From assembly GCA_964023205.1 (NCBI GenBank), contig OZ026836.1, positions 5,446,993-5,510,992 of the forward strand: a stretch of 64,000 nucleotides of DNA, in the 5' to 3' direction. The notes beneath the pieces were generated by a model that was not told where the DNA came from, made no database searches, and worked only from the letters and a program-made list of their open reading frames with translations. Shown one piece after another: positions 1 to 64,000 of this stretch (its first letter is position 1; each line of letters begins with the position of its first letter). Made by a program: the position numbers and the translations under genes. The stretch is from Lutraria lutraria. Its lineage: Eukaryota > Mollusca > Bivalvia > Venerida > Mactridae.

Positions 1-1659
1 CAATACTTAAACTGGCATTATTGTACATGTGATTTTCTCGGTGAGTTATGGAAACGTCCTTTTAGTCCAGTCATCTAAAGTTCAAAATTGGCCTTTTGGG
101 GAATAAATTAGTACATAAACCATTTTTGGTATATTGGTTCTTTAGGTGATAGAGAATGACCAGAAAAAAGTCCCCAAGAATCCTATGGTGCAAAAGCGAG
201 ATTTTTGGGCTTAAAGATGGAAAAAATGAATAAAACTGCGAATTTCTGGAATCCCTGTATAACTCAAAAACAGTTCATTCCTGACATTTTAAATCTTCTA
301 TGCTGATAAAAATTAATCAACAGCATCTTTTTGAATGTTTTTCATATTGGCTCAGAATCCAAGATGGCCGCCATAATCCAATATTGCCGCCCAAACTTCA
401 TTTGGTTTAAGATTAATTTTTGAATTGTCGTATAAAAACATTTTCTGCGATAAAAAACTGTCAAGCTAGTAGCTTTTTCTAGTATTTTAGCATTGAAAGG
501 TTTTTAATCAATATATTTTTAGTAATTTACATTACAAAGCTCAATCAAAGTACTGGACTTACTGAGGGAAGGTCAACTTTGTCGTATTTTAGCATTTTCG
601 TGTCGGAAACGCTGAAACTTGTACGACATGGCGTAAATCACCACCATGTGTTCGAGCACTATTTTAAATAGTGAATGAACTATTTTCAATATTAGTAAAT
701 CTTGTTACCCCAACAGTTTATAAATGAAACTTTTGTGCGTTTGAATACTTAATTATTATACTTATAAGTTTTCCAGTTTAAGTTGCCATAACATAATATT
801 TCTGCAGTAATATCTCCAGCTTTTATAAAAAGTCTCACTCTGCAATGTACACGTATGCAACAAGTGGTACTATTTTCTGTCCTGTTATTGGGCTGAGGGT
901 AACTAATTTTAATATGATGATGTAGGAAAGTATCACCTTCCAAAAACATAGATTTGGTACTTTAGTAATCAAGAAGTAATTCTAGGTAGCAAAAATGTAT
1001 TGGACTTCTTATGTTTCAGACGCATTTTTTGTGGAGGTTAGTAGTTATAATGTACAATGAATATGTCAGTGGCTGTGGTTTTTATGTTATTACTTTTTAT
1101 TACAATGTTGTTTTTCTATCACAATGAATCGTTATACATGTATTAATTTTCTCTGTTGGAAATGCAATGTTTAATGCTGTTTTTCGGCGCATCGACAACA
1201 TAAGTCATGTAAGGCGAAATTAAATAAGAGGGCGTCAAGAAGTATGTTATCAGATTGGTAAAAGGATAATATTCATGTTAATAAGAAATGAAGCGCAACT
1301 AAAAATGTAAAATGAAATACATTTGTAGTCGCAATTGATATGTAGTGACAAAAGATAAGAGTGTGTGAGACTAATCTCATTTACATTGTATTATATTATA
1401 GTGAATCAGATTATATAGCATCAGAATAAATGGGTTGATGTGTGGTATGTTTCTTTCGTTCTTGGTATTAGGTTTGGAAAGTGCCAAGTGGTGGAATTAC
1501 ATTCAAAGATATATTTTGATAAAGTGTAATTAACAACTTGGTATGTAGCGTTAAAGAAATTTAATTTTAGTTTTAAAATACAAATGTATAATGAGCGGCA
1601 AGTTTTTGTTGTTAAAAAGGGGATACTTAGTACTAGTTTTTCATTTGCCTCAACATAGA

Positions 1660-2700
1660 GGCTCAAGGAACAGGTCTTTAACCATGAATATGTAGTGATT
1701 CAGGGCTATTAGATATGATTTCCAGGCTGATCCGTATACAATGGATCCGTAGTCCAGTTCTGAATGGATAGGAGACCGATATAAACGTATTAGTACTTTT
1801 CTGTTAGATCCTCAGTCAGTGGCAACTTTCAGAAGGTATTGAGGCTTCTAGCAATTACTTTTTGAGTGATTTAATATGATTAATATAAATGAAAGTCTGG
1901 TTCAACCTGAATTGGTGTGTTGCCCATATTAAGACATAGTTCCGGATGCATGTAGAAATGTATTGAAACTGAAACCATTTTGATCCGACATAGTTTCATA
2001 TCAAGTATATCATTAATGGAGCCGTCTTTTAACGAGGTTTTTGTTTCGAGACTCAAAACATCAAAAGGATTCAAGTAAAACCATCTACACAAAGGGAGCA
2101 GTAAACTCCTAGATTTAAAACTTCAACTACACTATTGATACTAAATGGGATGACCCACAGGATACAGCCCTGCGGCACACCCATTTATTGCGTGTGTGGA
2201 TCTAAAAGAGTGTTTCCCACTTGGACACGGAAGAAAGCCACAATAAAAAAGTGGAAGGTGGCGTTTGACCCAAAACCATGAAGATCATTTGATATGCCAT
2301 AATTCCAGGTAGTGCCACAGGCACTTTTAAAGACGAAAAATATAGCCACTGAATGATCTTTGCTTATAAAGGCCTCTCTTAGAAGTCTTAAAGCGCACAG
2401 CTTAGGTAGTCAACTGTACCACGTTGGTGACGAAAACCACTCTGTACATTCACAATAAGGTTGGTAGATTCAAAGAACCAAACAGGTCCGTTGTTCACTA
2501 TTCTTTCCAGTGCTTTACAGATACAACTGGTAAAAGTTATCGGGTGATGATCATTAGAAAGCCCAGCTTAGGAATAGGAATTAGCAATGTTTGGAAGAAG
2601 GGAGTTCATCCGATTCCCATACATTATCAAACTTATCAAGTAAAAGAGAGAGAGTATGAATGGATGTTTAAGAAATTAATTAATAATGAACTTTGTATTG
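1660..2700 (-). mobile_element. Decayed Jockey-like non-LTR retrotransposon, reverse transcriptase part
   Basis: The reverse strand encodes, in broken frames, the ordered blocks of a non-LTR reverse transcriptase. Near 2430-2530 lie PITFTSCICKALERI and VQSGFRHQRGT. Near 2330-2370 lies EAFISKDHSVAIFF. Near 2160-2195 lies MGVPQGCILW, the PQG box. Near 2085-2100 lies CSLCVDGF, where intact elements have an FVDD-type catalytic box, so one catalytic Asp is lost. At 1880-1980 lies an HPELCL..TPIQV block, and near 1730-1760 SELDYGSIVYGSAW. Stop codons and frame changes lie between blocks, so it cannot be active. Jockey/CR1-like assignment rests on these blocks. Upstream endonuclease sequence is not recognisable. 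Confidence 0.85.
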
Positions 2701-2719
2701 ACCAGAGGATTTAATTGTA

Positions 2720-3480
2720 CTTAATTATCTTGGTTTTGGAAGAGATCTAAAGTTTTTCCACTCATCCCAGGTCTTGTGTGCCTGAAAAAAATCTATTTCT
2801 GTGTAGCCTAACGTTGCTAAGATACTTTTACATGGAAAGTTGGAGATGACACTTGTGGAAGTGACCACTTTCCCATCTTATTTCATCAACATGTTCGTCT
2901 GTCTAAGAGCAATCCAAAAACATGAAAAGTTAGACAATAGTGAGGATATGTCTAACATTGTTACTTCACTGCCCATAGAGACAGCTGAAGGCTCAATTCC
3001 TCTGACCTCCACAAACTCTAGAAGCCATGACAAACTACAAATGTATGGTATAATGATGACTGTATATGGGCTACCTAAATCCTCAAGGAATCCCTAAGGA
3101 AATTCAATCTGATGAAAATCTTAACTCCCTTTGTCTATCAAGATCAAAAGCTCGAAAATCCCTAAAACAATTGGGAGACTTTGTCTCAAAACTGAATAAT
3201 ATAACCTCGATCAGAAAAACGTAGGTAGGGTCCACAAAGTCAATGGAGAAGGCTTATCTCCAATTAAGCATTTGTCTGTTGACAACAATGATACAGACTG
3301 CCTACCCTCAGGAAGAGGCACTAGCTACTGCGTTCGGAAAAAAAGTCTTCATCTGAGAACTTATTCAGAAAAGATTAAAGTGAAGAGAAGGAACCTATTC
3401 CAGGATGTAGATAGGTCTTTGCATTGGCATCTTTCATTATTATCTGATTAATTGTTTACTTTTGTTGTATGACCTATCGA
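2720..3480. other. Unassigned interior of the composite repeat
   Basis: There is an 85-codon plus-strand open frame at 2840-3097, followed by several broken frames up to about 3420. It may be degraded coding sequence of the same or a nested retroelement. I recognise no domain and see no splice sites that would make it a host gene. Confidence 0.3.
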
Positions 3481-3486
3481 CTCTAA

Positions 3487-4160
3487 ATTTAGCAGCAATA
3501 TTGGATTTATATCATGCATAATCAACATTAAAATACAAAAGTTCTCAGTATTTATCAATATCAAAGGTTATAAATGTCTTAGGCATAATTCTAAAGTTGA
3601 ATAATTATAGTGGTTTTAGAATGTCATATTTTTGTGTTTTACACAGGTTATGCCCAAAATTACATTGTGAGCTATATAAATTCAATATTGACTTTTTAAA
3701 AAGAAATTCATCACAAATAAAATAAAAGTAATTTCTTTTCTTCTTACATTTGTAATTAGAAATATGACAAAATAGTCATATTTGGAATTAAACAGAAAAA
3801 CAATTTGGCGGCCATTTTGGATTGGAGCGGCCATATTGGATTTATGTAATGAATAATCAAGTTCATTAAAATACAAAAGTTGTTAATATTCATCAATATC
3901 AAAAGTTAAAAGTGCCTTGGCCATAATTCTGAACTTGAACAAATATAGTGCTCTAGAATGTCATTTTCGAGTTTTTATACAGTTCATTCCCAAAATTACA
4001 TTGTGTGCTTTTATTAGTTTCACAATTATTTTTTTTAATAAATTCATCAAAAATAAGATAAAAGTAATCTTTATTCTTTTTACATTTGAAACTAGAATGA
4101 CTGATATAAAAGGCAATTAGTCAAATTTGGATTTAAACAGTAAAAACAACATTTCAGCGG
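3487..4160 (+). repeat. Direct tandem duplication, period about 338 bp
   Basis: Two adjacent copies (about 3487-3825 and 3826-4160) each begin with a variant of CAATATTGGATTTAT. They share the blocks CATTAAAATACAAAAG, TCATCAATATCAAA, CATAATTCT.AA.TTGAA and AGATAAAAGTAAT, and end in the GGCGGCCATTTTGGAT motif. It lies just inside the right inverted arm. It is non-coding. Confidence 0.75.
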
Positions 4161-4490
4161 CCATTTTGGATTATGGCGGCCATTTTGGATGCGACTCGAG
4201 AGTGAAACTAAATCAAAATGATGTCTTTTATCAATACACATCATCTTGGAAAATTATAACTCATTTGGCCAAATAGTTTTTGAGTTATACATCGATTCCT
4301 GAAATTCCCAGTTTTATTTTTTTTTTCAACTTTTAGCCCAAAAATATCGCTTTTGCACCATGGGATTCTTGGGGACTTTTTTCTGGGTGTTATTCACCAC
4401 AAACAGAACCAACATACCAAAAATGGCTTATGTACTAATTAATTCCCCAAAAAAATTATGATGACTGGTCTATTTAAAAGCTATCACTAC

Positions 4491-4847
4491 TTAAGTCCCA
4501 TAAGCATATACATTTATTGGTCGTAATAGTTTCTGTTTGTTCTATTACAGAGGACACCTGTGTATTTTCCTCCCTCGCATACTTTGTATTAAGAAAAAAT
4601 ATATTTCCAAAACCATAACTATTTATAGAACAGCTGTGTTTTATCGCAGTCAAGTTATGCACACGTCGAAAAGTGACGTCACGGGCTCTACATATGTTTC
4701 AAGTTTACAAAAGAAAAAAATCACAGTGAAATGAGTGTTTTTAGAAGAAAAAGTGCACGTTTCGTTGGTAATAATTATTTTGGGATAATATCAGCAGTTT
4801 TTTTTTTGCAATTATTTTTCTAAAGCAAAAAGCTAATGGGACTTTAA
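4491..4847 (+). mobile_element. MITE, TTAA-type ends, copy 1
   Basis: The element starts TTAAGTCCCATAAGC and ends AGCTAATGGGACTTTAA, so the ends are inverted repeats that include TTAA. The interior contains a TGACGTCAC palindrome and a CAAGTTTACAAAAG block. The same ~360-390 bp sequence occurs in opposite orientation at 16281-16669. No coding capacity is present. TTAA at both ends would suit a piggyBac-type non-autonomous element, but the superfamily is a guess. Confidence 0.7.
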
Positions 4848-4849
4848 AT

Positions 4850-6350
4850 AAAGCAATATGAAGTAAACGTATTCTTTAATACGTCATTTTTAAAACATTT
4901 TTATACGAGCGTTTACTTATCAGCATCATTCTTGTCATACTTTAGGGTGAATGGTTTTTTGGAAATACAACGTCGAGTGTAATGTTCTTCAGTTTTAAGC
5001 TAAGACAACACTATGTAAATCACCATTCTATCACATGTCATACTGAATATTTTAATGGTGACTGTTGTATGAAGAATCTGGCAACATTTCCCTATGAGGA
5101 TCAAGCGCTTATAGTTCAATTTGATTACTATCTCAATATTCGGAGTTGATAATGCGGCACCATTCAGTAGAATTACCATACGGCATATGACGCTATTCAC
5201 TTTAACAAATATGTATGAAACAGCCTGGATCGTATCGTGCATACATAAATATATCGTACAAGATGGTAAAATGATTGTGTTCGGTACAATGAATGACCTT
5301 TAGAAACACTGTAGAAGTACGACAGATGGTAAACCAGGAAGACATAGTAACCCCAGACCGATTCCCAAATACTCTCAAAGGGCAAAACTCTTCTAAAAAT
5401 ATTATGAAATATGACTTTTATGTTTTGCGTTTCAATAGTGTTTATGACATAACATAATTTTCTAAACTCCGATACTAAAGTAACATTTATGGCGATTTTA
5501 TCTATGCATTTAAATTTAGGAAATTATTGAAAACCGACATCAATTTAAGGAATACTTCAAAACTGATTTATTATTTGGGTTTCTTTTTTGTACATGTTTA
5601 AATAATAGCAAACGTTTAAGTACCATTTCTCCTGTATTATACACGATCTATTGGCTGTAATTACCAAGTTAAGTAGCATTAAGTGTCTTGTAGGAAAACG
5701 AAGACATATTTCAAGAACATTCAAAACTGCCATCGATCTGAGTATTGAAACGATCGAGAAAGACACGTTCGTGCTTTTATTCTGTGTGATATTGTTTTCG
5801 AATATGTGGAAATATAAATGTTTTATTAATCATGCATATTTTTTCCAATCCATCTTTAAGCATATTGCGTCAAGTCCAAGCTTAGAGTCGTTTCAATTTG
5901 ACTCATGAACAGGCTGTATGATACTATAACGTCGGTACATTAAATTAATTACTTTAAACTTTAAGTAAATTCTTTAGTATTTAAGGTGCATCTTTTTACT
6001 ATTGTTATCTTTCTTTGCCCCTCCACATTTTTCTCTAAAATTCTTATGTTAATATGTTTAAAAGAGGCATGTGCTGTTCTTGGAGTATTTACCTACATCA
6101 AAATAATAAGCTAATAACTGGCGATAAATAATACGACAGTAAGACTTCAGTTATTAACTTCTCTTACCACAATTGTACGTATTACACCGTGAACGCATTT
6201 ATTAGTATCCGAATAAATATAATAATTGTTTAATATCTCAAACCTCTAGTGCTCCATCTTTATACCAACATATTTCCTGTACAATTTCAATAATGATATT
6301 TTACATAATATAATACTCAAAATAAAAGACGTTGACATTTTGTGGCGATA
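4850..6350. other. Intergenic, nothing recognised
   Basis: AT-rich sequence with short overlapping open frames on both strands (for example around 5000-5300 and 5557-5908). They have no domain, splice context or repeat match. I call no gene here. Confidence 0.5.
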
Positions 6351-6355
6351 TATCT

Positions 6356-6757
6356 TTATCTAAATAATGCTCCAGTACTTGCTCTGCGTTTAATTGCATA
6401 TATTACTATCCGCGGAAGGACCGTCTCCATGGTGATTCCAGAAAATGATTCAATTAATGCAATGATAGTGTAACTGCCGCCCATTTCATCAAACAGTTGG
6501 TGGCCTTCTATCGTATATTTTGCGATGTATTTTGAAATTAAAGAACATGAAACAATATCTTCGTGATAGTATTTTTGACCGAGATGTACAAAATTAGAGG
6601 CATCTCTGTCTGGTTTCAACTCTGTTTGTAATTCTTGGGTGGAAGTGGTTGGTTGCTGATCGAATAGCAAAGGAACATTTTGATAGTGTTTTTTTTTAAT
6701 CATAGAAAACATGTTCGTTTCACAAACACTATCACAATAGTAATACCGATTTCTCAA
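6356..6757 (-). CDS. Unrecognised 133-codon open frame
   Basis: This is the longest open frame outside simple repeats. It is reverse-strand, ATG to stop, 133 codons. The product is hydrophilic at the N terminus (MRNRYYYCDS, then a Q/T-rich stretch PTTSTQELQTE). The second half is mixed (KYIAKYTIEGHQLFDEMGG, then a more hydrophobic stretch ending RRASTGALFR). I see no signal peptide, no membrane helix and no family motif. No clear splice sites or neighbouring exons were found. It could be a terminal exon, an old transposon fragment or chance. Amino-acid composition looks more protein-like than other frames in this region, which is the only reason it is listed. Confidence 0.3.
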   Translation of the reverse strand: MRNRYYYCDSVCETNMFSMIKKKHYQNVPLLFDQQPTTSTQELQTELKPDRDASNFVHLGQKYYHEDIVSCSLISKYIAKYTIEGHQLFDEMGGSYTIIALIESFSGITMETVLPRIVIYAIKRRASTGALFR

Positions 6758-6859
6758 ACAAGATTGCTTTCTGCTAGAGGTTTTTCAAGTTTAATCGATT
6801 ATTTTCATGTGAAATATTTTTTAGAAAATGAATTTTTTTACGGCTTGTTGCCATTTTTG

Positions 6860-8260
6860 TAGAGACACTTTATGGCAATTATGCTCCTGAAGGGTTTCGT
6901 GCCAATGATTGGGAAGTTAGTTCGCATGACAAATGTAGTTATGCAATTCCTCTCTTTTATACGGCTGACATTTCTCTTACATGGAAACCTTTAAAAGCTA
7001 AATTTTAGACAGAAAGTTATACGTTTGATTGAATATAGATAATTGTACATATCGGTTTCTTCTGACTAAAGTACGTCTTGAATGTAAATATATATAGTAA
7101 AACCCTCAATACCGGACCCCTTCCGGACTGGGCAACAAGTCCGGTTTTTTTTAGAATTCCGGTATTCACAGAGCTTTTGATAACAAATCTGAAAATGGGA
7201 CAATGGGAAAATGTATGGTTTTCAGGGAATAACCGTACCACTTTGCATTTTCTCTCATGCAATTAATTCAGGTCGGTTATAGCAAGAAAAAGGTAATTAA
7301 ATGTCTAGCAAAGAGAGCGACTTTGTTAATATGCTATGTTTTTTTCTGATTGCTCGGCTTACATAGTTTTAGTGTCTATGCAACACAATGAGAAATTTTT
7401 TTTGTTTAAACTGACGACTTACATTGATTATGATTCATGTACAACAAAACATCTATAGACGTATAACGGAACAAAATGCAATATTCCACAAAAGTTTCAG
7501 GATCAATGATATACAATGATGAACAACGTGAAATTATAATAACTTATTACTTGGAGTTTCATTTACTACGATGGGATTTCAAGATAATAAAAGCGTACGT
7601 TGTGTAGACGTTTTAGTATTTCGGCGTCTTTCATAGACACAATTTAGAGGCTCCGTATTCTACTTCTGCTAGTAGACGGTGAATTCGAATCTCACACGGG
7701 CTTACACATACAGAGAAGCTGTCAAGCAAGCTAAAGGACAGTAGTTATACGTCTAGTGTATTCCTCCACTGTTATAACTGAAAAAAAGTCCCCAAATTAC
7801 CGTGACTGTTGGTGCGAACTGATATACACGATTATCGGAAATAAAATTTAGGTATCTTTTATTCGTGTTTTTTTATTTATTCAAAGGAATGCATTACCGT
7901 CGGTTTATTGCCAAAATAGATATATAACATAGAAATGGTAAAGATATATATAATAGTAATTTTGTTTCCTGTCTATATTAACTATAAAGGCGTCTCATTC
8001 CATTAATAATAGTTTATGGAAATAGGTATGATGCCACATTATGATTTCCATGAATACTTTTCCAGACAATCTAGAAATCAATCAATCCCTTTTTTATACA
8101 AAATCCTAATGGTTATTCGTTGTTTTACGTCATTGGTTATTTATGTTTCGCTACAAAATCACTGCTATAGAAGTTAATAAAAGTGCTATCGCAAGTTCTC
8201 GAAACAACATGACATTTTTTGGGGTATGGATTGTTGCAATTTTGGTCTTACTGTGAAGTG
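6860..8260. other. Intergenic with a short MITE-like repeat
   Basis: About 7097-7245 carries AGTAAAACCCTCAATACCGG, CCGGACTGG..CAAGTCCGG and a TTCCGG block. Related sequence is at 49602-49700, so it is a dispersed repeat. About 7770-7830 carries a fragment (GACTGTTGGTGCGA) also seen near 49345. The rest is unremarkable AT-rich DNA. Confidence 0.45.
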
Positions 8261-8264
8261 GGCC

Positions 8265-8515
8265 CGTCCAGTCAGCTCAGTTAGAGCATTGGTCTACTGA
8301 TCAAGAGGTTATGGGTTCGAACCCCGGACGAGGCTCATTGTTCGAGACACATTTGACTGAAAATATTACATACTATGTTAAATTGTCCTTCACCGGGTCG
8401 CTTGGTGGTAGCTTGTGGATAGAATGTGTTTAAGGCCCAAATGAGGTCAAGGGAGCTTGGTAGGATAACATCCCATCACGATATAATTGAAACAGTTATA
8501 AATAAACAAATAAAT
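8265..8515 (+). mobile_element. tRNA-derived SINE
   Basis: The head (about 8267-8340) is tRNA-like. It has an A-box-like CAGCTCAGTTAGAGCA, an anticodon-like loop CTGATCA and a B box GGGTTCGAACCCC closing on GGACGAGGC. The 5' acceptor strand (GCCCGTCC) is one base short of full pairing, so this is not a working tRNA gene. The body runs through AGGCCCAAATGAGGTCAAGG and ends in an A-rich tail with repeated AAATAAACA. A related tail lies near 48740. Confidence 0.75.
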
Positions 8516-9990
8516 GGTTTGTAGCACGTAAACACTGCAATGTATCGAAATTTCATTTCATATGAATCGGCTAATATAAAACAATATTAAACAAAATCAA
8601 TTATGTAAAATACAAAATCTTTATATTGACTTTTTATTCATGTTTTATTCATTCATTCTGTTTTGAAACTTAAATATTCCAATGTTCGTTATACGGTTGT
8701 ATAAATAAGTATGGAATAAATGTTTAATTATTGGAATAACCATGATTCCAAACAATGAAATTTTCGTGTAACTGTTACGATGATATATATGAGTTTGTTT
8801 AACGGTAGAATCGATAGTTGTAATGTTCTCACGAATTGTACTAAAACTATGTTACCATTCATTCTTTAATGGTCATGGAAATATTGATAGATATTTGAAT
8901 CTTCCCTTCCTATTCCCCATACCGCACACCTAAGTAATGGGTTATCATGATATGGTGTTCGTTCATATGTGTTCAAATAATAAAAGATCACAAAACAAGA
9001 GTAGAGTGAACATGTCATTTTAATTTTCTAAATGACGGATATTGCTAAGGTTAAACACAATACTACATAAATGACTAGAAACAGATTTTTGCAAAACATT
9101 AAAATATTATTGACCAAACACATAGGTGGGCTACCTAAACCGCCATAAGCAATGAAAAATGCGTACCCACCCTTTAATTAATAAAAATGAATCATGTGAT
9201 GGAGTTCTTATTTTAATCAATCAGACCGCTTATCAGCACTGTAGGTGGGAAAAGTCATCGTCAATCATGGTACTTGGTGTTTTTTTAGATTTCCGTCCTA
9301 TTCAGGTCAATGTTTTGTTAGCTGTAAAGTTGAATTGGGAATTATTTATTGCAGTAAGATCTTTTCATCACATCCTCAATAGTTAATCAACTGATCTCAT
9401 GTTACGCAAGCAGTCGTACCTTAATTTACATAAAACTGAAAGCCAGTTGATGAATTAACGAAATGGATGAGAAGCGAAAATCAAAGAAATCTTATTGTAT
9501 GTGACGGTACGTGCCACTAGTATCCACAGCGTAGTTTTGCGTGCATGGCATCGTGGAGACGGATATATCAAACAAACATTTTAATGGGAAAGCAATATAA
9601 ATGAGCAGTTTGTACCTAAACATTACACTTTAGAGAATTATCATGATCGATCCAGTACAAAGGGAATTCTTTAAACATGAATTTATAAACTACTTTTACA
9701 TTGCTATCGCACAATTATACTCATTGTAAGTTATAAAGGCTCGTAGGAATTTCAGATTGAATTGAGGGGTATTTTAAGACTTCGGATGACAACGGAGGAG
9801 GGGGTGGATATTGTTCCTTTTGATAAGCACTATCTCCTACCCTCCCCTAATTCCTACGGTCCTGAGTTTAACACATTTTGTATTTGATGTTTTATGTACA
9901 TTCTAGAATATTTTAGGCTTGTAAATAATGGCCCATTGTATCAAAGTTTATGTCAATTATTTAAGTGAATGAAAAGGAAACTATTGGTCT
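8516..9990. other. Intergenic, nothing recognised
   Basis: AT-rich sequence with no motif, splice-bounded exon or clear repeat. A 75-codon frame at 9159-9386 has no supporting evidence. Confidence 0.5.
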
Positions 9991-10007
9991 GGAAAGGAAT
10001 AGACTAG

Positions 10008-10205
10008 CCCGTTCGGTCTCCCGACCTAAATCCCATCGAACATGTCTGTGATATGATGCACAGAGCAATATCTGAGTGTCTTGTCCAGTCAATAACCACC
10101 AGAAAGCTCAGAGAGGCACTTCTGGAAGAATGGGATCGAATCCCACAATTTAAGATTGGACGGCTCATTAGAAGCATGAGGAGTCGATGTCGGGCTGTTT
10201 TTTGA
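10008..10205 (+). pseudogene. Tc1/mariner-type transposase, C-terminal fragment
   Basis: The plus strand encodes RSPDLNPIEHV followed by about 50 residues ending in RLIRSMRSRCRAVF and a stop. SPDLNPIEH holds the last catalytic acidic residue (E) of the DDE triad in Tc1-like transposases. The RRLIRSMRRRC-type ending is typical of their C terminus. The expected W-P before RSPDL is replaced by an in-frame TAG at 10005. Nothing upstream resembles the rest of the enzyme. It is a dead 5'-truncated remnant. Confidence 0.85.
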
Positions 10206-10596
10206 CGCCCAATGACATCAGTCTCGATACTTAACACAAAAGTTAGCACTTTTGCTTTTGCGCATTTTCCTAAATGTTTCTATTCCCCACACATTATTCC
10301 CATCAAAAAAATAATGTCTAATTTTGACAGTGTTCTCATTTCGACGCTCGTTACGTTTGAATGATTTAATGTATGGGTTACATGTGGCACTCATGATATA
10401 TGCAGGTATCTTTGAAAATAACAAAAGTTCATTTCTTATTTATGTAATCCAAAATCGACGCTAATGCCATACAGAACAAAAAAAGTGATCCTTATCAAAT
10501 TTTGAGTAGTATAATGATAATGTATATATCTATGAAGGTCGAGATAGCTAATTTGTTACGGCTTACTGTAGTGAAGTGAAACATTTTGCGTCAGAG

Positions 10597-10865
10597 CCCG
10601 TTCTTTCTTTCTGTGGGTTTAACACAATTTTTCAACATTTCTTTGAGTTTTACACACTGAGCCAGTTTTTCTGGACCAGAACTTAAACCAGCACTAACTT
10701 ACACGTTCATAATTAGGGGCCAACAATTTCTCTACATATGGAGGAAAATCGACATTTTGTTAATTTGTTATGGAGAGGTTTGACCTGCCGCGACCCCGAG
10801 ATTCGAACCTGGATCGCCGGGTAATAAGCCCAGCACACTGTCTACTGGACAACGGTCAATTCAGG
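10597..10865 (-). mobile_element. tRNA-derived SINE (GTTAAACCC-tail family)
   Basis: The reverse strand reads a tRNA-like head (GGTTCGAATCTCGGGGTCGC near 10790), the conserved body block TGTCGATTTTCCTCCATATG and a tail GTTAAACCCACAGAAAGAAAG. The same order appears at 47530-47792 on the plus strand (TCGATTTTCCTCCAAATATC and CGTTAAACCCACTGAGAC). Partial members are at 18515-18722 and 53335-53500. Confidence 0.75.
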
Positions 10866-10869
10866 AGAA

Positions 10870-13800
10870 TATCTTCTCCATAGTTATTGGCTAGTTTTTA
10901 GAATGTATATTTAGTTGTACGGACATATAATACGAAAATAGTATTATTTATGGATTATATGGAAAGGGGCCAGTCATTTTAAGTCTGACACAAACCCAAG
11001 GACCAAATACATGTACTTTCATGTTTTGATTTGTGCAAACCGATATTTCTAGAAACATTCATTATTTCAATTAAGTCCATATCTTTAACATTCTCTTTGC
11101 TATCAAATCATTAGTGAGTACTTAATTGTTGGCGGTGATTTGTGAAGATTATTTTAATCGATTGTCAAACCACAGACTGAGAAAATTCATCTGGATTTGC
11201 TTAAAACTTGTTCATGTTTTAAGCACAAATGTGCAATGTGTTTAAATGATAATTGCAATGAACCATAACAGCAAAAATGCATGGTCATTGTTATAAAGCA
11301 ATAGAACACATGTGTTAAAATGAATAATTGTAATTTTCCTATTTCATATCATACTCTTTTAAGATACGGGTGTCACTTGTGTACTTGCGTCTAGAGTTAT
11401 TTTGTTTTCATTAATTCTCGGGAAACAGACTTCAAATTCTAAATGTCACTTATAAAAATACGACGAATCCAAGTTGATTCAAAATTTGGGAATCAAAATA
11501 ACATCGCGCACACGAATATTCACAAAACCAATGCAACATAAAACCTTAAGATTCTCTGCAATTGATCGGTTGTTTGTTATAAATGCACTGAATGCAATTT
11601 CTCTTTTACCGTAATTTCATTTCAATTTATTCAACAGCTATGAATTGAATATGTGCAAAATCATACTTTATTTTAGTATCGATTCGATACCGTTTTAGCT
11701 CCTGGTATTGTCAGAAAAACGAGACTGACAGTATAATAACATATATTCTGTCCGGCACATACGGACAATCAAGCGGCCGATGTTCCACAATGACAATCAA
11801 CGAAATATCATGAAATGAAGGTATTAAATTGTCTTTTCTCTTCTATTATCCTTGCATCTGACAGGCTTATAAAACATTACAATCTATTTTTTTTACTTGG
11901 AAGAAAAATATTTGTTTTAATCAGTAAAGCCACTTAGACATTAGCCCTCTAAGTGCTATGTGGCCCTTTGAGGTATAAAACAGTGCATGTCTTAACTAGT
12001 ACATTAATCCATTGGACGGTTCCTTCGTCTGACGTCTAACTCAGTCTTCCAGTCTTCTCTGTTTAAACTTGCAATATCAAAGCATTTCGAACAAAATCAC
12101 TTAAAACTGTAAGCAAGAATGGCACTAATCGGCTTTCGTATGGATAACATGAACATATTACCGCTTGTGTGATTCCTGCAAAACTAAAATGACGTTAAAC
12201 GACCGGCTTACAATTACTGAAATAGATCAAATGATCAAAATCCTTCCTTTCTGACTTAAGCTTTCAAACAAGTGCGTAATTGACAAGCAGGTCGAATTTA
12301 ATCTGCTACTCAATTTCAAACCAAATTAATTCGCCAGATTGGTCACATCGTCTCAGTCATTTCAATGAATCGGATCACAAATAGCTTGTCTGAATTTAAA
12401 AATTATTTCCATTTTGGAAATAGAGATTACATTTAGATGAATAAAGTAAGATACTCACTACGGCTTCATTAGCTCCGCAAATAAGCAACAGGTTTATATA
12501 GTATCTGTCAATTGTGTGCGAACGTACCAAACTTTAGGATGAAGCAATATCATAGTCAAACATCCTGAGTTTTTAATTATGATTTTCGATAGCACGCGAT
12601 GCTTTATTTTGGTTTCACGATGCGATGTTTAATTGTGTTTTAATATAATAGAAGTGTGAAGTTTGATCTTCATTCAGAAGGATAATCATACCTTATTGTA
12701 TTGATCGAACTGTTTCTAATCTAATCTGTTTTTGTTATAATGGCGCCTCTGATGTTAGCTGGCTGCTTTTTTGTTTTCCTTTTGATATGGCAACATGCTG
12801 AACCACAAAATCGAATCCACGGTGACGTTATCATACTTAAAATAGTTGAAAGTTTGCCCTTCACAATAAGTAAAACTGTATTACCCGACGGATAATTTGA
12901 ATTGAATTTAGATCCAAACCAAGTACAAAATGTATGACGTTTATATCAGAATCTCATTGTCTTATATAACCAGTGTTGGGTACGCAGACCATGTACCAAG
13001 CGCTGACACATATCTTCTTCATCAATCGTACCTGACATATATCAATAGAAAGTTTAAGCTTCAAACTCGAGTTAATTAAACCATTAAATGGGTGTTCAGT
13101 AACAACATAATCATCTAACATAATTTTAAATTATGTCGCTATTGATCAATTTAATCAATTGCAACGGCTTCGGAATACAGTTTTAGATAATAACTTGTAT
13201 TATTATGTTCTATTATTTCTGATTTGGTTATACAATTTCCCTCAGTCGCATTTATCATCAATTGCTATGTCTGCATGAAATAAATATTGAAGACTATGTG
13301 GGTAGTGATTTATGAATATGCATGATTTTATAGTTCGGGATACGAGTATGCTGAACGCTAGTAAGTTGTTTTAAAGGATGATTTTGATAATATTGTTGAC
13401 ATGACGAGTATCTTGGAATAATTGGTGTACATAGCATTCATTGTGTTGCAGCTACCACAGATGAATTGTAATTACTAAATCTAATACCAATGAAGAAGAT
13501 ATTATTCACGTATACATTGTAATTATGTTTCGACTGCCATCAGATTCGTTGTCACCTGAACTGCCTGAATCGATTTCGAAGGAAAAATGCGCCATACTTC
13601 AGTCAGCCAGCAAGAAATATATATCTTGTTATTACTAAACGTATAGAATCTACTTATATGGTGCACAACTCGAGAAAAGGTCAGCATGTTCAAAGATGAG
13701 TTTTGCAGTGGAAATGAAAGTAGTAACATTGTTCATCACAAAATAGTGCCAGTCGGCCTAGTTTATTTAATTTAGTCTTATGGCTGATTTAATAATAAAA

Positions 13801-14290
13801 GTTATAATAAAAGTTGAACTTATAAATTAAATACAAAATGTCATGTAGTACAAATGCGCCTGTTTACTCATAATTGTGGCACATACTTTAAAATTACCAT
13901 ATTTGTCAAACACAGTGTACACTTTTCATTGCTTTTTTTCAATTAACTTCAAACCCGCTTTATTTGATATTTATTTTCTGTAAAATAGTCATCTTGGAAT
14001 TTCTGGAGTTTCTATGTACTGAATAAATAAATAGTGCTCGGTCAACAACCTGGTTGAGTTATAAGGAGTGTAATAGTTTATCATTTATTTACTCGTATAT
14101 CAATCACCGACGTTAGAAGCACATCTGGGAAATAAATAGCACTGATAGATAACACATGCTAACCTCCAAAATAATGCATGCGTTGAATCCAGTCCCTGAT
14201 GTAAATAAGCCTACATCTTCAACCATACTCCAGTTTTGATATCATAATTACTCGCGAAGTTTTCCAAGAACGAAATAGTCATCTGTGGTA
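10870..14290. other. Intergenic, nothing recognised
   Basis: AT-rich and without coding signals. A segment near 12455-12490 (CGGCTTCATTAGCTCCGCAAATAAGCAA) has a diverged counterpart at 16885-16915, a trace of an old duplication. Confidence 0.45.
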
Positions 14291-14299
14291 TATTTTAAA

Positions 14300-14740
14300 C
14301 AGATGATCCTTTTCTGATAGTCATTCAAGTGACTCTCAGACAAATTGTCGTAACATATACACCTAATAAAATAGTTGTCATGACAATACATGTTCGCTCT
14401 TGCTCTAGCCATTAAAACGACACGGACACTTAAACATATGAGGTTTATACAAACAACTGACAGTTCCAGTCGCCTTCTTTCGACTTTTTTTATTACTTAA
14501 CGTGTTTGTAAAACAATTGCATGTCTGCCAAGAATCAATAGTACCATATATTTACCACATAGTCAAGAAAGTGCTGAACTATCTTCAGAAAATAATTATA
14601 CATTCTAAGACTTGACACTGTGTTTTGGAAGATGATAAGATCAATATCTTATAGTCTAGAGAACATCTGCCGACTTCTGATTGTTTCCAAAACAAACGTA
14701 GACAAACTTGATGAATAATACATATTTATTACTTGTTTCT
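14300..14740 (+). repeat. Old diverged duplication, copy 1 (partner 22380-22820)
   Basis: The stretch with GACAATACATGTTCGC, AAAACAATTGCATGTCTGCCAAGAAT and GCTGAACTATCTTC aligns in the same order with 22465-22735 (GACAATACATGTCCGCC, AAACAATTGTGTGTCTGCTA, GCTGAAGCATCTT) at roughly 70-78% identity. No coding sequence is seen in either copy. Confidence 0.65.
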
Positions 14741-15240
14741 GAAATAAGTAACGCATGTAAGACATGCATATTTATGTATTTTGCAGATGCGCCGTGTTAG
14801 GTATTTTGTTTACAAGATGTACATCAATCAAAATCATTCGATTCCTTTGTGCACTACTGTTACCAGACATTTAAGTTATAATGTGCCCATTTGGTGCCCA
14901 TTTGCTAGGCTAGGCAATCCTCGTCCAATTTCATGAAGAGATTGATATGTTCTAAAATGCAAAAAGTATCATAAGTCGCACCATAACGTATTACCTTACA
15001 CAATAACAAATCTTTGTTCACTGATCTTTTTTGCGGCTCTAATTCTTATTTAATGCATAAATGTTCGTTTTAAATCTTTAATTTAGTAAAATTCTGGTAT
15101 TATACGTTATATTATTATTATGCTTTGACATAATAGAACACGATATTTGTTCTGCACTAGCAAATGATTTATTCAATTAATCACAAGTGTGTTTTTACGT
15201 TACTGTAGTGATGAGTGTATTACAATCTAATTATTACGTT
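14741..15240. other. Intergenic, nothing recognised
   Basis: AT-rich spacer leading into the 21-bp minisatellite. A short direct repeat, TGCCCATTTGGTGCCCATTTG, lies near 14883. Confidence 0.4.
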
Positions 15241-15248
15241 CATTGTCA

Positions 15249-15731
15249 ATCTCTCGTACATCATAGAGAATCTCTCGTACATCATAGAGCATCTCTCGTA
15301 CATCATAGAGCATCTCTCGTACATCATAGAGCATCTCTCGTACATCATAGAGCATCTCTCGTACATCATAGAGCATCTCTCGTACATCATAGAGCATTTC
15401 TCGTACATCATAGAGCATCTCTCGTACATCATAGAGCATTTCTCGTACATCATAGAGCATCTCACGTACATCATAGAGCATTTCTCGTACATCATAGAGC
15501 ATCTCACGTACATCATAGAGCATTTCTCGTACATCATAGAGCATCTCTCGTACATCATAGAGCATCTCTCGTACATCATAGAGCATCTCACGTACATCAT
15601 AGAGCATCTCTCGTACATCATAGAGCATCTCTCGTACATCATAGAGCATCTCTCGTACATCATAGAGCATCTCTCGTACATCATAGAGCATCTCTCGTAC
15701 ATCATAGAGCATCTCTCGTACATCATAGAGC
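15249..15731 (+). repeat. 21-bp minisatellite, about 23 copies
   Basis: The unit is a 21-mer containing CTCTCGTACATCATAGAG, whose CTCT/AGAG ends can pair around a GTAC palindrome. Because 21 is a multiple of three and the unit lacks stops in several frames, long frames run through it on both strands (heptapeptides SLVHHRA, SYIIEHL, MMYERCS). These are by-products, not genes. Variant units (TTTCTCG, CTCACG) are clustered in the middle (about 15395-15600) in near-alternating order, which suggests block duplication. Confidence 0.95.
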
Positions 15732-15734
15732 TGA

Positions 15735-16280
15735 GTTATGTAATAGATACTCGTATAGACCAAAACCTAACCAGTACGTACAATTCATAATTGCACCAGG
15801 TGCGAAGTCAATTTAATATTCTATATTTTTGACAGTTTGTGGTTTTAAACTAACTCAAATTTATGTTCGTGCTTAGAAAGTGAGAAGTAATTATTCACTT
15901 TCATGGAAAGTAATAAATTGGTGACGAAACATTCAATCATGATACGTTTTTCTTCTAGCGCAAACCCCAAGAGCAGCTGCTTGTATGAAACGATGGGTCT
16001 ATTTCCCAGGCATATCTTCTACAGTAATTGTTTGAAACCCTAGCTTATAGTAATCGTTTTACTCTTTAGCCTTTAACAACGGTTAATAGATGGATCGAAC
16101 ACTGCAGTTATCTTCAAGCTGAAACAGTACATGTGTATCAAGAAATCATTCATTATTGGCAACACTTTTTCAGATACGATTCTAGTTGCTAGGATTGCAT
16201 CAGCCGTAACTGCATGTTAGCAGCTTGACTAACCAATAAGATTAAATATTTTGTTTGAAGTTCTAAGTGTATGTTATATG
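15735..16280. other. Intergenic, nothing recognised
   Basis: Unique-looking AT-rich spacer between the minisatellite and the second TTAA MITE. Confidence 0.4.
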
Positions 16281-16669
16281 TTAAAGTGCCATTAGCTTTT
16301 TGCTATAGAAGATAAATGCAAAAATCAAGCAATTGCTGATATTATCCCAAGATAATAATTACCGACGAAACGAGCCCTTTTCTTCGAACAACACTCATTT
16401 CGCTGTGAATTTTGCTTTTGTAAACTTGAAATATATAGAGCGCGTGACGTCACTTTATGACGAGAGTATAACATGACTGCGGGAAAACACAGCTGTTCTA
16501 TAAAAAAATGTTTTCAATGATATTGAAAAAAATACGATAGTGGTTTCGAAAACATTTTTTCTTGCTATAAAGAATGCACGGGGGGAAAACACACCGGATT
16601 CCTCTGTTATAGGACAAAGTGAAACTATTACGACCGATAAAATTAATGTATATGCTTATGGGACTTTAA
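16281..16669 (-). mobile_element. MITE, TTAA-type ends, copy 2
   Basis: It begins TTAAAGTGCCATTAGC and ends GCTTATGGGACTTTAA. It aligns in reverse orientation with 4491-4847 over its whole length, including GTGACGTCA, CAAGTTTACAAAAG and AGAACAGCTGTGTTTT. Copy 2 has a ~30-base extra segment (around 16510-16540). Confidence 0.7.
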
Positions 16670-17990
16670 ATGATATAATACATAGGTCTTAACTACGTGA
16701 ATGAGAGTATAGTTATTGGTTTGATTTTACTTATCGATTCCAAATAATGAATGAGTCAGGTTGCTAGAATGATCTCGGATATCTTTATCAATCAATTACA
16801 CTAGGTTAGCTAGTAGATATTTACGAAAATCACCTTTCCTTCTACTTATAGTCATTCCATACTACTGTACCGAGCTTGAATACAGCTTCATTAGTTTCGT
16901 AAACAAGCAATCTGTCTATCGTTCAATATGTCAATCTATTTTCTATATCTGTCACCAGTATACATTTTAGCAAAATGAGTCAGAACAAAATTAAGTAGTA
17001 ACTCAATAATGGACTTGAGTGTTTTTTCTTTCTAGAAATCTGTTTTCATTGACAAGAACATGTAATCGTTTCTTTATTCATCAAGACTATGTCAGACATG
17101 CCAGCATGAACTTGTTTGTCCTGGCGGTCAACTTAAGTATCAAAACACCATTTTCATTTGAGTCAAAATTCCCAATAACAGACTCAAATAGCGCGTTTGT
17201 TGAATTGAACCATACAAAGAGATTATAGCCAGGTTGAAATTGTAGGAATTTGTTATAAGACCATCCTTGAACCTATTTGTAATACAACATTCATTCTGAG
17301 TTGCATACAATAAAACAGAGAAATGATTTATTCAATAAAGTTGGGTTTGAGCAAAAACATAAGTGTTTTTCCCAGGTTGATACGACTGTTTATTTTAATT
17401 TGAAAACTGCATGGCAATGGATGAGAGATTGAATGCCTTAAATTATGCATTTTATGAAAATCAATGTTTGGCGTTCATCTTATTAGAGATAAAACCATTA
17501 CAAGTAGTTTCTACAAAGCTTGGTGATACCTCAGCTCTACCGATCCTCTTAAATAATATATTTAGGTTTCATTGTATAGGATTCGATTAGAAGCGAAATT
17601 TAACCATTATTGTATATTGGATTTGTCTGCTTCTGTTCAGATGTTGTTCCTCTACCTGTATCAGATATGTGGTATCATTGTAAATGGAGAAGAATGATTA
17701 TAGTATGAAACAATTGGCATCGTGATGGGTCTGTCAGGCGTTCACCGTATACTGGTGTATGGGTTGATTTCCCATATTTGGCCATGATACCGGTCGTGTA
17801 AAATTACCACATCATGTTTTGGCGTGTGTTGTCTGCGCTATCATTACTTATTTATTACAAAATATATTGCTTAGTTTTACTTTACTTTTGCTACAAAGAC
17901 GAAGTCAATCTAGGAGCTATACAAAAGAATTGAATTGTCCAAAGTCGTGAGTTACTTATGGGAAAATTATTTAATCTGTAACAAAATTTT
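16670..17990. other. Intergenic, nothing recognised
   Basis: A 69-codon plus-strand frame at 17019-17228 has no domain or splice context. A diverged copy of sequence near 12455 lies at 16885-16915. No gene is called. Confidence 0.4.
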
Positions 17991-17999
17991 ACATTATAA

Positions 18000-18370
18000 C
18001 TCTTATCTTACGGATCTAAATTGAATTGTCTGTCACTTCATACGCATGATATCTATACGGAAATTTTAGACATATTGCTATTTAGGAAAATGTTGCTTTT
18101 ATGACATTTACGCATCTGTTAAGATCACTTATGTTACATTAAACTAATGTAAATTGTTTGACTTCTTCATCGAAGTTACTACCTTCTTGATTCAATTATA
18201 GACCCGAGGTATGAGTGTTTTCTCCATTTTTAGCGGAAGACATTTTGTACAATAATGCCTTTATTATGATAGATCGTAAAACTGTTGTCATTACTTGTTC
18301 TCCAGTGCCATGTTAACATTTGAGAATTACGAAAATAGAATTATTTTATTATCTGAAATAATAATGATTT
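18000..18370 (+). repeat. Old diverged copy of part of the 23.6-46.9 kb duplicated unit (part 1)
   Basis: This stretch contains TGCTTTTATGACATTTACGCA, ATGTTACATTAAACTAATGTAAAT and ATAGACCCGAGGTATGAG. The blocks recur in the same order at 27600-27965 and 39410-39775 (TGTTACATTAAGCTAATGTAAAT, ATAGACCTGTGATGTTAG). Identity is clearly lower than between the two young copies. It is therefore an older member of the same duplication history. Confidence 0.65.
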
Positions 18371-18514
18371 GAAATAAATTTGATGAAGAGAAATAGGAAT
18401 GGGTACTTGTTTGGACAAAACTGAATTGGGCACCAATGTGAACATGTAATAAAATACTTGATAATTTGCTTCCCTTGATCACTTACAAGTTCCAATTTTA
18501 ACATTGTCATTAAT

Positions 18515-18722
18515 TTGTAACGGAACCGCTGGACTTGTTGCTCTTCTCTGTAAATTTGACAGAAATTTCGTGTTTTCTCATATTGAGAAGTTGTCGGTGT
18601 CTTGTGGAATGGTTAGTACTGGATAAAGTACAGTCTAGAAAATATGTCAGGTGAACCGGCTGTCGTATTTTACTAAATAATCGTTGAAAACGACTTTAAA
18701 CCCTCTGAAACAAAGAAATCAT
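18515..18722 (+). mobile_element. Partial SINE (GTTAAACCC-tail family)
   Basis: It contains TCTGTAAATTTGACAGAAATTT, TGAGAAGTTGTCGG, GGTTAGTACTGG, GGTGAACCGGCTG and the tail ACTTTAAACCCTCTGAAACAAA. These parallel the body and tail of the SINE at 47530-47792. The tRNA-like head is degenerate. Confidence 0.55.
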
Positions 18723-18724
18723 TT

Positions 18725-21700
18725 GTAACTCTATTTCATACTTCTGTTTTATTTCTATTTGTAATTTTCATGGTCACATTTGTTTGCCTTAAAAGCCAGT
18801 TCGGTTTAATTACATTTTCTGAGCAGAAAATCATGTATGGTCCACATAATTCTCATTGGCGAAATCACTTTAAAAATGCATTACTGTTGCCTGGCACAAA
18901 CGATTACTGTAGAAATTGATTTTCACGGGAAAATGCATTTGTTATTTCGTTTTATAATTCTACTTAAAGCAAATGATGGAAAATGTGCTATAAGCTTTTA
19001 TCTAAATAATCTTGAGATTGTCCCTAAGTGGATGCTAACCAAGCTTAGTTTACAATATGCGACGTTATTTGCATAAAGAAATTGGTATTTTATTTCGCTA
19101 ATCTTGTTAAAACACATTTACGTTATGATATAAATATGACATGCATATCCATGATCAGTAGACGTTTTTGTCAAGAATGCATGTCATTAACAAAGTTACT
19201 GCATGAGAAAAGTCCTATCATACATATGGTGACAGTGCGGTCAAACAACTGATAAAAATTGCGAGGCAAATTTCAATTTAAAAGTAACGAATTTTGATTT
19301 TATTCTGGAACAATAAATACGTTTAGAGATGTAATATTTTGTATCCTGGTCTTTCAAAAATAGTGATTAAGATAAAACAAATTCTATGAGAAATTCTACA
19401 AAGGTCGAAATAATTTTTTAGTTCTTGGATGAGATTTTGCAAATAAACATGCAATTCTTGTTACCTCGAAATTTATTGTAAGCGTTAACTGATGTTCAAT
19501 TCAGTTAATGCATTTGAATGGTTGTTCAGTTTGATTTTAAACTAATTTTAAATACTTGACGCATTAAGTCTTAGTGACAGTAAGGGCTAAAAGTGATGGT
19601 GCTTTTGGCTCCATAACGACAACCGAAATGTCGCCAATGTCATACAAACATGAACAGTTTTCATGTAGGATTTTTTATTATTACATTTTGTATTATTATT
19701 CGCTATGATCCAATCGTATTGACATAAATTATATTGATTTCAAGCCATTTGTTAGCAACGTTTCTTACAAAACTTTTAAATGATCTGAAGGATTGTGTTT
19801 TTGACTTTATCTACATTATCAAATGAAAGTCACCCTATTCTACTTTACACTGTTGTTTTTATTGATTTGACACCGAGTGTTATATATTTCATACACGCAT
19901 TAGACGAATTCAATTAGGCTTGTATTGTTCCATGTTTAACCACTTTGGTGGCGGATGTACCATAGCAATAGTTATTTTATTCATTGCAATAAGACAGTGA
20001 AAGCTTTTTGTAACTGAACAACATGTAAGAATTATTGTAAATTAAACATTGCAGGAGCTAGTGCGCTATCACAATCAATGGCTTTTATACGATGACTATG
20101 TTTCGTACAGATCCAGATTTAGAATTCCACGATGTCGAAACAACAGGACTTGGCCACCAATTGCATTACGCGTTTAAGCGCTAATGGCAAAGCCTTTGAA
20201 TATTCCAATCTTTTGCCGATGTCTTTTATAATCTCTTTAATGGCTGGTAAAAGTCGATTTGATGCTATGTTCTGATCCAAAGCCATTTAGCAAGATCAGT
20301 GTTTTGAATTAAATATTCCATTTGTTTGTGTCATTGTTCTGTTCAGTCGTATTGATACAAAAGCATTCAAGCAGTCCGTTCAATCGTGTTTCATACTGAT
20401 CTAATTGGTCAGAATTAGTTTAACCTTAGCTAATCATTCATCTGAGTCCAATAGAAGCTGAACTTCTCTATGTTACACTGATTTTTTATTGCTTCATGTT
20501 TATTTCCTCATCCAACAAGTCTAGATGTACTTAGTATGCTTTTATTTAATGCATGTTACTATCGTAAACATCAAACTTGTAATGTACCGAAACCCAATAG
20601 ACGTATTAATCATACACTACTTCCAAGAAACATCTTGTTGTTTCCTACTTGAGGTGAGAAAATGCATTAGTAATTTAGTATTATGCATTATAATTATTGT
20701 ATCTTGTACATGATCTACTAACAGTTTGACAGAAATGGTTTTAAACATGTTACATCAGCTGTGTTATCTAGTATACAAACTGTTACATATATCAGAGTGT
20801 TTTTTTAGAAATTTCAAGTTAAAGGACGTCAGAGCTCTTGATGGCTTACAGAAAATATAGTTTGATGATGGATTACTTTTAGCAGTCAAAATGTTTCAGT
20901 CTTTAGAATTGTATAATAAAACGAAATTGGAAATGAATCATATCCATCAACCCACAAAATAAAAAAATGTTATGGCGAAACTGTCAACACATGCGAACAA
21001 AAGAAGTAATATATTCATAGTGTCACGTTTTGAAAACCACCTGTTAACGATGAGAAAAAACAGTAAGATATTTATACAAAACTAGGTCATACAAATCAGT
21101 AATAACCGATGCTGATGCTTTTAAAAAAAAGTAATGCATTGTTGTTGTTTGTACCAATCTGTGCCCAGGGACTACGATTTACAGTAATAAGTAAGGTTGT
21201 TTGATCAAATCTGTTTTTTGTGTTACATTTTGTTTGACCTTACTTTCAGAGAGTGTTCTTTAAGAATCCGGTCAAGCTAAGATACGATACCTTTTTGGAT
21301 TAAAAATAATTCTTGATGGTAGATATTTTATATATTTAAGTTGCATTTTAGGGTCTGTCTTCTAGGAAATATTGACAATCCTGAATGACTGGGTGTCGTC
21401 CCATAGAGATATTTGTTATCATATGGAACATGCCTCCCAAATAGTAATGTGAGCAGTTGTAGTGGTGTTGGTTGTCATTATTATTATTATTTACATTCAT
21501 ATGAACCGTGCATCTTATTTGCTACGCTACCATAAAGGTCCTTTGACAATTATGTAGTATTCATGTTATTTCATCCCTTGTCATCTTATACTATGAATAG
21601 AAAGTGCTGGAATCATATCTATATTAGACATTGTAACTAATTATAAATGTTTTATCTGAAATTGCACAGTATATTTATTTACTACTTATCACACAACTAC

Positions 21701-21835
21701 TATGTACTATCATCACTTTTTATGAACAGCTTCGAATGACCCTCAATTTTATTTTGGCACTCGGATAATTTGCCTGGGTCTGAATTGCTTAAATTGCTTC
21801 CAAAAATGCAATTATGCAATTTTCTTTTCTTCAAT
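18725..21835. other. Intergenic, nothing recognised
   Basis: Three kilobases of AT-rich DNA. Short frames at 18837-19076 and 20525-20713 have no recognisable domain, no partner exon and no repeat match. No gene is called. Confidence 0.45.
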
Positions 21836-21839
21836 ATTA

Positions 21840-21990
21840 CATGATAAGAATGCTCTAGGCCACTCGATACGCTATATTGCTCATTAAAGACGGCTGTATG
21901 ACTGTCCTAAAGTATGATTAGAAAGACTGATCATGCCAGAGGTTCCACCTGTTCGTCTGGTATATTTGTTCACTGGAAAACGCTTCAATT
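21840..21990 (+). repeat. Old diverged copy of part of the duplicated unit (part 2)
   Basis: ATGATAAGAATGCTCTAGGCCACTCGATACGC, TTAGAAAGACTGATCATG.CAGAG.TTC and GTCTGGTAT align with 28320-28440 and 40120-40245. Together with 18000-18370 it marks an ancient third copy of part of the unit. The spacing is longer here, by roughly 3 kb. Confidence 0.6.
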
Positions 21991-21994
21991 ATTT

Positions 21995-23596
21995 TTATTT
22001 TCATTATGTGGCATAATAAACTTTCTCTGTCTGTTGCAAAATGTATTAGTCTCAAACAACTTGTTGGCTTCTTAAATAATTTAGATGAGAAAATGAGGTG
22101 GAATCGTTAAAATGCTCTGAATACGCAATTCCAAAGCTATGTACAGATGTGTCCCATTTTGATTTAGCCTACTTTAACATTTTATATCACTCAGTAATAG
22201 TAATGAATTGGTCTTTTACTTTTTTCACAAAATATTATTGTAAACAATCAGTCTTATGCGACCTACCTTTATGCTGATAGTAATGAAATCTTCGGCCATG
22301 CTGCAGTTGTGCAGATCTTTGCGTGATACCATAATTGCATACCAAATGTTTCCGAAAAACAAAAACGATTTCCCGATAGTCGCTCAGTTGACACCAAATT
22401 GACACACAGACAGATTACTTTATAATGTACAGCGCAAATTATCACAACATTTACACCTAAAAACATAGTTGCAGTGACAATACATGTCCGCCATAGAAAT
22501 TAAAAACAACACAGACACTTTTACATGTAAAGTTTTTACAAAAAGAACATTATCCAGTAGCCTTCTTCAGACTTTTCTTTTACAAAACGTGTTTGAAAAA
22601 CAATTGTGTGTCTGCTAAGAATAAATAGTATCATTACATAAGACACACTACATAGTAGAATAAGTGCTGAAGCATCTTTAAAATGTAATAAAACATTCCG
22701 AGAAGATTTCACATTGTGTTTGCAAGATATTTTTGATTGGTGTACTTCGACATTTTCCAGATTTCACAATGTTTTCAAATCCAAAATTGGACAAACCCGT
22801 TGAATGATACAAGTGTATTCGTTTGTTCATAGCTTTTTCAAGACATTTCTTTTCACGAATTACAAGTAGTTATAGTCTTATTTCGTGATAAGACTGCAAT
22901 TTGTTATGACCCCCCCCCCCACTCCCCCGATCGTAGCATGCACAAGTCCAGATCTTTGCATGCTTGTATAATTCATAATGCAGTATAGTTAACATATCAT
23001 TATATATTTTGTACTTAACATATCAGATAACGATAAATTGATATGCATTATATGCGATCTCGACGAGGCGCAAATGTCTTATATAGTGATAAGCTAATTT
23101 CAAAATTATCCATTATGTTTATTGCAAATTGCATTAATTCATTATTGCAGAATTAGTATCAAGTGTTTGATCGTAAGGAGGCAATTCGCATTATAAAATG
23201 AATTTACGATCATGTAATCATCAGAAAGTCGATATTATTGTTGACATAATGGTGTTACATTTCAATGACGTAATCGATATCAAGAGACTGTCATTAGAGA
23301 GCTTGCTACAGATTCGACCTTCAAATCTATTCAAATGATGTTATCGTACCCTCTGTAATGTCAAATTACGTCCATTTATGATTCCGAGCATGATGTTTTA
23401 TTCCAAGTAAATGTAGAACATTAAACTAGTATGATACATTCTCTCGACCTCCTTTTGTCAAACTGGGAATCATAAAGATAATCACTGTTGATGACTGACA
23501 CTTCAATAATATTTTGAAGACTTTTCGTACAAAATAGTTCGGACGTCCAAACTTTTTGAATGCTATGTTTGATTTTTTTTTGAGCTTTGTATGTTG
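21995..23596. other. Intergenic; old duplication copy and a poly-C run
   Basis: 22380-22820 is the diverged partner of 14300-14740. A run of ten or more C residues lies at about 22910-22921, followed by ACTCCCCC. The 65- and 61-codon reverse frames at 22269-22466 and 23421-23606 are unsupported. Confidence 0.5.
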
Positions 23597-23735
23597 TTTT
23601 TTGCAACTTATCTCAACATTTGTACATATAAGTATTCACGCTAAGTCGCCACAAATACGTAAGTAATATTATACACATACATCTTTTAAGAACTTTCAAA
23701 ATTGTTATATTTAGTCGTATAAGAGAAGTCAACTT

Positions 23736-24169
23736 GTGTTCGTAGACAAAAAGTCGAACTGGCCGCCATTGAAACTACGCCAGAAAAAGGTTTTACCGGG
23801 AGTTATCTCCTGGAAAACAAAAACACTCTATAAAATGCCAGGACCAGTAATCTATGAATCAATGACGTTCAAATTATTGGCGAGCGGCTTAATCATATGG
23901 AAAATGGAGAAAACAGGCGACCAATTAAAGATTGGTTTACTTCCAAATGACACAAAATAAAGTAATTGTCAATGATACATATTGAAAATAAAGATAATTC
24001 GCCGAAGAGAAAATGGTTTATTGGTGAAATTCAGACACTAAAAACAGAAATTGGCTACGTGAGTGATTCGACTCGCCGAAAAAATGACATTTTGCTGCTT
24101 CCCGATTACTTTTTATTTTGTTTGTTTTCGGGAAGACCTGTTTTTATTTCAGTTTTCAAAAGAATATAA
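23736..24169 (+). other. Two short adjacent open frames, unassigned (copy A)
   Basis: A 74-codon GTG-led frame (first internal ATG at 23834, MPGPVIYESMTF) ends at 23960. It is followed six bases later by a 67-codon frame (23966-24169). Copy B keeps both open (35034-35258 and 35264-35467) with only two base changes noticed in the first frame, one of them silent. I recognise no family. Near-identity over recent duplicates is weak evidence of function. They could be exons, old transposon sequence or chance. Confidence 0.25.
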
Positions 24170-24374
24170 TGGAGGTAAAGTATTTTCTGTATAGAAATAT
24201 ATTTCCATACATGTGTACAATTACTATAAACTAGACCAATAAATATGACACGGCAAAACAATATCGCGGACTACTTGTTTTGATTTTTTCGAGAGCGTGT
24301 CATGATTTTATGCCAAACTGACGACCCTCCATATAGAATGACTTGAATGGACGGAATTGTTTAAAACTATTTGA

Positions 24375-24599
24375 GATGACAAAGACGCATTATCAAAATA
24401 TTGGTATACAACGCATCAGAAAAAGTCACAGAGACTATGTTTTGACGACTTACATGACAAAACTGCCGCAATAACAGCAGGAATAAACATTCGGAGTCAT
24501 AAGATCAAATCATTAATCATAAATCTGAAAATAATTGTTAGTGATTCCACCACACACAAAAGAGTGGAAGATATTCGTGAGCTGTTGATGACGAAATAA
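24375..24599 (+). other. Stop-bounded 74-codon frame without ATG start, possible exon (copy A)
   Basis: After a TGA at 24372 the frame DDKDALSKYWYTTHQ runs open to a TAA at 24597, ending RVEDIRELLMTK. Copy B preserves it (35673-35898 region) with two amino-acid changes at the end (R to H, K to E). It reads as plausible globular protein sequence, but no family is recognised. The candidate 3' splice site just before it (TTTGAG) is poor. It may be a decayed exon. Confidence 0.25.
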
Positions 24600-24932
24600 T
24601 TGTAAGATATTTTGTTCTTGAAACATTTGGCGTGATTAGATGTTCCCTGAAAATAGTACATACCGAGGTTCAACTAACAAACTGTAGCATTTGAAACAGA
24701 TTGTGTATTGTCAAACCGTTCTCCATGAAAATATGTTACACAAGTTTATTGAGTTTTGTGACAGAGCGAGTCGTTCTTTTCGGTCAAGCATCGTCCAAAA
24801 ATAAACTATTAACAGAATCCTCTAATGTGAAGATATGTTTTTGAAAATAGCCACAAAGCATCAACATTGGTAACTGAATGGAAATATCTCATAAAAGTAT
24901 GTTGATCATAAAAAGACGATTTCACTGCCAAG

Positions 24933-25133
24933 ATGGTGAGCCCACTATATAGTGAGTCTATAGATAGCATACAAACACTACCAAACAACGAGAACACACC
25001 CCAACATGAACCTGGAATCTCTCACCGAGGACATGCCAGTTACAGAACTTCAATCACTGTCACTAGGAGATCTCCACTGGAACAGCTTCCATTTTGTTTA
25101 GTTCATCCTTCAATGCGTCAGTGGGATTTATAA
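24933..25133 (+). other. 66-codon ORF starting MVSPLYSES, fast-diverging between copies (copy A)
   Basis: The ATG follows an AG (CTGCCAAG|ATG) and the frame ends RQWDL and stop. Copy B (36241-36441) keeps the same length and the same ends. About 17 of 201 bases differ, most of them amino-acid changing, while the preceding ~100 bases are almost identical. The product is polar, Ser/Thr-rich and has no signal peptide or known motif. It may be the terminal exon of an unknown gene, or a frame kept open by chance. Confidence 0.3.
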
Positions 25134-25139
25134 GGCCAC

Positions 25140-26895
25140 CGGCCCACATACAAACATATTATACTAATTTACATTGAAATCACTATGACACTGCAATTCA
25201 AAATAAATTATAAAAAAATACATTTTACCCTAGAACTTACCATTGATATTATATAAATGTAATTTATAACCACAACTATTGGAATAACAATATATTTTTT
25301 ATAATCCTATATCAAGCCGCTGACGCAGTTTGTTCTGACTGTGGCTACATGGGTTAAATCAATTTGACCAAATTCCAAGATGTTGATGGAATTGGCATTT
25401 ATGTTATACATAAATAACGCACAAATATAACATATTTCTCTGTAAACAAAGTTAACGTATTAACTGCTTGGATGAGAAAAGAAGCATTTATATCAATATA
25501 TGAACACAAAAAATATACTGTACGTTAAAAGAATGTGGTGCATTCACAATAACTACCATGCATGTTTTATAAGATTGTTCGTGAAAACATACTGCACCAC
25601 AAATTAATTTCAATCATATAATTATGTCGTTCCCTCACCAGTGTCCATGGCAAGTTTACCTGAACCAGACAATGTTGTACAATTACTGTATACATGGAAA
25701 CTTCAATAAGTACTTTGAGAGGCGTAGCAAAATAAAATTTTAATTCAATCAGATGTTTAGAAATTCTACAAATGTTTTGTAGATTTTCTAAGCATTTTAT
25801 CAAATACATTCGTCGTCTTAATACTGATTTATCAGTTACATTGTCTGTATAGTTCTCTTATCATTGCAACGATATACATAATCTAGTAAAATAAGTCTAC
25901 AAAAATAGGTCGTTACGCTTAATAATTATTTTTATTATCTTCACGAATGTAGATAAGAATGGTTTATAAAGACTTCTTTAAATGCCTTAGTTATTGCATT
26001 TTCCGGAACTCAATGTCTGGTGGTGATCTTTTTATGAGATAAAATTATCGTAAATATGTTCTGTAGTGAATTCCAATCTCGCGACATATTAGTTGTACTG
26101 ATACGTCGTGCAAAGCATTAGACCTTACATCATTGCTTAGGATTCCATTTAAATAAAACAAGGTTTAGCCATTAGCGTATGTTGGCTTCGTGTGCTTTTG
26201 TTAAGGTGGTGTACTCTCTGCTTATGTCTAGTTAAAGCTGATAGTGTGATATTATCGTCATTGATATTTACAGTTGGAGCAGAACGAATTGTACTGTGAA
26301 ATTAATGCAAAGTCTGCATATAATAAATCTTAATTTGCATCTTACCTCATTTTTTTTGTTCCTGAAATTTAATACTAAATTACACATCACGTAGATTATA
26401 AAATCCCGGATCAACACTACATGGTGTCTTCAAACTAGGATGGCGATATACTTAAATCCGGTAAAAATACATGATATTCCCACCATAATAAATCAAGAAA
26501 GAACAGGGAAAGGTGATATTTGAAAAGCAAGTAAGATACCATGATAAATTAAGTGAAGAATTACTTGTGTGCTTGGTGTTAGGCAGGTTTCACCACTTCT
26601 AACTTTTTGTTAGTTTGTTTGTTTCTTTCTTTTTGTTTACACCCGAATTTTGTCGCAACACTTGTGTACGTTTTTACTTAATCAAAAACCAATCAATGGC
26701 GTATAACAATTAAATAAAAAGATAGATATTTTTTTCTTTCGGTAGATGCTTTTTCTAAAGGTATTTCGTTTTTTGCAAGTTCATGTATTTTGATTGAAAA
26801 TACTGTATTTATATTTAATATTGCTTTATTACTTATACTGATTTATGCACTTGATCTGCTTCATTGAAAAACCTTCTCCTTTTGACTTGATTATA
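25140..26895. other. Duplicated unit A: non-coding spacer
   Basis: AT-rich, colinear with 36450-38190 in copy B. The reverse frame at 25567-25809 is present in both copies but shows no domain. Confidence 0.4.
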
Positions 26896-26899
26896 TGTA

Positions 26900-27000
26900 T
26901 ATATGTTTCATTTATTCTGCGATACCATTGTATTATACCATATATCCTCATGGGCCTTATGGCTTATAGGATTGTATATAATTAATCTTATCTAATCTTA
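26900..27000 (+). repeat. LINE 3'-end-like repeat (CCTCATGGGCC motif), copy A
   Basis: CATTGTATTATACCATATATCCTCATGGGCCTTATGGC is followed by ATAGGATTGTATATAATTAATC. The same motif occurs at 38725-38800 in copy B. A diverged one, TATCCTCATGGGCC..TTGACCTAATGGATTTG, is at 63830-63885. This looks like the 3' end of a dispersed retroelement. Confidence 0.5.
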
Positions 27001-27370
27001 TCTATTTAACTGAACATAAATGGGACTAAAATGTGCTAGAATGAGAAGCACTCTTCCTTCCACAAAGTCAATCGTATTCAATTAGATACTAAACGTATCA
27101 TTCAATATGAATTTCTTCGAAATCTTAGGATTACAAATATGTAAACCCGTGCTTATACGTTGGTAGAAATGGCAAGGAGTTCGTGCTACTGACTTGTGAT
27201 TAAATTCCTTCTTAACCGAAAGACTGGTATATCTTTATCAGCTGATAAGACGTGAAAATATAATTTTCGATGACACAATTATAGTATGCATTATTGTACA
27301 ATTTTAACCAAACATGGACACGAACTACATTTTCAAATTTTCTTTTAGATTTTACTTCTCTATTTACTGA

Positions 27371-27556
27371 TCCAGCCAACCCTGTGAACAAAGGATAGCC
27401 ATTGCGATGGGAAAGACAAAATGTGACCTTTATTGACAGGTGTCGTTTATTTGGAGGTCATTTTGTTCTGAATAATCAAAAATGGATTGCAAAAGATGGG
27501 CGCCTTTATTCACGGGGTTACCTTTACTCGGAGGTGGAAGCTAGCACAGGTTTGAC
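27371..27556 (+). mobile_element. MITE/hairpin element, AACCTGTG..CACAGGTTTGAC family, copy A
   Basis: It starts CCAACCCTGTGAACAAAGGA, ends CACAGGTTTGACA and contains repeated GACCTTTATT/GGAGGT blocks. Related members are at 28674, 39175, 40479, 48413, 49139 and 59539. The 62-codon frame over it is incidental. Confidence 0.6.
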
Positions 27557-28673
27557 AAACATATTTTTATATTTACTTTATTTTCATTGAATTGCTTCAT
27601 TAGCTACAAAATCTTGCATTAAAACGTTTTACCTTCTTGATCTAGATTGGATTATCTATCATTAGATAGTACGCTTGATATAACTAAAAAGAAATTTTAC
27701 ACATGAAAGAATTTGAAAAAAAGATTGCTTTTATGTCAATTACGCAACTGTTAATGATCGCTAATGTTACATTAAGCTAATGTAAATTTTATGACATCTC
27801 TATCTGATATTCCAAATATAGACCTGTGATGTTAGATTTTTACCATTTTTTCGGGCAGGTACTTTGTCCATTAATGACTTTTAAATGTTGTTATTTTTCG
27901 CTGTTCTTTTAAGTTCACTGGCAGCGGCGAGAAGAACTTGTTTCATCTGATATAATAATTATAAACGTCAAATGGACCGTGCGGTCAGGGCTGGTATAGG
28001 GGTAAATACACGTGGAGGTACAGTTAAACAGTTTCGAGGATATGGCGCAACAAAAATATGATTTTTTAAACAACCCCTGTCGAATGACTATCGTTTTGAG
28101 TTTGGCATGTGTTTAATTTGGCTACGGTTGTAGGGTCAATTTCTTTACTATAGAATGAAATATAACATATTACTGTCTGTTTTAGAGCATATTTCTGAAG
28201 TTACTTCTTATAGCGATTGTATTATATTTTCCAATTTAGCTTAAGTATCAGATAAACTAATTTGAATCAACTCGCTCTCATAAAATGCAATCAGTGTTTT
28301 ACAGCATCTCCCAATAAGATTATGTAATACTCTAAACCACTCGAAATACTATTGTCTATTAGAGGAGACTGCATTATTGTCTTTTAGTATGATTAGAATA
28401 TCTGATCATGTCAGAGATTCAACCTTTAGTCTGGTATGTGTGAGTTCATCGAAACATGTTAACAAGTTTTTGTATTGTGTTTTTATTACACTTTTTCAAA
28501 CGTTTCTAAGTCTCTAAAACGTTTTTTTCAGGGCCAAACAATATAGATCTGTGTTAAAATGGTGTAAGATCACTAATATACTCTACAGCAACTAGACAAA
28601 TCAATAGCTAGGAAACCATGATCTTCATTTGTTGTTGGTTTCATACATTTTTTATTAATGACAAATTTATATC

Positions 28674-28830
28674 ACAGTCAAACCTGTGTCAGTGGCCACC
28701 TCCGAACCTAGGCCACTCTGTAAATAAAGGCCACTGTTTTACAAACTGTCATCGACTCTTTAAAACAAAATGACCTCCAAATAAACGCACCTGTCATTAA
28801 AGATCAATTTAATTCTCATGTTTGACTGTA
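28674..28830 (+). mobile_element. MITE, ACAGTCAAAC inverted ends, copy A
   Basis: The ends are ACAGTCAAAC and GTTTGACTGT, a perfect 10-base inverted repeat. The interior carries GTGGCCACCTCCGAACCTAGG and AATAAAGGCCACTG. Copy B (40479-40664) has an extra ~29 bases (TTTTGTTTTTCATTACGGGG) absent here. A relative at 48413-48592 has TTTTGTCCTTCCCACGAGTG at that position, so copy A seems to have lost sequence. Confidence 0.7.
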
Positions 28831-28834
28831 TTTT

Positions 28835-31015
28835 TCAGCGTAAATGAATGGCAATACAATTATTTACATTATTCTATTTTGATATACCTTTTAAGACATG
28901 CAAAAATGTAATTTAGGCATTATGTCCACACTACTGTACTTATCCTAAGTATCTGTTCATTGATATACAAAAATGATGATATTATGAAAACAGTATTACA
29001 AAATTAGCATTGTTTCTTTGAACGTTACCTTTAATCTCGTAAAATGATTACTGTCATAGATTTCAATGGAAATTTAAAGGGACTATAACTCAGAGGAATA
29101 TTATTGTTTTTGAAAATATCTCATGGTAAATTATTATCTATCATGTAAACCTAAGAAAATTGAAATGGAAACTAGAAACTGTCCAATCCCTTTTTCATAC
29201 TAATTTTGGACATTATGGGCATAAAACCTCAATATGTGTTCTAAAGTACATGTTGTTAAGAGATTATAACAAACAGAAAGAGAGCTACACAGGAAATGTA
29301 TAATGCTTTACATTAGCCTCATTTCTCAGGATAGAGTAAATGTAATGCTGAACGAATGGTCATTTATTCTAGAAGATATAATTGTTACCATAGCCTGTCA
29401 ATATGTGCCCCATAATCATACTTATGGAAAATAAAGTATCTGCAAAACAACTGTATAAATGTAGGAGTATTTTATTGGTTAAGGTTAATTCGTTTTTTAT
29501 GCATGAAAATGTCTAAATGTTGTCGATCCAAACTATGACAACTTTAGTAATAGATGAACGTTGGATGTTGAAATGTGCATTTTACTCAGTATATTAAAAC
29601 ATTTTGTATCATATTATTGTTTGTTAAGATCTTTTGGTGTAGAACTGTTTTTCATGGAAAAAGAACACTAAACGTTATCATTAAGTCTTTCAAGTTATAT
29701 TTCCAATTTGTCAAAATGACAGTGTTAAAGCATTCTGCCGTTGCTAAGCAATACGTTTTATAGTGTGTTGGGAGTCAAATATCAGTTTTATATTGCTAGA
29801 AAATAATATATTCTCTTTTGAATGTCAAACAATATGTCGATAACTTCCTTTCATGGCTTCATATTTTGTAATCTTAATGTGATCTTTCCCAGAGAGGCGC
29901 TCAATTTGCAAAATGAGAACAGATACGCGGTCATTTGGGTTTTTATTACTCGACATTTACATTTTTCATATGAAAATGGGTACAACAATGGAGTTATTAC
30001 GTGCAAATAGTCTGAATATAGTTCTTGACACATTTATATTTCTAACTCAATAACAATCTTGTATAATTATCACCTATTGTTTTTTTTCATTTCCTGATCA
30101 GTACTGGACATTATTAGATGCTGCGATTATGATTCTACTATGTAACAAAATAAAACAAAAACGCAGAACGCTTATATTTCTAGCCGTTTGAAACTACTTC
30201 TATAAGCTAACAATATATTTATAATTTTACAAAAGTTTAAATAACAAATTTTTTTACTAAAAAAATACGCTGTTTATACTTCTTACTGCTAAAACAAAGA
30301 TAATTCGTCACATTGGAAGATACGTATCGGCTTTTATTTTCCTAATGGAATCAATCCATTTACCTCGTATAAGATAAAAACAGAAACTCTTTCTACCATA
30401 TAATTATCTTTTTCTTATTTCATTGCTAGAAATCTTCTTCAATAAAAACAAAAAAACCTGGCACACGACATGTGCTGATATGTAGAGCAGTAATGGCATT
30501 GGTGTATAAATTATATTCATTTTTAGTATACGCAATTGATGTCAGGAGATAAATGTGAAACAACTTTTCTAAATGGAATAATTTTGTAAACGCGTGAACA
30601 TAAAACAAATATGTTGAATTATCAACAGCTGTGATGGTATTTTATGGAGCAATAACATCACATCTTGGTAAAAGTAAAATAATGATGTCGCTATCTAGTT
30701 TAAATTGTTATTGTACTGGTTTAGTATAACCAGAAATATTTCTATTTATGAGCAAATAAATAAAAGACACAATTAGTTTAGATTTTGACATCGTAACACA
30801 ATTTATGATATTTATTTTCGTAAGAGAGAATTTAAGATATCTTCCTTTTCACAAATAAATGATGATCGTTAAAGAAAAATGTTATAATAATTTCAATAAA
30901 TGTTGGGAAAAAGTAAAAAGGCTAATCGTGAGAGAAAAATCAAACTATATAGTTGCTGCGATATTTGTAGAAGTGTTTGGTGTATTTCTACGTGATGTGA
31001 ATTACTGTAAGTGTA
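28835..31015. other. Duplicated unit A: non-coding spacer
   Basis: Colinear with 40665-42840. Several 60-62 codon frames (29575, 29822, 30426, 30859) occur in both copies because the copies are nearly identical. Frames on opposite strands overlap and none shows a domain. No gene is called. Confidence 0.45.
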
Positions 31016-31019
31016 ATGT

Positions 31020-32230
31020 CCGTGAAGTTGGCAACCCAGCAGCCTAGCAGCCCAGCAGCGTGAAGTTGGCAGCCCAGCAACCTAGCAGCCCAGCAGCGTG
31101 AAGTACGCAGCCCAGCAGCCTAGCAGCCTAATATATTTCTACAGTTAAACTGCACAACAAATTATGCAAAAACTTAAAAACGCATGAAGTAATAACATTA
31201 TGTTGCTGTCATGTTTATTAGAAGAAAAAAATACGATTTTTATCGATTTTGTGAATCTAGCAGTGTAGCGGCCGCATAGCGGACTATTACAGTCAAACAT
31301 ATAGAATACACACCAAATCCGGCTAAACACTTACGAATCGATGATATAATTCGATTTTATTCCTTCAACGTTCATTAGATGAGAACTTACTCATTTTTCA
31401 TTTTTTGTTTCTTTTTGTGAAGTTGGCAGCCCAGCAGCGTAACAGCGGAATATCTATTTCTACAGATAAACTTAACAACAAATCGAGCTAAATACTTAAG
31501 AATGCATAATATAATGTCAGTCTGTTGTTTAAACATTAATTAACTGAAAAAATATGATTTTCATTTTTTGAAGTTGGCAGCCCAGCAGCGTAACAGCGTT
31601 TTATATATTTCTACAGATAAACTTCCAAACAAATCAAGATAAATACTTAAGAATGCATAAAATAATGTCAGTCAGTTGTTTGAACGTTAATTAAATGAAA
31701 ATATATGATTTTTCAAAAACAAATTGTGCGTGAAATTAGACGCTGCTAGCAGCGTGAAGTTAGCAGCCCAGCAGCGTAACAGCGTAATATTTATTTCTAC
31801 AGATAAACTTCATAACAAATCGGGCTAAATACTTGAGAATGCATGCAATGATGTCAGTCTGTTGTTTAAACATTAATTAACTTAAAATATTTGATTTTCT
31901 TTTTTTTTCAATGTGAAATTAGCCGCAGCAGCGAGAAGTTAGCAGCTCAGCAGCGTAATATATATTTCTACAGATAAACTTTACAACAAATCAAGAAAAA
32001 ATATTTAAGAATGCATGAAATAATGTCAGTCTGTTGTTTGGACATTGATTAACTAAGTATTTTTCTTAATTTGTTGTGAAGTTTATTTGTAGAAATATAT
32101 ATTCCGCTGTTACGCTGCTGGGCTGCCAACTTCACAAAAAGAAACAAAAAAATAAAAAATGTGTAAGTTCTCATCTAATGAACGTTGAAGGAATAAGATC
32201 GAATTATATCATCGATTCGCATTTGAGACA
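31020..32230 (+). mobile_element. Fold-back-like element with CAGC-rich arrays, copy A
   Basis: 31026-31130 holds 38-bp units built from GTGAAGTTGGCAGCCCAGCA and CCTAGCAGC repeats. From 31420 four to five units of about 160-190 bp each start GAAGTTGGCAGCCCAGCAGCG and run through CAGATAAACTT and ATGTCAGTCTGTTGTT. The right end (about 32060-32225) is the reverse complement of the left block at 31334-31480 (CGAATCGATGATATAATTCG, CATTAGATGAGAACTTAC). Inverted arms made of tandem repeats are the hallmark of fold-back transposons. No transposase is visible. Confidence 0.7.
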
Positions 32231-32446
32231 CTTTTACGTACTGATGATAAAACCATTAAAACGGTGATCATTTTACTATTTTAGTTTCATTTCATATTAC
32301 TTAAAATTGTGGGTGCAGACATGTGTATTGATATTGTGTAATCACATCCTTTTTGTATGAGTTTTTATTGAAATGGATGTTCTTTTGCCTTTAATACTCG
32401 ATGCTAATGTAAAGGGAAATAACTCTTAGGAATATAATTGTCGTAA

Positions 32447-33765
32447 GAATAGCACGTCGTTTTATTTACAAACGTCGTTTTATCTACTAATGGTGTCGTT
32501 TTATTTACTAACGGTGTCGTCGTAAGAATACCACTTCGTTTTATTTACTAACGGTGTTGTCGTAATAATAACACGTCGTTTTATTTACTAACGGTGTCGT
32601 TGTAAGAATAACACGTCGTTTTATTTACTAACGGTGTTGTCGTGACAATAACACGTCGATTTATTTACTAACGTTGTTGTCGTGAAAATAACACGCCGTT
32701 TTATTTACTAACGGTGTCGTCGTGAAAATAACACGTCGTTTTATTTACTAACGGTGTCGTCGTAAGAATAGCAAATCGTTTTATTTACTAACGGTGTCGT
32801 TGTAAGAATAACACGTCGTTTTATTTACTAACGGTGTCGTCGTAAGAATAGCACGTCGTTTTATTTACTAACGGTGTTGTCGTAAGAATAACACTGCGTT
32901 TTATTTACTAACGGTGTTGTCGTGAAAATAACACGTCGTTTTATTTACTAACGGTGTCGTCGTCAGAATAACACTTCGTTTTATTTACTAACGGTGTCGT
33001 TGTAAGAATAACACGTCGTTTTATTTACTAACGGTGTTGTCGTGAAAATAACACGTCATTTTATTTACTAACGGTGTTGTCGTGAGAATAACACGTCATT
33101 TTATTTACTAACGGTGTCGCCGTGAAAATAACACATCGTTTTATTTACTAACGGTGTCGTCGTAAGAATAACACTTCGTTTTGTTTACTAACGGTGTCGT
33201 CGTAAGAATAACACTTCGTTTTATTTACTAACGGTGTTATCGTGAAAATAGCACGTAATTTTATTTGCTAACGGTGTCGTCGTAAGAATAACACGTCATT
33301 TTATTTACTAACGGTGTTGTCGTAAGAATAACACTGCGTTGTATTTACTAACGGTGTCGTCGTGAAAATAACACGTTGTTTTATTTACTGACGGTGTCAT
33401 TGTAAAAATAACACGTCGTTTTATTTACTAATGGTGTCGTTGAAAGAATAACACGTCGTTTTATTTACTAACGGTGTTGTCGTGAAAATAACACGTTGTT
33501 TTATTTACTGACGGTGTTGTCGTAAGAATAGCACGTCGTTTTATTTACTAACGGTGTCGTCGTGAAATAACACGTCGTTTTATTTACTAACGGTGTTATT
33601 GTGAAAATTGCACGTCGTTTTATTTACAAACGGTGTCGTCGTAAGAACATTATTAAGTATTATTTGCATAACGGCGTCGTAATAAAAGGGCGTCGTTTTT
33701 TTACAAACGGTGTTGTAAAAAAAGCACGTCGTTTGAATTACAAACGGTGTCGTAAGAATAGCACG
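32447..33765 (+). repeat. 40-bp satellite array, copy A
   Basis: About 29 regular units (32461-33600) with degenerate edges. The unit contains GTTTTATTTACTAACGGTG and ends AATAACACGTC. Variable positions alternate between GTCGTCGTAAGAATA, GTTGTCGTGAAAATA and GTCGTTGTAAGAATA. Forty is not a multiple of three and the frame shifts each unit, so it is non-coding. The last units before 33765 are truncated or altered. Confidence 0.95.
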
Positions 33766-33769
33766 ACAC

Positions 33770-34705
33770 AAACTAAAAAGGCGTATGTGCAACCCTAACA
33801 AGAGAATCGCTATACACCTGATCATGAATTGATAACAATGTCGTAATTTTAACACCTTATATACCACTGTGCTAATGCTTAAAACATGGTTAGAATATGT
33901 AAATTTATACTAAATGTATGTCTAATAAATCTATTTTGGTGTTTATTGTAATGTATTTGCATGGGCTGGTTAATGTTAAATAATACTTAGTACCTTTTTT
34001 ATTTGAGTAACAAAATGCGGAACAATTTAGTAGATATACAATAAAAACTAAAAACATGCTTTAATTTACGTTCACATTGTAATATTTGTGCCCCGGGGGT
34101 TAACGCAATACCATATAACCGTATACCGTATAACTGTGTCACACCTTCATACAACTAACATAACAAAAAACGCTCTTAAACTTAAAAACTTTATTTTATG
34201 TTGATACAATTTGGACTTAATGATAATAATCATGTGTCTGAATGTTTCATGTTACGCATTTTTTCTGTTTAAGTCACAATTAGTTTTTGTTGCATTTTTA
34301 AAGCATTATTGGGCATAATTTAAACAACAAGTATTCAATTATTGAAGCACTTGCAATCAAGAAAATGTCGATTTTTACTTACATGTGGACAAATCAGTAT
34401 GGTTTATTTTATATACTCTATATACTCGTATATGGTTTGAAGAATACAAGAATAAAATTTGACACGCACCATTCTCATTGTTTATTTTCTTCTGAACAAT
34501 ACCAACAATCTAAATCATGGAAACACAGCAAAAACAAAACAAAATATTTTATTTCACTGAACTACTAGTTACAAGTTCTTAAAATATAGTGTCTGTTGAT
34601 GACTATCATTTTCATTGTTAAAGTGTCCTTCAGTCAGAGTAATTGTTTTTGCTTTCTGTAGTTTTTTGGACAAAACAAGCATTAGTTTGTACAGAAGAAC
34701 CAATA
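33770..34705. other. Duplicated unit A: non-coding spacer
   Basis: Colinear with 45700-46635. It contains GCCCCGGGGGTTAACGC near 34090, the only GC-rich spot. A 67-codon frame at 34365-34568 is matched in copy B but unsupported. Confidence 0.4.
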
Positions 34706-34707
34706 TC

Positions 34708-34894
34708 TTCTCACTCCTGTACGTTATATACCATCTCTATAAAACAACACATCGCTTGAATCCTGTACGTTATATACCATATCTATAAAACAACACATCG
34801 CTTGAATCCTTTACGTTATATACCATATCTATAAAACAACACATCGCTTGAATCCTTTACGTTATATACCATATCTATAAAACAACACATCGCT
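34708..34894 (+). repeat. 46-bp minisatellite at the duplication junction
   Basis: About four units with CCTGTACGTTATATACCAT and CTATAAAACAACACATCGC. The last unit is cut at ACATCGC and runs directly into the start of copy B. The matching array at 46638-46926 has six units. The junction in a minisatellite plus a T run suggests unequal exchange. Confidence 0.95.
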
Positions 34895-35033
34895 TTTTTT
34901 GCAACTTATCTCAACATTTGTACATATAAGTATTCACGCTAAGTCGCCACAAATACGTAAGTAATATTATACACATACATCTTTTAAGAACTTTCAAAAT
35001 TGTTATATTTAGTCGTATAAGAGAAGTCAACTT

Positions 35034-35467
35034 GTGTTCGTAGTCAAAAAGTCGAACTGGCCGCCATTGAAACTACGCCAGAAAAAGGTTTTACCGGGAG
35101 TTATCTCCTGGAAAACAAAAACACTCTATAAAATGCCAGGACCAGTAATCTATGAATCAATGACATTCAAATTATTGGCGAGCGGCTTAATCATATGGAA
35201 AATGGAGAAAACAGGCGACCAATTAAAGATTGGTTTACTTCCAAATGACACAAAATAAAGTAATTGTCAATGATACATATTGAAAATAAAGATAATTCGC
35301 CGAAGAGAAAATGGTTTATTGGTGAAATTCAGACACTAAAAACAGAAATTGGCTACGTGAGTGATTCGACTCGCCGAAAAAATGACATTTTGCTGCTTCC
35401 CGATTACTTTTTATTTTGTTTGTTTTCGGGAAGACCTGTTTTTATTTCAGTTTTCAAAAGAATATAA
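35034..35467 (+). other. Copy B counterpart of the two short frames at 23736-24169
   Basis: Same lengths (74 and 67 codons). The first frame differs by one replacement near its start (D to V) and one silent change. Function unknown. Confidence 0.25.
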
Positions 35468-36240
35468 TGGAGGTAAAGTATTTTCTGTATAGAAATATAT
35501 TTCCATACATGTGTACAATTACTATAAACTAGACCAATAAATATGACACGGCAAAACAATATCGCGGACTACTTGTTTTGATTTTTTCGAGAGCGTGTCA
35601 TGATTTTATGCCGAACTGACGACCCTCCATATAGAATGACTTGAATGGACGGAATTGTTTTAAATTATTTGAGATGACAAAGACGCATTATCAAAATATT
35701 GGTATACAACGCATCAGAAAAAGTCACAGAGACTATGTTTTGACGACTTACATGACAAAACTGCCGCAATAACAGCAGGAATAAACATTCGGAGTCATAA
35801 GATCAAATCATTAATCATAAATCTGAAAATAATTGTTAGTGATTCCACCACACACAAAAGAGTGGAAGATATTCATGAGCTGTTGATGACGGAATAATTG
35901 TAAGATAGTTTGTTCTTGAAACATTTGGCGTGATTAAATGTTCCCTGAAAATAGTACATACCGAGGTTCAACTAACAAACTGTAGCATTTGAAACAGACT
36001 GTGTATTGTCAAACCGTCCTCAATGAAAATATGTTACACAAGTTTATTGAGTTTTGTGACAGAGCGAGTCGTTCTTTTCGGTCAAGCACCGTCCAAAAAT
36101 AAATTATTAACAGAATCCTCTAATGTGAAGATAATAAAAATTACGTTTTTTAAAATAGCCACAAAGCATCAACATTGGTAACTGAATGGAAATATCTCAT
36201 AAAAGTATGTTGATCATAAAAAGACGATTTCACTGCTAAG

Positions 36241-36441
36241 ATGGTGAGTCCACTTTATAGTGAGTCTATAGATATCATACAAACAATACAAGACAACGAG
36301 AACACATCCCAACATGAACCTGAAATCTTTTATCGAGGACATGCCAGTTACAGAAGATCAATCACTGTCACCAGGAGATCTCCACTGGAACAGCTTCCAT
36401 TTTATTTAGTTCGTCCTTCAATGCGTCAGTGGGATTTATAA
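36241..36441 (+). other. 66-codon ORF MVSPLYSES, copy B
   Basis: Counterpart of 24933-25133. Changes relative to copy A include S to I, P to Q, N to D, P to S, G to E, SH to FY, T to R, C to Y and H to R. Both ends are invariant. No recognised family. Confidence 0.3.
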
Positions 36442-38189
36442 GGCCACCGGCCCACACACAAACATATTATGCTAATTTACATTGAATTCACTATGACACT
36501 GCAATTCAAAATAAATAATAAAAAAAAAACATTTTAACCTAGAACTTACCATTGATATTATATAAATGTAATTTATAGCCACAACTATTGGAATTATAAC
36601 AATATTTTTTATAGTCCTATATCAAGCCGCTGACGCAGTTTGTTCTGACTGTGCATGGGTTAAATCAATTTGACCAAATTCCAAGATGTTGATGGAATTG
36701 GCATTTATATTATACATAAATAACGCACAAATATAACATATTTCTCTGTAAACAAACGTATTAACTGCTTGGATGAGAAAAGAAGCATTTATATCAATAT
36801 ATGAACACAAAAAATATACTGTACGTTAAAAGAATGTGGTGCATTCACAATAACTACCATGTATGTTTTATAAGATTGTTCGTGAAAACATACTGCACCA
36901 TAAATTAATTTCAATCATATAATTATGTCGTTCCATCATCAGTGCCCATGGCAAGTTTACCTGGACCAGACAATGTTGTACAATTACTGTATACATGGAA
37001 AATTCAATAAGTACTTTGAGAGGCATAGCAAAATAAATTTTTAATTCAATCAGATGTTTAGAAATTCTACAAATGTTTTGTAGATTTTCTAAGCATTTTA
37101 TCAAATACATTCGTCGTCTTAATACTGATTTATCAGTCACATTGTCTGTATAGTTCTCTTATCATTGCAACGATATACATAATCTAGTAAAATAAGTCTA
37201 CAAAAATAAGTCGTTACGCTTAATACTTATTTTTATTATCTTCACGAATGTAGATAAGAATGGTTTATAAAGACTTCTTTGAATGCCTTAGTTATTGCAT
37301 TTTCTGGAACTCAATGTCTGGTGGTGATCTTTTTATGAGATAAAATTGTCGTAAATATGTTCTGTAGTGAATTCCAATCTCGCGACATATTAGTTGTACT
37401 GATACGTCGTGCAAAGCATTAGACCTTACATCATTGCTTAGGATTCCATTTAAATAAAACAAGGTTTAGCCATTAGCGTATGTTGGCTTCGTGTGCTTTT
37501 GTTAAGGTGATGTACTCTCTGCTTATGTCTAGTTAAAGCTGATAGTGTGATATTATCGTCATTGATATCTACAATAGGAGCAGAACGAATTGTATTGTGA
37601 AATTAATGCAAAGTCTGCATATAATAAATCTTAATTTGCATCTTACCTCATTTTTTTGTTCCTGAAATTTAATACTAAATTACACATCACGTAGATTATA
37701 AAATCCCAATTCAACACTACATGGTGTCTTCAAACTAGGATGGCGATATACTTAAATTCGGTAAAATACATGATATTCCCACCAGAATAAATCAAGAAAG
37801 AGCGGGGAAAGGTGATATTTGAAACGCAAGTTAGATACCATGATAAATTAAGTGAAGAATTACTTGTGTGCTTGGTGTTAGGCAGGTTTCACCACTTCTA
37901 ACTTTTTGCTAGTTTGTTTCTTTCTTTCTTTTTGTTTACACCCGAATTTCGTCGCAACACTTGTGTACGTTTTTACTTAATCAAAAACCAATCAATGGCG
38001 TATAACAATTAAATAAAAAGATAGATATTTCTTCTTTCGGTTGATGCTTTTTCTAAAGGTATTTCGTTTTTTGCAAGTTCGTGTATTTTGATTGAAAATA
38101 CTGTATTTATATTTAATATTGCTTTATTACTTATACTGATTTTATGCACTTGATCTGCTTCATTGAAAAACCTTCTCCTTTTGACTTGA

Positions 38190-38705
38190 TGATATGTAGA
38201 AGAGGTATATATTATGTGGATATAACAGTAATTTTATGTATCAGAAACTGAGACTGTGGAATGATTGAACATGAACAGAAGGTATGAGTGTGTATGAGAG
38301 TAGTAATAATCGTAAGTTTTGGTTTTATATGTAGAATGTGTGGTTTTGTCTTGTTTTGAAAGAGTGGTATAGCAAGAAAGTGTATGTATGTATGGGGTGG
38401 GTTGAACTGATATTATATGAGTACATGTGTATGGGTGATAATTGTATGATGTGATATGGATGCAAGATAAGCAAATGTAAGTAGGAGTACGGGGAATGAC
38501 GTGACGTCATTTGGCGCGTCATGATACAGGAAATGACGTTACGTCATAGCGTTATGAAAAAACAAAATGGATACTACTTGAATGTATGTAGAAGGAAATA
38601 AATCCTGAAGAAGGGCAAGAGCCCGAAAATTTGAAACTGAGTAGTTTATTTTTCAACATATTAAATACAACTTTCCTATGAGAGACAAACAATATTATAT
38701 ATATA
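38190..38705 (+). mobile_element. Insertion present only in copy B; Penelope/hammerhead-like 3' part
   Basis: Copy A reads straight through TGATTATATGTATATATGTTTC. Copy B interrupts this with about 500 bases. The insert holds palindromic blocks (GTGACGTCAT, GACGTTACGTCAT near 38495-38548). Near its end it has CTGAAGA (38605-38611), a stem GGGC/GCCC around AAGA, then GAAA (38625-38628), followed by a hairpin AAACT-GAGT-AGTTT. CUGANGA-stem-GAAA is the hammerhead ribozyme core known from Penelope-like retroelements and retrozymes. There is one extra A before the stem, and I could not find a good helix I. It has no coding capacity. It postdates the duplication or was lost from copy A. Confidence 0.6.
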
Positions 38706-39174
38706 TATGTTTCATTTATTCTGCGATACCATTGTATTATACCATGTATCCTCATGGGCCTTATGGCTTATAGGATTGTATATAATTAATCTTATCTAAT
38801 CTAATATATTTAACTGAACATAAATGGGACTAAAATGTGCTAGAATAAGAAGCACTCTTCCTTCCACAAAGTCAATCGTATTCAATTAGATACTAAACGT
38901 ATCATTCAATATGAATTTCTTCGAAATCTTAGGATTACAAATATGTAAACCCGTGCTTATACGTTGGTAAAAATGGCAAGGAGTTCGTGCTACTGACTCG
39001 TGATTAAATTCCTTCTTAACCGAAAGACTGGTATATCTTTATCAGCTGATAAGACGTGAAAATATAATTTTCGATGACACAATTATAGTATGCATTATTG
39101 TACAATTTTAACCAAACATGGACACGAACTACATTTTCAAATTTTCTTTTAGATTTTACTTCTCTATTTACTGA

Positions 39175-39360
39175 TCCAACCAATCCTGTGAACAAAGGAT
39201 AGCCATTGCGATGGGAAAGACAAAATGTGACCTTTATTGACAGGTGTCGTTTATTTGGAGGTCATTTTGTTCTAAATAATCAAAAATGGATTGTAAAAGA
39301 TGGGCGCCTTTATTCACAGGGTGACCTTTATTCGGAGGTGGAAGCTAGCACAGGTTTGAC
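39175..39360 (+). mobile_element. MITE/hairpin element, copy B counterpart of 27371-27556
   Basis: Same ends and interior as in copy A, with a few substitutions (for example CCTGTGAACAAAGGATAGCC kept, CACAGGGTGACC changed). Confidence 0.6.
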
Positions 39361-40478
39361 AAACATATTTTTATATTTACTTTATTTTTATTGAATTGCT
39401 TCATTAGCTACAAAATCTTGCATTAAAACGTTTTACCTTCTTGATCTAGATTGGATTATCTATCATTAGATAGTACGCTTGATATAACTAAAAAGAAATT
39501 TTACACATGAAAGAATTTGAAAAAAGATTGCTTTTATGTCAATTACGCAACTGTTAATGATCGCTAATGTTACATTAAGCTAATGTAAATTTTATGACAT
39601 TTCTATCTGATATTCCAAATATAGACCTGTGATGTTAGATTTTCCCCATTTTTGCGGGCAGGTACTTTGTCCATTAATGACTTTTAAATGTTGTTATTTT
39701 TCGCTGTTCTTTTAAGTTCAATGGCAGCGGCGAGAGGAACTTGTTTCATCTGATATAATAATTTATAAACGTCAAATGGACCGTGCGGTCCGGGCTGGTA
39801 TAGGGGTAAATACACGTGGAGGTACATTAAATAGTTTCGAGGATATGGCACAACAAAAATATGACTTTTTATACAACCTCTGTCGAATTACTATCGTTTT
39901 GAGTTTGGCATGTGTTTAATTTGGCTACGGTTGTAGGGTCAATTTCTTGACTATAGAATGAAAGATAATTTATTATTGTCTGTTTAAGAGCATAATTCTG
40001 AAGTTACTTCTTATAGTGATTGTATTAGACTTTCCAATTTAGCTAAAGTATCAGATAAACTAATTTGAATCAACTCGCTCTCATAAAATGCAATCAGTGT
40101 TTTACAACATCTCCCAATAAGATTATGTAATACTCTAAACCAGTCGAAATACTATTGTCTATTAGAGGAGACTGCATTATTGTCTTTTAGTATGATTAGA
40201 ATATCTGATCATGTCAGAGATTCAACCTTTAGTCTGGTATGTGTGAGTTCATCGAAACATGTTAACAAGTTTTTGATTGTGTTTTTATTACACTTTTTCA
40301 AACGTTTCTAAGTCTCTAAAACGTTGTTTTTTTCTGCGCCAAACAATATAGATCTGTGTTAAAATGGTGTAAGATCAATAATATACTCTACAGCAACTAG
40401 ACAAATCAATAGCTAGGAAACCATGATCTTCATTTGTTGTTGGTTTCATACATTTTTGGTAAATGACAAATTTATATT

Positions 40479-40664
40479 ACAGTCAAACCTGTGTCAGTGG
40501 CCACCTGCGAACCTAGGCCACTCTGTAAATAAAGGCCACTGTTTTACAAACTGTCATCGACTCTTTAAAACAAAATGACCTACAAATAAACGCACCTGTC
40601 ATTAAAGATCATATTTTGTTTTTCATTACGGGGGCATTCAATTTAGTTCCCATGTTTGACTGTA
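40479..40664 (+). mobile_element. MITE, ACAGTCAAAC inverted ends, copy B (longer form)
   Basis: Ends ACAGTCAAAC and GTTTGACTGT. It retains TTTTGTTTTTCATTACGGGG, which copy A lacks. Confidence 0.7.
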
Positions 40665-42842
40665 TTTTTCAGCGTAAATGAATGGCAATACAATGATTTA
40701 AATTATTCTATTTTGATATACCTTTTAAGACATGCAAAAATGTAATTTAGGCATTATGTCCACACTACTGTACTTATCCTAAGTATCTGTTCATTGATAT
40801 ACAAAAATGATGATATTATGAAAACAGTATTACAAAATTAGCATTGTTTCTTTGAACGTTACCTTTAATCTCGTAAATTGATTACTGACTTCAATGCAAA
40901 TTTAAAGGGACTATAACTCAGAGGAATATTATTGTTTTTGAAAATATCTCATGGTAAATTATTATCTATCATGTAAACCTAAGAAAATTGAAATGGAAAC
41001 CAGAAACTGTCTGTCCAATTCCTTTTTCATACTAATTTTTGACATTATGGGCATAAAACCTCAATTTGTGTTCTAAAGTACATGTTGTTAAGAGATTATA
41101 ACGAACAGAAAGAGAGCTACACAGGAAATGTATAATGCTTTACATTAGCCTCATTTCTCAGGATAGAGTAAATGTAATGCTGAACGAATGGTCATTTATT
41201 CTAGAAGATATAATTGTTACCATAGCCTGTCAATATGTGCCCCGTAATCATACTTATGGAAAATAAAGTATTTGCAAAACAACTGTATACATGCACGAGT
41301 ATTATTGGTTAAGCTTAATTCGTTTTTATGCATGAAAATATCTAAATGTTGTCGATCCAAACTATGACAACTTAAGTAATAGATGAACGTTGGATGTTGA
41401 AATGTGCATTTTACTCAGTATATTAAACCATTTTGTATTATATTATTGTGTGTTAAGATATTTTGGTGTAGAACTGTTTTTCATGAAAAAAGAACACTAA
41501 ACGTTGTCATTAAGTATTTCAAGTTATATTTCCAATTTGTCAAAATGACTGTGTTAAAGCATTCTGCCGTTGCTAAGCAATACGTTTTATAGTGTGTTAG
41601 GAGTCAAATATCAGTTTTATATTGCTAGAAAATAATATATTCTCTTTTGAATGTCAAACAATATGTCGATAACTTCCTTTCATGGCTTCATATTTTGTAA
41701 TCTTAATGTGATCTTTCCCGGAGAGGCGCTCAATTTGCAAAATGAGAACAGATACGCGGTCATTTGGGTTTTTATTACTCGACATTTACATTTTTCATAT
41801 GAAAATGGGTACAACAATGGAGTTATTACGTGCAAATAGTCTGAATATAGTTCTTGACACATTTATATTTCTAACTCAATAACAATCTTGTATAATTATC
41901 ACCTATTCATTTCCTGATCAGTACTGGACATTATTAGATGCTGCGATTATGATTCTACTATGTAACAAAATAAAACAAAAACGCAGAACGCTTATATTTC
42001 TAGCCGTTTGAAACTACTTCTATAAGCTAACAATATATTTATAATTTTACAAAAGTTTAAATAACAATTTTTTTTACTAAAAAAATACGCTGTTTATACT
42101 TCTTACTGCTAAAACAAAGATAATTCGTCACATTGGAAGATACGTATCGGCTTTTATTTTCCTAATGGAATCAATCCATTTACCTCGTATAAGATAAAAA
42201 CAGAAACTCTTTCTACCATATAATTATCTTTTTCTTATTTCATTGCTAGAAATCTTCTTCAATAAAAACAAAAAAACCTGGCACACGACAAGTGCTGATA
42301 TGTAGAGCAGTAATGGCATTGGTGTATAAATTATATTCATTTTTAGTATACGCAATTGATGTCAGGAGATAAATGTGAAACAACTTTCCTAAATGGAATA
42401 ATTTTGTAAACGCGTGAACATAAAACAAATATGTTGAATTATCAACAGCTGTGATGGTATTTTATGGAGCAATAACATCACATCTTGGTAAAAGTAAAAT
42501 AATGATGTCGCTATCTAGTTTAAATTGTTATTGTATTGGTTTAGTATAACCAGAAATATTTCTATTTATGAGCAAATAAATAAAAGACACAATTAGTTTA
42601 GATTTTGACATCGTAACACAATTTATGATATTTATTTTCGTAAGAGAGAATTTAAGATATCTTCCTTTTCACAAATAAATGATGATCGTTAAAGAAAAAT
42701 GTTATAATAACTTCAATAAATGTTGGGAAAAAAGTAAAAAGGCTAATCGTGAGAGAAAAATCAAACTATATAGTTGCTGCGATATTTGTAGAAGTGTTTG
42801 GTGTATTTCTACGTGATGTGAATTACTGTAAGTGTAATGTCC

Positions 42843-43870
42843 GTGAAGTTGGCAGCCCAGCAGCCTAGCAGCCCAGCAGCGTGAAGTTGGCAGCCCAGCA
42901 ACCTAGCAGCCCAGCAGCGTGAAGTACGCAGCCTAGCAGCCTAGCAGCCTAATATATTTCTACAGTTAAACTGCACAACAAATTATGCAAAAACTTAAAA
43001 ACGCATGAAGTAATAACATTATGTTGCTGTCATGTTTATTAGAAGAAACAAATACGATTTTTATCGATTTTGTGAATCTGGCAGTGTAGCGGCCGCATAG
43101 CGGACTATTACAGTCAAACATATAAAATACACACCAAATCCGGCTAAACACTTACGAATCGATGATATAATTCGATTTTATTCCTTCAACGTTCATTAAA
43201 TGAGAACTTACTCATTTTTCATTTTTTGTTTCTATTTGTGAAGTTGGCAGCCCAGCAGCGTAACAGCGGAATATCTATTTCTACAGATAAACTTAACAAC
43301 AAATCGAGCTAAATACTTAAGAATGCATAATATAATGTCAGTCTGTTGTTTAAACATTAATTAACTGAAAAATATGATTTTCATTTTTTGAAGTTGGCAG
43401 CCCAGCAGCGTAACAGCGTATTATATATTTCTACAGATAAACTTCCAAACAAATCAAGATAAATACTTAAGAATGCATAAAATAATGTCAGTCAGTTGTT
43501 TGAACGTTAATTAAATGAAAATATATGATTTTTCAAAAACAAATTGTGCGTGAAATTAGCCGCAGCAGCGAGAGAAGTTAGCAGCTCAGCAGCGTAATAT
43601 ATATTTCTACAGATAAACTTTACAACAAATCAAGAAAAAATATTTAAGAATGCATGAAATAATGTCAGTCTGTTGTTTGGACATTGATTAACTAAGTATT
43701 TTTCTTAATTTGTTGTGAAGTTTATTTGTAGAAATATATATTCCGCTGTTACGCTGCTGGGCTGCCAACTTCACAAAAAGAAACAAAAAAATAAAAAATG
43801 TGTAAGTTCTCATCTAATGAACGTTGAAGGAATAAGATCGAATTATATCATCGATTCGCATTTGAGAAAC
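42843..43870 (+). mobile_element. Fold-back-like element with CAGC-rich arrays, copy B
   Basis: Counterpart of 31020-32230 with the same inverted outer blocks (43143-43290 against 43700-43865). It is one internal unit shorter, consistent with recombination between neighbouring units. Confidence 0.7.
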
Positions 43871-44077
43871 TTTTACGTACTGATGATTAAACCATTAAAA
43901 CGGTGATCATTTTACTATTTTAGTTTCATTTCATATTACTTAAAATTGTGGGTGCAGACAAGTGTATTGATATTGTGTAATCACATCCTTTTTGTATGAG
44001 TTTTTATTGAAATGGATGTTCTTTTGCCTTTAATACTCCATGCTAATGTAAAGGGAAATAACTCTTAGGAATATAAT

Positions 44078-45690
44078 TGTCGTTAGAATAGGGTGTCGTT
44101 TTCTTTACAAACGTCGTTTTATCTACTAATGGTGTCGTTTTATTTACTAACGGTGTCGTCGTAAGAATAACACTTCGTTTTATTTACTAACGGTGTTGTC
44201 GTAAGAATAACACGTCGTTTTATTTACTAACGGTGTTGTCGTAAGAATAACACGTCGTTTTATTTACTAACGGTGTCGTTGTAAGAATAACACGTCGTTT
44301 TATTTACTAACGGTGTTGTCGTGAGAATAACACGTCGATTTATTTACTAACGTTGTTGTCGTGTAAATAACACGTCGTTTTATTTACTAACGGTGTCGTC
44401 GTGAAAATAACACTTCGTTTTATTTACTAACGGTGTCGTTGTAAGAATAACACGTCGTTTTATTTACTTACGGTGTCGTCGTAAGAATAACACTTCGTTT
44501 TATTTACTAACGGTGTCGTTGTAAGAATAACACGTCGTTTTATTTACTAACGGTGTTGTCGTGAAAATAACACGTCGTTTTATTTACTAACGGTGTTGTC
44601 GTAAGAATAACACGTCGTTTTATTTACTAACGGTGTTGTCGTAAGAATAACACTGCGTTTTATTTATTAACGGTGTCGTTGTAATAATAACACGTCGTTT
44701 TATATACTAACGGTGTCGTTGTAAGAATAACACGTCGTTTTATTTACTTACGGTGTTGTCGTGAAAATAACACGTTGTTTTATTTACTAACGGTGTTGTC
44801 GTGAAAATAACACGTCGTTTTATTTACTAACGGTGTTGTCGTAAGAATAACACGTCGTTTTATTTATTAACGGTGTCGTTGTAATAATAACACGTCGTTT
44901 TATTTACTAACGGTGTCGTTGTAAGAATAACACGTCGTTTTATTTACTAACGGTGTTGTCGTGAAAATAACACGTTGTTTTATTTACTAACGGTGTTGTC
45001 GTGAAAATAACACGTCGTTTTATTTACTAACGGTGTTGTCGTAAGAATAACACGTCGTTTTATTTACTAACGGTGTCGTCGTCAGAATAACACGTCATTT
45101 TATTTACTAACGGTGTCGCCGTGAAAATAACACATCGTTTTATTTACTAACGGTGTTGTCGTAAGAATAACACGTCGTTATATTTACTAACGGTGTTGTC
45201 GTGAAAATAACACGTCGTTTTATTTACTAACGGTGTCGCCGTGAAAATAACACGTGGTTTTATTTACTAACGGTGTCGTCGTAATAATAACACGTCGTTT
45301 TATTTACTAACGGTGTCGTCTTGAAAATAACACTTCGTTTTATTTACTAACTGTGTTGTCGTAAGAATAACACTTCGTTTTATTTACTAACAGTGTCGTC
45401 GTAAGAAAAGCACGTCGTTTTATTTACTAACGGTGTCGTCGTGAAAATAACACGTCGTTTTATTTACTAACGGTGTGATCGTGAAAATTGCACGTCGTTT
45501 TATTTACAAACGGTGTCGTGAAAATCACACTTCGTTTAATTTTCAAACGGTGTCGTCGTAAGAACATTATTTCGTATTATTTGCATAACGGCGTCGTAAT
45601 AAAAGCGCGTCTTTTTTTTTACAAACGGTGTTTGTAAAAAAAAGCACGTCGTTTGAATTACAAACGGTGTCGTAAGAATAGCACGACACA
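44078..45690 (+). repeat. 40-bp satellite array, copy B
   Basis: About 35 regular units (44101-45500) plus degenerate edges, the same unit as at 32447-33765. Longer runs of two- and three-unit patterns recur (for example around 44560-44880 and 44940-45060), pointing to block duplication within the array after the copies separated. Confidence 0.95.
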
Positions 45691-46637
45691 AACTAAAAAA
45701 CAAAGGCGTATGTGCAACCCTAACAAGAGAATCGCTATACACCTGATCATGAAATGATAACAATGTCGTAATTTTAACACCTTATATACCACTGTGCTAA
45801 TGCTTAAAACATGGTTAGAATATGTAAATTTATACTAAATGTATGTCTAATAAATCTATTTTGGTGTTTATTGTAATGTATTTTCATGGGCTGGTTGATG
45901 TTAAATAATACTTAGTACCTTTTTTATTTGAGTAACAAAATGCGGAACAATTTAGTAGATATACAATAAAAACTAAAAACATGCTTTAATTTACGTTCAC
46001 ATTGTAATATTTGTGCCCCGGGGGTTAACGCAATACCATATAACCGTATACCGTATAACTGTGTCACACCTTCATACAACTAACATAACAAAAAACGCTC
46101 TTAAACTTAAAAACTTTATTTTATGTTGATACATTTTGGACTTAATGATAATAATCATGTGTCTAAATGTTTCATGTTACGCATTTTTTCTGTTTAAGTC
46201 ACAATTAGTTTTTGTTGCATTTTTAAAGCATTATTGGGCATAATTTAAACAACAAGTATTCAATTATTGAAGCACTTGCAATCAAGAAAATGTCGATTTT
46301 TACTTACATGTGGACAAATCAGTATGGTTTATTTTATATACTCTATATACTCGTATATGGTTTGAAGAATACAAGGATAAAATTTGACACGCACCATTCT
46401 CATTGTTTATTTTCTTCTGAACAATACCAAAAATCTAAATCATGGAAACACAGCAAAAACAAAACAAAATATTTTATTTCACTGAACTACTAGTTACAAG
46501 TTCTTAAAATATAGTGTCTGTTGATGACTATCATTTTCATTGTTAAAGTGTCCTTCAGTCAGAGTAATTGTTTTTGCTTTCTGTAGTTTTTTGGACAAAA
46601 CAAGCATTAGTTTGTACAGAAGAACCAATATCTTCTC

Positions 46638-46926
46638 ACTCCTGTACGTTATATACCATCTCTATAAAACAACACATCGCTTGAATCCTGTACGTTATAT
46701 ACCATATCTATAAAACAACACATCGCTTGAATCCTTTACGTTATATACCATATCTATAAAACAACACATCGCTTGAATCCTGTACGTTATGTACCATATC
46801 TATAAAACAACACATCGCTTGAATCCTGTACGTTATATACCATATCTATAAAACAACACATCGCTTGAGTCCTGTACGTTATGTACCATATCTATGAAAC
46901 AACACATCGCTTGAATCCTGTACGAT
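46638..46926 (+). repeat. 46-bp minisatellite, copy B end
   Basis: Six units, two of them with TTATGTACC instead of TTATATACC. It marks the right end of the tandem duplication. Sequence from 46927 onward is not repeated. Confidence 0.95.
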
Positions 46927-47256
46927 GTAAAATTTCCAGTAAAGGCCATAGAACGTCCCTACTCTGTGCTTATTAAAACAGTAACACTGACAGTTGACAA
47001 CGCCATTCATACATATTTACTGTATTTATTTGTTATTTTACAGAATATGAAGTTATTTCTAGCTGTGACAGCACTTGCTGTCTTTATACATACGGACACA
47101 TTGAAACATGTTGATGCTTTTATAATTGAGAAATCGGATTCACAAGATATTCATATAAGCCTCCTAAATCCCCAGGGAGTAAGATTTGCATTTCCAGGTA
47201 GGTAAATATTCAACACTCAAGTTGAGAGGGTACTTCCAGTTGTACGATAACTGATA

Positions 47257-47416
47257 CAGTGCAACCTCTCTCTCTTTCTCTTTCTCTCTCTCGCGCGCAC
47301 AACAACATCCTTTCAATCACAGCATGATTTTTACCAACTGTACGATTAACTATCAATTTAAACTCCCTTTTTGCATCTTTCAAAGGGTGTTGCTTTATAG
47401 AGGTTGCACTGTATAT
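47257..47416 (+). mobile_element. MITE with ATACAGTGCAACCTCT inverted ends
   Basis: Left end ATACAGTGCAACCTCT and right end AGAGGTTGCACTGTAT are perfect reverse complements. A CT-rich microsatellite follows the left end. A relative with ends ATACAGTGCGACCTCTC and GAGAGGTTGTACTGTAT is at 61351-61530. It lies in the first intron of the glucan-binding relic. Confidence 0.8.
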
Positions 47417-47529
47417 ATTCTGTAATGCGGGCTGTCGCTTATACTTTTGAACGAAATTGCTTTTAATGTTCTCCCATTAAATTTTCACTTTTGAATTTTC
47501 TCATCTATTGGACCCTCTAATTTAACTCT

Positions 47530-47792
47530 AGCCGCGGCCTTGATTAAGTGATTAATATGCTGGACTTATAACCCGGCGCTCCGGGTTCAGGTGACGACAG
47601 CTCATAATCTTCTGTGAAAATTTGACTAAAATGGTCGATTTTCCTCCAAATATCGAGAATTTTCTGGCTCCTTATGGAAGAGTAAGTTTGTACTGGTTAG
47701 CCTACAGTCCGGGAAAGCTGGTTAGGTAAACCGGTCGACATATATAACTGAAACATTGTCGAAAAAACATCGTTAAACCCACTGAGACAAAT
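47530..47792 (+). mobile_element. tRNA-derived SINE (GTTAAACCC-tail family), fullest copy
   Basis: It has a tRNA-like head (GGACTTATAACCCGGCG, CCGGGTTCAGG), body TCGATTTTCCTCCAAATATC, GGTTAGCCTACAGTCCGGGAAAG, and tail CATCGTTAAACCCACTGAGAC. Homologues are at 10597-10865 (minus), 18515-18722 and 53335-53500. Confidence 0.75.
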
Positions 47793-48412
47793 ACCTAAAC
47801 TGGTTCCCGTTCCATGTTGCAGTGCACCAAGGATTGTACACACAAGTCAACGGGAACCAGTTTAACGAATACTGAGTGAGCAAAAGACGATTTATTGCAA
47901 AATTTAACAATTTCTGGAAAATAAGTGAAAAAAAGATAATTTCTTAAAATTGTGCTAGTCGGTTGATTTCCTCGTCCGAACAGATGGTGTACTGAATACA
48001 ATACATGTACATATGTCCGCATTTGTATTAATTCATTCGTATCTTTTGGTCCCTCTTTTTTCAGATAAACCTGGTATTTCATTGATTTCGTATCACTACA
48101 GTAAAAACCAACCATTAAATGGTGTAGCTGCAGGACAGTATGCTGAAGATACAACAACACAAACAGGTCAGCTTTTATCAGCTTTTTTTCTTTTTAATCG
48201 CTATCAGAGATATTTGATATGCCGGCTTAGGAGCAATTGATTTTTTACTCAGTGATGTAACGTTGCGCCAACCGCCAACAGACAAGTAATCGCTAAATGC
48301 CTTTAACTCCAAGTCGCAACATTCAGAATTTTGTTTTCAATTAAGAACGTAGCTTATAATTAGTTTCTAAGTGCATGTATACAAAAAGCGGACTCTATAC
48401 TATAATTAACGT

Positions 48413-48592
48413 ACAGTCAGCCCAGTATAAGGGGCCACCTCCAAATAAAGGTCATCCTGTGAATAATGGCCATTCTTTTAAACACCGACATTGACTATTT
48501 AGAACAAATTGACCTCCTAATAACGATCAACTGTAGATAAAGGCCACATTTTGTCCTTCCCACGAGTGGTCTTTGTTCACAGGCTTGACAGT
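48413..48592 (+). mobile_element. MITE, ACAGTC..GACAGT ends
   Basis: Contains GGGGCCACCTCCAAATAAAGG, GAATAATGGCC and GTCTTTGTTCACAGGCTTGACAGT. Same family as 28674-28830. Confidence 0.6.
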
Positions 48593-48800
48593 ATGCAGTT
48601 CGCGGGCGAGTCTCACACTGTCCGTGACGACTGAAATTCTTACATCCCCTGTATGATTGTCCTCCACCTCTGAATCATGTGGGGTAGCTTGGCAAAGGAT
48701 TACGAATAGAATGTGGTTAGTACTAGTTAAGGCCTAAATGAAGTCCAGGGAAACTAAATAACTGTGCCACGAACGTATAACTCATCAATTGTTTAGTACT
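48593..48800 (+). mobile_element. SINE-like fragment
   Basis: AGGCCTAAATGAAGTCCAGGGAA parallels AGGCCCAAATGAGGTCAAGGGA in the SINE at 8265-8515. The head (GGGCGAGTCTCACACTGTCC) is degenerate. Confidence 0.5.
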
Positions 48801-49138
48801 TAACTTACCGGTCTTTAAACGCATTTTCCTCAAAACGCAAAAAAATGATGTAATATTTACGATTCTGGAATTAGGGTCATGACATATCATTGGAAGTGCA
48901 ATGTATTATATAATCTGTAGTCTCTCATATATTATTTTGATATAAACGAATATATCAAATGAGGCAATGAGTATCATTTCGCTTAGTGTAAATATGAAAC
49001 TAAAAGAATAAGACTTTGTTTTTGTTTCAGAATTGGGAATTTGAGTATTACACCAACAACCGTATTAATAGCTATGTTCGTGATGGCTGAAACTTTTCAT
49101 CAAGCCGGTAGGTTGTATACATGCAGATATAATTGCTT

Positions 49139-49214
49139 CAGTCAAACCTGTGAACAAAGGCCACCCTTGAGAAAAACAAAAGGTGGCCTTTATTCACAGG
49201 TAGTCTTTGCTGTA
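49139..49214 (+). mobile_element. Short hairpin MITE
   Basis: CCTGTGAACAAAGGCCACC (49147 on) pairs with GGTGGCCTTTATTCACAGG (to 49200), 18 of 19 bases, around a 16-base loop. It sits just after the splice donor of block 3 of the glucan-binding relic. Confidence 0.7.
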
Positions 49215-49829
49215 TATAATCAATGACGTTTTATGGAAAATGACGAACACATTATGAGTGAGAAATATGTCTAGTTAGTTCACGGAAGGTCAGTGTAAGC
49301 TCTGCCCTGGTAAAATGCTGAAAACTAGGTCACCTAACGACCCTGTCTGTTGGTGCGACGTAAATCCCCAGCGACAAATCCTGTGACACCTAAATTGTTC
49401 CTACACTTAATTGTTGTCATTTTATACTTCATACAACGCTCTATTCACTTAGCTTACAGAGCGGGCTATATTCTTTAAAACGTGACACATCATACCGTAG
49501 TATGCATTTAAATAATACGAAAATTTTACAGCCATATTTTATGCATATATATAACATCACGAATTTTCAACATAAACGCATAAATCCTATCATATACATG
49601 TATAGTAAAAATCCTGCCACCCGGACCCCATCTGAACTGGACAAAAAGTCTGGTTTTCTAAAAATTCCGGATTACTGAGAGTCCGGTTTCCAGGGGGTTA
49701 TTGTACACTTATTTCGATCTATGAGTGAAATTACGTCTTCATTGTTTATCTACACAGACTCTAACTCTGGAGACGTTAAATGATGGACCTGATGCTTTAA
49801 CAAGAGGAGCACTCGATATCTGGGGTTAG

Positions 49830-51590
49830 TAACAGTTTAATGAACATTGATCATTTTGTTGTCTTCGATTGATCAACTAGTCGCTTGGTTCAGTTTGTTG
49901 TTTAGTTTAAAGCACATGTGCCGGGCGCGTAGCCATCCCGCCCACTAAGCCCCATCTGAATGACCATTGAGGTACCTGATCTTTATAAATAGAGACATTC
50001 AAACATAATAGATTGATTAACTTTGAACCATGCAACATTTTGAAATGTTGGACCTTGGTCAGTTATATTTGACTTTAATATATCATAAAAGGGGAGTTAT
50101 ATTACTATGGCACTCTCCCTGTTCTGTGATTATAAAGCATTCGAATGTCTGGTTTATCAAAAAGAACTTTTTGTTCCGCCTTGTAACAGTCACTATATAC
50201 ATTATGTTTACTTGTTACTGACATTAGATACAAGCAAGAATCAAAGTACTGAAAGTACTGTCGGACTTGATTTTTACCATACGAGACAAAAGAGAGAAAT
50301 GTGTACCCACATCGTTCGAGCCCATACAAATATTTTAACATTTAAAATTACGGACCGATTTTTCATTCATATTGTAATGCAGGTCATATGCATATAGGTA
50401 AATGACATACGCTAGTGCTTTACTATAGTCCCTTTGCTAAAATTTTAAAATGAAAAAAGCCTGATATTGGAAAGTTTAATGATTAGCACATTAATTGAGG
50501 ACAATTTAATTGCATTAAAAACTCTTTATTGTACAAAACTAGTAAAAAACACTTCAGTAACAGTAAATACAAACATTGATTCTTCTGGTTTTAACACAAC
50601 AGATCATCGTCGCATTGAACACATTCAGGGTCACTCAAATCAAAAAGGTCCTGACACAGTAGAGTAAGACCTATATGACCTATAATTAACCCGATGTTGC
50701 ATGAAATTCAGACGTGATTATGTAATTCTAAATAATCTGGCGTAAAAGGAACTCTTAAACAGTAAATTTTAAAAGCACGTATCCAGTAATTTACGTTCGT
50801 ATTTAGCGACTCGAATTATTATTCTTAAGCCGCAGTTTTAACATTCAACCTTCGATAAATCAAACTCCCCACATCGGTTACGCTTTGCTACTAGCCACTG
50901 CGGGGAGTGAGTCTATAAATAGCGATTTCGTCATCAAAATAACACTAGTTGGTGTGAATATCACGGAATACGATTAATGAGAATTCGCTTTGTAATATTA
51001 AGAAATGTTAGAAAGGCACAAAACACACACATCGATGGTAGATTGTTGCAAATGCATGAATACGTCCGTGGAGATTTTTCTGAACTATCGAACGAAAACC
51101 GAAAGTAGAACTACTTTTACGGCAAGATATTTTATTGGACAGTGAATACGCGGTTTTAATTCTACGCATTTGAAACTCTCATGTATCTACCGACAAGCAC
51201 TTATTTAGATACATGACTCTTTCCGTGTAGTTACAATAGAATGATTTGAAATGTATTTAGATCTGACACACTTAATTGGGGAAAGATTCCAGATACTTCT
51301 ATATAAACATACCATTTAGTTGCGTACTATTTCCTTTATGTGGCATTCTTTTAACCAAGCTGTTATGGAGTCCAGCGACAAATATAAGTCAATGATTACA
51401 AAGGACTTGATTTTGATAAAAATCAAGTCCAAGATAAAAATCAAGTCCAAAAACTATATAATAATAATATCACATCAACACTCTATCTATAGGAATGTAT
51501 GTTTAGTTCCCGCCTACAGTCTATTCAAACTGGTATGGAGGCATTAACAGATTTCCGTCTAAACTGCTTCCTTCTTGACATCTCCTGTAC
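49830..51590. other. Intergenic, nothing firm
   Basis: Overlapping short frames around 50030-50670 lack domains. A perfect 12-bp inverted repeat with a 4-base loop (GGACTTGATTTT-GATA-AAAATCAAGTCC) is at 51403-51430, followed by a second ATCAAGTCC copy. I find no downstream GH16 exon that would complete the glucan-binding gene. Confidence 0.45.
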
Positions 51591-51594
51591 GGGT

Positions 51595-52785
51595 GACAAG
51601 ATAAACTTCACAACAAATCAAGAACAATACTCCAGAATGCATAAAATAATGTCAGTCTGTTGTTTGAACGTTAATTAAATGAAAATATATGATTTTTCCA
51701 AAAAAAGAATTTTTTGTGCGTGAAATAAGACGCTGCTAGCTGCTAACTTCACGCTGCTAGCAGCGGCTAATTTCACATCGAAAAAAAATGAAAATCATAT
51801 ATTTTCAGTTAATTAATGTCCAAACAACAGACTGACATTATTTTATGCATTCTGAAGTATTTTTCTTGATTTGTTGTGAAGTTTATCCGTAGAAATATAG
51901 ATTACGCTGTTACGCTGCTGGGCTGCCAACTTCACGCTGCTAGCAGCGGCTAATTCCACATTGAAAAAAAATGAAAACCATATATTTTCAGTTAATTAAT
52001 GTTTAAACAACAGACTGACATTATTTTATGCATTCTTAAGTATTTAGCTCGATTTGTTGTGAAGTTTATCTGTAGAAATATAGATTACGCTGTTACGCTG
52101 CTAGGCTGCCAACTTCACGCTGCTAGCAGCGGCTAATTTCACATTGAAAAAAAAATGAACATTATAATTATATTTTCTGTTAATGAATGTTTAAACAACA
52201 GACTGACATTATTTTATGCATTCTGAAGTATTTAGCTCGATTTGTTGTGAAGTTTATCTGTATAGATATATATTACGCTGTTACGCTGCTGGGCTGCCAA
52301 TTCACTAAAAGAAACAAAAAATGAAAAAATGTGTAAGTTCTCATCTAATGAACGTTAAAGGAATAAAATCGAATTATATCATCGATTCGTAAGTGTTTAG
52401 CCGGATTTCTTGTGCATTTTATATGTTTGACTATAATAGTCCGCTATGCGGCCGCTACACTGCCAGATTCACAAAATCGATAAAAATCGTATTTTTTTCT
52501 TCTAATAAACATGACAGCAACATTATGTTATTTCTTCATGCGTTTTTAAGTTTTTGCATGATTTGTGGTGCAGTTTAACTGTAGAAATATATTAAGCTGC
52601 TGGGCTGCTAGGCTGCTAACTTCACGCTGCTGGGCTGCTAGGCTGCTGGGCTGCTAACTTCACGCTGCTGGGCTGCTAGGCTGCTGTGCTGCTAACTTCA
52701 CGCTGCTGGGCTGCTAGGCTGCTGGGCTGCTAACTTCACGCTGCTGGGCTGCTAGGCTGCTGGGCTGCCAACTTCACGGACATGT
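51595..52785 (-). mobile_element. Third fold-back-like element, inverted relative to copies A and B
   Basis: It carries the same ~160-190 bp units on the opposite strand (AAGTTTATCTGTAGAAATATAG, ACGCTGTTACGCTGCTGGGC). At 52593-52780 there are five CTG-rich units ending GCTAACTTCAC or GCCAACTTCAC. 52320-52590 is the reverse complement of 31140-31400. At its left end, 51600-51720 and 51740-51900 form a large hairpin centred near 51740 (GCTGCTAGCTGCTAACTTC). Confidence 0.75.
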
Positions 52786-52789
52786 AAGT

Positions 52790-53330
52790 GTATAGTGTAT
52801 TTCTTTGTGATGTGAAGTATGTTTACAGTATATCACGGTATAAATCAGTCAATTCTTCCATTAGATAAATCAAACAAGAAATAAAAATGCTAGCATGTGT
52901 TTTATATTTATTTCGTAGCATTCCTTGTACTTAGACTGGCGCTGTATTTTAACCTTATGATAGTCTTTTTGACTGAGGCGTTGTGTTTTTATGTCAGCCA
53001 AAGCGACAAATTTGAATGCCTAGGTAGGTGTCATGAAGGGTAGATGCTTTCATTGTTTTGAATTCTAAGAATTATCTCTTTATCATTGATTTGTAGAATA
53101 CACTTTAAGCCCTCTGTGATTCACTTTATACTGTTTAATAAAAAAGTATGACAAATATTTTCATTATTTTTGTCTATGAGATGAACTGCTTCAACATCTA
53201 AGGGACGTAATCGCGAATGAATTCGTGGATCGTACATAATTTAAGGTTACCTCTCTTTACTGTATTAAACTGCTGGACAGGTTCTATGACGTTTCGGCGC
53301 GAATTTTGATTATCTTTATTGTTAGAACTA
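52790..53330. other. Intergenic, nothing recognised
   Basis: AT-rich spacer without coding or repeat signals that I can identify. Confidence 0.4.
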
Positions 53331-53334
53331 ATTA

Positions 53335-53500
53335 ATACTCTCCCGTGAAAATTTTACAAACAAATGTTGATATTCCTCCACATATGGAGAAGCTGCTGGT
53401 TACTTGTAGACTGGTATGCTAGCCACATGTGGAGAAGCTGCTGGTTACTTGTAGACTGGTATGCTAGCTAGAACTGGTTAGACTACGTAGCATACATGTA
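53335..53500 (+). mobile_element. Partial SINE with internal 47-bp duplication
   Basis: GTGAAAATTTTACAAACAAATG..GATATTCCTCCACATATGGAG parallels the SINE body at 47610-47670. The block from CCACATATGGAGAAGCTGC to GACTGGTATGCTAG is directly repeated once. Confidence 0.55.
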
Positions 53501-53540
53501 TATGTAGCAGTATTGTATTATATACTGTGATATTAACCAG

Positions 53541-53616
53541 ATCGATTAGCACAGTTGATAGAGCAATCTGACTTGCAAGCAGGAGGTCGCAGGTTCAAGT
53601 CTCGCATCGGGTACAT
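53541..53616 (+). repeat. tRNA-like sequence (SINE head, not a working tRNA gene)
   Basis: ATTAGCACAGTTGATAGAGCA is A-box-like. CTTGCAA would be an anticodon loop with TGC, and GGTTCAAGTCTC is B-box-like. The acceptor stem (CCAGATC against CATCGGG) does not pair, so a free tRNA is unlikely. Confidence 0.5.
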
Positions 53617-53619
53617 TAT

Positions 53620-54455
53620 TGTATCCTCCTTTTACACATGACGCATATAAAATAAAACGAAGCGTCTGGGTCACCTATACTGTACCGGTCAAACACACAG
53701 CTAGGGTATATCAAATATTTTCTTCAGATATAAAAATATCCACTGACAGATTCATTCGTTGTTCTACGAGTAGATCTAAACTATATTTGCATGTACATTC
53801 AGATCTTGTTCTTTTTTCTCACCGACTTTATTTTTTACAAGATAGCGTATATAGTACCATCCCCCCACATACTTTGTTCACTCAACATAACAATAATTAG
53901 TAACAATTATTTTGTATTTTAAGTACAAAACATCAAAGTCTGAATAACAACAACCTTTTAGTTCTGATTGTCCGCACTTAATAACATTGTCCTGATGTTT
54001 TTATATATAAAAAACGTAGATAATTAATTCACAGTACGGAATTCTGACCTACTCTGTACTGATTGTTGACCTTTATAGATATACATGTATTTTGAAATAA
54101 CGCACGGACGATTTAACTCTAATAATAATGTACAACTAAGCCGAAAAAATATTACATTACACGTGCCTAATAATACAAATAGTTCTACCAAATAAATTTA
54201 AACCAATCCAGTCAATGAGATAATTTTACTTATACAAAGGGTTGAAGTATGTAAACTATATTATGGTATTATTTTCATTCATATGAACCGCCATTCTATA
54301 AGGTAAACATAATCAATAAAATGATTACTCATTTTTTACTTCTATAGTTATATGTGTTGTGAACACAGAACGTAGCACATTAAGTGAGGACTACATTGGA
54401 AGCAGTGCTTGGATAAATAATTTATTTTATTACTGACGGTTTTTGTCAGAATCCT
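53620..54455. other. Intergenic, upstream of the first selenoprotein gene
   Basis: A 93-codon frame at 53619-53900 has no domain. No TATA box or other promoter element can be fixed with confidence. Confidence 0.4.
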
Positions 54456-54461
54456 GTAACC

Positions 54462-55583
54462 ATGGTAAAGGCGTGTGTACAGTACGGACCTTTTGTCAAG
54501 AGATGAGACATAACTTTATACGCTGATAAACACCTGGATCCTCTTATCAGTAAGTATTTATTATTACTGTGTATCTACTGGGTGATTTGTTTTCATTGGA
54601 CAAACTCTTACTATTAGTCTTAAATGATATCATTGATATCTACAAATTTTGATTGAATATTTATGTTTTGATATATCAGTTTAAAAGTGCAGCTTTTTGT
54701 TTCCTCCCAGATTTTTTTCAAGTCATTTTTTATGTTTTTATCTTAGACGCACGTATGCCTGTCAATAATATTTATTCTAGCAAAAAGTATCAGGTATTTG
54801 TTCCATTTGGTACATTTTATGCAAAATAGATTATATTTGAAATGATGGGGTGTACAAAATTTAATTTGAAATCGCTCTAACAAATGACTTTGATAAGCAA
54901 GAAATGACGTAATGAGACTAACTTTTTCTAGGCACCAGTTAAGAAATCTTCACTATCTTTTTTTTTTTTACTCTTCTAGAAGAGTTAGAAGCCAAAGGTT
55001 TTGAGGTGGTCACTGAAAAGATTGGACAAAGGGATACATGTTATATCTTTATTGGTGACAAGAAGGTGTGGACATGCAGTTTAAACAGGTTTCAAGCAGG
55101 TATGATACAATTATTATCATCGTTTTTCAAACACATGAGGGATTTTTTCGAGGTAATCACTAAACTGCATCATCTCAGTAGATGTAACTTTGGTCTTCTC
55201 CTGTATCATAGTTGTCCTGGCACCATAAATAACTCTGCAGAGACATTGGAAATAAATTGTAGTAAAAGTTGGGCTTTATCTGTTTAAACCCAAACTTATT
55301 GTACTTGCGCGCTTGTCTTTAATTTATAAAGCATTTCAAAATTAACAGTTACCCAATAGTATAAAATGATACCAAATGATTTTTTAGTTTATTGGTAGAA
55401 TGATATAATTTATAACACAAGTTCACATATACTAGGACCACTTACACGAATACATAACTCATTATTACCATAAGTAACTTTTTTTCAGTTCAAAGAAGAA
55501 GATCTGATCCGATGATTCAGGACGCAGTAAAGGCGTGTCTAGCTGCAACATCCGGTCAAACACGTGGTCAAAGCAAGGTCTAG
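54462..55583 (+). CDS. Rdx-type selenoprotein (SELENOH/SELENOW-like), paralogue 1
   Basis: Three exons join cleanly: 54462-54549, 54980-55099, 55489-55583 (GT-AG, both introns phase 1), giving 100 residues if the in-frame TGA at 54504 is read as Sec. Start ATG has a good context (TAACCATGG). Predicted order fits the Rdx thioredoxin-like fold. Residues 1-11 form a strand ending YGPF. Sec is residue 15. A helix follows (DKHLDPLIKELEAKG). Next come strands FEVVTEKI, TCYIFIG and VWTCSL, and a C-terminal helix (RSDPMIQDAVKACLAAT). The distance from WT to the end of the last helix equals that in SELENOH. Position 12, where CxxU proteins have Cys, is Val. Cys50, Cys62 and Cys86 are shared with the paralogue downstream. 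Rdx proteins are small redox proteins. The substrate is unknown. The 3' UTR has a SECIS. Confidence 0.85.
54504..54506 (+). other. In-frame TGA read as selenocysteine (codon 15), paralogue 1
   Basis: The frame is open for 14 codons before (from ATG) and 14 after, and then splices in frame to exon 2. The paralogue has TGA at the identical codon, in the context R-TGA-x-I-T. Confidence 0.85.
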
Positions 55584-56059
55584 TTATAACTTATGGACGT
55601 TGATACATGTTGCCATTGATAAGAGCTAATATAGTGTCCAAAATATAATTGTGGCAGTTAGATATAAAAAAACATAACGATGAAGAGTTTATTTCAAAGC
55701 TATTTAATAGTGAAGTTTACTCTGATACGATTAAACTGTGTTTTCCGACATATCACCCGCCATATTGTAAATTGGTACCCGTCCCGAGATACCAACAACA
55801 TAGTCAAAGGGTATCAATCTCCGGGAAACAGTGAACACAAAACTTAATTAGTTTGGCTCCCAAATTGACGTAAACTGTATTTGTTATCAATTAACTGTAT
55901 GCATTATAATCTGTGTCGATATTATGCAAATATATTTATATATTAGGTACATGTATATTACATAAGTATATAACATGCGTTCTATTTGTACGTATAAGAT
56001 GAATTTAGCTTTTGTGATGATTAACTAAATAGAAAATGAACATGGATACCACGTGATGA

Positions 56060-56105
56060 ATGACGTGTAGATTATCAAGCTATATATAGTTTAATTTACA
56101 CTGAT
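56060..56105 (+). promoter_or_regulatory. SECIS element, paralogue 1
   Basis: Core ATGA (56060-56063), 5' helix strand GTGTAGATTA (56065-56074), unpaired AA (56077-56078), a possible apical mini-helix CTATA/TATAG (form 2), 3' strand TAATTTACAC (56092-56101), then TGAT (56102-56105). The ten helix pairs include one G-U. AATAAA lies 64 bases further on (56169-56174). Confidence 0.88.
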
Positions 56106-56309
56106 GTAAAATGCATATTGAATCTGATGGTGTCATTGTTTGTAGTTGAACATCAATTAGTAATTATAAATAAAAACTGACTTTGATTTTCGTTTCGTAG
56201 TTATTTTCCATCTCTTGATAATACTTCAACAAATATAATGAGAACACGTTATAACCCATTGAATCACATGAAGGTGTTCCGTGGTCTAGTGTTCCGAGTG
56301 ATGACCTAC

Positions 56310-56497
56310 CCCTCGATGATAACTCAAGCCCATCATGTTTCACATGTGAGGAAGCTTTCCCAGCTAGCCTACGGAAGAGTGATGGTGCTGATCAGGTATA
56401 CACCTACGGTCTTCCTCTGCCGTAGAAGTCGGAAGGTCGTCAAATGACCTCGGTAGTTAGTACGTCGTTAAACCAAAGTGAAAAAATAAATCAAACA
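56310..56497 (+). mobile_element. SINE-like element just downstream of paralogue 1
   Basis: Contains GTGAGGAAGCTTTCCCAGCTAG, a partial inverted repeat with CCTACGGTCTTCCTCTGCCGTAG, and a tail GTAGTTAGTACGTCGTTAAACC followed by an A-rich AAAAATAAATCAAA. GTTAAACC tails recur in other SINEs in the window. Confidence 0.55.
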
Positions 56498-56499
56498 CT

Positions 56500-57640
56500 T
56501 CCAAGTTTCACCTTTAATAGTATGCAAACACTCTTACATGGTGTAATTCATAAAGCGGCCGAAAAAAAACGAGCGCTTAGCTCACATGGTACTATAGCGT
56601 TTGTAGAGTTCGAGTCCTGGACGCAGCACATGTTCTGTGTAATAAATTGGTTAAGGGCGTTGCGTCTAGAATATTTCGCCCTTCTTAGCTCATCTCACGG
56701 CATCTTTCATGTGAAGACGTTGACAGTTCCGTGAATAGGACAAGCTTAGAACTCAAGTAGCTTTATAGTCTGCTGGTTCATATTAAAACAATGTGGTAAA
56801 CATGCGCAAAAACACTAATATCATCATTTGAAATAGGACAGATATGTGCAAATGATTTTAATCACTTAAATGATATTCTTTGTAACACACAACATAAAAA
56901 TCTCAGATGGTAGCTGTATGGCGAACAGAGTGTGATAGGTCTCAATACTGAATATTATTGAACTTAGAAAAAGGAAATACATGTATATCAGTCTGCGAAT
57001 GTCATAAAATCTATCAATTTCTGTGGAAAAAAACGAAAAAATCTCGGTTTCGTTTCATCATTTTTTCTGGCATGGAGTTTTTTTGTATTCCTGAAATATT
57101 TTCGCTTATTTATCGTACATGGTATTCTAGTATACGCTAACAACGTTTTTGCATGATCGATAAGATTTCCATCATCTCATTACAATTTCATCCGCAATTA
57201 TTTATTGAGACACATGCACGTACTGGAGCCTAGTATATTTACTGTACGGAAAAATGAACCACTCAATATTTTCTATACTGATTATTGACATGGTTAGTAT
57301 TGATAAATGAATGGTCGAAAAACGTACGGAAAACTGACCCTATTTTTGCACACTTAAGCAGTATAGAGTTTCACATAATTATTCTGTAGCTACAATCGAC
57401 AATGTCATGCTTTAATTTGTAAAGCGTGTATAGTATATAAACCGTACGTGAGGATCGATTCATTAATATACCTTCTGGTTTACGCGCAGTTATTTTATTA
57501 ATTTTTTACTTTGTATAATTGTAAAATTTAATTATTAGTAAGTTTTATGCCGACACAGACAGGGACCGTGTGATTAGAGGTCTTGGAGAACTGTAAGAGA
57601 TAGTGTTAGAAGTGTGACAGTGAACATTGTATTGGTTGTG
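56500..57640. other. Intergenic between the selenoprotein paralogues
   Basis: A 96-codon frame at 56444-56734 overlaps the SINE tail and has no domain. The rest is AT-rich. I see no third copy of the selenoprotein exons. Confidence 0.45.
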
Positions 57641-57647
57641 TTTAAAC

Positions 57648-59043
57648 ATGGTGAAGTTGTTTATACATTATGGACCTTTTATGGTCAGATGACACATTAC
57701 GATATACACTGATAAACATCTGGCTCCTCTTATCAGTAAGTACAAATTATTATATTTACGGAGAGTTACTAAGTGTTCACATGACAAACACTCATTTGAT
57801 TTCGTGAATGATGATTGGTTTGAAAAATAATTCGTTTACAAACAAATTTGAAATTTCTCAGAATGTTCAAGTCACTAATTCAATTTATAAAGAATCGAAC
57901 TAGGAAGTTGCGTAGCGCTGAGATCATGGATAATTCAGACTAGTTTTGACTTTTCATTGTCTTTAATCAAATTGAACCATGTCGTAGAAAATCCAACCAA
58001 TTTTTATTAAACCAGAAATCCATTTATTATACATTTATGGTAGATGTTTATGATTATGGCTTATGCATGCGTGTATATAAATGAGTCCTTGATGGTAATC
58101 AGAAATCTTTTAAAGATGTGATTGAGATAATAGCAATTCGTTATGTTGGTGAGAAAGATATAAATCTTTGGGTTTATGATAATACAAGTGTGGTATCTGA
58201 CACTGAACTAACACTAGCTGGTTTTATAATGTCAGGAGAGTTAGAAGCCAATGGTTTTCAAGTGGTCACCGTAAAAATCCATAGAAGAGACGCTTGTAAT
58301 ATCGTTTACAACAAGACTGAAGTGTGGACATGTAGTCTTAAAGAGTTTCAAACAGGTAAGAGAAAGTTACTTCTATAATAAACATATTTCTAGAGGCATG
58401 TTGTCAGTTTGGCGTACAGTCTGTAACTGTTTGTTTGGGAATTAGTAGTTTTTACCTGGTTATCCACAAGTAGCTGTCCCCAGCTTCACTGTATGATTCA
58501 GCGACGTGGAGCCTAAACATAATGTATTCAACCATTATTGTCATATTGTCATGGTGAACACGTCGTGCACATGGGTTGAACCCTCATTTACGGGACCCCT
58601 AGACCTAATAATCGAAATATCTTTATTGTGCTAACCATGTTAGATCAAGACATGTACGTGTGGAGGATGATAAAATATAACGATTTCATAGACATTGACC
58701 CATACATGTACATAATAAGATTGCAGGTTAATAATCTACATTATCACAAAAATCCACTTTGGAAAAAATAAGCATTAACTTTAAATAAGAATTAATACTT
58801 TTTTCCTTTCCTGTTAAATCAATATTTTACGATTTTTAATAAAGTGCATATTGACCATTTCATTTATACCTCATTACATACGAAGTTGTGTCATACTTCA
58901 GATCTTGATTTCCCGAATATTGTACCTTTTTAGAGGATAGAAAAAGATCTGACCCGTTGATAAAAAAAGCTGTAAACGCTTGTCTTGCGGCAACATCCGG
59001 GGAAATGGAACAAAAACATGGATCATACCAAGTGGCGGTATAA
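57648..59043 (+). CDS. Rdx-type selenoprotein (SELENOH/SELENOW-like), paralogue 2
   Basis: Exons 57648-57735, 58236-58355 and 58934-59043, with the same 88- and 120-nt first exons and phase-1 introns as paralogue 1. Product is 105 residues with Sec at 15 (TGA 57690-57692). Identity to paralogue 1 is about 62% over 93 positions. Fully kept blocks include YGPF, DKHL, ELEA, VWTCSL, RSDP and ACLAATSG. Position 12 is Met, so again no CxxU. The last exon ends differently (EMEQKHGSY..., TAA stop), so the C-terminal tail is free to vary. Exon 2 could also start 120 nt earlier in frame (58116), giving a 40-residue insertion. The 3' UTR has a SECIS. Redox role is inferred from the fold; no partner is evident nearby. 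Confidence 0.85.
57690..57692 (+). other. In-frame TGA read as selenocysteine (codon 15), paralogue 2
   Basis: Context GTC AGA TGA CAC ATT. It is at the same codon as in paralogue 1 although 10 of the other 28 exon 1 residues differ. Confidence 0.85.
58356..58933 (+). other. Intron 2 of paralogue 2
   Basis: Donor GTAAGA, acceptor TTTTTAG. It may contain a SINE scrap near 58400-58520 (GGCGTACAGTC, GTTATCCACAAG). Nothing else is recognised. Confidence 0.6.
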
Positions 59044-59397
59044 ACCTAGGTAGCGACACGCACGCCATTTGGTCCTGGTTGGAACGAGTGAATCTTTGTG
59101 AATCATGAACAATCGAGAAGTAAAAAAGATAAAGAAAAATGAGTAATCGAAGAATTCAAGTCCGGTTTTTCTAAGTGGGGTTATTTTTCATAAAATTGAT
59201 TAAGTTTACATAACAATATTTTAGCCTGAACAATAAAATTGTATAGCCATAAGAAAAGTTGAAATGATACCATTTAGAAAAATGGTGCTTTGTTCCTTGA
59301 TGTGTTGTTTTATCGAGAAGGTGTTTATTTTCACCACTATACGCGTTGAATGATAAACTTCTTGTTCTGTGATCTCAGTCTGATGAATGCATGATTT

Positions 59398-59445
59398 ATG
59401 ACGTGTAGATTATCAAGCTATGAATGTGGCATAATCTACCCTGAT
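59398..59445 (+). promoter_or_regulatory. SECIS element, paralogue 2
   Basis: ATGA (59398-59401), helix strand GTAGATTAT (59405-59413) pairing perfectly with ATAATCTAC (59431-59439), AA (59415-59416), an apical mini-helix GCTA/TGGC, then CC and TGAT (59442-59445). The 19 bases from ATGA through AA are identical to paralogue 1, while the 3' strand differs but still pairs. AATAAA follows at 59507-59512, 62 bases on. Confidence 0.88.
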
Positions 59446-59538
59446 GATGGTTTCATGTTAAATCTGGTGGTGCAATATTTGTTTTGAAAACGTTGTTACT
59501 GATAAAAATAAATTCTATACCTGATCTTGTTTTGCTTA

Positions 59539-59708
59539 TAGTAAAACCTATGAATAAAAGCCATTGATCGTTGGGAATGATAAAAGATGGCCTTTTGACC
59601 GGATCTGACTTTGCCTTAGATAAAAATGTTATTTCTTTTCAAAAGAATGACTGTTATTCACATGGTGGCCTTTATTGGGAGGTGACTTCAAGCAAAGGTT
59701 TGACTGTA
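59539..59708 (+). mobile_element. MITE, AGTAAAACCT..GGTTTGACTGT ends
   Basis: Contains ATGAATAAAAGCCATTGATC, AAGATGGCC and GGTGGCCTTTATTGGGAGG and ends AAGGTTTGACTGTA. Same family as 27371, 28674 and 49139. It begins shortly after the poly(A) signal of paralogue 2. Confidence 0.6.
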
Positions 59709-59709
59709 C

Positions 59710-60187
59710 ATTAGAAGAATAATTCCTACATTTTATGTGTTGGGAACTCACAAAGATGCATATGCATGTATAAGTCAACTTAACATAAATACACACGAAA
59801 GTTTTACATGATTTATTAACAGAAATGCAACAATACAAAATGCAGAAATGCATTTAACAAAGTTTACTTCTACAGCATAGCACAATGAATGAATACATGC
59901 AACGTGATTCAAAGCGTCAATAACTTCACAATAATGAACATAATGATTTTGTAGATTAAACTCAGAATAAAGTCAGTGATAAAAATTTATTGCACAGTAG
60001 TCATAAGAAGTTTTATTCCTTATTATTCACCAATTCACACAATTCTGAATTAAAATTCACTGATTTATTCAAATCAATGTGATGATTTCTTGTATTTTGG
60101 CATTACGAACCAACGTAAGGCATTTATCTGTCTGACACGTGGTCATATGTGTTCTACATATTAATATGGTGTCTGGTTGCCATGTAT
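59710..60187. other. Convergent intergenic region / 3' UTR of the GTPase gene
   Basis: A minus-strand AATAAA (60012-60017) lies 171 bases past the GTPase stop and is a likely poly(A) signal. A 74-codon minus frame at 59629-59853 is unsupported. Confidence 0.45.
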
Positions 60188-63056
60188 TCAGAAAATTTTA
60201 CAGGATTCCAATCTTCTCTTCTTTTTTATCACTGGTTTTAGGACAGCCCTTATGGCATCATCAAACACTGTTTTCACACCTTCATGTAATTTTGCTGAAC
60301 ATTCAACGTATCTAGTGGCACTAAGTTTTTGAGCTAAAGAACGTCCCTAAAAACAAATAAAAACATTACTCGATTGTTTGCACAGTTGCACAGACCAGAT
60401 GTTGCATGTTGGTAAGTAATGATCTTTTTCCGTACTAAATGAAAGGAAAAGATATCTTAAAGTTGTGTACCAATGAATTATTGATTTATATTGACAGCAA
60501 TACCTTAATCAACAACAAACCGATTTTTAAAATAAAGTTACTTTAACAGTTATAGTTTAAGCTCCAATGTTAGCAATAAGTGATTTAGTTGAAAATAAAA
60601 CAGGATTTATAAGGTGTAGACTTACCTCGACTTCTTGAATAACGTCTCCTGACTTTCCAGTTTTCTCTTGACGAACATCTTTCTTTGTTCCAACAAGAAC
60701 GATTGGAGTATTCGGACAGTGATGTTCGATTTCCGGGTACCACTGAACAAAGACAATGCATTTTCAGAAATTATGATATTCTAAGGGTACGTACAAAAGA
60801 TAAAGACAGATGTTTAGCAGCAATGCTATCATAATGCAGAAGTGAAGCACTTTTTCGCCATCTTTTTATCACCCCTGGTATTATCAACGAATAATGATGT
60901 ATTAATATTTACAGGGTTAGTAACTGACTCGATACAGGATATACGGGTCTGTGGAAAACCAGGGCGAGACCGAAGGTATCATTATTCTGAACAAAAGGTA
61001 CATGAATATATCACGCAGACTACCTTCCTTTTCATTTCCAATAAAAATCTCCATTACATACCCAATATATTCTGGTAACCTAATATAGGATGTATTAGGT
61101 CCACCACGTGACGTCAAAACATCCAATGTCAGAAGAGCATTTTGTAGTAGGCGTGATATAACATAATGCTATAAGGTTATCGAGAAACAAAAATAGCCAG
61201 TCATTATTTCAGACGGAAAACTTAACTTTTTACCTTTAATCTAACGTTTTCGAATGATGTCCGAGAATCCACGGAGAAACAAATAATGAACACATCCTGA
61301 AACATTAACGTAAATATATAACTACAATATATAACAGTCTATGTCAATATACAGTGCGACCTCTCCAAAGCAACACGCTTTAGGAGAAGTAAAATTATGT
61401 TGCCGTTGAGAGGTTGTTCGTCTACAAAGGTTAGCTTTATAGTTAAATCGTGCAGTGGAAAAAATCATACTTTTGTTGAAGGGAGGTTGTTTCTCAAGAG
61501 AGCGCCGCGCTTGAGAGGTTGTACTGTATATACCAATTTATATCAATATACACCAACATATGCCATCATCAATAAACTATATAGTATTGGTAGTGATAAT
61601 TGATAAATGTCCAGTGTCATATGAGAGAGACTATGTCAATATGGATGTTAGTTATAAATTGGCCAATGTGAGTAAACTGAGTCAATACGATTGCATTTTG
61701 ATTGAGAAGGAAGGCCAGTACGACAGTCCGAGGCCAAATAACTAAGCCAATATGAAATCACTTGATTTATGACATTATAATATAAACCGAAGTACATCAA
61801 TTAACACAAATTTACGCTCAGTTCAAGACTGAATGATATTTCAAATCGTGTAAGTAATTTTAAGATAAATTTAAAAGGTGTTAGCGAGATAGCATATCAA
61901 TGATTAATCATAAACTATTGTTCTTACATTCCGGTTTGAAATCGTGTTATATTTACCGTTTGTGGATAGGATAGAGGTCTCAGTCTGTCGTAATCAGATT
62001 GTCCGGCTGTGTCCCACAGACCTAGTGTAAATATTTGCTGGTCAACTTTCACGTTAGCCTGATAGTGCTCAAACCTAAAAATGTATACACTACGTCATTT
62101 AGTAAACATATCAAACTGTGTGTACTTTTGTTTTGAAAAACAAAACCATCACGAATTTACGTTTCAAATGTGGTATTTACAATACATGCCGATATTTGTA
62201 TCAATAATCTATCACCTTAACATTCTATCTATTAAATTGATTATTAAATCTACTCAAACTTATATCTCATCCTTTTAGGTTTATCATATGTACATCAGTT
62301 TCTCTTTAGTTAATTGATCGAAGTTTGAGCAGATAGTATTTTGTAAAACTGACTACCTAAAATCATATGATTTAGGACTTGAATTTGTAGTAAAAATATA
62401 AACTAAAATTATTTCTCTGTATTCGGTTTAAACCTCTTTTAGTGTCATATTTAACTTGACTAATTCTATTCACCACCACTGTCCGATGCTAACCGCATTT
62501 AATGATAAACTTTATTTTTTAGTTTTTATTAATGAGTTAATTAATATGCAAATTTTATCATATAACAAAATACAACTGTATACTTACACGGTGGGTATGT
62601 ACTCTCCAGGAAAGGCATTCTGTGTGTAGCACATTAATAAACAGGTTTTCCCCACACATCTAAATGTTAGAAATAAACGCATTAAAAATCAATCTCAAAC
62701 AACAATAAATGTTTTAAGGTATCTAAATTATTTAATGTAAACACTAAAAACTCAAACAACATCGTTAAATATACACGTAGAATCTTAATTATAATCAACT
62801 GGTACCAGTTAACTTCGTCTGTGCACTGCTACACGGAACGGGTACCAAAATAAATATATAATGAAATTACAATAATTATTAATCTCACTTGATAATATTG
62901 TATAATTGTGATTTCATGCATGTGTAATTGACTCGGTTGTTGAATCAAAGCGCTGTGAGGAACCGAAACTTATAGTTTGATAATGAAAAAAACAAAACAA
63001 TAAATGTCCACTTACCCGTCCCCAACAATCACACATTTCAATGGACGAGCCTGCAT
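60188..63056 (-). CDS. Rho/Rac-like small GTPase, complete six-exon gene
   Basis: Exons in transcription order are 63056-63016, 62659-62588, 62074-61957, 61296-61234, 60742-60626 and 60346-60188, all GT-AG, joining without a stop to 189 residues. Residues 12-19 are the P loop GDGCVGKT. T37 is in switch I (YIPTVFEHY). DTAGQ at 59-63 starts switch II. TKKD at 117-120 is the G4 motif and CSAK at 153-156 the G5 motif. The C terminus has a basic patch KKKRR and the CaaX box CKIF, so prenylation and membrane attachment are expected. [25 protein letters not shown] is Rac-like. Oddities: Ser64 where Rac/Cdc42 have Glu, and a Rho insert about six residues shorter than in Rac. Family-level activity is GTP-switch control of actin and vesicles. 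It is not assignable to Rac1, Cdc42 or RhoA orthology, so probably a lineage-specific Rho member. Confidence 0.95.
61351..61530 (+). mobile_element. MITE with ATACAGTGCGACCTCTC ends, in GTPase intron 3
   Basis: Left end ATACAGTGCGACCTCTC and right end GAGAGGTTGTACTGTAT are near-perfect inverted repeats. Same family as 47257-47416. The 68-codon frame inside is incidental. Confidence 0.75.
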
Positions 63057-63059
63057 TAT

Positions 63060-64000
63060 CACTGTTAAACCAATTTGATAAATAATAAACAAATGTGTTT
63101 AATATGTTTATTTATATACGTTCATCGATATAAAAATAGATTTCTAAAAATAGAACATTATGGTCCAACATACAAGTAAAAAAACTTCGGGACTTTCCTG
63201 TTTAAACCGCGTTTGTATATAGCTATCTGTAACGTATATATACCTCGTATATATACACTTAAACATCCGTATAAATTTTAATATATGTTACAATTTAACA
63301 GGAAATAAGTCGGACAAGGTAAAAGCGACAAATAAAGCCGTAAGAAATTAACAAAGATTTGTGTGGACTTCGATGGAGTATAACGTAGTATATGAAATAT
63401 ATTTGCGTGTTAATGAAAGATGAAATTTGTATAGTAAAACATTAAAACACATGGTCATTTGTTGGGGTGAAAACAGGGGCGGATCTATTGAAGGATCTTG
63501 GTTAGACAAATGCTTATATGTTTTTTTTCTGTTTGTTTGCAGTTTTTTCTAGTTGATTACTGCAATGAAAAAATGACATTATTTTAGTATTATCCTTATT
63601 TTAACTGTTGTATATATATGTATATAATTATGTTGCTGTACATAACGTTTGTATGTAATGTTATTATTCGATTATCTATGTTAATTACTCATTTATAATG
63701 GTACTTTCGTCATTCGCATAGCTTCTCCCAAAACTTAGTATTGTATAAAATGTTTTATTTTGTATGTAGGTGAATGTATGGGAGTATAGTTATTTTTAAT
63801 ACATATATGTTGAAAACATGTTGTAAATATGTTATCCTCATGGGCCAATTGACCTAATGGATTTGTAAAAAAATAAAATAAACTTAGCTATGGTAGACTT
63901 TGGATGTACATGCATTTGTCTTAGGAACTTTTGACACAGCTTTTGTGATAAAAGGTGGAAAATCGAAGTATCCGATGCGGTGCTCCAGTCCGCTACCTCC
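63060..64000. other. 5' flank of the GTPase gene; LINE 3'-end-like repeat
   Basis: No further exon is identified. 63830-63885 (TATCCTCATGGGCC..GACCTAATGGATTTG, then an A-rich tail) resembles the repeat at 26900-27000. No promoter element can be placed with confidence. Confidence 0.4.

Follow-up and report, generated by a model that had tools for sequence, protein, structure and literature searches.

A cluster of probable selenoprotein genes of the UPF0728/C10orf53 family in the bivalve Lutraria lutraria

Introduction

Few new selenoprotein families turn up in animals, and since standard annotation reads UGA as a stop, such genes are lost from it. In selenoprotein W (SelW), we take the active-site place to be the loop between beta1 and alpha1. 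For invertebrates, Table 1 of a study covering six species, including a single mollusc, gives 21 selenoprotein families, and UPF0728 is absent from that table (PMC3473315). The UPF0728 family (PF15092) includes the human protein C10orf53; C10orf53 is a component of radial spoke 3 in mouse respiratory cilia (PDB 9d2f, chain V). Among open-licence PMC papers, three mention UPF0728 and 21 mention C10orf53; by title and start of abstract, none of those listed (20 of the 21 for C10orf53) links either to selenocysteine (Sec) or selenium, while two papers contain both C10orf53 and the word selenoprotein, once each. Here we describe a gene cluster from Lutraria lutraria that very likely adds to the known selenoproteins a family without an earlier Sec report in the literature searched.

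The window, meaning the whole stretch of 64,000 nucleotides that was analysed, has a GC content of about 33% and contains intron-bearing genes. The assembly holding it comprises 728.5 Mb in 71 contigs.

Results

Two genes lie in tandem on the + strand of the window, gene 1 at 54462-55583 and gene 2 at 57648-59043 (first to last coding exon), with the following features:

54462..54549, + strand: gene 1 exon 1, 88 nt, ATG start; exon translation MVKACVQYGPFVKR-U-DITLYADKHLDPLI
54504..54506, + strand: gene 1 in-frame TGA, codon 15, proposed Sec
54980..55099, + strand: gene 1 exon 2, 120 nt
55489..55583, + strand: gene 1 exon 3, 95 nt, TAG at end
56054..56110, + strand: gene 1 candidate SECIS element, core ATGA...AA...TGAT at 56060-56105, unreported by Rfam SECIS_1
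56169..56174, + strand: gene 1 poly(A) signal AATAAA, read off the sequence
57648..57735, + strand: gene 2 exon 1, 88 nt
57690..57692, + strand: gene 2 in-frame TGA, codon 15, proposed Sec
58236..58355, + strand: gene 2 exon 2, 120 nt
58934..59043, + strand: gene 2 exon 3, 110 nt, TAA at end
59392..59450, + strand: gene 2 candidate SECIS element, core at 59398-59445, unreported by Rfam SECIS_1
59507..59512, + strand: gene 2 poly(A) signal AATAAA, read off the sequence

All four introns are of the GT-AG type and in phase 1. Each spliced frame contains a single TGA, at codon 15, and no further internal stop, and the two proteins are 62% identical over 93 amino acids. The joined frames and GT-AG introns thus bear out what the first-pass annotation had proposed, namely a tandem pair of three-exon genes with exons of 88 and 120 nt and phase 1 introns, a TGA at codon 15 of an otherwise open spliced frame in both, and a protein identity of about 62%. 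A local blastn comparison of the gene 1 and gene 2 regions yielded four blocks with E-values below 1e-10, one each for exon 1 (extending some 79 nt into intron 1), for exon 2, for exon 3, and for 56054-56176, which runs from the SECIS candidate to the poly(A) signal. A further two blocks had an E-value of 0.11, and blastn gave no alignment of the UTR between the stop codon and the SECIS candidate.

The 3' UTRs of genes 1 and 2 contain hairpins of the form ATGA, helix, AA, apical stem, helix, TGAT (56060-56105 and 59398-59445), located about 60 bases upstream of AATAAA. A strict hand-written scanner run on both strands of the window ranked the gene 2 element first and the gene 1 element second (scores of 23 and 21). 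Under a second-order Markov null (400 simulations), 0.155 matches scoring at least 21 are expected per 64 kb strand, and about 1.3 scoring at least 16. With the loose scanner, for which the chance rate at scores of at least 20 is 0.77 per 64 kb strand, three unrelated minus-strand hairpins of the window (27, 25 and 25) outscored both elements, so that hairpin score alone is no proof of a SECIS. The elements are unremarkable on folding energy alone (z-scores of -1.56 and -0.62 with 106 nt folded, -1.55 and -1.36 with 63-64 nt folded), and in the longer stretch the gene 2 element takes a different fold. They differ by five substitutions at paired positions, with pairing kept in four. Rfam SECIS_1 reported neither element, even at an E-value threshold of 10. 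The claim of the first-pass annotation that a SECIS lies about 60 bases before AATAAA is supported by the core and helix, the two top strict ranks and the conserved block; the Rfam miss is a weak point.

We used glutathione peroxidase (GPX) genes of the same genome as controls. Pfam GSHPx gave 18 matches, 7 of which had a single TGA as their only stop; six of these 7 showed the context N-[VT]-A-[ST]-[LY]-U-G, which we take to be the GPX Sec site, and the seventh is a minus-strand match. At seven GPX C-terminal exon loci, each taken with up to 1.5 kb downstream, the loose scanner gave matches of 19-22 at four, three of them near-identical in sequence (chance expectation of 0.2 over all seven loci). 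Rfam with an E-value threshold of 5 reported no SECIS on five GPX loci, including three with SECIS candidates, and a genome-wide Rfam SECIS search, in which 150 of 17337 candidates were scored, found nothing. Two weak Rdx exon matches, also examined as controls, yielded no SECIS candidate. Because the GPX SECIS candidates were missed as well, Rfam is insensitive in this genome, and its miss at genes 1 and 2 is therefore not a negative test.

Genome searches with the gene 1 and gene 2 proteins gave a weak extra match 1.4 kb beyond the right edge of the window (E-values of 0.79 and 0.057), which belongs to a complete third copy, g3. Its features, in coordinates of L019, the stretch to the right of the window, are:

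L019 2618-2534, 1641-1522 and 954-878, minus strand: g3 exons, 85, 120 and 77 nt
L019 866-789, minus strand: g3 SECIS-like hairpin with lower helix, directly 3' of the stop

Both g3 introns are in phase 1, exon 2 is again 120 nt long, and a TGA at codon 14 falls opposite the TGA of both other genes in the alignment, the difference in codon number reflecting a loop shorter by one residue. g3 is far more diverged from genes 1 and 2 than these are from each other, and synonymous sites between gene 1 and g3 are saturated (pS of 0.81 after the TGA). Its hairpin, which scores 20, is the sole match of at least 14 across the 3 kb covered, against a chance expectation of 0.04 at that score, and falls within 120 bases of the stop; over 120 nt, the loose scanner would yield about 0.002 matches by chance. 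Rfam SECIS_1 aligned to it over its full length (model positions 1-64) at 19.3 bits and an E-value of 0.16, below the gathering score of 35. The core pattern (ATGA, helix, AA, TGA) and its helix are present in the 3' UTR of all three copies. A covariance model built from the gene 1 and gene 2 elements missed the g3 element, which is therefore no sequence copy of them. No further copy was found at an E-value of up to 0.1 in the 10 kb left of the window or the 10 kb beyond L019, and whole-genome protein searches returned the three copies plus one chance-level match (E-value of 5.9). A genome search with Pfam UPF0728 recovers the canonical gene described below and misses all three copies, so other diverged, exon-split copies may escape these searches.

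All three proteins match Pfam UPF0728 (PF15092) over almost the whole family model, with 44.6, 48.2 and 51.6 bits (gathering score of 27). The same genome holds a canonical UPF0728 gene (start at C5:33490556), 28 Mb from the cluster, which has the same intron positions and phase as the TGA-bearing genes and also an exon 2 of 120 nt. It has no TGA, and no scanner match of at least 16 occurs in the 4.3 kb downstream; the covariance model found no credible site there either, a weak test given that this model is blind to g3. Its protein shares 59% identity with a snake protein, 24% with gene 1 and 30% with gene 2; since it is nearer to the snake protein than to either of them, the TGA-bearing genes form a separate, diverged branch. 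The family assignment, the third member outside the window and this non-Sec gene with the same introns elsewhere on the chromosome go beyond the first-pass annotation.

An hhalign comparison of the three copies with 41 UPF0728 rows gave a probability of 99.4% and aligned the proposed Sec with the Cys that the snake row has in YGPYRSCG. The first-pass annotation had suggested a search of other mollusc genomes for homologues with TGA or Cys at this codon: TGA occupies the homologous position in all three paralogues, and Cys, by motif count, is found in 12 or more of the 122 aligned rows, each of these being vertebrate, and is thus a minority state; the canonical copy of the same genome departs from this expectation, with Thr instead of Cys. 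Outside this genome, the nearest relative found and the sole non-vertebrate one among the matches listed is a protein of the bivalve Mactra antiquata (P0001), which was the one match among 9 candidates in a first protein search, appeared beside 119 proteins that are vertebrate by name among the 120 of 169 matches listed in a second, and was again the only relative among 5 candidates in a third, whose query contained masked and invented variant rows. Apart from P0001, the UPF0728 proteins sampled among the matches listed are thus vertebrate by name. No relatives were found in the viral contigs and phages searched.

In a model of one vertebrate UPF0728 protein, the structure is similar to that of SelW and thioredoxin, and alignment onto it places the proposed Sec in the beta1-alpha1 loop. 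The Rdx profile (PF10262) gave no match at an E-value of up to 10 for genes 1 and 2, at which HMMER filters drop most weak matches, or of up to 1 for g3, and the three copies lack a CxxU/CxxC motif, the residue three before Sec being V, M or Y. We rejected a plain SelW-family gene, as Pfam gives UPF0728 and no Rdx match.

Two tRNA-Sec loci were found in the genome, at 78.8 and 78.7 bits (cut-off of 47), both called tRNA-SeC(tca) by ARAGORN. The next matches to the tRNA-Sec model reached at most 44.9 bits, and the one that was read is a tRNA-Ser. GPX exons with a TGA at the Sec site are present in the same genome.

Discussion

Selenocysteine is by far the best reading of the in-frame UGA, because a homologous TGA occurs in all three copies together with three SECIS candidates, the protein is conserved on both sides of it, and the genome encodes tRNA-Sec. 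We consider decoding as Sec in this cluster highly probable. The first-pass annotation had favoured a selenoprotein over chance retention of the same stop, and the third copy, selection after the TGA and the tRNA-Sec genes now support that preference.

A single nonsense mutation in a UPF0728 copy before its duplication would likewise leave a stop at the same codon in all descendants, and the cluster is known here from sequence alone. That the copies are pseudogenes of this kind is nonetheless highly improbable: none of the three has a second stop, a frameshift or a broken splice site. Between genes 1 and 2, dN/dS is 0.35 across 92 codons and 0.32 for the part following the TGA, which points to purifying selection on the codons following it, where the first-pass annotation had held that a lack of conservation would speak against its proposal; the value of 0.82 before the TGA comes from 14 codons with few sites, and comparisons with g3 give no ratio as synonymous change after the TGA is saturated. 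In neutral simulations, the chance of acquiring no new stop in 75 codons was 0.11-0.04 per copy at a divergence of 0.3-0.7, which is suggestive against decay and not decisive alone. Conservation of the 3' UTR is moreover confined to the stretch from SECIS to poly(A) signal.

The UGA could instead be a true stop, or be passed by low-rate readthrough without Sec, with the functional product starting within or close to exon 2. Intron 1 of gene 2 carries an in-frame ATG at its end (MSGELEANGF), and the Mactra antiquata relative, annotated with 83 amino acids and without exon 1, likewise begins near exon 2, although this is also what a TGA-bearing exon 1 lost by a gene predictor would look like. 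Such a start seems very unlikely, as gene 1 and g3 have none comparable beside exon 2, Met is absent from exon 2 in all three copies, 10 of the 14 exon 1 residues after the TGA are identical between genes 1 and 2, exon 1 encodes by alignment the beta1 strand and the Sec loop, and the SECIS would be left unexplained. We regard it as extremely improbable that the SECIS likeness reflects chance and the common ancestry of two duplicates. The two paralogues are not independent events, and both scanner settings produce chance matches at the rates given above, including the three better-scoring hairpins; however, the synonymously saturated g3 has its own candidate, different in sequence, just past the stop, the canonical gene lacks both a TGA and a comparable match, and genes 1 and 2 give no alignment for the UTR from stop to SECIS.

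If the UGA is decoded as selenocysteine, expressed mRNAs of genes 1, 2 and g3 would each consist of three exons, and codon 15 (codon 14 in g3) would be read by tRNA-Sec as directed by the 3' UTR SECIS, yielding proteins of 93-105 residues. These would adopt a thioredoxin/SelW-like fold in which the loop between beta1 and alpha1 bears the selenol, and may act as small thiol or peroxide oxidoreductases. We lean towards a redox role. A site of action in motile cilia or sperm is possible because radial spoke 3 contains the mammalian relative; we propose a ciliary role only tentatively. A scenario joining these elements, in which UPF0728/C10orf53, a relative of SelW with a thioredoxin fold, turned into a structural part of radial spoke 3, while a mollusc branch carries Sec in the former active-site loop and serves as a redox enzyme or redox sensor of motile cilia or sperm flagella, is speculative and on balance unlikely to hold in full. 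If true, no selenoprotein would, to our knowledge, have been linked to an axonemal protein family before. The cluster hints that a ciliary protein so far uncharacterised had redox ancestors, and three diverged Sec copies with a non-Sec relative in one genome offer a clean setting for the study of Sec gain.

With the known invertebrate selenoprotein families listed in PMC3473315, the cluster has in common the logic of a UGA combined with a 3' UTR SECIS. It resembles Selenoprotein W/Rdx (PF10262) in its predicted small thioredoxin-like fold and in the position of Sec, by alignment, at the beta1-alpha1 loop. Its likeness to UPF0728/C10orf53 lies in the family profile and, for the canonical gene, in the two intron positions, their phase and the 120-nt exon 2, so that the putative Sec branch appears as a local cluster built on the canonical intron plan. 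It differs from that gene, which has neither a TGA nor a scanner match at the threshold used, in carrying an in-frame TGA with a SECIS candidate.

tRNA-Sec genes and minus-strand SECIS-like hairpins

The same genome carries two tRNA-Sec(tca) genes, at loci L025 and L026 on C5 and C16, both of which scored well above the cut-off (78.8 and 78.7 bits against 47). Using the relaxed mode of the hairpin scanner, as applied to the SECIS candidates of g3 (the third, diverged gene copy) and GPX, we also found a SECIS-like core in three hairpins on the minus strand of the window:

start near 7169 (reverse-strand position 56832), minus strand, SECIS-like hairpin, relaxed settings
start near 30423 (reverse-strand position 33578), minus strand, SECIS-like hairpin, relaxed settings
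start near 42243 (reverse-strand position 21758), minus strand, SECIS-like hairpin, relaxed settings

Two of the three have identical sequence at two sites, and all three are likely repeat elements.

Neighboring gene-like stretches and repeats

Between gene 2 and g3, the minus strand has open stretches (60560-62094) resembling exons, apparently from a small GTPase gene of the Ras/Rho type; in a profile search, one of these stretches exceeded the Pfam Ras cut-off. Upstream of g3, a tandem repeat array at about 5700-9900 of L019, the DNA carrying this copy, was recognised from many weak, evenly spaced tblastn matches. Within the window, a short tandem repeat at 15187-15816 leaves several frames open, with VHHRAS-type units.

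A tRNA-like stretch at 53540-53613 scored 29.9 bits against the Rfam tRNA model, and ARAGORN called no tRNA at this position; a second, spotted by eye, lies close to the right end of the window on the minus strand. Both are perhaps tRNA-derived SINEs. The long hairpin at 51634-51853, for which our guess is a small inverted-repeat transposon, resembles MIR2606 at 60.8 bits, under the Rfam cut-off.
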